Source: Clytia hemisphaerica
Taxonomy: Eukaryota; Cnidaria; Hydrozoa; Leptothecata; Clytiidae
Length of the DNA stretch: 64,000 nt
NCBI GenBank assembly: GCA_902728285.1
Contig: CACVBU010001147.1
Coordinates: 597,466-661,465, forward strand
Direction of reading: 5' to 3'
Part shown: piece after piece, positions 1-64,000 of the stretch
Layout of the letters: each line of letters opens with the position of its first letter
How positions within the stretch are numbered: the stretch's first letter is position 1
Translations under genes and position numbers: made by a program
Notes under the pieces: model-generated
Databases searched by the model: none
What the model was told of the DNA's origin: nothing
The model's input: only the letters and a program-made list of their open reading frames with translations

Positions 1-4
1 AAAT

Positions 5-1650
5 TCAATCAATGAAACCAACGCCATGGATAAAAGTGCGACAGTTTCGGCAAGGACAAGTAGTGGGCCTCCATTGCTTGATTTCTTTTTTAAATTCATC
101 TAGGTTTTTAAGTTTTTTAAAGTCATCGGGAAGGGTAGCCCAGATTTTAGGTCCCAGGAAAGCTAAAGACGATTTTCCATTCATTTCACTTTCAACTACT
201 CTACTACGAAAGGAATTCCTTTTTCTCGTTTTGATCTTACATTGGTTTTTGAGAAATATTTTACTTTCTGATTCGTTGAGTTTTGATTTAAATAGCTCTG
301 TGGATAAGGATTGAATTGCTCGTTGATGGAAGGTGGAACCGTTGTCATTGCATTGAATAGTTTTGCACCTTGTGCAGAAAGAGTGCAATCTCTAAGCTTG
401 GATGTTTGATTCTTGGAGATAGACAGTTAGCACAGCTGGCCGAGCCGGGGATTTTCGTAAGCTTTTATACTGCTATTCACGTTAGGTACTATCCTTCTAA
501 CAACTTCCAAACATAGATGATGCGATAGCGTTCCCTTCTTCATTGAAGGAAATAGATTTTGGATTGCTTGAGACACTCCCAATAATTGTTTGAGGTGCCT
601 TTCATCCTTCTAAGAAAGGATTTTTGAATGTCTTCAAGTCTCTGAATGAGACCAACAGTATTTGGACTAAACGGAGCAATATTCTAAAATTGGTATCAGT
701 ATCACCAACGATTTGTAGAGTGTAGTCATACATTCAAATGACTGCAATGAAAAAGTTTGCAGTATCCATGAAGTTAAATTTTTTGCTTTTTGAATGGTTG
801 AAATTACTTTTTCTTTAAACAAGCAATCGTTACTCGTCAGGATTCCCAAATCTTTTACAACATTTTTGCTTTCAATGATATTGCCTGATGGTGATGTATA
901 GTTTGTTTGGTTCTTGATAAATTGATTTTGACCATATCTCAACAGTTCAAATTTTATGTCGTTAAGTTTCATGTTATTGTCGTCTGTCCATTTGTAAATT
1001 TTCTCTAAGTCAGATTGCAGTAAGGCAACATCTTCAATTGTCTTGACTTGTTTTGTTGCATGGGTGTCATCAGCAAAGGACTTCAAAAAGCTGTTTAAGA
1101 TATCTTTGTCAATATCGCCAATGAGTATAAGAAAGATCAAAGGCCCCAGGACACTTCCTTGAGGGACTCCTGATAAGACATCTTGTGGTTTTGACTTCAC
1201 ACCATTTACAAGCACTGACTGGCTTTCTTCCTGTAAGAAAGGAATTGAGCCATTGTAGTATTTTTCCATCAATTCCTAGTTGTTTTATCTTGTGTAGGAC
1301 AATTGCATGCATGGTCAACTTTATTGAAGGCTTACGAGAAATCTAGGTAGACAACATCTGCATTTGCTTCTTCGTCAAGTATATTCAAGTGATATTGTTC
1401 AAGCAATTGACTTAGACATGAGCGTCCACTTCTGCAGCCAAGTTGGCTTGGATTGAACAGATTATTTATATCCATATGTTTTACTATATGTGATCTAAGT
1501 ATTTTTTCAAATATTTTTATGACATGTGATGTAAGTGCTACTGGTCTGTAGTTTACTGCCAGTGATCTGCTACCCCCTTTATGGATTGGTGTAATTGTGC
1601 TTTGTTTCAGTTCGTTTGGGACTATTCCTTTGTCAAGGCTTAACTTAACA
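5..1650 (-). mobile_element. Non-LTR retrotransposon (LINE) reverse transcriptase, degenerate
   Basis: On the minus strand, reading from about 1650 down to 5, pieces of one LINE-type reverse transcriptase appear in order. They include a fingers-region motif near 1550 (VNYRPVALTS), a piece beginning KAFDKVDH near 1330, the GVPQGSVLGPLIF motif near 1150, the catalytic FADDT near 1080, and a C-terminal tail at 5-388 with FLGPKIWATLPDDFKKL and a Cys-rich end. Several frameshifts and stops separate the pieces, for example near 1315 and between 670 and 390, so this is a dead copy. The endonuclease part is absent: the copy stops at the inverted-repeat element at 1657. The motifs place it among LINEs, and I cannot name the clade. 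Confidence 0.85.
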
Positions 1651-1656
1651 AAGCTA

Positions 1657-1881
1657 ACGTAACTTGGTCTAATGTCGACACCCCTCCTCTAATTCCAACA
1701 CCCTTTTTATCAGCTGAAATTTATAGGAAGGTTGAAACTGTTTTTCTTTGCTTAGTGGTCAGAGAGGAATAATCCTTTTTCAATCAGCGCTGATCAGTGA
1801 TTCAAGCTTTCATATTATTACTTTCTCTAAAGAAGGGTGTTGGAATTAGACGAGGGATGTCGATATTAGACCAACTTACGG
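1657..1881. mobile_element. 225-bp inverted-repeat MITE, TA-flanked
   Basis: The two ends are inverted copies of each other for about 45 bp (left ACGTAACTTGGTCTAATG, right CATTAGACCAACTTACGG-like), and each is bordered by TA. Within each arm the submotif TCTAAT-CGACA-CC occurs twice. TA flanks plus terminal inverted repeats suggest a mariner/Tc1-type non-autonomous element. Half copies of the same family occur at 9821-9892 and 38257-38370, and a terminal scrap lies at 8935-8953. Confidence 0.8.
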
Positions 1882-1933
1882 TATTTAACGATCTAGCGAT
1901 GCCCCTACAACAAAGGTCCCTACGGGATTCTAA

Positions 1934-3123
1934 GTGTTAAGTCTCAAGGTACAAATGCCCCTAAAGAAAAAATGGCTGAAAACAAATCAAAACATCAAAT
2001 TTCATGAAAATAACATCAAAATGGATAAAGATCAGCCTTTCGAAGCAGCTTCACCACCTCAAGCTTGCACGCCGTCAAGATGTAGCAATGACAAAGACCT
2101 GGATAGCTTAACATGCAAAAAATGTAAAAGATCAGTTCATTATGAGTGCACACAGCTACCTTTGTATCAACTACAAATATTCATGACATCCTATAACGAT
2201 CATTACTTATGTTCAAACTGTGTCCGAATAATGAAGAACCTAAGAAATAAAGTGGGCAAAAACACTCAACATATGATGCAAAATGAACTTAAAAAGAAAG
2301 ACGACGTCATACAAAAACTGAACAACGAGGTCAACACCAACACCAAAACCCGCGATTCCATCAAAAATGATCTCAAAACCTTTCTGGCAGGAAAATAACA
2401 AGAAATGGAGGAAAAGACAAGAAGCATGATAAAGGAGGAAATTAAGCAGACAACAGAAATAATGACGGAGACATCAAAGAAAACATACGCCGAAATTACT
2501 AAGAAGCACAGAGAAGACTTAAGATTTGCCGAAGAACAAAAACGGAAGGAAAGAAAGTGAAAAGAGAGACAGAGACTCTAGGAAGGAAACTGAATATCAT
2601 CGTTCACGGATTTCTCGAATATTCAGGCCCAGATAAGGAAGAAGAAGAAAATGGAGTAAAATATGACATAATTTGGTTCCGAGAACTCCTGGAGGACATC
2701 AATGTTCCAGAAATAAATGTTACTCACCACAGATTAGGAAACAGAAAAACAAAGAATGGCCGTCCTCTTAAAGTCACCCTTCAAAGTCAGCATGACAAAG
2801 ATCTTATCATGAAGAATTTATACATGCTGAAAGAAACTTGTTTCTTTCAGGTAACTATCACGGAAGATTTTACAATCAACGAACAGAAAAAGATAAAGGA
2901 GATGCACGAACAAGCGAAGAAACTTAACAAAGACAATAGCAATAAAGACTTCAACTGGGGCGTAAGAGGAAGCCCAAGAACAAAACTGCGCATCGTTAAA
3001 AAATTGCAAAACCAAACAAAAATATCTTCAAATTATAAACCAAAATACACTACAGAAGAAATTGTCAGTATGTCAGGGTTAGGTATCGGAATTCCTATGG
3101 GAGTTCTTTTCCGAGATTTGTAA
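1934..3123 (+). mobile_element. LINE ORF1 remnant with PHD-like finger and RRM-like region
   Basis: A Cys/His-rich PHD-like finger (C-x(n)-LTCKKCKRSVHYEC ... YLCSNC, residues about 45-100 of the first piece) is followed by a Lys/Glu-rich coiled-coil stretch. After that comes a region starting KLNIIVHGFLE (from 2557) with a downstream ITEDFTINEQKKIKE and RGSPRTKLRIVKK. This order, finger then coiled coil then RRM-like domain, is known for ORF1 proteins of some non-LTR retrotransposons, which bind the element RNA. An in-frame TAA ends the first piece at 2398 and a frameshift lies near 2556, so it is not functional. It points opposite to the LINE at 5-1650, so the two are separate insertions. 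Confidence 0.75.
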
Positions 3124-3129
3124 AAAAGC

Positions 3130-4260
3130 TAAGTCGGCAAAAAAACTTTTCCCGGGGGTTTGAGGAATAAACAGAACTGTTATCATTTGTTTTTTATTAA
3201 ACCATAAATTTAAATTTGTGCTCAAAAATACTTAAGTAAATAAGTTAATAATATTCAATATACTATTTGTATCTCTCAGCAGAAAATAAACACTTACAAA
3301 ACGAAATAGTTTATAATTTGGAATACCCCCATGTTTGGAAACTAAGTAGCACCCTCAGTGCAAGATTGCCGCCTCATCTTTATTCGCCCGCACGAAAACG
3401 CGAGCTAATCATGTTTTTGCGCAAGCGCTCAAGGGGAAAAGGAAAGTGATCAATATTCTTTGAAGGAAAAACGTCAGAAACAAACCCAAAGACCAAAAGA
3501 TGTATTTTGTTGTTGAGAATCGATCCTGTGAAGATGAAAAAATTTCTGAAAAACGCTGAAAAACTCTAATTTCGATCTTCCTTAAGTAGCGACTCCAGAA
3601 GTCATGCAACTTTTGTTGACGTCAAACCAAATGTTTCATTTTTCTGTGAACTTTGAACCCTTCTAACTTTTGTTCTATGTATGTTAAAGGGTTCCGTTTT
3701 TTACTAAAAGAAAGCCTGTGATCTTAGCTTTCCAGCGGTATATAACACTGTGGACACGGGCTAGACGGCAAATTGGTAAATTGCAGAACGTTTTTGCAAC
3801 ATTTAAGAATTTGAATTCCGTGGGAGAAAAAATAGTTGCAACTGTTGATGAACAAATGTTTCTGGAAATGGAGGAACAAATAGTTGGAGGCTGAAACTTT
3901 GTATGTTTATCAGAAAAAGGGTGTGGAATTCAAAAATCACAATCGCTAATTCTAGTTCTTTCATTTTCATGTAGTTTTTTCACTTTTTTGCTTCTTTAGC
4001 ATGGGAATGTCCCAAAAAAAGTTTTTATTTCTGCCAAAATGGATTTTCTTTTGATTTGGGGTTTCTCCTTTCAGAAAAACTTATTCTTTACTTATAACTT
4101 TTTGTTCCTCCATTTCCAGAGGCCCCTTGAAAATGGGTCCTACCTCCCTTTTGACTCATTTCAACCTTTTCCAAGCTACTTTTCTTCAAAAACAAAAATA
4201 AACAATGCAATGTCTCTTCTTTTTTCAAAAAAAGATATATCTTTCGTTATTTTGATAAAT
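3130..4260. other. Intergenic, no gene seen
   Basis: No convincing gene or RNA gene was found. Low-complexity A/T-rich text with short spurious frames. A TTTCTATTTC-type microsatellite lies at about 4326-4350, just inside the next element. Confidence 0.5.
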
Positions 4261-4562
4261 ATACTACCGTCAACTGCTCCAACTTGGGACTATCTTACTT
4301 TTACGCAACATGGGACTTGTTGATTTCTATTTCTATTTCTATTTCTATTATTTGATTAGCAAAAACTTTATACAAAGTTATTCTCGCCAATGTAACAAAA
4401 AATATGATTAATAAAATGAAAACTATTAAGAATGTAGCCTAAATTTATAATATATAAATATAGAAATAATAAAATAATAAGTAATAAATAGTAAAAATCA
4501 ATTTATTATGTACATATAAAGATCTAGATAAAAATATTAGCCTCTAATCTAAAAACATTACC

Positions 4563-5042
4563 CATAGTGTCCTCCTGGGTTGGTTTCCCCCGCTAAAAAT
4601 CAAAATTTTTCTCCATTCCCCCCTCTTTTATTTCCCCCACCATATTTCAAAATTTTTCGGTTCCCCCCTCTTTTTTGAATTCCCCCAGCTATTTGAAGAT
4701 TTTGCGGTTCCCCCATATGGTTAACATAAAAATGCCTTAAATCAAGTTTGAAATTTTGGAAAGCTTGAAAAAATAGCCTTGAAAGTGCTGGAAAAATGAA
4801 ATTGTATTGAAAAGTTGGTTTATCCCAAAAGATTTGCTGATTTTATTGCTTAAACAGGTTTTGCAACAAGATCACCTTGAGATCAGTGAAGTTCCCCCAG
4901 TCAAAATCTCCTAAATCTATGGTTTTCCCCCCTCTTTATTTTCCCCCAGCAAATTTCAAATTTTTCATTTTCCCCCATACTTTGAAAAAAGGGCCAAAAT
5001 CAGAATCCCCCCCCTTTATAAAGGGGGGGGGAGGACACTATG
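4563..5042. mobile_element. C-run MITE with CATAGTGTCCTCC ends and TTACC duplication
   Basis: The left end CATAGTGTCCTCC and right end GGAGGACACTATG are inverted repeats. The direct repeat TTACC flanks them at 4558-4562 and 5043-5047. The interior is a series of short segments separated by runs of five to eight C with TTT, all on one strand, ending in a C-run/G-run hairpin at about 5008-5031. There is no coding capacity. The CATAGTG end is shared with the element at 46324. Confidence 0.75.
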
Positions 5043-5061
5043 TTACCTCCGTGGCTCAGTA

Positions 5062-6116
5062 CCGTGAGAGGTCCTAAAGCCGACAGCCCAGCTTAATTCC
5101 GACACCCCAAATAACTGTTATGAAAAAAAATTCTATGTTTACAAACATTCCCTCTCCAAGTTGAACGATAAACTATTGCTAGAACTCTCGAAACAAAACA
5201 TCTAACAAGATAGCTGTAATGTCAAGATGTCAATTTAATGTAATTAAAAAGTGCGAGTTGTAAAAATAATTACCTTTTTATTCTGGATCAGTTGCTCATG
5301 TTTAAAACGATGACAGTTTTATAATAAAAGTGACTTGTGCGGGAAAAATACGTAACAACTTGGACTGGTTTCCATCAAGAAACAAACAGACTAAATTGTA
5401 AAAATGGCGCGAAGTTGAAAAAAGGGCGGATGCGGTAGCTGGCGGTAGCACTAATTTGAATAACAAACATTGAATCAATGAGGCGGCAACTATCAACGCC
5501 CTCTTTACCACCGATAAGTCCGGATGTTTATTTACGGAAGGCCCGCAATCGGATAGCTCTTCATTTAAGTGTACTCTTTGACGACATATATTATCTTTAC
5601 TAGAATAGGAGCAAGGTGTCATGTAATACATAATAATTGTAATATACGTCGTCTATTTGTATTCTTATCATGTAATATATAATATAATGTAATATACGTC
5701 GTCTATATGTATCCTTACACAAAGTCCTGACCCCGCAATCAAGCCAAGTGCCAGTGTAAAGTAATAGAAACCAGGCTTGATTACGTAACGTTTCAAAATG
5801 AGCACGCTCGTACACAGACCTCTTTTATATTTTCGTGTGCTTTGGAAAATCAAAACATCTCGTTACTTTTTATGATGCTGTTACTACTGTTGTCATTTAT
5901 GACGTTGTGCATATTGCAATAAAAAAATATGTTTTTTTATAAGAAGCAATTATTGTTATTTGGTTCAATTGGTTCAATGTATCAAATCTCTCAGTTTAGT
6001 TGACACTTTGGTATCTTCGTTGCGTCACAGCGAAAGGTTTGTTTTTATTTTAGTTTGTATCTTTGAAAGACCCCATCGGCTTTAAGCTGGGCTGTCGGCT
6101 TTAGGACCTCTCACGG
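5062..6116. mobile_element. 1.05-kb TA-flanked MITE (CCGTGAGAGG ends)
   Basis: The left end CCGTGAGAGGTCCTAAAGCC and its inverse at 6081-6116 form terminal inverted repeats of about 35 bp, flanked by TA at 5060-5061 and 6117-6118. The left interior (AATAACTGTTATG, then ACAAACATTCCCTCTCCAAG) and right interior (AGGTTTGTTTTTATTTTAGT) recur in the shorter copy at 58101-58576. That copy lacks about 580 bp present here, including a 60-bp direct repeat at about 5612-5715. No transposase was found. Confidence 0.8.
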
Positions 6117-6249
6117 TATATTGGAAAGGGTGTAATCTGGCATGATAGTTAGTCGAAGGAAAGTAAACTCGAGAAGTTGAGAAAAGCTGAAGTGAGTTGT
6201 GAATTTGTTAGAGCTTGACAAAGGTTTATATTCGCAATTGTGGGTAAAA

Positions 6250-7125
6250 ATAAATAAGATAATGTTTAAAATTTTGAATATTTTAATAGGATTAAAAATC
6301 GCTAATTGATATTTTATCCATTTCTTTCTTAAAAACATCCAGGTCTTTTATGTTTGTCAATTTTGTTGGTAATTTGTTCCAGAGCCCCACCGTATTCGGT
6401 GTAAAAGAGTTTGCGTATATCTTTATCCTGCTTTGGATAGGGTTAAACTTTGTATTAGCACATCTTTGCTTTATTGGTATCATTTCTCTATTTACCTGTT
6501 TTGTTGAATGATATATTTCGTGTAGCATTTTTACCCGAGCTCTGCATCTACGTTCGTCTAGAGTTTCAAGGTCAGCTTTTCTTCTTAACATTGTTGGGCT
6601 TACAGTCTGTTGCCACGAGCTGTAGATCCAGCGCAAACTCTTTCTCTGAACCATTTCAATTTTAGCTTTTAAAGTTTCATTTCCAGCTGGGTCCCAAACA
6701 GTTGATGCATACTCTAATTTTAGTCTTACAAAGATTTTAAAGCATTTAAGCCGCATTTCTGGGTTACTCTTGACAAGATTTCGCTGTAGGAAGAACCTGG
6801 TATTGTTTGCTTTTGCACAGATATTTGATACATGTGTATTCCACAACAGACCTTTTTGCAATGTCACACCAAGGTATTTCGCTTTATCAACTTTCTCAAT
6901 CTCTTTTCCATGGATTTGATAATCAGCGTTGATGATCTTACGTTTGTTTGTTATCCTCAACAGCTTGCACTTTTCTGGATGAAATTCCATTGACCATTTT
7001 TGCTCCCAAAGAACGAGTTTATTTAAATCATTTTGCAGTTGTTCTGCGTCTTTGGATGACATTATTTTCCGGTACAGGTAAGAATCGTCAGCGAATAATA
7101 TATATCTGGCCTGTATTTTCACTTA
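6250..7125 (-). mobile_element. 5'-truncated LINE reverse transcriptase
   Basis: One open frame of 276 residues (7122 to 6292) starts at the catalytic FADDSYLY of the reverse-transcriptase palm. It continues through the thumb and C-terminal region (KYLGVTLQKGLLWNTHV, EYASTVWDP, GLWNKLPTKLTNIKDLD). All upstream domains are missing, as expected of 5' truncation during target-primed reverse transcription. An uninterrupted frame suggests a fairly young copy. It sits inside the inverted-repeat shell 4267-7590. Confidence 0.85.
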
Positions 7126-7592
7126 CTGTTAAATCTCTTTGACAACAAATTTGTTTTGATAACTCCACCAAGTTTATCAATCATACTTTCATGTCACGAT
7201 AACTTTCATTGATAGCGCGCCCTATTTAACTTTTGTTTTCATTTAAAATGACCGGACGCCGAATGGAGAATTAGAGAACGCCCGCCGCCTAACCGCCCGC
7301 CGCCTAACCGCCCGCCGCCTAACCGCCTACCGCCTGATGAGATTAACAAATAGCGAGTGTGTAACTTGCTGCCCGATCGACGTCAAACGCTCACATTCGC
7401 GTGTGTTTTCCACTACGGATTTTTTTCATATTTTGATTTAAAAGCCTACTCGGTGTGAAAGAGAAATCGTGTATTTTTTAATACGCGGTTCATTGAACTC
7501 AAATCAAATGACTTTGGAGGTTCGGTGAAATGGTGGTGGAATGGCCGTCCCATGTTGCGTAAGATAGTCCCAAGTTGGAGCAGTTGACGGTA

Positions 7593-8730
7593 AATATTTT
7601 ACGAATATTTTTATATAATAATATTCTAACACCATCAAAGAATTCTCCTTCCAAATTTCAGCAGGTCTCTAGCTACACTAGAAAAAAAGATATGCAAAAT
7701 TAAAGAAGCATGACTGGAAAATTTCTTTTTTTTCTTTTTGACACATTTTTCGAATTTTTCCAAGCTAATTTCCTAAACCTTTTTTTTGACATTTTTAGTA
7801 ATATATATATTAATATCTTTAACTTTACAACCACTTATCCTCTGGAGGCCTATGACCCCTCATTTTCTTTCTTTTTCAAAGCTCTACAAGACAGGATAGG
7901 TTTTGAAAAAAATTAAAATTTGAAAAATCTTCTGGAGTTGCTACCTTAAGGTAAAGAGGTTAGCGAGGCAAAAATCGCTAAAAAACTGGTGAAATTGTAA
8001 TCCTCAAAAAATTGAAGTTCCAGCCTCACTGACTCCTCACTGTAAGTCTGCAGATTGAAAAATTTCACGAATATGAATACAATAAAAACAATATATCCTT
8101 ATAATCACTGTCCCTATAGTCAATACTAACGTTGTTTTGGTTTGCTTTTTCTGCTCCAAGATTTTTTTGTCCAAAATTTTTACAGAGTTCCAAAATTTCA
8201 GTCGCATGTTTGATTTGATAGTGGCTGAATTCTAGCAGTATCAGCAGGCTTTAATCGGTCCAATCTATAAACCGTAGGCAGTAGAGTCAGTCCGGTAAAT
8301 TATTGGACAAAAATTTCGGGCAATAAGATTAGCGACCCTGAGACTGTAGATTAGAAAAGAAATTTTATGCTGGCAAAATTATAATCTAGCTACCAGATTT
8401 AGCCCATGATGACTGTTTGAGTCCCGGGGCTTCGACAACCTAAAAACTTGTTGCAGAAAATCATGAGTTTTATCAAGCAAGTCCGTAGATTTTCAGGGTA
8501 CCGGAGTAAGAGTAAAAAGAGTTAGTTTTTCACCTAGAAGAAGTAAACAAAAACATTCGAACTTACAATATTTTTTTAGATTTATCTTTGCTAGACAGCT
8601 GACAGCCACGTTCGATTTGGGGTCAGTTCTTTGGTTTCACAATAAGAAAACTGTCTTTTTATGTTCTCAAGATATCAAAATTTGGATAGACAAAAGACAA
8701 AAGAAAAGGCTGAATTGACAGATTGAAGGG
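7593..8730. other. Upstream of the sarcoglycan gene; one dispersed repeat
   Basis: No gene found. The segment at about 7836-7905 (CTATGACCCCTCATTTT, then AGCTCTACAAGA) recurs at about 37575-37640, so a dispersed repeat lies here. The rest is the presumed promoter and 5' UTR side of the gene starting at 8731; no TATA box or other element could be assigned with confidence. Confidence 0.4.
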
Positions 8731-11700
8731 ATGCCAGCGTTAGCCAAATACCGAGATGTAAATGAAAGCTCATCCTCAAGTGAAAACTCGGATGAAATTG
8801 GCTTGGATCATGTTAGCAGTACAAAATTATGTTTGTTGTTCACTTGTTTGGTTTTTCTAGGCATTCTCTGCTTAGCTAACTCTTTGGTGAGTCTTTTTAG
8901 GGTATTTATTTCATTGGCAGTTACCGTAAGTTGGTCTACACTGCTGTTCCCCTCAGGCAAAATCGTCGATTCTGTAGAGGTCACGAAATTGCCGAGTACA
9001 GACGTCAAAAAAAAAAAAATTCAAAATGGCTGCCGAGCGAGCACTGACAAAAACAAAAAATTAGGAGTTTTCAATTGCCTACTACAGCAGAATAAGACAG
9101 AGAAATGCAGTAAAATAAAAAGTAAACAAACCTTGAACCTTTTGTTTGTCAAAATAAGGAAAATATTCTAGCTGCAGTAATGTTTACATTCAGAAATAAA
9201 TCCATTTTCCACCAGACCTACAACAAGGTTTCAAACGGCATTACTGGCAATGAATTCTGACTTAAAAAATGTTGGTCCAGTTCCCTAGAAAGGGTATGAT
9301 TACACTTCCAAATGACTTTTTTTTACAATAACATTTGTCTTCTCACAAATCCAAAAATAAAGGTTATAAAACCAACACGGGGGTCAACATTCTTTACAAC
9401 AAACCGTCAGATCAAACTTTATAAAGATCAACCACGTAAATGTCACTTGTTTTCCTGATATCTGAATAATATTAAAACCTTTCTGTATATATTTGGTTCT
9501 TCAAAACCATTTCCCTTTCCCGCAGCAGGCTTTAAAGTTCATGTTGACCCCCGGTTTTATTTGCGCGGTAATCTAGAAAGGCCTTTAGTGCGGTATAAAC
9601 AAATGATTTCATTGGTTTAAAAAAGTCAAAACATCAAGCTATATCACGTGATCAGAATCATGATCGGACTAAACGGAAGCCGTGGTCATATGTCATATGA
9701 TATTTTCGCGCGTTTTAATTCGGCAAAGTTTAGTAAACTCGACCACGTATCAATGTTTTGATTTTTCAAGCGGGGATTTCTGTAGAATGATAAAATATGG
9801 CTTGGCTGGAATCGACACCATAACAGCAGTGTCTAATATCGACATCCCTCGTCTAATTCCGACACCCTTCTTTAGAGAAAGGAATTGTTCCGCACGATGT
9901 TGACCGGTCGTCCCAAGTTGACCGCGCACAAAGTTGGCGGAAACCGTACCAAGTTTGACCTGCCGATTTTGAAGAGATTGAAATCGAAAAAAATGATATA
10001 AATGAAAAATAAATAAAAACAAACATGCAAAATGCTCAGTAACTCAGTATATGGGATAGAATGAGCCGGGTTAAGCCAAGTTGACCAAAAGCCCCTTATA
10101 AAGGATGGAGGTGACACAGTCAACTTCGTATGACTGTATGGGCTATTCCAGGATGAACCAAGTTGACCAAAAGCCCCTTATAATCTTATAAAGGATGGAG
10201 GTGACACAGTCAACTTCGTATGGGCTATTCCGGGTTGAACCAAGTTGACCACCTACCTCTTTGTACCTCTTTTTGGCTTTTGCTTGAACAGCTCATCCAA
10301 CTCGTTGAGTCCGATGCCTCGACATTTCCTTGAGGCTGTTGGAGTCAGCTTGCCTAAGGTTAAAATAGTGGGCAAGCAGAGGTTCGTCCGGAACAGTTGT
10401 GAGGAAGGTGTCTAAGTGTTTTTTGAATACTTCTTTGGGGCAGTTTGACAAATCTCTTATTGGTCTGGGAAGGGTGTTGAATAATCGAGGGCCTTCTTGG
10501 GAAAGACTTCCCCTCCAGATATTTTTGTGTATGATATTGACAGCTTTTAGATTGCAAATTCTCCCCAATCTCTGATTTATATGGCAGGAAATGCCTCCTT
10601 TACTTTCGTCGTTGCCTTCAATGACATTCCAGGTATAAATTATTTGATACCGCTCTCTCCGTCTTTCAAGGCTATACAGTTTTAATGATTTGAGTTTTTC
10701 CCAATAATTGAGATGTCTGAGGGATGGAATTCCATGTAAGAATGATTTCTGAACTTATATATATCATACTTAGGTATATCACTGCGGTATATATCAAACT
10801 TGTTTGACTTATATATTTTGAACTTTTCGACTAAAACCTTTATAAAGCAGTCAAATTGTTTAAGCAGAATAGATTGATAATTAGTCAAGAAATTCCCTCA
10901 ATTGAGGTAGAATTTTTTACAGCATTTGCGGTATAAACGTCACTTTTACATTTGGGGCTACTTTAAGTGTGGGCTAGATTCCATAGCCTTCAGAATACAC
11001 AATTTTTTCTTGTACATGATTTGTCTTTAAAGAAAATCATAACAGGACTTGTTTACAATCTCTTTGCAATCTCTTTGGCCATTCCAGAAATATACCCTCT
11101 CTGAACGACAAAATGCTTTGATTTTTTTTATTGACATTATTTAAAAAGTGATCCTAATATTGTATAAATTCTTATAAGTTCACAAATATTATGAAATTTT
11201 TCTTTTTTTCTTTTCATAGATTTTGGCAGTAATGTATCAAGTGCTTGATATTGGACTGTCTGGAATGAATTCATTAGAATTTTCAAATGGAGAGCAAAAT
11301 ACAAGATGGGTATTGGAAACAGATTTGGAGGAAATTCTACTTCCAAAGAACGGAGGAATTGATGGCTTTGATGATCAGAATTTAGATTTAGCGGCGGAAA
11401 GAAATCAAAATGTATGTATGTCAAATGCTAAGAACAGGCTTTCACATGCTGTAATTTTAAATCATTTCAGTTATTTGATGAAAGGTTTTGGGGGTTGTTT
11501 AAATTTGTATCAAAAAACAAATAAGATTAACAGGGCAGCACTCAAGTTGTGGTATTTTGAAGATGATGTCAAGCCAAGAAATCTGAAAAAAATTATTTTC
11601 TAGTTTGATAATATCTTTCTTTAGATTTCATTGACAGCAAAATTTATCTCTGAATCGAAGGGTAAGTTATAGATTTAATTTTGAGTTTTGTTTGACTTTT

Positions 11701-12871
11701 GTAAATATTTTCAGAATGTTTTTAGATTATATTTCGCATAAAGGAGCTCCGATTAGACTTTAGCTTGCAAACATGGCTTGATTATGCAAGCAGAAATTTT
11801 CCTTCATCTTATCCTTTCTTTCTTCAGTATCTTTGACGTCTTCTGGCTCAGTTTTCCACACTGGCTTCTTCAAGTTTGTAGACGAAGAATCAGGGAAAAC
11901 GATCATCGATTTTAACGACGACAAGAAAAAATGGGTTGAAGGAAACTTTGGTGATCAATATCTTGCTACAAATGGGATCGAGACCCATGGGGTGAGTTTC
12001 ATTTTTTTGTGTTCTAGTAAAAGGTCTACGAGAACCCGTTAAGGTATTTATCTCACGATTTTTTTTCGCTAAATTTACTAAATATCAAATATGTGTCATA
12101 CTTTTTATCATAGCTTTCTTCCCCAGTAAACGAAGATTTGGAATTAGTGGCAAGAGACGGTGGAATTTTCCTCACTGGAAATCAACATGTCACTTTTGAT
12201 GCTGGTCGGAAGATAGAGATCTCGAGTTATGAGGATTTATCGATCGCTGTCAAGAATAGTAACAATGTTAGTAAAATTTCTTTGGCTCTAAACCTCGTTT
12301 TCTTCTACTCCGATAGTATGAGAAGAGTTTAAACATCTTGTGAAGCTGTATTATTTACAACCTTTTCTTTCGAAAGAAATGCCATTCTAAACTTTCTAAA
12401 ATATTTTTCGAACTCGGTGAAAGTGATGAAGCACCAGGTAATTGTTTTCTAGAATCCTCTCAGCATTAAGTGCAGAAACTTCCTAAGACCCATGTCAAAC
12501 GATCAAGGCATCTTAATTTTTATCAGAAAGATACTAGAAGCAAACTGGTGACCCGGCTAAGGACTAAATAATACAATTAGCTAATGAGCTTTGCTCTCAA
12601 TATCTCTTACACGTGCACGTTTGATAAAAAGATGAAGATATTTTAAGTAGAGCGCCCACAATTGCTATTGGTCTTTTTTTAGAAATTAACCATCGACGGT
12701 GGCTTGAAATTGAATCGATTACGAGTTCCAAGTTCTAGAGATGAAGATGCTCACATTGAAGATGAAAGGTACCGGTTATGTGTTTGTACCAAAACTGGGC
12801 AACTATTTCGTGCCAAAATGGTCAATGATATGATGACGTGTGCAATTGCAAGTGAAAATCCTTGCCCTTAA
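8731..12871 (+). CDS. SGCB: Beta-sarcoglycan-like transmembrane glycoprotein, 6 exons
   Basis: Six exons join in frame to 296 residues: 8731-8886, 11220-11411, 11625-11661, 11828-11991, 12114-12266, 12683-12871, all with GT-AG introns. Human SGCB has 318 residues. The protein has a short acidic, Ser-rich cytoplasmic tail (1-30), one membrane span made of LCLLFTCLVFLGILCLANSL plus ILAVMYQVL across the first intron, then SGMNSLEF (compare NGCDSMEF in vertebrate SGCB). A long extracellular part follows with LVARDGGIFLTGNQ, and the C-terminus RYRLCVC...MTC...NPC keeps the four-cysteine cluster. Sarcoglycans form a membrane complex that steadies the dystrophin complex in muscle. The YRLCVC ending fits beta better than gamma/delta/zeta. 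Intron 1 carries several repeats. Confidence 0.85.
9368..9559. repeat. Short inverted-repeat element in sarcoglycan intron 1
   Basis: AAAACCAACACGGGGGTCAA at the left is matched, with a 4-base gap, by its inverse TTGACCCCCGGTTTT at the right end. No clear target duplication. Confidence 0.5.
9821..9892. mobile_element. Half copy of the 1657-type MITE
   Basis: GTCTAATATCGACATCCCTC followed by TCTAATTCCGACACCCTTCT matches one arm of the element at 1657-1881. The other arm is not found. Confidence 0.65.
10077..10252. repeat. Imperfect tandem repeat, about 80-90 bp, two units plus
   Basis: AAGTTGACCAAAAGCCCCTT, AAGGATGGAGGTGACACAGT and CAACTTCGTATG recur in the same order at 10078 and 10159, with small indels between the copies. 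A third partial start (CCAAGTTGACC) follows at 10241. Confidence 0.8.
10293..10568 (-). mobile_element. LINE C-terminal tail fragment
   Basis: The minus-strand frame reads GPRLFNTLPRPIRDL ... FKKHLDTFL, the C-terminal tail typical of LINE reverse transcriptases (LFNxLP then FKxxLDxxL). Only this tail remains, inside sarcoglycan intron 1 and antisense to that gene. Confidence 0.75.
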
Positions 12872-14919
12872 AAAAACTTGCTTGCTAAGTTCAAAAGATT
12901 CTGTTTGGTTTTGTTATTTAAAACCTTACTAAAGTTTGAATTTTTGATGGAACATGTTACTACTGTGAAGTATGAATGAAAAACGTCATAGAATTAAAGA
13001 ATTTTGTGCTTTGTATTTCATGTCTGTCGTGGCCATACTACCGATAGATTAACTCCCTTGCGCTTCTAGTGGCGAAATTTGATAATCACGTAAAGATTAG
13101 AAATGTAGTTAAAATTTCAAAACAAATCTTTTCGGCGCTGATGGTGCACAAATTATTTTGGTCGATTTATAAGATTTTATTTTGCAATTTGTGCTCCTCA
13201 GGTCCTTACTCCCTTTGTATATGATTTTATTCTTCATTTTGATAAGTGTAATTCATAGTGTTTGTATAAGTATCCATATTTATCTTTGACTTTTATTTTT
13301 GTATATTTTTAGAAACTTCGTATATTTTTATGTCAGAACATTTTAAGTTAACGTTTTATACTAAGATTTAGTTTACTTGTCAGAATATGCATAGATTTCT
13401 CAGAAAATTGGTCATTTTAGCATCAAATCGGTAATCATTGAACTTGACGTTTGTTTATTTGTACATTTCTTTTTGGGCTCAGAGTCAAAAATGCTTTTTT
13501 TTGAAATCTAGGTCTAAAGTTGCCTATTATTGATTAAAAATTTGGTTGAAACATGATTGCTGTGAAGATTTCAGAGCTAAAGGTTACTAAGCAAGTTGTT
13601 TTATTTTATACATTTAGAGGGCTTGAGCTCTAAGTAACTCATTAGCTTAAAAGATTTATAAAGAAATGAATTAATGCAAATGAAATCGAGCTTTTGAGGC
13701 ATCAATAATGCAAGTATGGACTTTTTTTAAAGTTTTTTAAATACCTCAAACAAATCGTCTTGTTACGAAACCAGCATGATTAACAACGAAGAGAGTAATA
13801 CGTGTTTTTATATTGGCAGTTTTGGCTATTTTACCATTTTTCGAAAATTGAAGTTCGACCGAGAATGTCAATTTCGGTCCTTCAACTTGATTTCATCGAA
13901 TATTCGATCTGGGAGGGATTTATTGGTTTCTAGGCTATATTATCTAGGCCTTGCCGAACCATTTTTAACTTTTGGATCCTAAGGTCCTAAGTCTTAAGTC
14001 TAGCGTTAAAACTCTACCTTTCCAACCCAATTTGGAGCACTTACAAATCGTTTGTGGTTATAAAATTGCTTGGTAAATTTCCCTTTTGTGCCAAATAGTT
14101 TAGAACTGATTCTAGCACATCCTCAGAGAATATCTCTTCTTCGTAAATTCTTTGTCAATTCAAAAAATAAATAGACACTGTATAAATTTTTTTTTCTAGA
14201 CAAGCCCTTGTATCTGGTCTGCAAATCACACCCGCGAAATACCCAATGAAAACAAAGATTATGAATGGAGATTATCATTCAGTGTTTTGGAAATTGAAAA
14301 ACAAATCAACATTAATTTAAGAACACCCTACTTAATTTGTAAACATTTACTGGCAAAAACGAGATTGTTGAGATAAAAAGGTAAAAAGCTTTAGATAAGC
14401 AAGTTTTAAGCCGAAAAACAGACCTTGTTTTTAGACTGATTTTGTCATTCACGTACATAACTGCTTGCGAGAAATTAGTCCATTTCATAGGATTCGTGTA
14501 TCTGTTATAATAAAGGGGACTTGCAAATGCCTTGGAGAAAGACGTTGAAAAATTGATTTTCTATCATCATTCAATTGACTCTTTTCCATTGTTTTTGCTT
14601 TCGTAAATATTACAATCTCAATTCAAAAAAGAGTGCTCAAGCATAGAAAACTAAATCAAACCAATAGTCGAACAAATGAGACAAATGACCCCATTTTAGA
14701 GATCAACTCTTCAAAGTCTATTAGATGAAACAATCAGTTTTTTGTCAATAAGAAACTTCAAAAATTGGCTTGCCAAGGGTCTCTTGGTCAAAATGACCTT
14801 ACCCCCCCCCCTTCAAAGTTCCATAGTAAATTTTCCCCAACTTTGCCCAACAAGTCCCAAGGGACCATATAATGAGAAAAAAAAATAAAAACCCATAATA
14901 ATAACGTAAAGATTGAAGC
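12872..14919. other. Intergenic, downstream of the sarcoglycan gene
   Basis: No gene or assignable repeat was seen; probably contains the 3' UTR and downstream sequence of the sarcoglycan gene. Confidence 0.4.
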
Positions 14920-15969
14920 AACAAGCAACATGCTGAATGGACCTACCTAATGATTAACATCAGATGAAAATAAGAAAAAAGTGACAATAATTGTACAAAA
15001 ATTCAGAATGGAAAAATAAAGCTTGTGTGTTGAATAATGTAAAATGGTAAAAAGGAATGTCCCCAAATACGAAAATCACTTAAACCATTCAGACCCAAAA
15101 AACCTTTTGAGCTGTTTTTGGCCCAAATTTGCCCAAAAAAATTTTCCTTAAAAATCTGGCTCCGTCACATTTTGGGCATTGTCATTTTGCATCATTGTGC
15201 AAAAAATCAGAAAAAAATTATGGGTCAACATTGAGAAAAACTATATTTTCTTATTTGGTTAAAGAGGGAATTTCCCCAAAATACGAAAATCCGTCTTTTA
15301 AAGCGAATAAGAATTTTCCAGGAAAAAACACTTCAGCCATTCTTTAAAGAATCTTGCCCTCCATCTTTGTACAAAAAATCAGAAAAAAGTAATGACAGAA
15401 TTTTGCACAAAGTCCAAAAAACCCTATTTTTAGGTAGTTTTTGGCCCAAATTTGCCCAAATATATTTTTTTTCGAAAATCGGGCTCCTTCACATTTTAGG
15501 CATTGCCATTTTGCATCATTGTGCAAAAAATCAGAAAAAAATAATGGGTCAACTTTGAGAAAACCTATATTTTCTTATTTGGTTAAAGGGAATTTCCCCA
15601 AAATACGAAAATCCGTTTTTTAAGGCGAATAAGAATTTTCCGGGAAAAACCACTTCAGCCATTCTTTAGAGAATCTTGCCCTCCATCTCTGTACAAAAAA
15701 TCAGAAAAAAGTAATGACAGGATTTTGCACAAAGTCCAAAAAACCCTATTTTTAGGTAGTTTTTGGCCCAAATTTGCCCAAATAAATTTTTTCTCAAAAA
15801 TCGGGCTCCGTCACGTTCTGGGCATTGCCATTTTGCATCATTGTGCAAAAAATCAGAAAAAACTAATGAGCCAATCCTGAGAAAAGCTGGTAACAGACGG
15901 ACGGACGGACGGACGGACGGACATGGGTTAATTTATAGAACCTCCACCGGGGCACCCGGCGGTAGGTCC
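14920..15969. repeat. Dispersed 1.1-kb repeat, copy 1, with (GACG)n
   Basis: It begins AACAAGCAACATGCTGAATG then GGACCTACCT and ends CCGGCGGTAGGTCC, so its borders carry a short inverted repeat (GGACCTACC). The interior has three units of about 322-326 bp starting near 15112, 15434 and 15760, each with TTTTTGGCCCAAATTTGCCC and GGGCTCCGTCAC-like text. They are followed by a GACG microsatellite (15895-15922) and the palindromic tail CCTCCACCGGGGCACCC. Copy 2 is at 23101-24241. Short frames on both strands are by-products of the repetition. Confidence 0.8.
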
Positions 15970-16013
15970 AAAAAGGGTAATTTCGCCACCGGAATAATTT
16001 GCTCCGAACACTG

Positions 16014-16295
16014 TACTCTCGGGTACCTAATAGCCGTCCCCCCCCGCTAATTAATTTTTCGAAAATTTTCCACCCAGGACATTCTTATTCCAACCCCCCC
16101 CGCTTATTAATTTTTGGGAAAATGTTTTTGAAAGTTCTCTCTTTTGTCTTAATTCTGCTGTATTAGCCTCATTTTCAAAAATTTTCCTCCCAGGACATTT
16201 TTATTCCAACCCCCCCGCTTATTAAGTTTTGAGATTTTTTCCAACCCCCCCCCCCGCTTATTCCAAACCCCCCGGCTATTAGGTACCCGAGAGTA
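16014..16295. mobile_element. C-run MITE with TACTCTCGGGTACC ends
   Basis: TACTCTCGGGTACCTAATAG at the left is exactly inverted at the right end. The interior has repeated CCCCCCCGCTTATTAA and CCAGGACATT segments separated by long C runs. An inverted full copy lies at 47324-47576, a right-end copy near 63560-63674 and scraps near 50670-50740 and 53110-53195. No target duplication was recognised. Confidence 0.8.
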
Positions 16296-17732
16296 ACTAG
16301 TTTCATTTTCAATCCTATCTGCCAAGTCCTAGAAGATTTGCACAGAAAGAAAACATATACTGCGACTAGTAGAGGTCAACAATTCCCGTCGTCTTTTTGA
16401 TTCGGAGATGGAAATCAAATAGGTGAACAAAGAATAAATTGAAGACAGTTTTTATGTGGTTATCAAGAGAATTGAATACTTTCGAAGGTCAAGAATATGC
16501 AAGTTGAGCTAACATTAACCATGTTTAAAAAACTACTTCAAATTTCGTTCTTCCTCAACAAAATATTTTGGATACAAACAAGGAGGAGAAAATTGAAGAA
16601 GAAACCAAATTCCGTTCAATTTTGTTTTGAAAAGATATTTTCTCAAGCCAGAAAACGAAAAGTTCTTTATAAGCACACACAATTTCAGACTCAATTTGTA
16701 GACATAAAGTCGCTGGAGAATTTTGGAGGAAAGTATCAAGCAATAGAGTTCACCTTAAAGAAAACATTGATTGAAAAATCTTATTATCTGACGAGGGATT
16801 GCCAAGTTTACAGGCCTTTTTTTAGTCCAAATATTATCTTACACTGATGTCAGAAACAATGAATCTCGTCTCAATTAATTTTTAAAGCTTCAATGAGCCA
16901 ATAAGATTTCACCTATGGATAAAAGAGCTCATTAAAAATGCACGATGTATGAGATTATGAGCATACATACATCGTAATTTTTTTAATCGTAGGGCGAGCT
17001 TGGTTACAATAGCATACTTCTCATGTTTATTTATACCTCCATGGTCAAAATAACTAGCACTATCCAAAAAGAAATTAAGTTTGCTGTGTTCATTTTTCCA
17101 TTTAGTAAAAAATGTATTGAAATGTATGAAATATAGATTGTCCATGTTTTAGATAGGCATCGTGATTGAAAAAAATTAGGAGTAATGTATTTAAAGTGGA
17201 CTTATAGTATTTTGAAAAAGCCATAATTCCAAACTCATGAACTGAGTTGAGTACTCTGGCGAATATTTTGTTTTATTCATATTTTACAAGTACATATTTA
17301 CAAATAAATGGTATTCTTAGTAATCATAATAATGATAATAATTTGTTGCAAATAGTTTAAAAATTTATCAGGCGTACAAATTGATTGAACTGAAATATTA
17401 TTTACAAATTTGTGTGTCGTGCTCATGATTTATTCAACCAAAAAGATGCAACGAACAGCGATTTAGAGCTCAATGAAAAGCTTGTGACACATTTAAATAA
17501 ATAACATCCGGTGTTTCCAGAAAAGAATAATGTTTCTTTCGTTTGCTCTCATAATCGTATTGAAAGTCGGTGTCACTTGTTGGCATCAATAGATAATTGT
17601 GACTGACGCCTTGCACATTTTCGTTTTTGGTTTTTCTATCGTCATTGATATTTTATAATATACTCTCCACACAGTGTTCATTCGTTATCCTGAAGTGAAA
17701 AAAAATGTTTAATCAAAACTGAAGCTCTAAAA
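16296..17732. other. Intergenic, no gene supported
   Basis: The longest frame (16497-16847, +, 116 residues) is Lys/Phe-rich, matches nothing I recognise and looks like chance in A/T-rich sequence. Nothing else stands out. Confidence 0.4.
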
Positions 17733-18971
17733 TATGGCGCGCGGAAGCGCCAATAAATACTATCTTGTTTAAAACGATACTATCTTGTTTAAAACGATAC
17801 TATCTTGTTTAAAACGATACTATCTTGTTTAAAACAATACTATCTTTTTAAAACAATACTATCTTCGTTTAAAAATATACTATCTTTTTAAAACAATACT
17901 ATCTTTTTTAAAAACATACTATCTTCGTTTAAAAACATACTATCTTCGTTTAAAAACATACTATCTCATTTAAAAAGAAACTATCTTATTTGAACCGATA
18001 CTTACATCCAAAATCGAAATCGAAACTTTTCTTCTTTCTTCAATAAGGCCGAGTTACGGTTGTCGAGTTATAGATCAACTAAATTGACTGGTTATAAAAA
18101 AATCCGAGTAATAAAACTTTCTTGTCTCGCTTATCCAATTTCCAACGGTGCGTATGCGCATTACGATAACATGTGTCCGATCACCACGTTCTCTCAGCGT
18201 GCTTTCTGCACCCGGGGGGGGGGGGTGGTATTTAGGCAAATAGAGGGTACGGTATGTGCCGCCCTTAAGGGTAGCTTTTTTGGATTTCCAAAGTCCCGCT
18301 AAGGGTCGGAAAAATCAAAAAATCAAATTTCAGTCCCACTAAGGGTCGGAAAAATAGGAAAATTTCAACATTCTACCCCCTGAAAGATCGAAATTTGGTC
18401 AAACTTGGTCAAATTTGTCCCACTAAGGGTCGTTGAGTCCAATCCTTTTTAAACCAGCAACTTGTTTCTCGTTAATCATTTTGGTTGGCCTTCCCCCTCC
18501 TCCTTAACGCCATGTTTATTTGAAACGCTGCTATTGCGTTCAATGTGTCACTCTACCCCCCAAGGTACCCACTCTCCACCGTAGCCGCTATGATTTGGGT
18601 AAAAGAGACAAAGCCTTACTCGACATTTAAAAAATATATATTTTCACTCGTTAAACTGTTAACTCGGCTTTTCAAACCGTAAGTTTCTTTTTAGATGAAA
18701 TAGTATGTTTTTAAACGAAGATAGCATGTTTTTAAAAAACAAAGTATTCTTTTAAAAGATAGTATGGTTTTAAACGAAGATAGTATCGTTTTAAAAAGAT
18801 AGTATGGTTTTAAACGAAGATAGTATTGTTTTAAGAAGATAGTATGCTTTTAAACGAAGATAGTATTGTTTTAAACAAGATAGTATGTTTTTAAACGAAG
18901 ATAGTATGTTTTAAACGAAGATAGTATCGTTTTAAACAAGATAGTATTTATTGGCGCTTCCGCGCGCCGTA
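17733..18971. mobile_element. Fold-back element with 20-bp satellite arms
   Basis: The ends TATGGCGCGCGGAAGCGCC and its inverse (ending GTA) differ by one base and are flanked by CTAAAA on both sides (17727-17732 and 18972-18977). Each arm of about 250 bp is a tandem array of about 20-bp units (ACTATCTTGTTTAAAACGAT and variants), inverted between arms. The core of about 690 bp holds short CTAAGGGTCGGAAAAAT repeats and a G run. No coding frame of note. It lies just downstream of IFT52 (minus strand). Confidence 0.85.
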
Positions 18972-19123
18972 CTAAAATAGTTAATTTTCAAGCTAATACA
19001 TTGTACTTCTATGGTTTTTCTTTTCTTGTCGCCGTTTAACAGATACAAAAGTTACTTTTGACTTGTTCTCGCCCATAATAGTCTCATGAAAATTCAAAAA
19101 TGATGGGAAACTACGAAATAAAA

Positions 19124-22100
19124 TCATCCTTTTGAAGGATGGGCCTTTGAAGTTTTCTTTAAAAGTTCTACCCAGCATACCTGATTAAGTTTTTTGAATT
19201 CGACGACTTGTGCGAAGATGTACTCTAATATGTGTCTTGCGTCTTGTGATTCTGGTGGTAGTTTGCCCGTCACCCCAAGAATGTTTCCACATTCACGAAC
19301 GTAATATTCTAAATCTTCCTCTTTGCCTATAAAGTCATAAAGAACACGTGCATAATATGAATAAAGATCAGCAGACCAGCAGTGAGGGGGGCCGGTGTTC
19401 GGAAACAAGCGTAGAGAGTTAGGCCCCGAAACGTCGTAAACTTCTCTCCTGATGATCCATGAAGCCTGAATCCAATATGTGGAGTAGATTCGCTGGTTAC
19501 AGCTACTAAGGTATGCTGTTTTCTTTCAACAGAAAATCACAAATTTGTTTCGAAAATACCCAAAATCGGCTACAACATAATCTTGATTGAATATATATTT
19601 GTAAAGTACTTTAATTTACGATTAAATTGTAACAAACGTTAATCATTTCAGTCTCAGAGCTTTGCACAAAAAAATTCAAAAAGTTTCGCACCGACTTTTT
19701 GCGTCGGTTAAGGGGTAAGGACGCCCCAAAACCAACCTATTTTCTTCAAAATCTAATGTTCTTTCCAATGGTAGCTACAAGAGTTGCGGTTAAAAATTAC
19801 CGGAAGAGCTTTTTTACCGAACTGAGTGTCGGAATTCGACGAAAATTTCGACGGAATTTTGGAAAATGGGCAATTTTAGTGTGGAATAACGGAATTTAGC
19901 ACAAAGTTTCGCAGAATTTCGAAATTGGAAAAAATGCCCGTGTTACTCATCTAGAAATCATTGTAAACCAAGAACTTACATTTGTTGGTGGTTTGAGCCA
20001 TTCGCGATCTTTCAGAGGAGAAAGCTTCGTCCAAATCGAACAAATCCAATGAGGGGGCAGGAAGCTCACGAAAAGAGGGCGGGAAAACCTATAAAAGAAA
20101 AGAATAAGAAAGGAATTTCAAATGTATCTCTAGATGGTTAATTTTAACCAGAAATGCATTTGTAGTCAGTAAGGTCGAAAAGCTCATTAGCAACGATTAA
20201 AAAGTCTCAAGAGGTTACTAAAAAGAGCATTTTCAGTGACTTACAGATGGTTCGAGTGGAGGTAGAGGTGTTTCGAATTGAGGTGTTATCAAAGATAATG
20301 TCTCATGTTTCACGTTCATCTCGTTGTACGCTCTGTAAAGAAATTCAAAGAAATCAAACTTTAATCTTATGAGTAAATGGGAGCAAAGAGTCAATTTTTC
20401 GGTCCTGTACCAGTAGGTATTGACCTAGGAGCGCCAGGACCCATGCTGCCCTGTTCTTTTTTACCCCACGCGAATAAAAAGTCCAGATTGGAATTTTATT
20501 TTTAGTTGGAGTGTGTACGCGCATTTGAATCCAAAGACACATTGTAAAATTTGAAGTTACAGAGTGGTGGCACTCAATGGGTTAAAAAATGAAAAACCGG
20601 AAAACCAAACATAACCTAGACGTCCAGGAACCAAACAGATAATATATTTATTTACCTCAGGGTAGCTGGCAGTACACTGGTGTCTAAATTGTAAACATTC
20701 CCTTGGAAGCATTGTGTAAAATCATGTGGGATCTAAATGAACAAAGCAGTTGATATGAATTTCTTTCTAAATATGGGTTACTACTGAAGGGAAGTTACTT
20801 GATAATATACAAAGACATTAAATTCTTGTTCAATCAATCCTTACCTCTTCTCCTTCTTGTAGTGCCACACGGACTTTATCACTTAATGAAATTGTGTCTG
20901 GTATGTAATTGTAATCGTTGATCTGAAAAAGGGAAACACAAGGACCATCAACCAACAAATACTTATAAATATCTTGAAATTCGGATGAAGAGTGTTTTTC
21001 GATTCTATCGGAATTCCATTCATTCCATATGTATAATCTTGATCGTCATCTAAATGAATTTGAGCTACACGCTTTTTTTATAAGAATATACTTTAAAAGA
21101 ATATTCATGATGGAATTGGCTAAAAATTAAGAATATTGTATGAATACCACCATCATGGAATCGCCAACTGAACCTAAAAATGCCATTTTTAGAGCATTTT
21201 ACCGCTAAATTGCCATTTATTACCCAGCAAGGCTAAAGGATTCAACAAAAAAGTTTTGCTTAAGGTATGTATTAAATGCTAGATATTGGTTGGGGTTTGA
21301 AACAAACCTAAGAATACCGTAACAATATTATATGAAGATTTTCCTGAAAAAGTTAAGAATGTTCATGATGAATTGAAAAAACACCATTCTTATAAAAAAG
21401 CGTGTACTCACCTCTGGGTCTTCAGCATCAATAGCGTTGAGTTCCATATCGTCTGTGGCGAGCCATTTGATGATCACCTCCTGCAAAAGAAGAGCAAAAT
21501 GAGATAAATAGAGATCAAACTTGTAAAATGGTAAGTGGTAATCGAAAACATTTTTGTATAAAAGAAAGTATACCTGAACTTTATTATTTTCTTCTTTATC
21601 AATATACTGATCACTGAATATCATGTGTGATCCAATCACGCACAGTTTTCCTTTGCCATGCTGAAAAGAAAGGAGATTCTAGATAAACTCCACTCAAACA
21701 AATGGAATGAATAATTTGTCATAGTCAAAAAATACTGATTCAACTATAATGATTGCACTCAATGAAACCTTAAAAAAAGTGTCCAAAATAATTGCTTTTT
21801 ACCTTGCTTTGGTTGAATGCGCATATAGGTCGAAAAAGAGGGAAGCAAACACTACCAGTTGATAGTACGGGTATTGATCTTTTGTCCACTGCTAAAGTGG
21901 CTCCGTATGGGTATATGAAACAAAGACATCTATAAAAAATGCAAAACGTTTTATTAGTACCGAAAAATAAAGTTTTCAATTTAATAAACAATAGAATATA
22001 CATTTGAATAAGTGCAGAGTCATGAAACTTACAAAAGTGCAGTTTTACGGAAAGAAAACCTTTTTAAAAAATTATCTTGTTTGTATGAATATTGTTCAAT

Positions 22101-24727
22101 ATGATTAATATGGAAATCATGTCACTCAGCCAGGTATTAGAACCTATATTTTTGTGTAACCTACAATGTTTGCCTGGAAATTTTTCAAATCTTCAATGAC
22201 ATTAAAGTATTGGAATCTTAATTGAATGTGTAGTACAAAAAGTTAATCAAGAGCTAAAAAAGGCCAGCTAAAATCTGGCTTTGAAATTTCTATAAGCTAA
22301 CAAGATCCTTAAAAATTCAAGAAATCTCAAGAACATACGATTGAGAGTGAGTAACATCTCCATCTGCTAAGCCAGAGTTAGACATTTTCTTTCCTGCAGC
22401 ACGATTGAGCTCTCTAAAGATCATAAGAATATCAGTATGTAGTAGCAGTTGCATAATAGTTGCAACCAAAAGGTTAACTATTGCTAAAATTTCCAAGATA
22501 ATTCTAGAAAATTCATAGAGAAACATCAAATTAACAAACATCTTTTAGATTGGGATTAACAATTAATTAAAAAACAACTCTCAAGTGATTGAATAATTGA
22601 AAAGCATAAAAACTTTCCACCCAATCCTTGAATCTTGAAGCTAAAATTGGCAATTGAAAACAATCACTAACAAAATAATAAAGATACACACCTATTCAGC
22701 ACTCCGTTTGGTATCAATGATTCTTTTGGGTGGAAATATTTATAATAACTTGTCCTTACAACACAATCTAAAGAAATGAAAGGCTGGCAGCTTTAAAAAA
22801 AGAATAAAATATGAACTTACGAAATTAAGATCAGGTTTTTCCCATGAAAATAAAAGATAAAAGATAAGGAATGGAATAGAATAGAATAATGAAATGGTTG
22901 CAACCTACCTGTATTAACACTTATCCCATAATCTTCCAAGAAATAATTGACATTTGTTTTCATATTATCTTCACCACCCTCGCCAGACATTACCAAAATA
23001 CTTCCTCCATTTTCAAGAAATTGCTTCAGTGCTTCAAACTGTAAGACAGTAATAAGTAAATAAACGCAAAGGGTGATGGGATTGAATTTCAGTCAAACAT
23101 AACAAGCAACATGCTGAATGGACCTACCTGATGATTAAAGCTAGATAATAAGGCAATAAGGAGAAAAATGAAAACAATCAGTCAGACGATATAGCGTTTT
23201 GCAAAAATGCATAACACATTAAATCTTATCATTGATTGTTGATGGGGGAAGAGGAGTAGGGAAAATAGAAATAGAAGGTTCCGGTTGCAAAAATCAGTTT
23301 TATTGACAATTGAATCATGCTTAATTGTGGGATTTGTTATCAATAATGTTTTTGTGTGAAAAAACAAAGAAATAAGGAAAAAGTCAAATGAAAATCTGCA
23401 AAAACGGCGATTACCGGCATATTTCCGGCATTTTCAGCCAGAAAAGAATTTTTCGCAAAAGACAAACTCGGTCATGTTTTGAGTATTGCGAATACGCATC
23501 TTTCTGCAAAAAATCTGAAAAAACTAAGGATGAAAATTCAAGAAAATGTCAAAAAATTGGTTTTTCCGGCATATTTCCGGCATTTTCAGCCGGAAAAAAA
23601 TGTTTTTCGAAAATCGGGCTCCGTCACATTTTAGGTATTGTCATCTTGCATCAGTGTGTCATAAAAAAATATAAAGTACAGCTCGAGAAATTCAAGAAAT
23701 ACTGTCTTTCCGGCGAAAATAGGTTGTTCCGGCAATTTTTGAATAGTTCCGGCTTCAAAAATCAATTTTTTTGAAAATTGAAAATGCATGATGGTGGGCA
23801 TTGCTATTAAATAATGTTTTTGAATGAAAAAACAACCAATTATAAGAAAAAAATCCAATGAAAATCCAGAAAAACGGCGATTTCCGGCATATTCGACCGG
23901 AAAAAATTTTTTCTCAAAAATTGGACTCGGCCATGTTTTGGGCATTGTTAATACGCATCTTTGAGCTAAAAATCAGAAAAAACTAATGATAAAATCTCGA
24001 AAAAATGCCCAAAAAACAATTTTTTCGGCATATTTCCGGTATTTTCGGCCGGAAAAATATTTTTTTCGAAAATCGGGCTCCGTCACATTTTGGGCATTGC
24101 CATTTTGCATCTTTATGCCAAAAATCAGAAAAAACTAATGAGCCAATGCTGAGAAAAGCTGGCAACAGACGAACGAACGGACGGACGAACGGACATGGGT
24201 TAATTTAAAGGACCTCCACCGGGGTACCCGGAGGTAGGTCCAAAAATCAATGTCTATTTTTAGATTCGGGACGGTATGCTATTAAAAATTGTGGTTTAAC
24301 GTACCTCAGTCACTTTAAACTTTTCTCTTGGACCAGCCAAAATTAAAATTTTTGCTAGAGATAATCGCTCCTTTGTTAAATCATCTTTGTTCCTAAGAAG
24401 GAAGTGAAATAAAGTGAGATAAAATTAAAATTTTATGTTACAAATTTTAAAAGCCAATAGCAATATAAAGTGTGTAGTCATAGTAATTTTATAAAGAAAG
24501 AGTAATTTAGATTCAGATTAATACAGAACATAACTATGCTTCAAATATCAGGGCCATTTGTGTATTTGACAGTTGACAATTATCAGCAGATAGGCATTTC
24601 TGGAAACTTACATTACAACTTTCCAATTATTCCGTAACTTTCTTGACCAAGATTTAAATCCATTATTAGGATTGAAACTTTCTTTCTTTGAACAATCAAA
24701 AATGATGACATTATTTTGCCCTGCCAT
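19124..24727 (-). CDS. IFT52: Intraflagellar transport protein 52, 13 exons
   Basis: IFT52 is a core IFT-B subunit of the trains that build cilia. Exons on the minus strand: 24727-24612, 24392-24305, 23038-22909, 22767-22692, 22413-22339, 21929-21803, 21660-21574, 21480-21412, 20922-20845, 20732-20656, 20332-20245, 20088-19980 and 19326-19124, all phase-consistent with GT-AG introns. They read MAGQNNVIIFDCSKKESF, AGPREKFKVTE, VMSGEGGEDN, YFHPKESL, LNRAAGKK, VLSTGSVCFPL, FSDQYIDKEEN, AIDAEDPE, FPPSFRELP, LFDLDEAFSSE and CGNILGVTGKLP ... FKKLNQ, matching human IFT52 almost throughout. FKKLNQ ends at residue 422; reading on gives 440 residues (human 437). A donor-like GTATGC follows FKKLNQ, so a small last exon remains possible. 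Introns contain several repeats. Confidence 0.95.
21068..21404. mobile_element. TA-flanked MITE in IFT52 intron, next to a splice donor
   Basis: CACGCTTTTTTTATAAGAAT at the left is inverted at the right end as ATTCTTATAAAAAAGCGTG. Both ends are bordered by TA, typical of mariner/Tc1-type elements. A truncated relative (right end TTCTTATAAAAAAAGCGTG) lies at about 41390-41487. The right end stops 7 bp from the donor of IFT52 exon 8. Confidence 0.8.
23101..24241. repeat. Dispersed 1.1-kb repeat, copy 2, inside IFT52 intron 2
   Basis: It shares with 14920-15969 the start AACAAGCAACATGCTGAATG GGACCTACCT, the segment GGGCTCCGTCACATTTTGGG, the microsatellite-like ACGGACGGACGAACGGACAT, and the tail CCTCCACCGGGGTACCCGG ending GGTAGGTCC. 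The middle is diverged and rich in TTTCCGGCATTTTCAGCCGG palindromes. It fills most of the intron between exons 3 and 2. Confidence 0.8.
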
Positions 24728-25200
24728 TGGACTGTCTTTTCCAAGCTAAAATTTTAAAAGAAAAAAAAAGTCAAAACTATTTTCAACTACATCTTCTACA
24801 AATATCCTTTTCTTTTATCTCACACAAAATTAAAATCGCAACTTGCTAGGGCTGCGAGCATCTCATTGCTAAGATGTTGGATTGAAATTGGGCCCATACT
24901 TCAAATCATGTATTCTTGATAAAGGAGTTTTACTAGTCATAGCTGTCTGCCAGAGGGATGACATGCACACATGTGGTATGCCTAATTTAGATTTTCCTAA
25001 CTTTTCCAGGATTTTCTGGGTTTTTTTCCCCAGAATAACCAGCACAAGAATAGAAAGGGTTTTCTTCGGAAAATCTTTAAGGTTAGTTACAAAACTACCT
25101 AATTTTCCCAAGTTCATTGTCTGACTACCTGAAGTCCTGGTCTTTTTCTGATAGAAAAGTGGCAGTGGAATCTTAATGTGGGAATGAGAATCTTATGCAA
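24728..25200. other. Upstream flank of IFT52
   Basis: Presumed 5' UTR and promoter side of IFT52. No second gene or defined promoter element was recognised. Confidence 0.35.
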
Positions 25201-25204
25201 AAGG

Positions 25205-25375
25205 ACGGTAGCTGGCTGCTGCACATTTTGTTTTGTTTTAAGCTTTCAGTTTTAATTTAATTATCTTGGGAACTTGATTAGGGTAAGTCTCATCTTTGTT
25301 GTTGCAAATAAATCCTGTGGATGACTGGTGTTGTTTTTACTGAAAGCTTCATTTTCTAGTGTGGCTAACTGATGA
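25205..25375. repeat. Dispersed repeat, second copy at 57945-58100
   Basis: TCATCTTTGTTGTTGCAAAT, ATCCTGTGGATGACTGGTGT and CTAGTGTGGCTAACTGATGA match, with scattered changes, the text at 57945-58100, where a MITE interrupts it. Function unknown. Confidence 0.65.
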
Positions 25376-25409
25376 TAGGGCTCGCAGGCGTTCTGTCGAA
25401 GTTCTGTGA

Positions 25410-25644
25410 GGGTTCTTGGCTCAATCCTCAAACTGCGCAAAATGGTAGAACCTAGCAGCGGCAGATCATTTTGATGGAAGTTGTTGGAATGTTTACAAGG
25501 TTCTTGTCACTGTCATCATTGACAATCAAACAAAGTGTTTTCTGTCAAGAACCTTGTAAACATTCCAACAACTTCCATAAAAATAATCTGCTGCAGCTAA
25601 GTCTACCATTTTAGTGTGCTGTCCTAGGATTGAGCCGAGAACTT
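25410..25644. repeat. Long hairpin, arms of about 100 bp
   Basis: The arms GGCTCAATCCT ... AAATGGTAGA ... GGAAGTTGTTGGAATGTTTA CAAGGTTCTTG pair with the inverse sequence that follows a 40-bp loop. The inner 40 bp are almost perfect and the outer part is diverged. Probably a palindromic MITE remnant. Confidence 0.75.
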
Positions 25645-25875
25645 TATCTCTCAATCATTTTCTCAAGCGACGAGACACGAAAAGCGATTCTGGCTTTACG
25701 ATAGTGCTGCGGATCATAAGTGGATTGTATTCAATTATCATTATCCCTTTATTTTCATTTCTGAAACTTTTGCAAAAGAAAGGAAAAATTGTATTTTTTA
25801 CTGTTCTATTCACAGTTAGGGCTATACTGGCCAGAAACCTTTGTTTGATTGTCAATAATGGGAGTGCCGTTGGAC

Positions 25876-26470
25876 CAGGGGGGGGGGTCAGTAGTAAAAT
25901 CTCAGACATATATGAGTAGTAAAAGGATTTTTACGAATTTTTACATACCACCCAGACTCTTGGAAGAGGTATTTTACTACCCTGGTAGCAAAAGTTTTTG
26001 GGACAATTTGTCATGGAGACCACCTATTTTTTGGTTGCTTTTCGGACTGATTTTACGAAAAAAGCTAAAAAATTATTATTTCTGTGACAAATTTTTCATT
26101 TATTGCAAAAGTTTAAAATGTTTTGCCCTTAGAATTAAAGTCTTTTTGATATTGACAAAAAATTTTGAGAATTTTTTGTTTGCAGCAAACAACTTTCCAA
26201 CAGAAAATTTTTTCAAATTATAAAAATTTTCTGATTTTTTCAGAAAAGTCATCCAAAAAATTAAAAGAATTACAAAAATAGCTAAAGTTTGCTAATTTTA
26301 CCAGTTTTAACTACCCAGGTAGTAAGATTTTTTCAACATTTAACACATAGATACCACCCATTTAAGTATTTAACTGGGTAGTAAAATTTTTTTTCGATTT
26401 TTCGTCACACCACCACCGTAGTAAACGTCATTATGTCTGAGTGTGAGATTTTACTACCGATCCCCCCCTG
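25876..26470. mobile_element. hAT-like MITE with CAGGGG ends and GTTGGAC duplication
   Basis: The left end CAGGGGGGGGGGTCAGTAGT and right end ACTACCGATCCCCCCCTG are inverted repeats, with AAAATCTCAGACA shared just inside. The direct repeat GTTGGAC flanks the element at 25869-25875 and 26471-26477 (8 bp with one mismatch if counted one base wider). CAGGG-type ends and a 7-8-bp duplication fit the hAT superfamily. There is no transposase. The interior repeatedly carries TTTTACTACC. Confidence 0.8.
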
Positions 26471-26477
26471 GTTGGAC

Positions 26478-27909
26478 ATGTTCATAAAAAAAGGCAAGTT
26501 TTTGAGGTTTTTGTGACATTTCATACTAATGTTACAAAATTAGCCTATATCTTTTCAACAGGGATTGATCCTTCTTAAAGAATCACATAATGGTTAGATT
26601 TCTGTTGCTGTTGGCAAATTTTGTAATGTTTAAGTATATCTCAAATTATGATAATTTGAACCTTGTCAGAAGCTGGCTGATAATTTCTAAAACAGCTGTT
26701 AGGTAATAGTCACATAAAAAATAGTACATTGGCATCATGGGGTTTGAAGGGGATGTTATTGGCAATGCATTTGGGTTAACGTTAATTGGCTAATGGTATA
26801 ACAAGGCTTAAAGGTTGTAATATTCTGTTCCTTTTAAGCCAGATTTTGTTGATTTATCAATGAATCATTTATCAAAAGGCAATATATTGTTTCATACTAT
26901 GTTTTTACTATTTACCTTTTTAAGATCTGTAAAAAGCTCTCTACTCCCAAATAGTTCTAGAATAAACCCTGATGATCGATCCTATCGAGCGTGGACGTCT
27001 GGTTTCAATAATCATAAACATAAAAAAAACATCCTTTCGCCATTTTGTTTTTTAAAAATGGGAAGTTGGAACTTCTTGTGACATAACAAATAAATTTTCA
27101 ACATCCAATGAAAATGCGCGATTTGTATCACCCGGTAGAAAAAAGTCATGTGACAGCAATTTCCGTAGAATGGCCGTTCCATTATATTTATAGGATAAAA
27201 ATACAAAGATATAACCAGGAGGTTATATTATTAGCTGGGGTAGCCATTCCGGGTTTGCTTGTTTTTTATTTGACGCTTATCAAAATCTTCAATTTTAGGT
27301 CAAACTTTGAAAAGCAATTGTTCTTTGTGTAGTTGAGCTATAAAATTAATTATTTTTGAGTAATTTAGAGCTTTCTTTTAGCTTTCCAACCATATATAAT
27401 ATGCAGGTGTAATATTCTACATTTTTGTCTAAAAATTCGTTTCAACTAAGGCCATTTTTAGAAAAATTAGATCTGCGGGACACAAAAAATTTTACAACTC
27501 ATCTTTGATTTCAAAGCGCTACGAAGGAAAAAATGTTCAGACAGTGAAACTGTCCATATTTATCAGAGAATACCTGAGAAATCCAATGGTGCTACTCTCT
27601 GAAATTAATTCTTTCATTAAAGTTATTATTTTTTACTTTTCATACTTTGGCAAGCATTTTCAGCCTGAAAATGAGGACTAGAATTATAGAGAGTGATACC
27701 ACTGAAAAATTTGACCCTTTTTTAGCCTAAAACAGTTATTTATATGCCATGGGGAATTTTTCCTCCACAGCGCTTTCATTACAAAGATAGGTAGGTTCAG
27801 CAATTTTAGCTTCCGCTTTATAACGTTTTTATTGTTTTTTTGCAATGCAATGTCTTCTTTTCAAAAAAATGTCTTTTCATTTCTTCCTTGAAGTGTTAGC
27901 AAGCCATTA
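26478..27909. other. Intergenic, no gene supported
   Basis: Only short non-conserved frames were seen, in A/T-rich text. No RNA gene or defined repeat was identified. Confidence 0.4.
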
Positions 27910-27959
27910 CAAAAAGAGGATCAGGTTGACATTACAGGGCCCATGGGCACCAAGCCTAT

Positions 27960-28994
27960 CAGTGAGAGTGACTGATACGCTTGACGCCCAAAGGTAAATT
28001 TACTGACCCAAAGTAGACCCCGCCTAATTCTCCACCCAGTTTCACTAATACGCTTCGCACCCAAAACGCGTTAGAACCTAGACCCTTCACTGATACGCTT
28101 CGCACCCAAAACATCTTAGAACCACACCCTTCCACTGATACGCTTCGCACCCAAAACGCGTTAGAACCTAGACCCTTCACTGATACGCTTCGCACCCAAA
28201 ACACCTTATAACCACACCCTTCCACTGATACGCTTCGCACCCAAAACACCTTAGAACCACACCCTTCCACTGATACGCTTCGCACCCAAAACACCTTAGA
28301 ACCACACCCTTCCACTGATACGCTTCGCACCCAGAACGCGTTAGAACCTAGACCCTTCACTGATACGCTTCGCACCCAGAACGCGTTAGAACCTAGACCC
28401 TTCACTGATACGCTTCGCAACCAAAACATCTTAGAACCACACCCTTCCACTGATACGCTTCGCACCCAAAACGCGTTAGAACCTAGACCCTTCACTGATA
28501 CGCTTCGCACCCAAAACACCTTAGAACCACACCCTTCCACTGATACGCTTCGCACCCAAAACACCTTAGAACCACACCCTTCCACTGATACGCTTCGCAC
28601 CCAAAACACCTTAGAACCACACCCTTCCACTGATACGCTTCGCACCCAGAACGCGTTAGAACCTAGACCCTTCACTGATACGCTTCGCAACCAAAACATC
28701 TTAGAACCACACCCTTCCACTGATACGCTTCGCACCCAAAACGCGTTAGAACCTAGACCCTTCACTGATACGCTTCGCACCCAAAACACCTTAGAACCAC
28801 ACCCTTCCACTGATACGCTTCGCACCCAAAACACCTTAGAACCACACCCTTCCACTGATACGCTTCGCACCCAAAACGCGTTAGAACCTAGACCCTTCAC
28901 TGATACGCTTTGCACCCAAAACACCTTAGAACCACACCCTTCCACTGATACGCCTCGCACCCAAAACGCCTTAGAACCACACCCTTCCACTGAG
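27960..28994 (-). repeat. Left inverted array of the 45-bp satellite
   Basis: About 22 units of 45 bp with the common core GGGTGCGAAGCGTATCAGTG (on the minus strand). They are of two main kinds: one with AAGGTGTTTTGG and GGAAGGGTGTGG, the other with AACGCGTTTTGG and GAAGGGTCTAGG. Because 45 is divisible by three, one frame stays open for 346 codons (SVEGCGSKVFWVRS repeats). I read this as a consequence of unit length, not as a protein. Confidence 0.85.
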
Positions 28995-29644
28995 TGCATC
29001 GCCTAGCGAGGAAAAGAAATGTTTTCGATGTGAAGGTTCTAATCATTTCTCTAAAAGTTCAGTGTGTAAAGGACCATCAAATAAAACCTGGAATAGGGAT
29101 TGTAATAATACAGACTTTATGTTCAAGGGGAGGAAAGCGAGATAGGAGCTTTTTTCTCGGGGGAAGTGACAAGATCAACGATCAGCAATCAGAACAGATA
29201 TCAAGTTGCAATGAAGATAGAGAAGACAAATTCTAAAATCAAAGTAAATAGAGTTACTTTGATCAAAATCAAAATGAAGATCGACACTGCCGCAGAGTTT
29301 CAGTTATTGGAAAAAAAAACATTTTTCTTTATTTGGAATCCAGCTGAAAAATTTGAGTAAACTTGATCGAAAGTTAGTTGGACCTGATAAGCATAGATTT
29401 AAATGACACGGGTGTTTCGTTACGAGCCTGAATTGGGAAAAAGTCAATGTTTGAAGTGATATATGTCTGTGACCAAGTACCCACTCCACTACTGGGACAA
29501 CCAGGAATTGAAGCTATGGAGCTTGTTACAATCATATCAGGAATCAACTTGGTGGAAGACCAAAAGTAGAACAAAAATAAAATTATAAACAGTGAGAATG
29601 ACTTTGTAAAATATTATAAAAAGATTTTGGGGGTCTAGGGCAAG

Positions 29645-32600
29645 TGAAAGGAGGGCTATTTCACATTGATGTTGACGAATCAGCCACACCATTCCACATT
29701 ATCTGCACCGAGAAAAGTTCAAAGTCTGTTACTGGAACCATTGCGAATGGAGATTGATCGCATGCTGCAGATGGGAGTTGTTATCGAAAAAGTAGAACAA
29801 CCAACAGACTGGTGTCATCCAATAGAAGAAGAAATCATGAAAATGATAGTAGATTGAAAAAACTTTTAGGACGAATGAAGGACAACAGAGTTACTTTAAA
29901 TGCTGACAAATGTGAATTTCGCAAGGACAGAGTAGAGTTTTTGGAATTTGCTATATTATCAGAAGGAGAAAAGCCACTAAACGAACGTGTAAAATCAATA
30001 ACCCTTTTCCCCAACCCACAAAATGTTACAGAGCTTAGACGCTTCCTAGGAATGGCACAACAACTCGTTTGTGTCCAAAATCAGCTGAACCACTTCGAGG
30101 ATTGCTTAGTGTGAAGAATGACTTTCTATGGACGGAAAATCACACAAAAACTTTTAACGAGGTTAAAAAAGTGTTATCGTCCCCGAAAACCCTGGCTCTA
30201 TATGATCCGACTAAAGATAATGAAATAAGGACATATGGGAATCTACTCAACGGAATAAGTGTAATACTATACCAGAAACATAAAGACGATTGGAAGCCAG
30301 TTGATTGTGCTTCAAGAGTCCTATCCAGAAGTAAGAAAAACTACTGTCCCATAGAGTTAGAGATATTAGTTGCTACGTGGGGAATGACGAGAATAAACTT
30401 ATATTTACAATTTATTTATTTACAGTAATAATTTCCCAGGTCTATCGACATCTATGAAACAATGATGCTTAATATTTTACAATTTATGGAGATCTTTTTC
30501 CCATTCTGTGAGCAATTTTTCTTTGAAGTTGGTGACAGATGTTGCAGCTACAACATCAGCTCCAAGACCATTCCATATGTCAATACTTCTGTAGAACAAC
30601 GAATTTGTTTGATACCCTCTGACACCATCATTTGCAAAGTTTCCTTGTAGTTCGTAATCGTGCCGACGTTTTGGGCGTTCGCGAAGGACAAACTTTTGAC
30701 AGGCCGATGATTTATCATAAACGTGAAGATGTTTATATACTTCAACCATATCGCCAATTTTACGTCTGATTTTCAGTGTCGGAAGGTTAATCTTACGGAG
30801 ACGGTATTTGTAAGATTTGTTCTTGCACCCTCTAACCAGTCTCGTGGCCCTTCGCTGAACACTCTCGATGACATAGATGTGTTTGATGAGTCGTGGAGAC
30901 CAAACGGCTTCAGCGTACTCAAGATGAATCAGACAAACGCTATAAAAAGAGTGCAGAGTATTTCTGGTGAAAGAAAGTCAAAACTTTTGCTGATCAGACC
31001 AACGATTGAGTTAGTTTTCTTGATTTTACCAAAGATGTGTTCTTCAAAATTCAGTTCCCCGACGATAATCACTCCGTGATCTTTTTCTTGATCCAGGTGC
31101 TCCAGGATTAACTCGTCTATGTTGTATTGATGGGCATGTTTGATGTTCCAAAATTTTCCCAGTGTTAGCACGTGGCATTTATCTGGGTGGAATCTGAGTA
31201 GTCAGTCCTATGACCATCTTTCCATATTCAGCACTAATTATCTCCTCAACAAGCTTAGTGTCGTCTGCAAAGAGGTACATATCAGAGCTTGTAACCTCAG
31301 GTAGATCGTTGATATATAACACAAAAAGTAATAGACCAAGAACACTTCCCTGTGGGACACCGCTGAGTACTTTACCTTCCTTGGATAGTTTACCATTTAC
31401 CTTAATATACTGATAACGATCCGACAGAAAGGATTTGATCCAGTCTAACGTGTATCCTTTGATACCGTATGCGTCGAGTTTCTTGATAATGATGAGTATC
31501 TGCGTGTGTGGTGTGGAACTGTATCGAAGGCCTTGGCAAAGTCGAAATAGATATCCTACGAAATAGATAACATTCTAACGTCCTACAAGGACTACAACAT
31601 TTCAATTTAGAAAAGCGACCATAAGCCCCTCATTCCTATTTTGAACACTAAACTTATTTCTGAACTATCACCCAGGATTCAAAGAATGAGAATGTTGAAA
31701 TTTAATTTTACAGCATCATACGTACTAGGCAAAAACCTTTATAGATGCAGATGCGTTCTCGCGAACACCATGCTCAAAAGTATCAGAAAGTGATATTATT
31801 TATGAACAAGAAATTAACATTCACGTGAAAAACGTTATGACTACCTTACCAGCCTCCAACAAAATGCTTACTAAAATTTCCAAAGAAACTAAAGCAGAAA
31901 AACTACTAGAAGAAGTTCAATATCACATTCATAATGGCTGGCTAATAAATCGCAACCAGTATTCACCATACTGAGAGCATAGAACTAATTTGACAATATT
32001 GAACAATTTGTTTATGTTAAGAGATAGAATAGTTATACCGAAAAAAATGCAATTTCTGGAACTGGAAATTCTGACTAGAATACACGCTGGACACAACGGG
32101 ATAGAAAGGTGCGAGCAAAAACGACGATCAAAACAGTGTTTTTTGGCCCGGCACGGTTAGGGACGTTGAATCAATCGTGAAACCATGTAAAACTTGTGCA
32201 AGATTACTGTCATCAAAGCCGAAGAGTCCATCATTGCATCAAGGCATTCCGGATAAGAGCATGGCAACAAGTGGGTAGCGATATATTCTATTTTGGAGGA
32301 GAGAACTATTTAATTGTTGGTGATTACTATTCATTGTGGCCGAGGTTTACGCCTTATCTTCCGCAACATCTGACTTGGTTAGTATCCAACCAAAACATTC
32401 TAATAGGGCTACTTATACCTAGAATTAGAAACTGACCCTTACAGTGTAGACTATCACCAAAACAACTTCTTATGGCTCGACAATTGACAGACAACTTACC
32501 CAAAATTCATGAGCCCAGACCTGAGATGCCTCAGAGGAATCTTAACAAAGAAAGATTACCCCAGAAAAGTTACCATACGATATGAAATTATAAATTACAA

Positions 32601-33240
32601 AACTAGAACTTTTTGTTACAGGTAGTAAAGTGGCAATACAAGACGCTAAAATAAAACAATGTCAGCAAAAGGAACGGTCCTAGATAAAGTGGCCCCAAGA
32701 TCATACACGTCATGATCGTAAACGTTAACAGCAAAATATTGAGAAAATAAATCAACTGAGAAAGGTATACAATCATCAGGCCAACACCTAGTCACCTACC
32801 TAGAGAAAGGGTCCCCTTGCCCCTAGCTTCCCTCCAGGGCCCCTCAAACCCCAATCCCAAGGAAAATGCGCTTTTAGAAGGCTCTGAATCAGACCCTATT
32901 CCCTATGATTTAACAGACTCTGACGGTGGGTCAGACGGAACAGTACAATATGGAGATGAGTGATAAACAGGAAAGCGTAATTAAGACAGTGATGAGATGA
33001 GATACACAACTAGAAGTAGGCGCGAGGTTCCTAAGCCAAAACAGTTTGAAACATGATGTGAACGTTTAAACTATTGATGGTATTACTCATTGTATTAAGG
33101 GAGATGTTAGGATCTAGTCCATAATACAGTCAGTACCGTAATGTCGGCTTTGTTTCTTATAGTCAGGGCCGGTACTTTAGGATGTTTATCTTAGAATCAA
33201 ACAACAGCAATAAATAGTTTTATTAAAGCTAGTTTACGCA
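29645..33240 (+). mobile_element. Degenerate Ty3/gypsy pol with possible 3' LTR start
   Basis: Broken frames in pol order: a reverse-transcriptase start (VVIEKVEQPTDWCHP, 29780-29820), later palm/thumb (NADKCEFRKDRVEFL ... ELRRFLGMAQQL), and RNase H (VDCASRVLSRSKKNYCPIE). After an inverted LINE come the RNase H/tether end (QRMRMLKF, ADAFSRTP), the integrase zinc-binding part (IHAGHNGIERCE, about 32070) and the integrase core (QVGSDIF..GGENYLIVGDYY, about 32270). A purine-rich tract AAGGGAGA at 33097-33104 followed by TGTTAGG is placed like a polypurine tract and the start of a 3' LTR, with AATAAA near 33210. The 5' part, including gag and the first palm motifs, is missing. Many stops and shifts show it is dead. 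Confidence 0.8.
30430..31605 (-). mobile_element. LINE fragment inserted in the gypsy remnant
   Basis: Minus-strand pieces read GVPQGSVLG and LFADDTKLV (about 31360-31240), then HLDQEKDHGVIIVGELNFEE (about 31100) and the tail SLFYRSIDIWNGLGADVV ... FKEKLLTEWEKDL (about 30600-30480). These are the palm, thumb and C-terminus of a LINE reverse transcriptase with several shifts. It lies antisense within the gypsy pol, between its RNase H halves. Confidence 0.8.
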
Positions 33241-35453
33241 AAATAGTAAAACCGGGGGTTTTTGATCTTGTGGCGGAAATATCTCGGGATTGGATGGTCC
33301 GATTGACTTGAAATTATCAACACAGCTTCCCCTCATAGAAAAGTCTGATCTGAGTGATACAGATTTTTCAAAAAATGTTATGTTGATTTTATAATTGGGA
33401 AAAAAAAATTTGTGGGTTTTTACCCTCAGATTTTATTATTTTTAAAAATGTTTTTCACTCAGATCACAGAAGGTCACTAGGGTATCAAAAGCTAACTCCT
33501 TCTGGTTGCTGCTGAGATTTTCTGAGGTTAGTTAAGGAATGTCCAAAACCTTATCAGGTGCGATGCCCGCCAGTTTCCATCGTTTTTAAAAAGTCATGTA
33601 CAGCTGAGAAGAAGCGTTTTGACGAGAGGATTCCAAGAAGTGCTGTGCCAAAAACTCAAAATAATCCTAATTCGAGATATCGGCAATTCGTCCAAAAACA
33701 CGATCGTTCACGAACACGTTAAAACAGACGGCTTCAATAACGTCGTTAACGAAAAACGCCGATGATTTCATTTATGTTGATGCGATTCACGCAAAATTTC
33801 GACTGGTGATGCAGATAACCATTCTAACATTCTAACGGTGTTTTTCGATGACGTTATTGAAACCATTATTTTGACGTGTTTTTTCGACGGATTTTTGCCA
33901 CCGCAGGGAGCCTAAATCGACCAAGGATGGCATCCATAGCTTCACGTATAAGGAAGTTGGGCAAACATCTCATAATTTTGCGCGCGTTTTTCAGTCTTTT
34001 AGTTCCGCTTAAATGGTGTCCCGGTAGCATTCTTATCTTGATGGTCTCTCGTTTTATCATCATCAAAAAGAATTTTCCTGAGCTAATTGATCTGATTACC
34101 AAGTTTGAAAGCTCAGTTTGTCTTTTTTTTACCCCTAATGAATCTAGGAAAATCTCTTTTTTAGGAAATTCCCTTTTTTATACCACAAGTAGTTATTAAG
34201 CGCTCCACGTAGGTTAAAACAATCACAAAGTACTTGAGTAGTTATGCTACCAAGGACTTATTATAGAGACTCTTGATAAACATGGAATGAAATGGTGGAG
34301 AGCCAAGTATTGTCTTTCTATTGTTTCAGAAAACAATCGATGTACTGAATTTGTCGGCAAAGGATAAATGTCATGGTGGCTCGAAGGACTCTGAAAACTG
34401 ATTTGAAAACTGATTAATACTCTTATTTCTAAAATGTTCTCTGACTTTTTCTATTCGTACTTTTGTTGGCAAAAAGTTTGAAAATAAATGTGAGAATACC
34501 AAGCAGATACATTTATGAAATCTGGTGTGAGAAAAAAAATCATAGGACGAGTAAAATCAAATCAAATGCTTATAATGACACGAAATGTTAAATTGGGAAG
34601 GAGAGCTGAGATTGACCTACATTAGGCGTGAGTCTGATAGCTCCACTGTGGTATGAAAATCTTTTGGTGGCACGGTAGATTTTTTTAGGTTGAAGTTTAA
34701 AAAATTCTGGTGTCAATATCCAATTTCTTATAAATAGCATGTTTTTACATCTTTCTCGCATTTTAAAACGTCATAACGACGTATAATTAGTGATTAATTA
34801 GATGAGTTTGAGTGTTGAAGGAGGGTGAACAATAATGTCATTACTGCGAACAAGGCTTGAACATGAGATACCAGTAAAAATCAGTCAGCTGTTAATCCAG
34901 GGTCTATAATAATTCCATGATGCTACTAAACAACCGTGTACATTAGTACAATAGCATATGAGAGCAGTTTCCTTAGATACACAGTTTTTTATAAAACACC
35001 AATAACTTATGGCTCTGGCTGGGCTCTTTTGAATTTTATGAGTTTTTCAGACTTAAATGTCCTTGTCATGTTAATTAAAATGGAAATCTGTACTTCTCAG
35101 CAATTTCTGAAATCTGAGGCACACATTGTTTCAACTTGTTCTTAGGTTTTGGCCAGATTTCAGCCTTGTATTATTATGGAATTGTTCTTATAAAAAGGCT
35201 TTACTTTTGAAACTATAACTGTAAATCACTCCCTTGACACATTTGTTAGCATTTGAAGACTGAATTTTGTCTCAGATCAGATGGGAAGTCCAAAATCACT
35301 GTAGGGCTAATACCGATAGTCTTGGTAATGGGGTACGGTTCTATTTCGTATTCGGTGAAACACGGAACAGTGAGAACGTCAGGGCTCTATTTTATTTTCG
35401 GTGCAATAAATTATTTCTCAAAGGGCAGATCTGGGTTTGATATTTTATTTTGA
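33241..35453. other. Interior of the fold-back element, unassigned
   Basis: No recognisable protein, RNA gene or repeat border was seen. Short frames (for example 33876-34199) resemble nothing known to me. Confidence 0.35.
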
Positions 35454-35591
35454 GTGTTAAACGTGGAAGAGTGTGGTTCTAAGGCGTTTTGGGTGCAAGG
35501 CGTATCAGTGGAAGGGTGTGGTTCTAAGGTGTTTTGGGTGCGAAGCGTATCAGTGGAAGAGTGTGGTTCTAAGGTGTTTTGGGTGCGAAGC
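35454..35591 (+). repeat. Inner units of the right 45-bp satellite array
   Basis: Three units with GTGTGGTTCTAAGG and GGGTGC(G)AAG(G)CGTATCAGTG precede the 603-bp insertion. The first carries the GCAAGGCGTATCAG variant. The innermost left-array unit has the matching ACGCCTCGCACCC variant. Confidence 0.8.
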
Positions 35592-36194
35592 TATGAAGTT
35601 AGATCGCCGCCAAAATTCGATCCTTCAAGTCGTCCCGTCGTACTAGAAGTCGTCCCGTCGCAATTTTCGGTAGTCGAATCATCCCAAGTTTCAAGTCGTC
35701 CCGTCGCACTAGAAGTTCGCAGGTCGTAATTCTTTTAAGTCGAAACATACCAAGTTTCTAGTGGTTCCTATCAGAAGTTAACTCGTCGGAACTTGGTACA
35801 GGTTCCAATCATGTACGTTTAACTGTTTTCATAAGTGTTCATGTCATCCATCAGGTATATTATGGAGATAAAAATGTAAATATAAATTCACATTGCACAC
35901 CACACAAACATAACATTATCTCCACAATATTTTGATTTTTGATATACGAAACAATAAAGTTTTTTTTCGGAATAGCCTAAAGTCCAACTCTTTGGGATGA
36001 GTCAACTGCCGAAATTTGCGACGATTCAACTTCTGAGGCAACGACTCGACTTAAAATTTTGAATTTTTCGACTTCCAAAAGATTCCGACTTACAAACTTC
36101 TAATGCGACCTGCGGACTTCTAGTACGACGGGACAACTTCTAGTACGACGGGACGACTCGAAGGATCGAATTTTGGCGGCGATCTAACTTCATA
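35592..36194. mobile_element. 603-bp palindromic element inside the satellite
   Basis: TATGAAGTTAGATCGCCGCC at the left is inverted at the right end (finishing CTAACTTCATA). Both sides carry CGAAGC (35586-35591 and 36195-36200), which is part of the satellite unit, so the unit was split by insertion. The arms are built from AGTCGTCCCGTCG and ACTAGAAGT segments. No coding capacity. Confidence 0.85.
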
Positions 36195-37369
36195 CGAAGC
36201 GTATCAGTGAATGATCTAGGTTCTAACGCGTTTTGGGTGCGAAGCGTATCAGTGGAAGGGTGTGGTTCTAACGCATTTTGGGTGCAAAGTGTATCAGTGG
36301 AAGGGTGTGGTTCTAACGCATTTTGGGCGCGAAGCGTATCAGTGGAAGGGTCTAGGTTCTAATGCGTTTTGGGTGCGAAGCGTATCAGTGAAGGGTCTAG
36401 GTTCTAACGCGTTTTGGGTGCGAAGCGTATCAGTGGAAGGGTGTGGTTCTAACTCGTTTTGGGTGCGAAGCGTATCAGTGAAGGGTCTAGGTTTTAACGC
36501 GTTTTGGGTGCCAAGCGTATCAGTGGAAGGGTGTGGTTCTAAGGTGTTTTGGGTGCGAAGCGTATCAGTGGAAGGGTCTAGGTTCTAACGTGTTTTGGGT
36601 GCGAAGCGTATCAGTGAGGGTCTAAGTTCTAACGCGTTTTGGGTGCGAAGCGTATCAGTGGAAGGGTGTGGTTCCAAGATGTTTTGGGTGCGAAGCGTAT
36701 CAGTGAAGGGTCTAGGTTCTAACGCGTTCTGGGTGCGAAGCGTATCAGTGGAAGGGTGTGGTTCTAAGGTGTTTTGGGTGCGAAGCGTATCAGTGGAAGG
36801 GTGTGGTTCTAAGGTGTTTTGGGTGCGAAGCGTATCAGTGGAAGGGTGTGGTTCTAAGGTGTTTTGAGTGCGAAGCGTATCAGTGAAGGGTGTGGTTCTA
36901 AGGTGTTTTGGGTGCGAAGCGTATCAGTGAAGGGTCTAGGTTCTAACGCGTTTTGGGTGCGAAGCGTATCAGTGGAAGGGTGTGGTTCTAAGATGTTTTG
37001 GGTGCGAAGCGTATCAGTGAAGGGTCTAGGTTCTAACGAATTCTGGGTGCGAAGCGTATCAGTGGAAGGGTGTGGTTCTAAGGTGTTTTGGGTGCGAAGC
37101 GTATCAGTGAAGGGTCTAGGTTCTAACGCGTTCTGGGTGCGAAGCGTATCAGTGGAAGGGTGTGGTTCTAAGGTGTTTTGGGTGCGAAGCGTATCAGTGA
37201 AGGGTCTAGGTTCTAACGCGTTTTGGGTGCGAAGCGTATTAGTGAAACTGGGTGGAGAATTAGGCGGGGTCTACTTTGGGTCAGTAAATTTACCTTTGGG
37301 CGCCAAGCGTATCAGTCACTTTCACTGATAGGCTTGGTGCCCATGGGCCCTGTAATGTCAACCTGATCC
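36195..37369 (+). repeat. Right inverted arm: 45-bp satellite plus terminal 140 bp
   Basis: About 23 units of the same two 45-bp kinds as the left arm, on the plus strand, followed by AAACTGGGTGGAGAATTAGG and the terminal segment ending ACCTGATCC. A few units carry one-base changes that break the long open frame near 36590 and 36870. Confidence 0.85.
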
Positions 37370-37377
37370 CAAAAAGA

Positions 37378-38250
37378 ATTTGATAAAAGTCTGCAGTCAA
37401 AATGAAGATATCTGGAATATCTTGACTCAATACAAAAGCTTGAATTTTCAATTTTCGCAGCATATTTCGGTGCCATTTTATATGCCATTTCTGGGCTAAA
37501 TTGTCAACCTCAAATGTCTAAAAAGGTGCTACTTTAGCGGAACCAAAATCTCAATATCTCCGGAACCGCTTATCATTAGGAGGTGTATGACCCCTCATTT
37601 TTTTTCTTTTTTGAAGCTCTACAAGATGAACTAGGTTTGATTGCCATCAGAATAGTTTCAATTTGACCCTGGAATGGCTAGCTGGGGCTTCGTGAGGCTA
37701 AGCTTTTAGGGCAATGTTTTTGGTTTTTCTGAAGCACCTAAGATAGAGGAAGACCTACTGAAAAGTGTAAATTAGGGGAACAATTCTATCAAAAGTTATT
37801 GGCAAGTTATTTGCAAGTCACCTTTTGAGGTCGAAATTACGGTTTTTCTTGCATAACGTTTTATTGCAGTACCCCCGTCTTATCCCGTTTTGACAACGGG
37901 TAGTCAAGTACATAACAAACATACGGGAATGTTTACACATGGACAGGATAAGTTTCCACGAAGCTAGTCAAGTACATAACAAACATACGGGAATGTTTAC
38001 ACATGGACAGGATAAGTTTCCACGAAGCCCCAGCAAGGGGCTTTTGGTAAAAGCTATGGTAATTCCGTTTGGCTATATGAAAAGCTTATTTATTCCTTGA
38101 CCTTGTCAAGATACTTTTTATTTGAAATTGGTTGCTTTACCAAACAAAAAGATATTAGAATGTCTTGACAGGTCATTTTGTCATTTTTGTGTCATTTTGG
38201 TGAGCTGAACGGATTGACGCATTTCCATTGTTTTTTGTCTTTTGGAACAC
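37378..38250. other. Intergenic with a 64-bp perfect tandem duplication
   Basis: 37901-37964 and 37965-38028 are identical (start TAGTCAAGTACATAACAAAC). The segment at about 37575-37640 recurs near 7836. No gene was seen. Confidence 0.7.
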
Positions 38251-38256
38251 GCGTGC

Positions 38257-38370
38257 AGAGAGGAATAATCCTTTTTCAATCAGTGGCGATTCAAGCTTTC
38301 ATGTTGTTCCTGTCTCTAAAGAAGGGTGTTGGAATTAGACGAGGGATGTCGATATTAGACCAACTTATGG
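38257..38370. mobile_element. Half copy of the 1657-type MITE
   Basis: AGAGGAATAATCCTTTTTCA, AAGAAGGGTGTTGGAATTAG and GAGGGATGTCGATATTAGAC match the right two thirds of 1657-1881. It ends at TTATGG next to TA. The left arm is missing. Confidence 0.75.
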
Positions 38371-38578
38371 TAGTTATTCAAAAGACTGCCGCATTTGCCG
38401 CGTGCACCTTAAAGTTTTGATTTCCATTGAAGAAGAATCATATTCTGGTTTTTATGTTGCTACTAAAAGCTGTTTTAGAGCTTAGAGTTAGCCAAAACCT
38501 CAATTTGTGACGTTAAGGCCTTGATTTCAACTATTTTTTGTAATTAGACGAAGATAAACTTTTAGAAACACCAAAAGC

Positions 38579-39907
38579 TATGGCAGTTTATTTGTAGCAA
38601 AATTGTGATTTAACTATTCAACCAAAATTTTACTATTCAACGAAATATTTCACTATTTAGTGCCAACGAAAATATTTTAGTGCCAACGAAAATATTATGG
38701 TTCAACCAAATTTTACTATTCAGCGAAATATTTTAGCATTCAACGAAATATATAACTGTTCAACGAAATATTTCGTTATTTAGTGCCAACCAAAATATTA
38801 TGGTTCAACCAAATTTTACTATTCAACGAAATATTTCTATAGTCAAAATTTGTGCCAACGAAAAAATATTCGTTCAAGGTTGGCGAATAAAGGGTATGTG
38901 CGGTCGGGACCTCCGAAAACCGACCCTTAGAGAGACTGATTTTTGCTGAAAAGGTGACCCTTAGAGAGACTTTATTACAATTTTTTCTCTGGAAATCAAA
39001 AAATTTACTAAAAATCCTGAATTTTTCGACCCTAAGAGAGACTAATTAAAAAACTTTCTGAATTTTTCCAACCCTTAGAGAGACTTTGAAAGGTAAAAAA
39101 ACTGACCCTTACCTTCTGCACATACTCATCATCCATTTTTGCCTAAGTACCCCCCCCCAGGCCCGAGGAGTTTCATTCATTTCCAAGAATTTGCTCAGTT
39201 GGTGTCCTGTGGTTATGTGATGGTTTTGAGTTACAACTACAAGAGGAAGTGAATTGATGGATTAAAGCAAGATTAATGTTTCATAACTTACTTATATATC
39301 ATATCAGTATGTGTGTAAAGCTCTGATTGATTCAAGAAGGTACAAGGTAGGAGAACATTACAGTTAACAGACTCGAGATTTGATTTATTCTTTTTTATGG
39401 GTCGCGCGGAAGAAGAAAGAACAACAATAGACAGCTCCAGGCTTTTAGGCCTTACTCTTGAGTAGGAGTTTTACGCTCGAAACAAAGGAAGATATGACGT
39501 AGCCTAGAACAACACTGTAAATAATGGTTGAAAGAAAAATATTTTGTTGAATGGTAAAATGTTTGTTGAACACTTATATATTTTGTTGAATGGTAAAAAA
39601 TTTCGTTGAATAGCAAAATTTGGTTGAACCATAATACTAAATAGTGAAATATTTCGTTGAATACAAAAATTTAGTTGAATCATAATATTTTCGTTGGCAC
39701 TAAATAGTAAAATATTTCGTTGAATACAAAAATTTGGTTGAACCATAATATTTTCGTTGGCACTAAATAGTAAAATATTTCGTTGAATACAAAAATTTGG
39801 TTGAACCATAATATTTTCGTTGGCACTAAATAGTGAAATATTTGGTTGAATAGTAAAATTTTGGTTGAATAGTAAAATCGTAATTTTGCTACAAATAAAC
39901 AACCATA
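38579..39907. mobile_element. Fold-back element upstream of HM13
   Basis: The left end TATGGCAGTTTATTTGTAGC and right end GCTACAAATAAACAACCATA are inverted repeats. Each arm continues with tandem ACTATTCAACGAAATATTTC- and TTAGTGCCAACGAAAATATT-like units in inverted orientation. The direct repeat AAAAGC flanks it at 38573-38578 and 39908-39913. The core contains a GACCCTTAGAGAGACT repeat block (about 38920-39110). It ends about 360 bp before the HM13 start codon. The long A/T frames within the arms are artefacts. Confidence 0.85.
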
Positions 39908-39947
39908 AAAAGCAAGGCAAAACATTTAGGGGAAAAGCACGTCTTAC

Positions 39948-39965
39948 CTGAGCAACCGGAGCCAT
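39948..39965 (-). CDS. Possible first coding exon (MAPVAQ) of a divergent gene
   Basis: On the minus strand CAAAATGGCTCCGGTTGCTC followed by AG|GTAAGA gives a start codon in good context, six codons and a strong splice donor. It faces away from HM13, whose ATG is about 300 bp off, so the two could share a promoter. I could not find the following exons; between here and 38579 only a fold-back element is seen. Chance is possible. Confidence 0.35.
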
Positions 39966-40266
39966 TTTGAATCAACAACAAAATTTCGAGATTTGTAAAA
40001 ATATGCTTCCTTTCGGTCCGTAATTTACGTGCAAAATGTGTGATATTTTGAACAGCTGTGATTGGTTGAAACTCATCTCGTGTGCTACTTTGTCTCTTCC
40101 CGAAATTCAACTTCCCCGAATTTTCATAACCCAAACCAGCTTTTATACGAAAAATAATTTCTCAGCTTTTTTGATCAAATAATTTATACCGTTTGATTGG
40201 TGATTGTGCAAATCGAAAGTACATCTGCTCAAAAAAAAACATCAGAATCAAAACACAAGGAACAAG

Positions 40267-43200
40267 ATGGCGGACCAAATGGCTGAGGTAAATGCCACGA
40301 TGAACGAGACTGCAGCCAATAAAACATTATCAGGCAGGGCTGCTGCCACCCCTGAGGGGTTGCTACTTGCATATGCAAGTCTTATACTTATGGCACTCCT
40401 TCCTATTTGGTTTGGTTCGTTTAAATCCGTCATTTTCAATAAAAAGCAAAAGGTATATAATTTTTTTAATTTTATTTATATTTTTAGTATTTGGGCATAT
40501 TCAACTCCAGAGGTGCTGCAAGTGTGCAATACGGTAACTTTGTGTAATGCCGTCATACCTTGTCTAATTCTGTCATAGCAACTATCTGGTCTTTAAAATG
40601 TTTATATAGATAAAACCGTGAGCAGTTAGCCACACTTATTAGCGTCCCGCCGAAATGCGCATCAAAGATAAATGCTGCGAAAGCGCTATATTGTTTACCC
40701 GACTCTCAAGCAAAAAAATGCGCTGCAAAACTTCTCAAGGGATTCATGAAAAATAACCCGGCGCTTTTTAATGAAATTAAAATTCTCAAAAACTATGAGA
40801 AATTGCCTAAAATTTGAGCCAAGCCAACCTTGAGAACTAATAGACCTTTTTTTAAAGAGGCAGCCATGTTGAATAATTATGTACTCCAGCATAAAAACAA
40901 TGATACAGCCGTGCATAATTTTTTAAATATGCATGATACAGTAATTATGCATGGCTGTATCATTGACATTGTTTTTATGCTGCTGGAGTCAGTCAGGACC
41001 TCTTTGGTCTTTTCTAACATTAGTTCGGATAGGACCCTGCCGACGCACCGGACTGTCCGGTGTATTTGTCCGGTGGCAAAAGTATCCTTTTCCACACCGG
41101 ACATGACGGTCCGGTGTGGATGTCCGGTGTTGCAAAGGGGATACTTTCAACACCGGACATCTCTGTCCGGTGTATTTTCCCGGTGTCAAAAAACACCGGA
41201 CATCTAAATTTCGAAACCTCTTGACACCGGACAAGCAACATCGGTCCAAGCTTTCCGTGTGCACGTCCGGCGTGAAAAAGCAATTTTTTTAAACATCGGA
41301 CATACATTTTCATTTCTAAACTTTCAGCGCTAAGAATGCCATTTTTAATATGCGTTTTAACTTGTAGATTGCCAATTTCAATCTTAACCTAAGAATACTA
41401 TAAGAATATTTTTGTACGATTTTCGCCAAAAAGTTAAGAATATCCATGATGAAATGAAAAACACCATTCTTATAAAAAAAGCGTGTTTTACACGGACGGT
41501 AGCATCGTTAACACAACAGACACACACGTCACTGGGCTTCAGCAGCACTGATCGAGCGGCTGTTAATTTGCGCACTTGAGGTTATTTTCCTTATTTTTTT
41601 CGAATTCGCCTTTCTTTCATGCAAACAACAAAATGATACAGATTTAAATTAGATTGAAAATAGCGTCCCCACCCGCCGCGCTTCTATTTTTTACAAAAAA
41701 TAGAGAACGTACTTCAAAATCAATAAAAATACTACATTGCGTCTGGCTCGCTATCGTAATACTTCGCTAAGCGAAATTAAAAAAAGCTTTAGAGCTAAAT
41801 GCGCCAAATTTTCTCAAATTGCAATATTTTTCCCAATTCATTTTTGCGTTATTTTTCCTTTTCTCCCACTGTAAGAAAATAGTAGCATTTCTCTTTTTTC
41901 TAGGAACAAGTTTTCGGAAAGAACTGAGTTTGAAATGACTTGATACAACTAAAAATATTATCATAACTAAATCTGAAAAATCCTTATTATAACAAAGAGG
42001 CAGGAAGGTTGCTTTCGCTGGCTGGGCCACGAAGACCGAATCATTCTAAGAGATGTTGGTTTGTTTAGTTCCAGCTTTTCTTCATTTAAATATACATAAC
42101 TAGTTTATAAATAAAAGCAAGAATGTTGTGTTCCCTTGATCACAAAATATTAGTCATATATTGAAAAAAAATCACATCTGCATTCTTATGGGAATCCAAT
42201 ATCTTCTGTTGATTTCAAAGATTGAAGCAACTCATTTGCAAGGGCATTTCTTGTTCCGTAATTTTGAAATTCAAAAAAATAAAGACAAACCAGTTTAGGC
42301 CCTAAGCCATAGTCTTCAACAAAACCATGGTTCATTTTCCCCGTGTAGAAAATAGTTGTATTTAGAATTTCCCCACTGTCTATGTACTTTGAAACTATCC
42401 TGCAGACGGAAGCAGGCATCATCCCGATAGCTCTTTCTTCAGTATTTTCGTCATCTGCAGGGGAAAAAATTTTCACAGCATTCGAATCGTAAATGTTATG
42501 AGGTTCTCTTCGACAAAACAATATTGCCTCCTCGCTTGGTTTGTATCGAAACTCGTGGTAGCCATTTGCTGTTGCACTCAAACCCAAATATGACTGCCGC
42601 TGCCATTTCTTTTTGATTCGGTATTGGTTGTAACGTACAATGTCGTAATAATGGTCTGTCTGACTTACGACAGATTTTAAAAAAAACACCCTGCTCGTTG
42701 TTTTAGCTACATGTTTTTCGTGATCCATTGCAAAAGATTTGCTGATTTCCCACGTCTTTCTTTCAAACAAATCGCTGTTATTCTGAACACAAATTAACAC
42801 TCTCCGACGAGGTGAAGATTTTTTTCTTCTGCTATTTTATTAGTAGACGTCAATTTTTTTCTTTTCTGCAAACGCTGGCCTATTTGGTCTGATTTGAACT
42901 TTTGAAACAAAAGGAGTCTACTACTTGAAATGTACAGCAAGACAGTCAACAAAATTATATCGGTGTGTTTTGTCTGATACTAAGAAAAAAAGAGCAGACA
43001 GGACAAACAAAGAAGAAAAATCTGGGAAACTATGGAACAATTGATCTATGGCGTCAAAAACAAAGACACAAAAGAAAAAAATGAAAAATGATAAAAGGAG
43101 AATCTTTACGAATTCGAATAGTCGTCTCCTTTTTGGTGAGTTTATTTTTATGCTATCACATGGCAGGAAATTTTTTTCTTCATTAACACTGCGTCTTTCT

Positions 43201-46200
43201 CTGACCAAAGTCACCCGACAAGGTAAGGAAAAATGTTTGAATGTTTTAAGAAATACGGAGTAAGTTAAGGCTTTTACTCAACAATGACTAATAGTGATTG
43301 TTTGAAAAACTAGTGGGTCATAAAGTCTACGATGAAACAACATTTCATTTAAAGATGTGAAAGTACCAATTGTCGTTATTAAATTTTGAATTAATAAACT
43401 ATAGAAATAATTAGGTGTTTGTATTTATAAAAACAAAAATTTAAGGAGTAAATGAAATTAATAAAAGATATAGAAACTGTATACAGTAATCTGTTTTTAT
43501 TTTAGAACCACGATGGACCAACAAAATTTTGTCGAAGACACCCAAGATAAAATTGAGGTATTCCTCGTTGACAGCCAGTACGTCTCAAACGCAAGTCAGG
43601 AGACCCAATCACTTTTTGACGAAGGAGAAAAAATCGCTGAGATAGAACTGGTCCCTGAAACGCAATTAGACCAAGACCCAGAAAAGGTATCAATAATTCT
43701 TATTATAAATGTCATTTTACCATTTTAAAGTTTAAACTACAAAGGTAAATCTTAAATTCTTAAGGTGGGAGTCACATGAAGGATTGAGAAAATTGAAATT
43801 TTACATTTTTCATCATATCTTTTGAAGCAGAAAAGATTTCTATATGAAACTTTCCAGAAATGTAATATAACTATAGAGAATGTGAAAAATCAAAAAAAAA
43901 TTCTAAAAATAGCCAAGACGGGGGTAATATCAGCCAGGGGGTAATGCACTATCAAAATACTATGGCAACCTTTTAGAAAAATCTATGAAAGCTATTCCAA
44001 AAATTTTTTTTGGAGGTTGCTAGTAATTGGATAAGCTGTGGAATGAATGGAAATTTTTTTCAAAATTTCATTCCAGGGGGTCTGGAACCCAAGAAATGGA
44101 AAATTTAAGTTTTTTCGAGTTTTGAAATTTAAAAGTGATTTTTTCAAAAATCTACTCCATTCATTCCATAGCAAACCATATACGGAGCAACTCCTGAAAA
44201 TTTCATGATCATAGCTCTTTCCAATCCTGAAAAAACGTTGCCAAGGTGTGCGAAAACCCCCTGAAACCTATTTTGAGAAAATGGTCCGTAAAGTCAGAAG
44301 TGAGATATATATCTCTATTTCTCTGTAATAAATCAACCGTTTTACAAAATTCTTTCTGTGTTTGACTAAAATGGAATAAAGTACTACTTTATATACTTTA
44401 GAAAGGGCTCTGAAATACCAAAATAGTCCAGAAATTCCAAATTATCACTTTCACGTGATGCGCGCCAATCCTTAAATTTTGCGCCAAACTCCACGTCAAC
44501 ATCGATTTAAGTCAATTTTAATGTGTTTTCACAACAAAAACCACATTTTCAATGTAATAGATCATCCCTAGTATATTTTCCTCACTGCATCTGTCAGTTA
44601 AGGTTAATTTAAGTTTATCTGTAGTAATACAAGAATCCACTTGGACGTTGGACATCACGCCATGCACAATTTCTCCTCGTGAATGTAATAATCCAGAGGG
44701 TGTCCCAGACCTTCATAATTCATCACACACAATTGTTAACCAGCCTCCAGGCTTTCAATATCTTTAACACTTGGATCTTTGAATAGATACATCATTAAAT
44801 ATGCCTTCGGTCCATTAAAATTTGTTCTTCGAGGTTTTTCGGTGTTCATCAGAAACGTTGAGTTTGGGAATCAAGTCTTTGGTTTCACCTAGCTCAAGCT
44901 TCCTTAGTTGGGAAGAATGACATTAAAGAGCTAAAAATGTCATCAGTCAGTCCAACATTTCCAAATTAAAACAGCTTTCATAGTCAAAAACACTGCTGAC
45001 AGCCTACAAATTTTTGTGTTTTTTAAAAATATTACTTTTTTGGTTACCATCTTTAATTACGTCATATTAGGAAATCCCGCGGAAAAAAGGCGGTAGATCT
45101 TTCGTTTGGTATGTCATGATCCTATGTTTAGATCAGCGATAAAGAAGTTGGGCTCTAGCAACGGGTATGATTTTTCGTTGCTAAGGAAAATACTTCAGAT
45201 CAGGGTCTAGAAAAAACCTTATATCTCAGGAAATATAAATGCTACGGCCTTAAAATTTTCAAGGTGGGTTCAGAAAGGGTATAGGGTCATGAAACGCGCA
45301 AAATCTCGAAATCGATAATTTTTTCACCAAATCTCAAAGCTTCATGTGACTCCCACCTTAAATGTAATTGAAATAAAGAGAAGAAGGTTTTATCCCATTT
45401 TGAAATGTGAAAGGTCCGATCTTTTCGCCTACTTAATTCTAGTATTTACACTTCCAGGGCGATGCCATTTATATCGAATCGGGAGATGACGAACCTCCCC
45501 CCAATAAAGAGAAGGTCGACGTTGTTAAGGAAGCCAACAAACGAAGGGAGGAAAATAAGAAAGCAGAATTGAAATGCTGCAACAAATACTTCCGAGACAA
45601 AGCCGACTTCGATCGCCACAAACTTTCAAAACATACCAAAGACGAAGATTTACCGTACCGTTGTAAGTTGTGCAAAAAGGGGTTTGCGGTTGGTTATCGA
45701 ATGCGAAACCACGTCAAAACTGTCCACAACAAAGAATATAAATTCAAATGCTCTAAATGCAACCAAAAATTTCAAAGGAAGGGTAGATTGGAAAAACACA
45801 ACGCAAAATGCGCAGTTTAGTCATTAGTTTTTTATTTGTAAGTTAGTTCTTAGTTCTTTATTTTTATATTTGTAAATAAGCCTCTTTTACTTTTTTATCT
45901 TTGGCCTGGATAAAAGAAATTCTCCACTGAAATACCTTTTGTCAATTTGACCTTCTGAAACAAATCTTCGCTCATTTAATACTTAGTATTAAATATTATT
46001 AATCTAGTTAGGTCGCTGGCTCTGAATGCTGAAAATGGGTTAAAATACACGTTTTTTTAAAGAAACACACTTTTAAGAAACATGATCAGGCTGAAATTAA
46101 GAACTTACTCTCCTCATTTTTAACATAACATAAGGCTGGGAACGATAAACTTAATAAACATCTTAGAAACATTTCAGGCTGAAATCGATGATTTCTTAAG

Positions 46201-49200
46201 ACTGAAATTTGGCAAAACTTTAAGAACGTAGTAAGAACAGCTAGCCTGAAAATTGTCATGACGAAATATGCTTACAAAATCTTTTAAATCTTCATTCAAT
46301 ATGTGTAGATGTAAATACCTCATCATAGTGGGCACCCCCCCTGGATTCAGGGGGGGGGGTTGAGGATTTTCAGATTTTTAAAAATAGGTGGGGGTTGGGT
46401 TGATGAGAAATTTCAGGTGGGGGTAACCCTATGTAGGTGGGGGTAACATTTTTCAGGTGGGGGTTGTCAAGTTTTCTGTATTTAACTTCGTTTGATTTTG
46501 TACTTTTTTGTCTTTTTCAACTTTCCACATACTATACTAGATAAAAATATAAACAAATGACTGTCATAAGTTCTGAAGGTTAAAAAGAGTTCATTTTTTC
46601 TCCAGTCTTTTCCTTTCCAGTTTGTAGTCCTCAGGACTTTTAACTGGGATCTTTAGTGTTCCTAAAAGGAACAAGACCTCCAAATTCGAAGGTGTGATTT
46701 GATTGCGCCGTTTTGCGCATATGAGTTGGAGTATGGTGTAGCCCCTTTCTACAGGCGAGGTTGCTGAAAAAGGTGGGGGTTGGGCTGATATGAGATTTCA
46801 GGTGGGGGTAACCCTATGTAGGTGGGGGTGACCTTTTTCAGGTGGGGGTTGGAGGGGTGTTGCCCACTATGGACTCATCTTTTCTTCACACCCAACCTTC
46901 ATAACAATAAATTTACTTGATTTTGAAGCCAAAAACTAAGCAATTATCTTTTTTTCTTGATTTGATTTCAAGAACATCAATAATTTTAACATCAATAACG
47001 TCAATAATTTTAATACTCAAAACTTTTCAAAGCAATTATCTTTTTATCTGAAGAAAGTCAATAAAAATATTTTAGGCTAAAGAAGTTCTGAAAAAATAAG
47101 CACACCCAGGTTTAGCCAAAATTAAGATATTCTAATAAAAAAAATAAAGACCCATAGGAATTTTAAGAGGGTACACATTAAAAATACGAAATGTGTTATG
47201 AAGACTTCACCCTTTAAAAAAAAACAAAAAAAAAACACTATGCTTATAAAATAGAGTGAAAAAAGATCAACAAAAAAGGCTCTCATACAATTTAAAAAAA
47301 AGTCCTCTAAAAAATAAAATGTATACTCTCGGGTACCTAATTGGAAAAAATCTCCGAACTTAATAAGCGGGGGGGGGGTGGAATGAAAATGTTCTGGGTG
47401 GAAAATTTTTGAAAAGGAGGCTAATGCAGCTGAATTAGGACAAAAAAGGGAACTTTCAAAAACATTTTCCCAAAAATTAATAAGCGGGGGGGTTGGAATA
47501 AGAATGTCCTTGGTGGAAAATTTTCGAAAAATTAATTAGCGGGGGGTGGGGGGCGGCTATTAAGTATCCGAGTGTATTGCTAGTTAAATTCAACCAGTAC
47601 AATCGATGCAAGTCCAATTTTCATGGTTGATTTCTTCACCGATACAGCATTCGTGAAAGAGTTTGATATGACAAGAAGCGTTGGCACATCTGACTAGAGA
47701 ATCTAGATTTGCTTTCTGGTCACAGAAACAGATCGACGACGAGTTATCTTCGATATTTTCTTTACACTCTGCACAAAGCCATTCTCCCCGTGGTAGCGAC
47801 TTCATTTTAGTACATTTTAAATGGAAGAAACGAATAATGCAATCTTCCTGTCGAGCACATTCCATAATATTGTTGAAGGATTCTAAAAAAAATTATATGT
47901 CAATAATATTCCTTGCTAGTAGTATTTCAAAAAATGCTATTATCTCGAGAGTAAGATCTTAACCTTTGTTCAATACGACCTAAAAGTGACAAATAAAAGC
48001 TGAATTTTCTTCAGAGGTGCATCCTATTAAATGTAATAGTAGGGGCCACTATGTCTTCCCATGTGTAGAAGCTTGTTAAAAGGGATCTTATGATTGAATA
48101 TTGTCCATTATACATAGAAGATCAAAATTTGAAAGGTGGCCTTGGCGATCACTTGTTGCCACGTGACGTGACGTCATTGTTTACCATGGCAACAAAAACA
48201 AACTCTCCAAAATTTTTGTACCAATCGATAGAGCATGAAACTAAGATTCAAAAAAAGGTCATAACCTATATCTGAAAATACAAACACATCAGGAAATATT
48301 AAGGAAATAAGGCTCGGTGACGTCACCATAAATGGTGACGTCGTCAAAAAATCGAAAATTGTCGAAATTTAAAATCTTTTGTTTCATTGGCCTCTCAAAT
48401 TTTGATCTTCTATTATATAAGGAACAATATTCAATCATAAAATCCCATTTAACAAGCTTTTGCACACTGGAAAGCTTTTTTGCGACATTGTGGCCTTTAC
48501 TTTAATTGTGCACAAAAAGGTATAACAATTGAAGTCTTACTCAGCTTCCCACAAAAGCAGTAATGGTCCATATCCTTGCATCTGGGACAAACCCAATTTT
48601 CAGGAGCTGTTCTTTTTGGATTTAACCCGACACATTTCATGTGAAACCATTCAATTTTGCATGAAGGTTGTGTGCATGCAATAAAACCACCAGCAACATA
48701 CCAACCAGGTTCTCTGCAAAAGCAGTACCTTTCGTCGTCAGCTTCTTCCATGTCAATGTTATCTGATGGCTTAATACCTGGAGGAATTTCGTCTTTGATC
48801 TCTACAATTTTTTCATTGCCGTCATAGGAGATGTTCTTGCATTCGATCTAAAAAATCAACATCATTTATTTGCAAAAAAAAACTAAAACTAGTTTAAGCA
48901 TATGAACTAAAAATTCAGGCTCAGTTATACGATTTTCTAGCAAGGATTAAAATTTTCTTATCAGTTAATGACCCTAAAAACAACAGAAAACGAGAACTTT
49001 CAGACTCACCTTTTTTAAAAATAAATCTGTTAGTGGTGAATAATAATTGAACGTGAAATCAGGAGTGGCATAGTGAATCTGTCCATTTCGTTGACGATAA
49101 GGCACACCAATGAATCTCACATTCGTTAAATTGTCTGTAACATTGATAAACGTTTTGTTTCGACAGAGTTGCAATACCTCAATGACACCATAAGTTTTTG

Positions 49201-52200
49201 AATAGAAGAAATCACCGGGACTTAAAATCACGTCCATCTTATTTTCAGCTTCATCTTGCCAGAATCTCTTTGTGTTCCTTGTTCCACTGACCTTTCCTTT
49301 GCCCCTTTGTTTTACCACCGTTACATATTTGCTAGCCGTCATAATCTTACCATCAGCAAAAACGTGGAGAACCTGAAAATACAAAAAAAATCAAAAGTTG
49401 AATGTTCTAACAGGTTCCATAATTAGTCAGTTGAGTTAAGTATTGTGACGTCATTTCATTAGTTGTAAAAATTTATGAACTTATGCCCTTGTTCTTTGGA
49501 ATAAGGCTAATTCAGACTGCTCTCTAAGCCCGGGGGAGGGGGTATACTTAAGCACTGGTCAGGGTACCTTTTTTCACATAGAATCCCATTCAGGGTACTT
49601 TTTTCACAGGGTCTCAAAAACATGAAAATACAAAAATCAGTCCCTGGTAGAGTACGTTTTTGGGAAAAATGTAGAAAATTTTGGATTTGTTTGAGAAAAT
49701 TTTGGAACCTCAACTTTTAGAGAATGCAACAGAATGTCTTTGCATTTTAAGGATCAAAATATTTTATTTCAATGCTTTTGACATGGTACCTTGCTTTTGT
49801 TGATTAAGCGGTTTTCGATATTATTCACTGGAACCATTGCATAGTTTTGTCGAAAACATCCAACAAAAGTGATATCAGTGATTGCAGATCCTGTATCCTT
49901 AATCTTGAATCCTTTCATTCTATCCTCTGATGATTTAATCTACAAATAAGAAGTAGAAAACTCAGTTTATAGATTCCCCGAACTTAATTATCTGGGTAAG
50001 AGTCGACTAGTTTTAAAACACTATCAGTCTATTAACCACAATGAAATGAAAGTGTAAGGGATTAATCAATTTACGAGATTTAATAATGAATGCATAGATA
50101 CCTGATACAATGGATTGTCTTTCAACAAATCATCCATTCCCAGAATCTTAAAATCGGCAACAATTTCACGATCCACAATCTCTAAAACTCTTAACAAATC
50201 TTTCAGGCTCCAGTCGTGACTGAAGAGTTTGGGATGACTGGACTTTGATGGTTCTTTTGGATGCTTCCAGCAGCTAGGCTTTTGACGATTGCGTCTATTT
50301 GAAATGTTTCCTTAAATAAAAGGTAATATAGATAATTTGGCTAAATTTACTCATCAGGTCTAAAGAGACTTTGATCTGTGAAAGATCTAAGGTAAAACCT
50401 TAAATTTTCAATTACTATTGCAAACAATGTTCAACGAAGGTCAAAATTTTAAATTTGGTGCGCATGGAAACACAAAACACCAGACCAGAGTCCCACAAAA
50501 AAAACTTTCCTGGAAATACCTCTGATTTCAACGTTTTGTTGGGCAGTTATCTTTGATGTACGATCCAAGTATTCCATAGGAGTAAATTCGTCATCATTAC
50601 CAAATTGAAAGCTAAAATACAAAACAGCTGTAATATATCATCCTATTGCTACCATACAAGAACAACTGCAATTCGGGGGACCCTGGGTGGAAAATTTTCA
50701 AAAAAATTAATTAGCAGGGGATGGTTATTAGGGACCGGACAGTAATCATCCTTTCAGAAGATTTGATTGAAAACATAACTGATTATTGATTAATGTGTAG
50801 GAAGTGTAACATGATTTCTGTTGAAGAATTCAATGGTGTTGATGTGAAGGATTAATTAAAGTACTTAGTGGAAGGGATAGGAGTCTGAACAGGTCTGAAC
50901 TCCCCTTTTATATTTTTTATTTTTCTCTATGAACCTATCCCCATTTTTTTAACCAGCCCTAATTTTCTCCGTATTTTGTAACATAAAAAAAAACTATGAG
51001 ACACAATAGGACAAAATTTGATAAGAGGCTAAAAAGGCTAATTCTAAAGATTTGAAAAGAAAGTTATGCAACTTTCATTCATATGTTTGAATTGTCATTA
51101 TGTACAGGTATTGTCATCTTTGGAAATACTGAGCCATAACCACAACTTAAACTTGGAATTTCCTGCATTTTCAATTGATTTTTTTGGCATTATGTTTCAT
51201 CCCCTCTATAAACCATTCTATGGAAAGTGTGATTAAGGGGGTTCAAACTATGCAAAATCTCTGATAAAAAAAACATATCTTTACCGCACTGAGCTGTAGT
51301 GGCGTTCAACAGGATACTCAGACCATTTCCAACCCATGAACGGGAGATTTGGGTTGAACAGCTTGAAAGTGATGGCAAGATGTACCAAAGAAGAACAAAG
51401 AACAACAGTATCTCGATAAAGTTCCATTGTAATGAAGCACGACTTGAGATTCAACTTTGATAGAGTTATCCATTCTCTCCACAAATGCATAACTTTACAC
51501 ACAAAGTAACAATCAGCGATTCTTTCAACCATAGTGAGATCAGGATTCCACCAAGCTTCAAACCCTTTCTTTGCGAGGAAAATAAAAAACATAGTTCCTT
51601 TACCCCAATGTAAGGTTTGCAGTCCACTGAGGCATTCATTCGATATAAGCCTTTCAGCAGACTCTTGGTCAGTCTTGTTATGCACTTCAATATCGGTTTT
51701 TAACAAGCCAAATTTTGACCCCATTGAGTAGACATCACAAATTGACTGGAATACAACTGGGTAGTTACCAAATCGTAAAGGTTTAGTTGAAAGTGTAGAT
51801 GATTTTGTGACCTTGCGCGTCCAATGCATCTGGTCTTGAGTGGCACATCTTGGAAGACCTCCAATAATTGGGGCAGACATATTGAAGATGTCTGAAAGAC
51901 AAAGAATACCAAGATAAAAACTGATACTCACATTTTTATCATCAGCAAAAGGTTGTGTTGGGGTGGAGGGAAGATGTTTTGAAATTGGGTTTCTGACCAT
52001 TTCACTTGCTGTGTAGACATAGTGTGCTACTTCAAATGACGTTGGGAATCGAACCTTCCAGCCATATAGTTTTGCATCTTCAACAATTTGGTGACTGGTT
52101 GAAAGTGGGTTACACTTTGACGGCAGGATATTTGTTTTTGGAGAATACCCTGTGATGGTTAGCATTTGTCGTCTAAAACGGGAATCTCCATCTGCAACAA

Positions 52201-55200
52201 TTTGAATGATGGGTATTTTGAAGTAATTACACATTTTGAGAATATTGTATGATAGCAATTGGTGATCTTGATGTTGTAGATAACGGTTATTGGTACTAAC
52301 AACAGCAGTTTCTTGGACTGGTAGGTTGATACAACAATTTGATATGATTATGGAATAAACATAGGTTGACAGTGGTCTTTTTAGAGCATCACTTTCTGCA
52401 ACTATAACATCAATATTTTGTGCTATATCATTATCGGGCGAGACTTTTGGAAGAGATTCTAAAATTTGTATTTTGTAGAGCTCATCTTCGATTGATAGAG
52501 CCTTTCTCCAATCTTGATATGTATGCAACTGAGCATATCCAATGAAATAAGTGTCTTTTAGGTTTTCAACTTTGACGACACCACAAACTGGTTTCCTTGT
52601 TTTACTATCAGATTGAATAGCAAAATCCTTGAGATATTCAATGACATCAAATGTTTCTGATACATTTCTAATGACGATGAACCTAGGCATTGCAGAATAC
52701 CCATATAAACAGTTCTCATGTTCATGGAATTGAACAGATGATTTTGTAGCTGTCTCATCTATCATCATGTTTCCGAAAAAGCCTATCTCTTCTAATATTA
52801 TGAGACCTTGATGCCAGGGTATATTTTCTGTTTCAATGGGATCGACAAGCGGGTGTATACATTTTTCTGATTTTCCAGATATGTGTCTGCACGATCTCTC
52901 AACAACAGCTGAAAATATGGGTAGAAATTAAATTAGTACCATCTCAAAAAAAAATGTAAAAATTAAAAAGACAAGTATAACAGCTGTCAAATACAGCAAA
53001 ATAAACTCATGAAAGTCATTATTTAACTAAAAAAGGATACATTAAATGATGAATAATGTTGGATATTGACCAAAGTTAACATACATGCTGGATTTTTCTT
53101 TTGGAATTAATTGCCAGGGTGTTGAGAAAAGAATGTCTTGGGTGGAAAACTTTTGAAAAATAATTAGCCGGGGGCAACTATGAGACCAGAGAGTAGTCAA
53201 GATTTTAACAATTTTAAGACATAGGAATATCAATTTCTTTGCCTTCTCTTCTCTAAGATTGCTTTGAAGTTTTTAGTGTCAATGCATGGAACCCCAATAT
53301 GATGGAGAACAACATATCCAAAGGCAAATTTGATTCAGTACATAAATCATGTATACTACTTTTCCAAGAGCTTGTGAATGGTGTAAGTGGTATTGGGTAG
53401 AAATGAGTTTGAAATTTCAAGATTTTTTGCCCCCTTACGCTTTTTCCTTGGCTAGTTCAAAACACGGGTCACAGCACGGGTCCGGGTCACGGGGCATGGG
53501 GCAGCTCTGATTAAAGTAACTCGAACAGAAATTGTTTTAAAAATGCTAAAAATTATCGAAAAAATCAATTTGAAGGTGTTTTATCCACGTATGACTGTTT
53601 GAAACGTCAAAATCTAACCACGTGCTTTCGAAGTTTGCGCCGTGTACAATACAGACCAGAAAATAATAACGTAAAAATGATGGTAATTTATAAATGCGTC
53701 AATATTTTCCACCTACCATTATAAATTTTTAATAAATAAAAATGACGTAATTATACTCATATCTCTAAAACCACTATCTTGCAGCATTTAATCGTTTTTA
53801 AACATGCCAATCTATATCCAGTCATATGATTAACATCCTATTGTGTATGAAAAAATATTTTGCTGTAAATTGGTTCAGAGGCCTTATATTTCATGATTTT
53901 AACAATATTTTTGTCATTCAATATCATTTTGTCAAAATTTGTGGGTGACATATTATTTAAAGATTTTCATGATATGATAATACTATTTGTATATAATTGT
54001 TTCAGACATACTATACTAGTATAGTACTATTATCTGTGTTATGTAGTACGTGTTATGAATTATACGTCATGATATCGTTATATTTTTTCCGGTCTGTAAT
54101 TTGTATGCCCCGTGACCCTTACCCCGTGCCCCGTGTTTCGAACTAGCCGCTTTTTCCTATTTAAACAAAAAACTTGTTTTGCCAGACTATTTTAAATGTC
54201 AATCTTATATGTCAATGTTTTAAGACTTACCCCATGAAAGATCATAAACATTTCTTTCTTTTTTGCCTTGCCATTGCTCAACTGTCGATCTCCAAGGGCC
54301 ACCTAATGCTTCCGATATTCTGTTGAACACACGATGTGAGCAATTGTTGAAAACATCGATCCAAAAGTCCTTTTCCAACTCTGCAAACAATTTATTTTTC
54401 CGGCCAGAGTTCTGCAGCATAGTAGATATTAAGGACTTTTGCATGGCAGAAAGATTCGAACTTAGGACATCAACAACCAAGTCAGTACTCAAGACATTCT
54501 GGAGCATGGTTTTTTGAGTGTCCAAAGATGCTTGTAAGCTTTCAGCATATTCGGAGCATTCTGCCTTCTCCTTTTCCAACATAGATATCTTTCCATTCAA
54601 TTCATCAAATTCTTCTTTTTCCTTCCTCTTTAAATGCATAGCCTCAAATCGAAGATTATCATTTTCTTGTTTAAGTTTCTTTATTGTATCATCATAATAT
54701 GTTTCTTGACGAACACAAGGTGTTTCGTTATCTGGAGCTTCATTGTTCTCTTCACTTGTGGTTAATGGCTTAGGAATCTTCTTATTTGATGTGAAAAATG
54801 ATGTTACACATTTTCTTTTAGGATTGCGTAAGTTTTTCTCTTGTTCTTGTTCAAGCAAGGTCTTCAGCGAGGGTCTACCAGGTTTTTTCTAATGTTTAAA
54901 AGAAAAAATAGACAAAATAAGGATACTATAGAACATCCAGCTTTGACCAGGTAAGGAATCAAAATACGATTCGATTTTGATTTGAAATAATATTCATCAA
55001 TAGAAAAATATTGATCTGCTCACATCGACTAACAGTTTTTACCTTACTCTAATTAGATATCCCTCTTACAACAAGAGGACAGTAAAAATACTAACCTTGG
55101 CACTGTTTTTATCGTGATCATTATTTTGGTCGTCCATTAATTTTTCAGATTTATTTTTATCAATTTTGTGGCTATGGAAAAGAGAAAATCCTTGTCAGAT

Positions 55201-58200
55201 GATATAAGTATAAAGTCAGTCAAATAAAGCTCTCCAGGTTTTGGAAAAAAACTGGAAATTCGATATATATTCTTAATTAGGATTGAAAAACAAAGGGATA
55301 ATCCTAATTAAGAAAGTCCGTGCGATCGAAAAAAATATGCTTAATTAGGATAGAACTCCTGACTGAGTGTAGTCTATAGTAACCACAAAATTTTTTGTAG
55401 TATCCCCAGAAAAATGGAGTAAAGATGGCAAAAGATAAAGAAAGAAAGAGGAAATCTAATTTTTCCGATTTATTTTGGATTTTTTGGAAACTTTCACCTC
55501 TACTTAGTAAATGCAAGGTAAAAAATTGTGTGTTCAAAACATAACACAATGGTGTCATGCAGAAAATAAGCCTAATTCTAATAAATAAATATGTACAGGC
55601 AGCAGGGGTCGACTCAATACTGTCAACTTGGGTTACTTTCATCAACAAAAGGAAGAGGTATAAACTTTCATTGTCTTTCATCGTTATTTATTATTATCTC
55701 CCCCCTCGAAAAGAAATGTGAAATGACAGACTTTTCTGGTCCTTATCAAATCATAAAAGTTAGAAGTCATAACCAGACTTCTTTACATTCATTTTAGCAC
55801 CTACTGAAACCATATTTGTAAATTTACAAGCTCCACCTTCATTACATTCAGTCTTTTTTCTTCCTTCTAATTTGTAACAAAAACTGACATTTTTGCTGCA
55901 GCGCTCCTGGTGCTTTCTTTCGGAAATGTTTTGATAAAATACAGACATGCTCAGACTTGCTCAGTAGAGTTCTCCGTTCTCTAACATACTAAGATCGATT
56001 TATCAATGATTATCGGGAGTAATACCAAGGTAAGTGTGACCGCGAAAGGCTAAAAAAAATAACGCACACCGGACACACCGGACTGGGCATGTCCGGTGTA
56101 GAGATTGTCCGGTGGTAAAAAGAATCCTCATTTTACACCGGACTTTCGCGTGTCCGGTGTTCGTTAAGTCCGGTGCGTCGGCAGGGTCCTGTTCGGATAG
56201 AATAAAAACATACCTGATCAACACAACCAAACCTTCTGTCTTGCGTTTACTCTTTCCTTCACAACAACTTTCGTTTTTGCTTATGTAGGTTTTAAAATCC
56301 ACAAGTAATGAACCTCTTATAGCTTTATCTGAATAAATCTGGTTGAAAACCTGCTATCAGGTTTCATTCCGTACGTTTTTTATCCACGTGGTGAACCGGT
56401 TTCCCCGATTTCCCGATAATTAAAAATTGGAACTTTCCCGTGGGCGCGATTGGGCGTACCGTCATCGCAAAATATTTTTCGTGAAAATTTACCGTATTCT
56501 AACGCTAATATAATCTAGATAGGAAACAAATATTAAATTTGACTCTTTTTTGCTCGTATTTCTAAATTTTACGATAAAAAGAACTATTTATAAATTATTT
56601 TCTTTAACGGGCGTTGAATCGATATTGACATATTTAATCATGTCATAATCAATGCCGTGCATATTTTGTCAGTGTCGTGCATATTATGTCAACATCCTTT
56701 TCATTGGATAAATACCACTAAAATATACAAGAAAAGTAAACATAAATTTATCGCCCGCGAGCACGGCTTAGCTAAGCGCACCTCTCTTATTCATTATCTA
56801 AGAATTGGAGCGGGCAAAGATTACCGTGCGGGCTGATAGCGGGCAAAGGTTATTTGAAGATTTTTTCAGTTATAATCCAAGGTAGAACAAACTAAACATA
56901 GAAAGGGGGTATTTTTTAGTGCTCTATACGATGATCGGTATTTTTTTTGAATTCTATGTTTAGATTTTTCTACCCAGCCCCGTTACTATGTACGCGCGCC
57001 TTGTTGCTAAGACCTTTGCTTGAAATCGAAAGTGAAACCAAAATAATTTAGCGCAAACTGCCGTTTGCGTAATATCGATAAAGTGAAATGAGGTCCTGAC
57101 TGGCTGGAGTACATAATTATTCAACATGGCTGCCTCTTTAAAAAAAGGTCTATTTGAAGATAAACTTCCCAAGAAAAAGATCTACAGGGGAGACGGAACC
57201 CACCTAGATCCTTGCACTGCCGGATAGGGTATTTCCCGGAAATTTTGCTGGACCTCAAACACTGACCATATTCATTTGACAACGCAAAACGTCAAATTGA
57301 CGTTATGAGGGGGTGGGGGGGTTTTCAAAAGTTAGGTTTGACGTTATAAGAAATCAAAGGTATACCTTCTTGTGAAAATCGCAGATACTTGTAACCACCA
57401 ACCACACTACACTTTATAAGCTTTCGAAAACATATTCGTGTATGAAATACATGAAAATTTGCTGCTCGCATAATCCCATTGGTTCGCGCTATGATATCAT
57501 TACATCATATTTTCATTGTTTGCGCGGTTGAGCATTGAGCGAACCACATCGCACAAGTTGGCAAAGAAGGTGGTACGCCTAAAGCACGGAACGGACCTAG
57601 CGCCAAGTGAAGCTTTTAATTTCTTTTTAAAATAAAAGTCATTAGTTAAAAGAACACATACACGCACGGGTACAACCAAGTACAGACTTTGTGACGGAAC
57701 GGGAAAACTTTGATGAAAAATGGCTACAACTTTTGGTATACATCAGTACATTGCTTGACGTTTTCTGTGGGGGGGGTGGGGGGGTTCAGAGGATAACGTC
57801 AATTTGACGTTTTGCGTTGTCAAATGAATATGGAAGGGTCCCCTTACATGTGTGGAATTGTTTTTACTTTGTAGCGTATAAACAAGGCCTTAAAAATCAA
57901 AGTGCTGTCTCGGGAATTGAATGACAAATTTTGGTTGGTTGATTTTGGCTACTGCACGCTGCAAACTTTCAAATTTTAACTATAATTGTCTTGCTAACTT
58001 GATTCAGGTCCAGGTAACTCTCATCCTTGTTGCTGCAAATACATCCTGTAGATGACTAATGTTGTTTTTTCTGAAAGCTTTGTTTCCTAGTGTGACTAAC
58101 TGGTGAGTGGTCCTAAATCCGACAGCCCTGCCTAAGCTAAATCCGACCCCCCAAATAACTGTTATGAAAAAAAATTCTATGTTTACAAACATTCCCTCTC

Positions 58201-61200
58201 CAAGTAGAACAATAAACTATTGCAAGAACTCTCGAAACAAAATATCTAACAATATGACTATAATGTCAAGATGTCAATTAATGTGATCAAGAACGTGTGA
58301 GTTGCAAAAATAATTACCTCTATTCTGTATTCTGAATCTGTTGCTCGTGTTTAACGTTAACAATTCGGACAATTTTGTAATAAGAAATTATGTTTTGTAT
58401 AAATGCAATTATTGTTATTTGGTTCAATTGGTTCAGTGTATCAAATTTCTCAGTTTAGTTGACACTTTGGTATCTTCATTGCGTCACAGCGAAAGGTTTG
58501 TTTTTATTTTAGTTTGTATCTTTGAAAGACCCCATCGGATTTAGGCAGGGCTGTCAGATTTAGGACCACTCACGGAACTTCTCCTGAACAAGCTGTTTAA
58601 CCACTCGTAACTACTTTGCAGACCATAGTTGCTATGGTGGAATTAGCAGGAATTAGTTGACAAGGGTATGCCAACATCACACAAAGCTATAGTAGATACT
58701 ATGGTGCGCACTCGCCGGGAGAGCAACATAATATGTGCAGACAACCTGTGAAAAGTTTATATTGAAAACTGCAACAAAAACGAAAGTGGTCTCTTCCACT
58801 GATTGCTTCCTGGTGCTCCTCTGCGGACTGTTATCAAATTTCCACCAATAAAATTGCTGCATTTCACACAGCCCTTTTTTGACACCTGTGGCCTCTCAGT
58901 GCCTTGCATAAAGGGCGGCTGTAAAATCTCACCCTTCAAATATTTGTTACAGTCTGTGATCCTAAAGCTTAGGCTTTTTCTCATCTTCCATTTGCCTAAG
59001 AAAGCGGGAATTTGATGCAAGAGTTAGATTGTCAACAAAGTGCCGTAAAAAACCATTGAATGAAAGAAAATCTTTAAATCTTAAATATTTTAATTTTGAC
59101 GAAATGGTGCAAAAAAGTGAAACATGGAAAAGTTTCTTTTTTTATTGGTTTAATTGAAATAGGAGATTTGAAAAACTTTATGTTTGTTTATTGCACAAAC
59201 CCCTGTGTAAGAGTACCTCGTTGTTAAAATGTTGGCCTAAAATGGAAAATGAAACCACTGAAAATGAAAGTAAAATTGGCTCGCACTCCGAACCCTGTAA
59301 TTTTGATGCACGAGTTCAAGTCTATACTGTTGGATCTCAGAAGTTAAGCGTGTAATTAAAAGGATTTCTCAGACTATTATTTTTTATATATTCATGTGTG
59401 TTAGGTGCAGTCAAATTCTGAAAACAGAATTTTTTTTTTGGTTTTGAAAATGAAACTTTTTTCATCTCTTTTTGATTTTTATTTGATTTGTAAAGCCAAT
59501 TCACTGCATACCAAATTAAAAAAAAACTGACCAAAGACAAACAAAATTATACTATTGATTTTACTAGTCAATTCTTTTTTTTTTTTTGACAAACTAGGCT
59601 TTAGGAACAAATTTCAGTCAAATCAGACAACACGATTGGTCACAACATGTTTTTAGCCAAACACAATTAGTCAAAATTATACAAGTCATTTCCAATTATC
59701 CATATCTACTACTCGTCAAAATTTGGTCACAGTACTTGACAATCTTTAGATCTTAAAATAATTAAGGGTAAAAAGTGAAAGTAATAAGATATATAATGTA
59801 TTTTCAACTGGCAGGTTTTTAAAGCTATAGGGCCAGGCAACAGTCTGTCAATGACAGTCATTATGGTGTTTCATTCTTGACCAGAAATTGATAAGCAAGT
59901 GATCCCTAAAAGTTATGGCCTAGGGGACTTGAGCAAAAACGGGTGCTGGGCATGTGCTGTTTTTTTTTCACTTTGATGTCACTACTAGCAATCTAGTCTT
60001 TCTTGTAAGCAAAAAGTCCCTCTAGGTCAAGCATGCTTTTACCCTTGGATATTGTGAACACAAGTTTTCATATATGTGTGAAGAAATAAGAATTTCTGTC
60101 TGACTATATTCACTCAGGAGATTTGGGTGGCACAGCAGCATATGCATTTCGTTCTTATTGGGACTTATAAGCACTACGTACTGCACCTTGGCTGGCCTGA
60201 TCGATTTAGTCAGCATCTCTAAACCACAAAATGACTTGTGGTATATATAAAGGGCCAAAACAGAAAAATTTTTACAGAAAATGTAACCTACAATTTAGCA
60301 TTGCTAGAAAAAAATTCTGCATCAGTATACTGTGCCTTTTTGAAATACAATGGATCTAGCCCTAGTACAGCTCTAGTACATGTTTTATTAGGATGCACTT
60401 TATCAGAATACTGCCTCCAGTTTGATATGAATAAATTTTGGACTAGGGAGTGAAGCCATGCATTAGCTGTCTAAGTCTGACACAAAGAACAATAACACTA
60501 TCATTCTGATTTTTTAAGGAATCTGGTGAGAAGATTGAGTCAATGAGTAAAAAAGATGCTGCAATGTTCCCCCTAATTGCTAGTGGAGCACTTTTTGGTT
60601 TATATGTATTTTTCAAGGTAATCTTTTATACTTGACGTCATACTGTAAAAATCTGGATGAAATCTTTTCAATGTCAGTCAGTAGCTTGGCATTTAAAGTT
60701 AGAGTCAATGTTAATGGGAAGAATATTTAATGTTTACTTTATGAAATAATTTAAAAGATTCTACTACTTTCTTCAGGTTGAGATATTTTGTTTGTAGTCC
60801 GTAGTATTTTAATAGAGTAATTTTCTGTTTCAGTTGTTCAGTAAAGAATATATCAACTTGTTGTTGACGGTATATTTCTTCATCATTGGCGTAGTTTGCA
60901 TCACAAACTTGCTGCGACCATTTGTTGCTCCTCTTATCCCAGCTTCATTCCCAAATGCAAATTATCACTTAGTTCTTATCGAGGGCAATGAAGATAAAAA
61001 AGAAAGTTTAATTGATTTCAAATTTGACCGGATCGATCTGGTTGATCTTGGGTTAGCAGCTGTTATTGGAGTATGGTATCTTGTAAAGAAACATTGGATT
61101 GCAAATAACATCTTTGGTTTGTCATTCTCTTTAACTGGTGTAGAAGCTTTACATTTAAACAGGTTTGATTCTACTTTTTATTGCATGTTGAATATTGTTC

Positions 61201-62536
61201 ATTTTTTAAATCTTTATGTGTTAGGAAATTATGTCATCAGTAATCTTGTATTAAGGATTTTGTTTAGATTTTTGTAACCATTTGTATACATTATGTACAT
61301 CCCAAGATATTTTTATAAGCTTGCCATGTTATTAAATCCTTTTAATAATTTATATTGATCCATAGCTTTCCAATCGGATGTATTCTTCTTGGAGGATTAT
61401 TTTTCTATGACATCTTCTGGGTTTTTGGAACTGATGTCATGGTCACTGTCGCCACTTCATTTGAGGCTCCCATCAAAGGTTTGTTGGATCATTTGTTATA
61501 TTAGATATGTATTGCGGCTTTTGTTGATGTTTGAAAATATTTTTCTTACTTGTGTACACTCGGTTTAACTGACCTTTTTGCGTTCATTTGAAGAAACACT
61601 AATCAATATAAGTACTGATATTATACTACATCAGAAAACAAATTTTTCTTCAACCTTTAGTTATCTTCCCTATGGATTTCTTGGAACATGGTGTCTGGGG
61701 AAAGAATTTCGCTATGCTTGGTTTAGGAGATATTGTCATCCCAGGTTAGTTATTATATCAATGGTTGCTAAAGATATAGTCAGTCTATTTTCATTTCCAT
61801 TTAAATTCAACATTTCATCAATTCCTACTGTTCGTAGGATGTCACTTTCCGATCTATTGATTAACCCTCATAATTCAAATAGCTATAAATTTATTATCAT
61901 TCTTGCAGGTATTTTTGTCGCACTATTGTTACGATTCGATAACAGTAAAGGCACTGGAAGCCGTGCATATTTCTACTCCAGTTTCATTGCTTACTTCTTG
62001 GGATTGGTCTTGACTGTTGTCATCTTACACGTCTTCAAATCTGCTCAACCTGCTTTGTTATATCTTGTACCTGCTTGTCTTGGTAGTGCTCTTCTATGTG
62101 CTCTTGTAAGAGGAGAAATATCAGAACTTTTCAAGTAAGTGTAATGATTTCTTGGAGTAAACTGTACTGGTATTATGATTAGTGGCTACTACGTGGAAAA
62201 TATATCATATAGATTTCAAATATCTCTCCCAAGAAGTAAAGTTTTTGTAATAATATTTTTCTCTTGTTAGATATATGTAATGGTCAAAAGATAATAAGAG
62301 AGACGAAACTTTTAGCGACAAAGAAATCATATTTGAGATACTGTGTCTTTTTTTATAAAAAGCGAACCAGATGGATGTTTTTGATTTAAACACGTCTGCT
62401 TTAAATGTCAAGTTTTCCCTCCCTTAATATCAATTATTCTTTCAGATATGAGGATCACCCAGAAGAAATGCTGGCAACAGGAGATTCCAAGAAGAAAGAA
62501 GAAGAAACAGAAGAAACTTCTAAAAAAGATGATTAA
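40267..62536 (+). CDS. HM13: Signal peptide peptidase (intramembrane aspartyl protease), 7 exons
   Basis: Exons 40267-40452, 60519-60617, 60834-61162, 61366-61478, 61661-61744, 61909-62134 and 62446-62536 join in frame to 375 residues (human HM13 has 377). The enzyme cuts leftover signal peptides in the ER membrane. Seen: TPEGLLLAYASLILMALLPI (first span), SKKDAAMFPLIASGALFGLY, KHWIANNIFGLSFSLTGVEALHLN, the catalytic FFYDIFWVFGT (YD motif), ASFEAPIK-type text (TSFEAPIK), the second catalytic motif MLGLGDIVIPG, and the QPALLYLVP (PAL) motif. The end KKDD fits a dilysine ER-retrieval signal. The start AACAAGATGG has an excellent context. Intron 1 is about 20.1 kb and contains other genes on both strands; the remaining introns are 164-311 bp. 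Confidence 0.97.
40885..40988. repeat. 104-bp hairpin inserted in the left border repeat
   Basis: CTCCAGCATAAAAACAATGA ... GCATAATT pairs with AATTATGCATGGCTGTATCA ... GTTTTTATGCTGCTGGAG. The right border copy reads straight from TACTCCAG into CCAGTCAGG, so this hairpin was inserted at that point on the left only. Confidence 0.8.
41035..41290. repeat. Left cluster of CACCGGAC / GTCCGGTG sites
   Basis: About ten copies of CACCGGAC, in both orientations and often as facing pairs (CACCGGACTGTCCGGTG), lie inside the left border. This arrangement is typical of subterminal transposase-binding sites; the binding role is inference. Confidence 0.7.
42186..42800 (-). CDS. HIRAN-domain protein
   Basis: A 204-codon frame whose first real ATG is at 42728. 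Residues about 72-160 look like a HIRAN domain, the DNA-end-binding module known from HLTF/Rad5: GLSATANGYHEFRY, then LFCRREPHNIYDSNAVKIF and AIGMMPASVCRIVSKYIDSG, matching the REP-N-YD-NA-V and IG-P pattern. The frame extends upstream through a basic SRRKKSSPRRR stretch without an ATG, and acceptor-like AG sites lie at 42783 and just 5' of CAGAAG near 42831. An upstream exon is therefore likely. No helicase or RING part follows, unlike HLTF. It is divergent from the zinc-finger gene whose 5' region starts within 300 bp. Confidence 0.65.
   Translation of the reverse strand: MLICVQNNSDLFERKTWEISKSFAMDHEKHVAKTTSRVFFLKSVVSQTDHYYDIVRYNQYRIKKKWQRQSYLGLSATANGYHEFRYKPSEEAILFCRREPHNIYDSNAVKIFSPADDENTEERAIGMMPASVCRIVSKYIDSGEILNTTIFYTGKMNHGFVEDYGLGPKLVCLYFFEFQNYGTRNALANELLQSLKSTEDIGFP
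43513..45820 (+). CDS. C2H2 zinc-finger protein, two coding exons
   Basis: Exons 43513-43686 and 45458-45820 join in phase 0 to 178 residues. The N-terminal half is acidic and Gln/Asp-rich (MDQQNFVEDTQDKIEVFLVD). The C-terminal half has a degenerate first finger (CCNKYFRDKADFDRHKLSKH), a canonical C2H2 finger (YRCKLCKKGFAVGYRMRNHV...H) and a C2HC-type third finger (FKCSKCNQKFQRKGRLEKHNAKC). An acceptor (TTTTATTTTAG) sits just before the start ATG, so a 5' UTR exon upstream is likely, perhaps ending at the donor ACAAG|GTAAGG at 43221. It lies head to head with the HIRAN gene. Probably a nucleic-acid-binding regulator; target unknown. Confidence 0.75.
43764..45357. mobile_element. TTAA-flanked 1.6-kb non-autonomous element
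   Basis: GGTGGGAGTCACATGAAG at the left and its inverse at the right are bordered by TTAA (43760-43763 and 45358-45361). TTAA duplications are characteristic of the piggyBac and Kolobok groups. No transposase frame. It makes up nearly all of the intron of the zinc-finger gene. Confidence 0.8.
46324..46871. mobile_element. G-run MITE with CATAGTGGGCA ends
   Basis: CATAGTGGGCACCCCCC and GGGGTGTTGCCCACTATG form the ends. Inside, AGGTGGGGGT occurs about eight times on one strand and a CCCCCCCC/GGGGGGGG hairpin lies at the left. The CATAGTG end is shared with 4563-5042. Flanks (CTCAT on the left, GACTCAT on the right) do not give a clean duplication. Confidence 0.7.
47324..47576. mobile_element. 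Inverted copy of the TACTCTCGGG MITE family
   Basis: TACTCTCGGGTACCTAATTG at the left and GGCTATTAAGTATCCGAGTG at the right, with AATAAGCGGGGGG segments between, match 16014-16295 in reverse orientation. It ends 14 bp from the stop codon of the PHD gene, so it lies in that gene's 3' UTR or just beyond. Confidence 0.8.
47590..55137 (-). CDS. Triple-PHD protein with coiled coil and DDE-transposase-like core
   Basis: Nine minus-strand exons (55137-55096, 54888-54231, 52908-51285, 50611-50520, 50310-50102, 49939-49790, 49372-49010, 48847-48541, 47882-47590) join in frame to 1245 residues. Residues 15-23 KKPGRPSLK look like an AT hook; 80-145 form a coiled coil. Residues 234-775 are one large exon with spaced acidic residues in transposase-like settings: MMIDETA (D284), IVADGDSRFRRQM (D473) and YPVERHYSSVR (E768), the last recalling the E-helix motif of several DDE transposases. 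Three PHD fingers follow at about 1087-1136, 1143-1188 and 1200-1243 (CFCREPG...WFHMKC...NWVCPRC and similar); PHD fingers usually read histone H3 tails. A 5' UTR exon may end at the donor CAG|GTATG at 56216 with an acceptor near 55177. The transposase link is inference from motif spacing only. I recognise no named family. Confidence 0.7.
53110..53195. repeat. Fragment of the TACTCTCGGG MITE family
   Basis: GTCTTGGGTGGAAAACTTTT, AATTAGCCGGGGG and a final GAGAGTA match one end of the family at 16014 and 47324. A similar scrap (CTGGGTGGAAAATTTTC, AATTAATTAGCAGGGG) lies at about 50688-50735. Both are in introns of the PHD gene. Confidence 0.6.
53449..54148. mobile_element. 700-bp MULE-like element with a 10-bp duplication
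   Basis: The left end TGGCTAGTTCAAAACACGGG and right end CCGTGTTTCGAACTAGCC are inverted repeats, with CGGGGCAT and ACAGACC shared further in. The direct repeat GCTTTTTCCT flanks it at 53439-53448 and 54149-54158. Duplications of 9-10 bp are typical of the Mutator superfamily. No coding frame. It lies in the intron between exons 2 and 3 of the PHD gene. Confidence 0.75.
56062..56190. repeat. Right cluster of CACCGGAC / GTCCGGTG sites
   Basis: CACACCGGACACACCGGACT, GTCCGGTGTAGAGATTGTCC and further copies, then GTCCGGTGCGTCGGCAGGGT, which is the inverse of the left-border text at 41035. They lie about 25 bp from the proposed 5' UTR exon of the PHD gene, so they could also act as its regulatory sites. 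Confidence 0.7.
57266..57833. mobile_element. 568-bp inverted-repeat element with G runs
   Basis: CCATATTCATTTGACAACGC AAAACGTCAAATTGACGTTA at the left is matched in inverse at the right end. Just inside both ends lies a GGGGGTGGGGGGG tract on the same strand. ACGTCAAATTGACGT is itself a palindrome. No target duplication was recognised. Confidence 0.75.
57945..58100. repeat. Dispersed repeat, second copy of 25205-25375
   Basis: Matches the copy at 25205 over about 150 bp (ATCCTGTAGATGACTAATGT, TGTTGCTGCAAATACATCC) and stops where the next MITE begins. Confidence 0.65.
58101..58576. mobile_element. Short copy of the 5062-type MITE
   Basis: GTGAGTGGTCCTAAATCCGA at the left and GATTTAGGACCACTCACGG at the right form the ends. 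The interior shares AATAACTGTTATG, ACAAACATTCCCTCTCCAAG and GAAAGACCCCATCGG with 5062-6116 but lacks the middle. The left boundary is slightly altered. Confidence 0.8.
58577..60518. other. Remainder of HM13 intron 1
   Basis: No gene found. A stretch at 59225-59350 has loose similarity to RNA polymerase III boxes (see rejected items). A/T homopolymers lie near 59570. Confidence 0.4.
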
Positions 62537-63540
62537 GAAACAAAACGGAAAAAAACCTTACCATCAAATTTATACATCAACATTTTATCTTATAGTGAAG
62601 AATTTTTTATTTAACTAGATATAGTATTGTCTGATAATATTACATTATCGCGGGAAAAAGGTATATTTTTACTTCATTTTATCCAAAACTTACTCACTTC
62701 AGGGTCTTGAATTCACATTTTGAGACAATCCAGAGTTTTATAGTTGATATTTGGTACTCCGCAGTCCCTTCTCGTATTTAATGGGAAGTTTTACTTGAAA
62801 TTTTTGAATATTTTTTTAAACTAATGATAGTGTTATATTTATTCTTTTCTTTCGGAAAAAAAACATTGGGTGCATGCCTGTGTTTATATCTTTCATATCA
62901 GTTTAATTTTCTACCCCATGGAAATTTTTCCCGAAATTTTTGGACCTGCATCTTATTAATATATTTGTGGAGCAAGCTCAAAGTCATCTTTTGAAAAGAC
63001 AAAATATTCCGAACGCAAGAATGGTGACACACAAATCAAACCCAATTTGAAATTAGAAATTCAAAAGAAAGGCTAGACTGTAGAAGGTTTAAAACTAATC
63101 AAAGTACAATCAAAGCTTCCTTAAATGGTTACAATGCAACAGAAACACAATCAACTTTCATTTTCTACATAAGTGTTCCCGTTCCATATCAGATACATAT
63201 CGATACTGATGTCGATGTTTCATAACAGGACAGTGTCTTTAAGCAAAAAATGTTTTTCTTTTCCTCTTTCTGACCAATCTTGCCCCACATCCGTGCCAAT
63301 TCAATATCAAAAGCTTGTAAATTAAAATTGATGAGAAAGCAACTCGAGTAACTGTTATTTAAAAACAAAACCTTTAAAATATCGACCGGAAAACTTTGGA
63401 AAATGCCGCTGCAGTTAATTTATTTTGAGTTCTTTAAATTAATTTCGGAACACCCTGTATTATAGCTAACCACTTTTAATACAATACATGTTTTTTTCAT
63501 AAGCACACGAAAAGGCTGATAGATGCTTACAAAGATGCTT
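62537..63540. other. 3' flank of HM13
   Basis: Contains the presumed 3' UTR. No clear AATAAA was found soon after the stop codon, and nothing else was recognised. Confidence 0.4.
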
Positions 63541-63554
63541 ATATCCCAAGCAAA

Positions 63555-63674
63555 ATTATTTTCCACCCAGGACATTTTTATTCCACCCCCCCCCCCCGCC
63601 GCTTATTAAGTTTTGAGAGTTTTTCCAATCCCCCCGCTTATTCCAACCCCCCCGGCTATTAGGTACCCGAGAGT
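63555..63674. mobile_element. Right half of a TACTCTCGGG-family MITE
   Basis: TTCCACCCAGGACATTTTTA, CCGCTTATTAAGTTTTGAGA and GGCTATTAGGTACCCGAGAG match the right half of 16014-16295. The left half is absent. Confidence 0.75.
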
Positions 63675-63834
63675 GATGTCTCAGGGATATGATCCATGGA
63701 AATTGTTTGAATACGAGGCAAGTGATGTATTCGTGAGGTAATAAAAATCAGAAAAAATACATTTTTCGTAGGCTCAAAGTAATGCTTACCATTATGAACA
63801 TGCTTATAAGTGCAATGCTCATAAAAAACCGGGG

Positions 63835-64000
63835 GGGGGGTCAGGATCCAGATACCAAACCCAGGGCCGGGGGGTGGTGTCAATTTTTTTTTCAAATTTC
63901 AAAAAGTCAAGTTGGTATCGATACCAAAATGAGGGGGTGGGTCCCCCTTTTTTGAAAATTAGGTAATCTTTAAGTTGGTATCGATACCAAATTGAGGGGG
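63835..64000. repeat. Direct repeats around GGTATCGATACC at the window edge
   Basis: AAGTTGGTATCGATACCAAA followed by TGAGGGGG occurs at 63909 and again at about 63972, and continues past the window. GGTATCGATACC is a perfect 12-bp palindrome. G runs flank it, with a GATACCAAACCCAGGGCC relative at 63850. Confidence 0.7.

Follow-up and report, generated by a model that had tools for sequence, protein, structure and literature searches.

The window, a 64,000-nucleotide stretch of Clytia hemisphaerica DNA, contains what is most probably an intact and potentially autonomous cut-and-paste DNA transposon, a giant element with three genes that belongs to a P-like group, distantly related to the P element and not a canonical P. 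The transposon spans positions 41031–56190 (15,160 bp), with its ends set by the terminal inverted repeats (TIRs) and the target-site duplication (TSD); it has transposed as a single unit, generating 8-bp duplications, and shorter derivatives of it exist. The host is a signal peptide peptidase gene, presumably HM13, whose later exons at ~60.8–62.1 kb match PF04258 (E 2.2e-17 and 2.5e-28). Host exon 1, as read from the sequence, ends at 40452, and the element starts 578 bp inside the first intron. A multi-gene DNA transposon within this intron had been proposed in a first-pass annotation and is upheld here; other elements also carry the three genes together. The features are listed in Table 1.

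Table 1 Features of the transposon, its surroundings and two related elements.
Feature	Position	Strand	Details
Host repeat, left part	40839..41022		Earlier outer border; interrupted by small hairpin repeat
Left TSD	41023..41030		GTTCGGAT, 8 bp, perfect
Left TIR	41031..41054	+	24 bp, AGGACCCTGCCGACGCACCGGACT
Left subterminal cluster	41046..41232		10 CACCGGAC sites, both orientations
HIRAN protein ORF	42186..42836	-	216 codons; first ATG 42728, 180 aa; PF08797 (Pfam) E 2.2e-8
C2H2 gene, exon 1	43513..43686	+	
C2H2 gene, exon 2	45458..45820	+	Protein 178 aa; PF00096 (Pfam) E 3e-6
Putative transposase gene	47590..55137	-	9 modelled exons, 1,245 aa
Transposase exons 1-5	55137-55096, 54888-54231, 52908-51285, 50611-50520, 50310-50102	-	
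Transposase exons 6-9	49939-49790, 49372-49010, 48847-48541, 47882-47590	-	
Transposase exon 3 (core)	51285..52908	-	Candidate D284, D473, DxxH 592-595, E768
Three PHD-type zinc clusters	47590..48847	-	Exons 8-9; begin at residues ~1087, 1142, 1199
Right subterminal cluster	56067..56175		7 CACCGGAC sites
Right TIR	56167..56190	-	24 bp, identical to left, perfect
Right TSD	56191..56198		GTTCGGAT, 8 bp, perfect
Host repeat, right part	56199..57154		Earlier outer border
Second copy	C850:10030-23790		13,761 bp; same TIRs, own perfect 8-bp duplication GAGGTTAT
Divergent element	C832:1463806-1480519		Related TIR ACGACCCTGCCGATTCCCCGGAC; CCCCGGAC replaces CACCGGAC

The terminal 14-mer GGACCCTGCCGACG occurs at exactly two sites in the window, in inverted orientation (41032 on the plus strand and 56176 on the minus strand), where the chance mean is 0.05 when up to two mismatches are allowed. 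The subterminal motif occurs 17 times, 10 on the left and 7 on the right, against 0.39 expected. The inner GGACCC repeats and motif clusters noticed earlier on both sides are real and far above chance. When the element is compared with the second copy by blastn, the long alignments begin at 41031 and end at 56190, and two short TIR-to-TIR matches overrun the element ends by one or two bases. A clean target duplication had been reported as lacking; a perfect one flanks the inner ends. The empty site was sought with a 220-base query made of the left flank, one GTTCGGAT and the right flank (junction at 110) in a genome of 417 Mb in 951 contigs. The query matched at least 41 genome places with 94–100% identity (40 of 956 candidates scored), and all matches start at join positions 52–70 and run unbroken across the junction to 220. 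The matched places are host-repeat copies without an interruption, which demonstrates a paralogous empty site.

The element had previously been delimited by an outer inverted repeat at 40839–40890 and 57103–57154, giving a single 16.3-kb unit (40839..57154). The 52-nt arms are real and 100% complementary, which is what that reading has in its favor, but they are not the ends of this element, and we consider that there is practically no chance that they are. A 22-nt form of the outer-repeat end has 1,736 genome copies (864 + 872; the reversed control gave 0), with 13 head-to-head pairs less than 400 bp apart among the first 100 of the 1,736 matches listed; 11 of the 13 are spaced 153–178 apart (pairs picked by eye, spacings recomputed). 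Furthermore, the gene-carrying second copy aligns only over 41031 to 56190, and the host repeat is found uninterrupted elsewhere. The outer repeats are part of another, high-copy repeat into which the transposon inserted, and landing inside a repeat explains the unequal arms and the lack of an outer duplication. A small hairpin-like repeat at 40887–40988 breaks up the host repeat in its left arm. Just beyond the host repeat, a perfect 41-nt inverted repeat (57266–57306 and 57793–57833, 486 nt apart) is probably another MITE.

The element carries three gene models. Both the HIRAN and the C2H2 models proposed earlier exceed the Pfam cut-offs. For the triple PHD assignment, the Pfam signal is below cut-off (E 5.7e-4), but the first finger matches ING4 in the PDB with E 1.2e-9, and the third PHD-type cluster was read from the sequence. 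The transposase splice sites, which like the catalytic triad and all accessory functions we infer from sequence, are all GT-AG and keep the frame, and the nine-exon model is open throughout with one terminal stop. The N-terminus of the protein is AT-hook-like and coiled-coil-like. As modelled, all three genes are intact in the window copy. It is therefore extremely unlikely that the locus is an inactive patchwork of repeats nested in one another, with gene fragments present by chance. The window copy does hold other insertions, for example that at 43760–45361, as such a composite would. However, all three models are open here, whereas the second copy has a transposase stop and frameshifts in the other two genes; the exact TSD and the empty site, as well as the recurrence of the three-gene cassette described below, contradict a chance assembly. 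The ~1.6-kb insertion at 43760..45361 lies in the C2H2 intron, is bounded on either side by TTAA, contains an inverted repeat (TTAAGGTGGGAGTCACATGAAG...), and is probably a later TTAA-target element because it is missing from the second copy. A 555-bp segment with repeated AGGTGGGGGT motifs (46325–46879) is also missing from that copy.

The second copy is 97.9% identical to the window element over 12,662 aligned columns. Its defects comprise one stop in the transposase, a 10-nt insertion in the HIRAN gene and a 1-nt deletion in the C2H2 gene. Its joined flanks match 26 places, nine of which cross the junction (eight at join positions 75–220 and one at 75–152). Shorter relatives are numerous. 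The terminal 14-mer has 885 occurrences in the genome, and the first 100 of the 885 matches listed include 29 head-to-head pairs, of which 14 measure 345–347 bp; the 14-mer often sits in ~346-bp MITEs. Perfect 8-bp duplications flank two of the three paired-end MITEs checked, and the third is without one. In the L002 and L004 MITEs the 5' and 3' ends best match the left and right ends of the window element, respectively; of the two L006 MITE ends, one matches the right end and the other is a poor match to either. A 363-bp MITE with the family TIRs (L004, 1501–1861) has no clean 8-bp duplication. Both border sequences do occur as short paired repeats, which the first-pass annotation had regarded as damaging to a multi-gene element if the genes also travelled without the borders. 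For the inner borders that second condition is false: the genes go with them in the second copy and in the divergent C832 family.

The transposase core contains candidate acidic residues that are conserved in the window family and in a sister transposase group, with an RNase H fold predicted at low confidence. The sister group (L081–L084 on C870, C212, C308 and C700) is without the RRM-like insert that is found within the exon 3 core of the window protein at residues ~309–384; the C308 copy sits in a 1,098-codon open frame. The DxxH motif reads DQMH in the window protein and DHIH or DTVH in the sister group. DQMH conforms to the [C/D](2)H pattern of the P superfamily, a motif after the second D that is, to our knowledge, not unique to P. 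The distance from the second D to DxxH is 119 residues in the window protein, 41–45 in the sister group and 36 in P. Other features of the P superfamily were also found: terminal and subterminal inverted repeats, internally deleted copies, and 8-bp TSDs (GTTCGGAT, GAGGTTAT and two of three MITEs checked, with none seen at C832).

Placement as a distant P relative was weighed against a separate, undescribed RNase H-like superfamily, in which a P-like insertion domain would be due to deep ancestry or convergence and not to a P branch. The core yielded no sequence match to Pfam transposases, PHROGs or the PDB. PF21787 (TNP-like RNase H) has no match to the window protein at E up to 1, and in the sister group reaches E 0.17 and 12.6 bits, below the cut-off of 24.6 (a detection threshold and not a biological feature). 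TNP-like domains are abundant in the genome (247 candidates, 150 scored, each listed match over cut-off), yet the window's contig is absent among the matches listed. The spacing of the first two acidic residues is 189 in the window protein and 110 in the sister group, compared with 73 in P, and the RRM-like insert, PHD fingers and accessory genes likewise favor a separate superfamily. Nonetheless, fold comparison of the sister group produced a stand-out match, 6p5a, which covers the predicted helical insertion domain and places the DxxH aspartate at D339, and the 8-bp TSD, TIRs and subterminal repeats are as in P (PMC7776569). We thus regard a separate superfamily as rather unlikely and retain the P-like assignment. 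Searches for other superfamilies gave no match: none to hAT Pfam domains for the whole protein (E up to 1) or for 18 core segments (E up to 0.5), none to the KDZ (Kyakuja-Dileera-Zisupton) transposase domain at E up to 1, and none to the Pfam DNA polymerase B or capsid domains of Polintons and DNA viruses in the three gene products.

Compared with known systems, the element resembles the P element and THAP9/Pdre2 in its 8-bp TSD, TIRs, subterminal inverted repeats and internally deleted non-autonomous copies. The candidate order of two acidic residues, DxxH and E is likewise P/THAP9-like, as is the 6p5a-like helical insertion domain predicted for the sister group. Unlike P and THAP9, the window protein has no THAP match in its 1,245 aa at E up to 1 and no significant Pfam transposase match, and it combines the N-terminus described above, the RRM-like insert and three PHD-type fingers. 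The P element is the classic small eukaryotic transposon; in Drosophila it carries the transposase gene alone in 2.9 kb, whereas the relative described here is 15.2 kb, five times larger, and adds two accessory genes. The hAT transposons share the 8-bp target duplication and subterminal repeats. Such repeats are named for Ac/Ds and Kat1, but no hAT transposase was found among the best 50 fold matches listed, where P ranks first. The RAG/Transib type has a PHD finger partnered with the transposase in RAG2, and ISL2EU encodes two proteins. Ginger-type elements have a PHD finger attached to the transposase, as here (PMC2836005), and PIF/Harbinger elements encode two proteins (PMC2836001); the latter have a different transposase, with no Pfam match here, and a TSD of 3 bp (PMC2213677) versus 8 bp. 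No paper with this three-gene set was found among the open-access literature matches listed.

A DDE cut-and-paste mechanism may be envisaged, with D284, D473 and E768 as the candidate triad. The transposase, perhaps aided by the C2H2 protein, would recognize the TIRs together with the subterminal CACCGGAC sites, excise the element and join it to the target with 8-bp staggered cuts. The chemistry of P elements is unusual: it uses a GTP cofactor, and cleavage by the transposase produces 17-nt 3' single-stranded extensions, with the looped single strand contacted by the protein (PMC7776569). The HIRAN domain of HLTF binds 3' single-stranded DNA (PMC7214843). By analogy, a HIRAN protein retained alongside a P-like transposase is well suited to be a partner at the 3' ends; if P-like cutting leaves long 3' single strands here, it could hold, protect or hand over the ends, while single-strand contacts could be made by the RRM-like insert. 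The ING-like PHD finger may direct integration toward chromatin marked by H3K4me3 in the vicinity of active promoters. This would amount to chromatin-guided target choice, for which RAG2 offers a parallel. The position of the window insertion in the host intron, a single case, fits promoter-proximal targeting. Short MITEs that share these ends would be mobilized in trans.

The C832 element carries all three genes in the order and orientation of the window. The transposases are 41–71% identical by exon, the C2H2 proteins 39% and the HIRAN proteins 44%. In two further transposase matches on C832 (28% and 37%), the aligned PHD copies do not correspond to each other. Because an outer-MITE copy abuts the left end of the C832 element, no target duplication can be seen there; the right end is also present at L017 and L018. 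Across the genome, the three gene searches gave 61, 48 and 121 aligned pieces (all printed matches), merged to 55, 29 and 91 loci. Gene pairs less than 30 kb apart show the window arrangement in 6 of 6 cases for transposase–HIRAN, 5 of 6 for transposase–C2H2 and 10 of 13 for HIRAN–C2H2, where random placement predicts 0.23, 0.38 and 0.72 pairs, respectively. Transposase and HIRAN are under purifying selection in the pairs measured, with dS of 1.01 and dN of 0.092 for the C832 and C635 transposases, and pS of 0.77 (saturated) and pN of 0.185 for the window and L011 HIRAN genes.

These data bear on whether HIRAN and C2H2 are captured host passengers without a role in transposition. The element is large, transposons can pick up genes, and HIRAN is also present in another repeat family. 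However, both accessory genes recur in the same order and orientation at the divergence seen at C832, the cassette recurs at other loci, and HIRAN is constrained in the pair measured, so that a passenger role appears improbable. Retention of both genes over deep divergence instead points to proteins dedicated to handling and recognizing the ends, and the ING-like finger of the transposase is suggestive of target choice guided by chromatin. Since the subterminal motif differs by family (CACCGGAC versus CCCCGGAC), a binder encoded by the element may have diverged with it, be it the transposase or the C2H2 protein. Tentatively, the group could represent a P-like clade with a three-protein machine that comprises a chromatin-reading transposase whose catalytic core holds an RRM-like insert, an element-encoded HIRAN protein acting on the 3' single-stranded ends and a C2H2 protein co-evolving with these motifs. 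Because one genome contains both an open and a broken copy, together with a divergent family and hundreds of related ends, such ideas are testable.

Two further sets of loci carry HIRAN. L017 and L018 (C256) are C832-family derivatives in which one shared deletion removed the transposase and C2H2 genes; the HIRAN frame is open. At L020–L023 (C341, C128, C378 and C225) the HIRAN gene is ~43% identical to that of the window and the loci have a common, different end (...TACTCGACTGT); they are another HIRAN-carrying repeat family.
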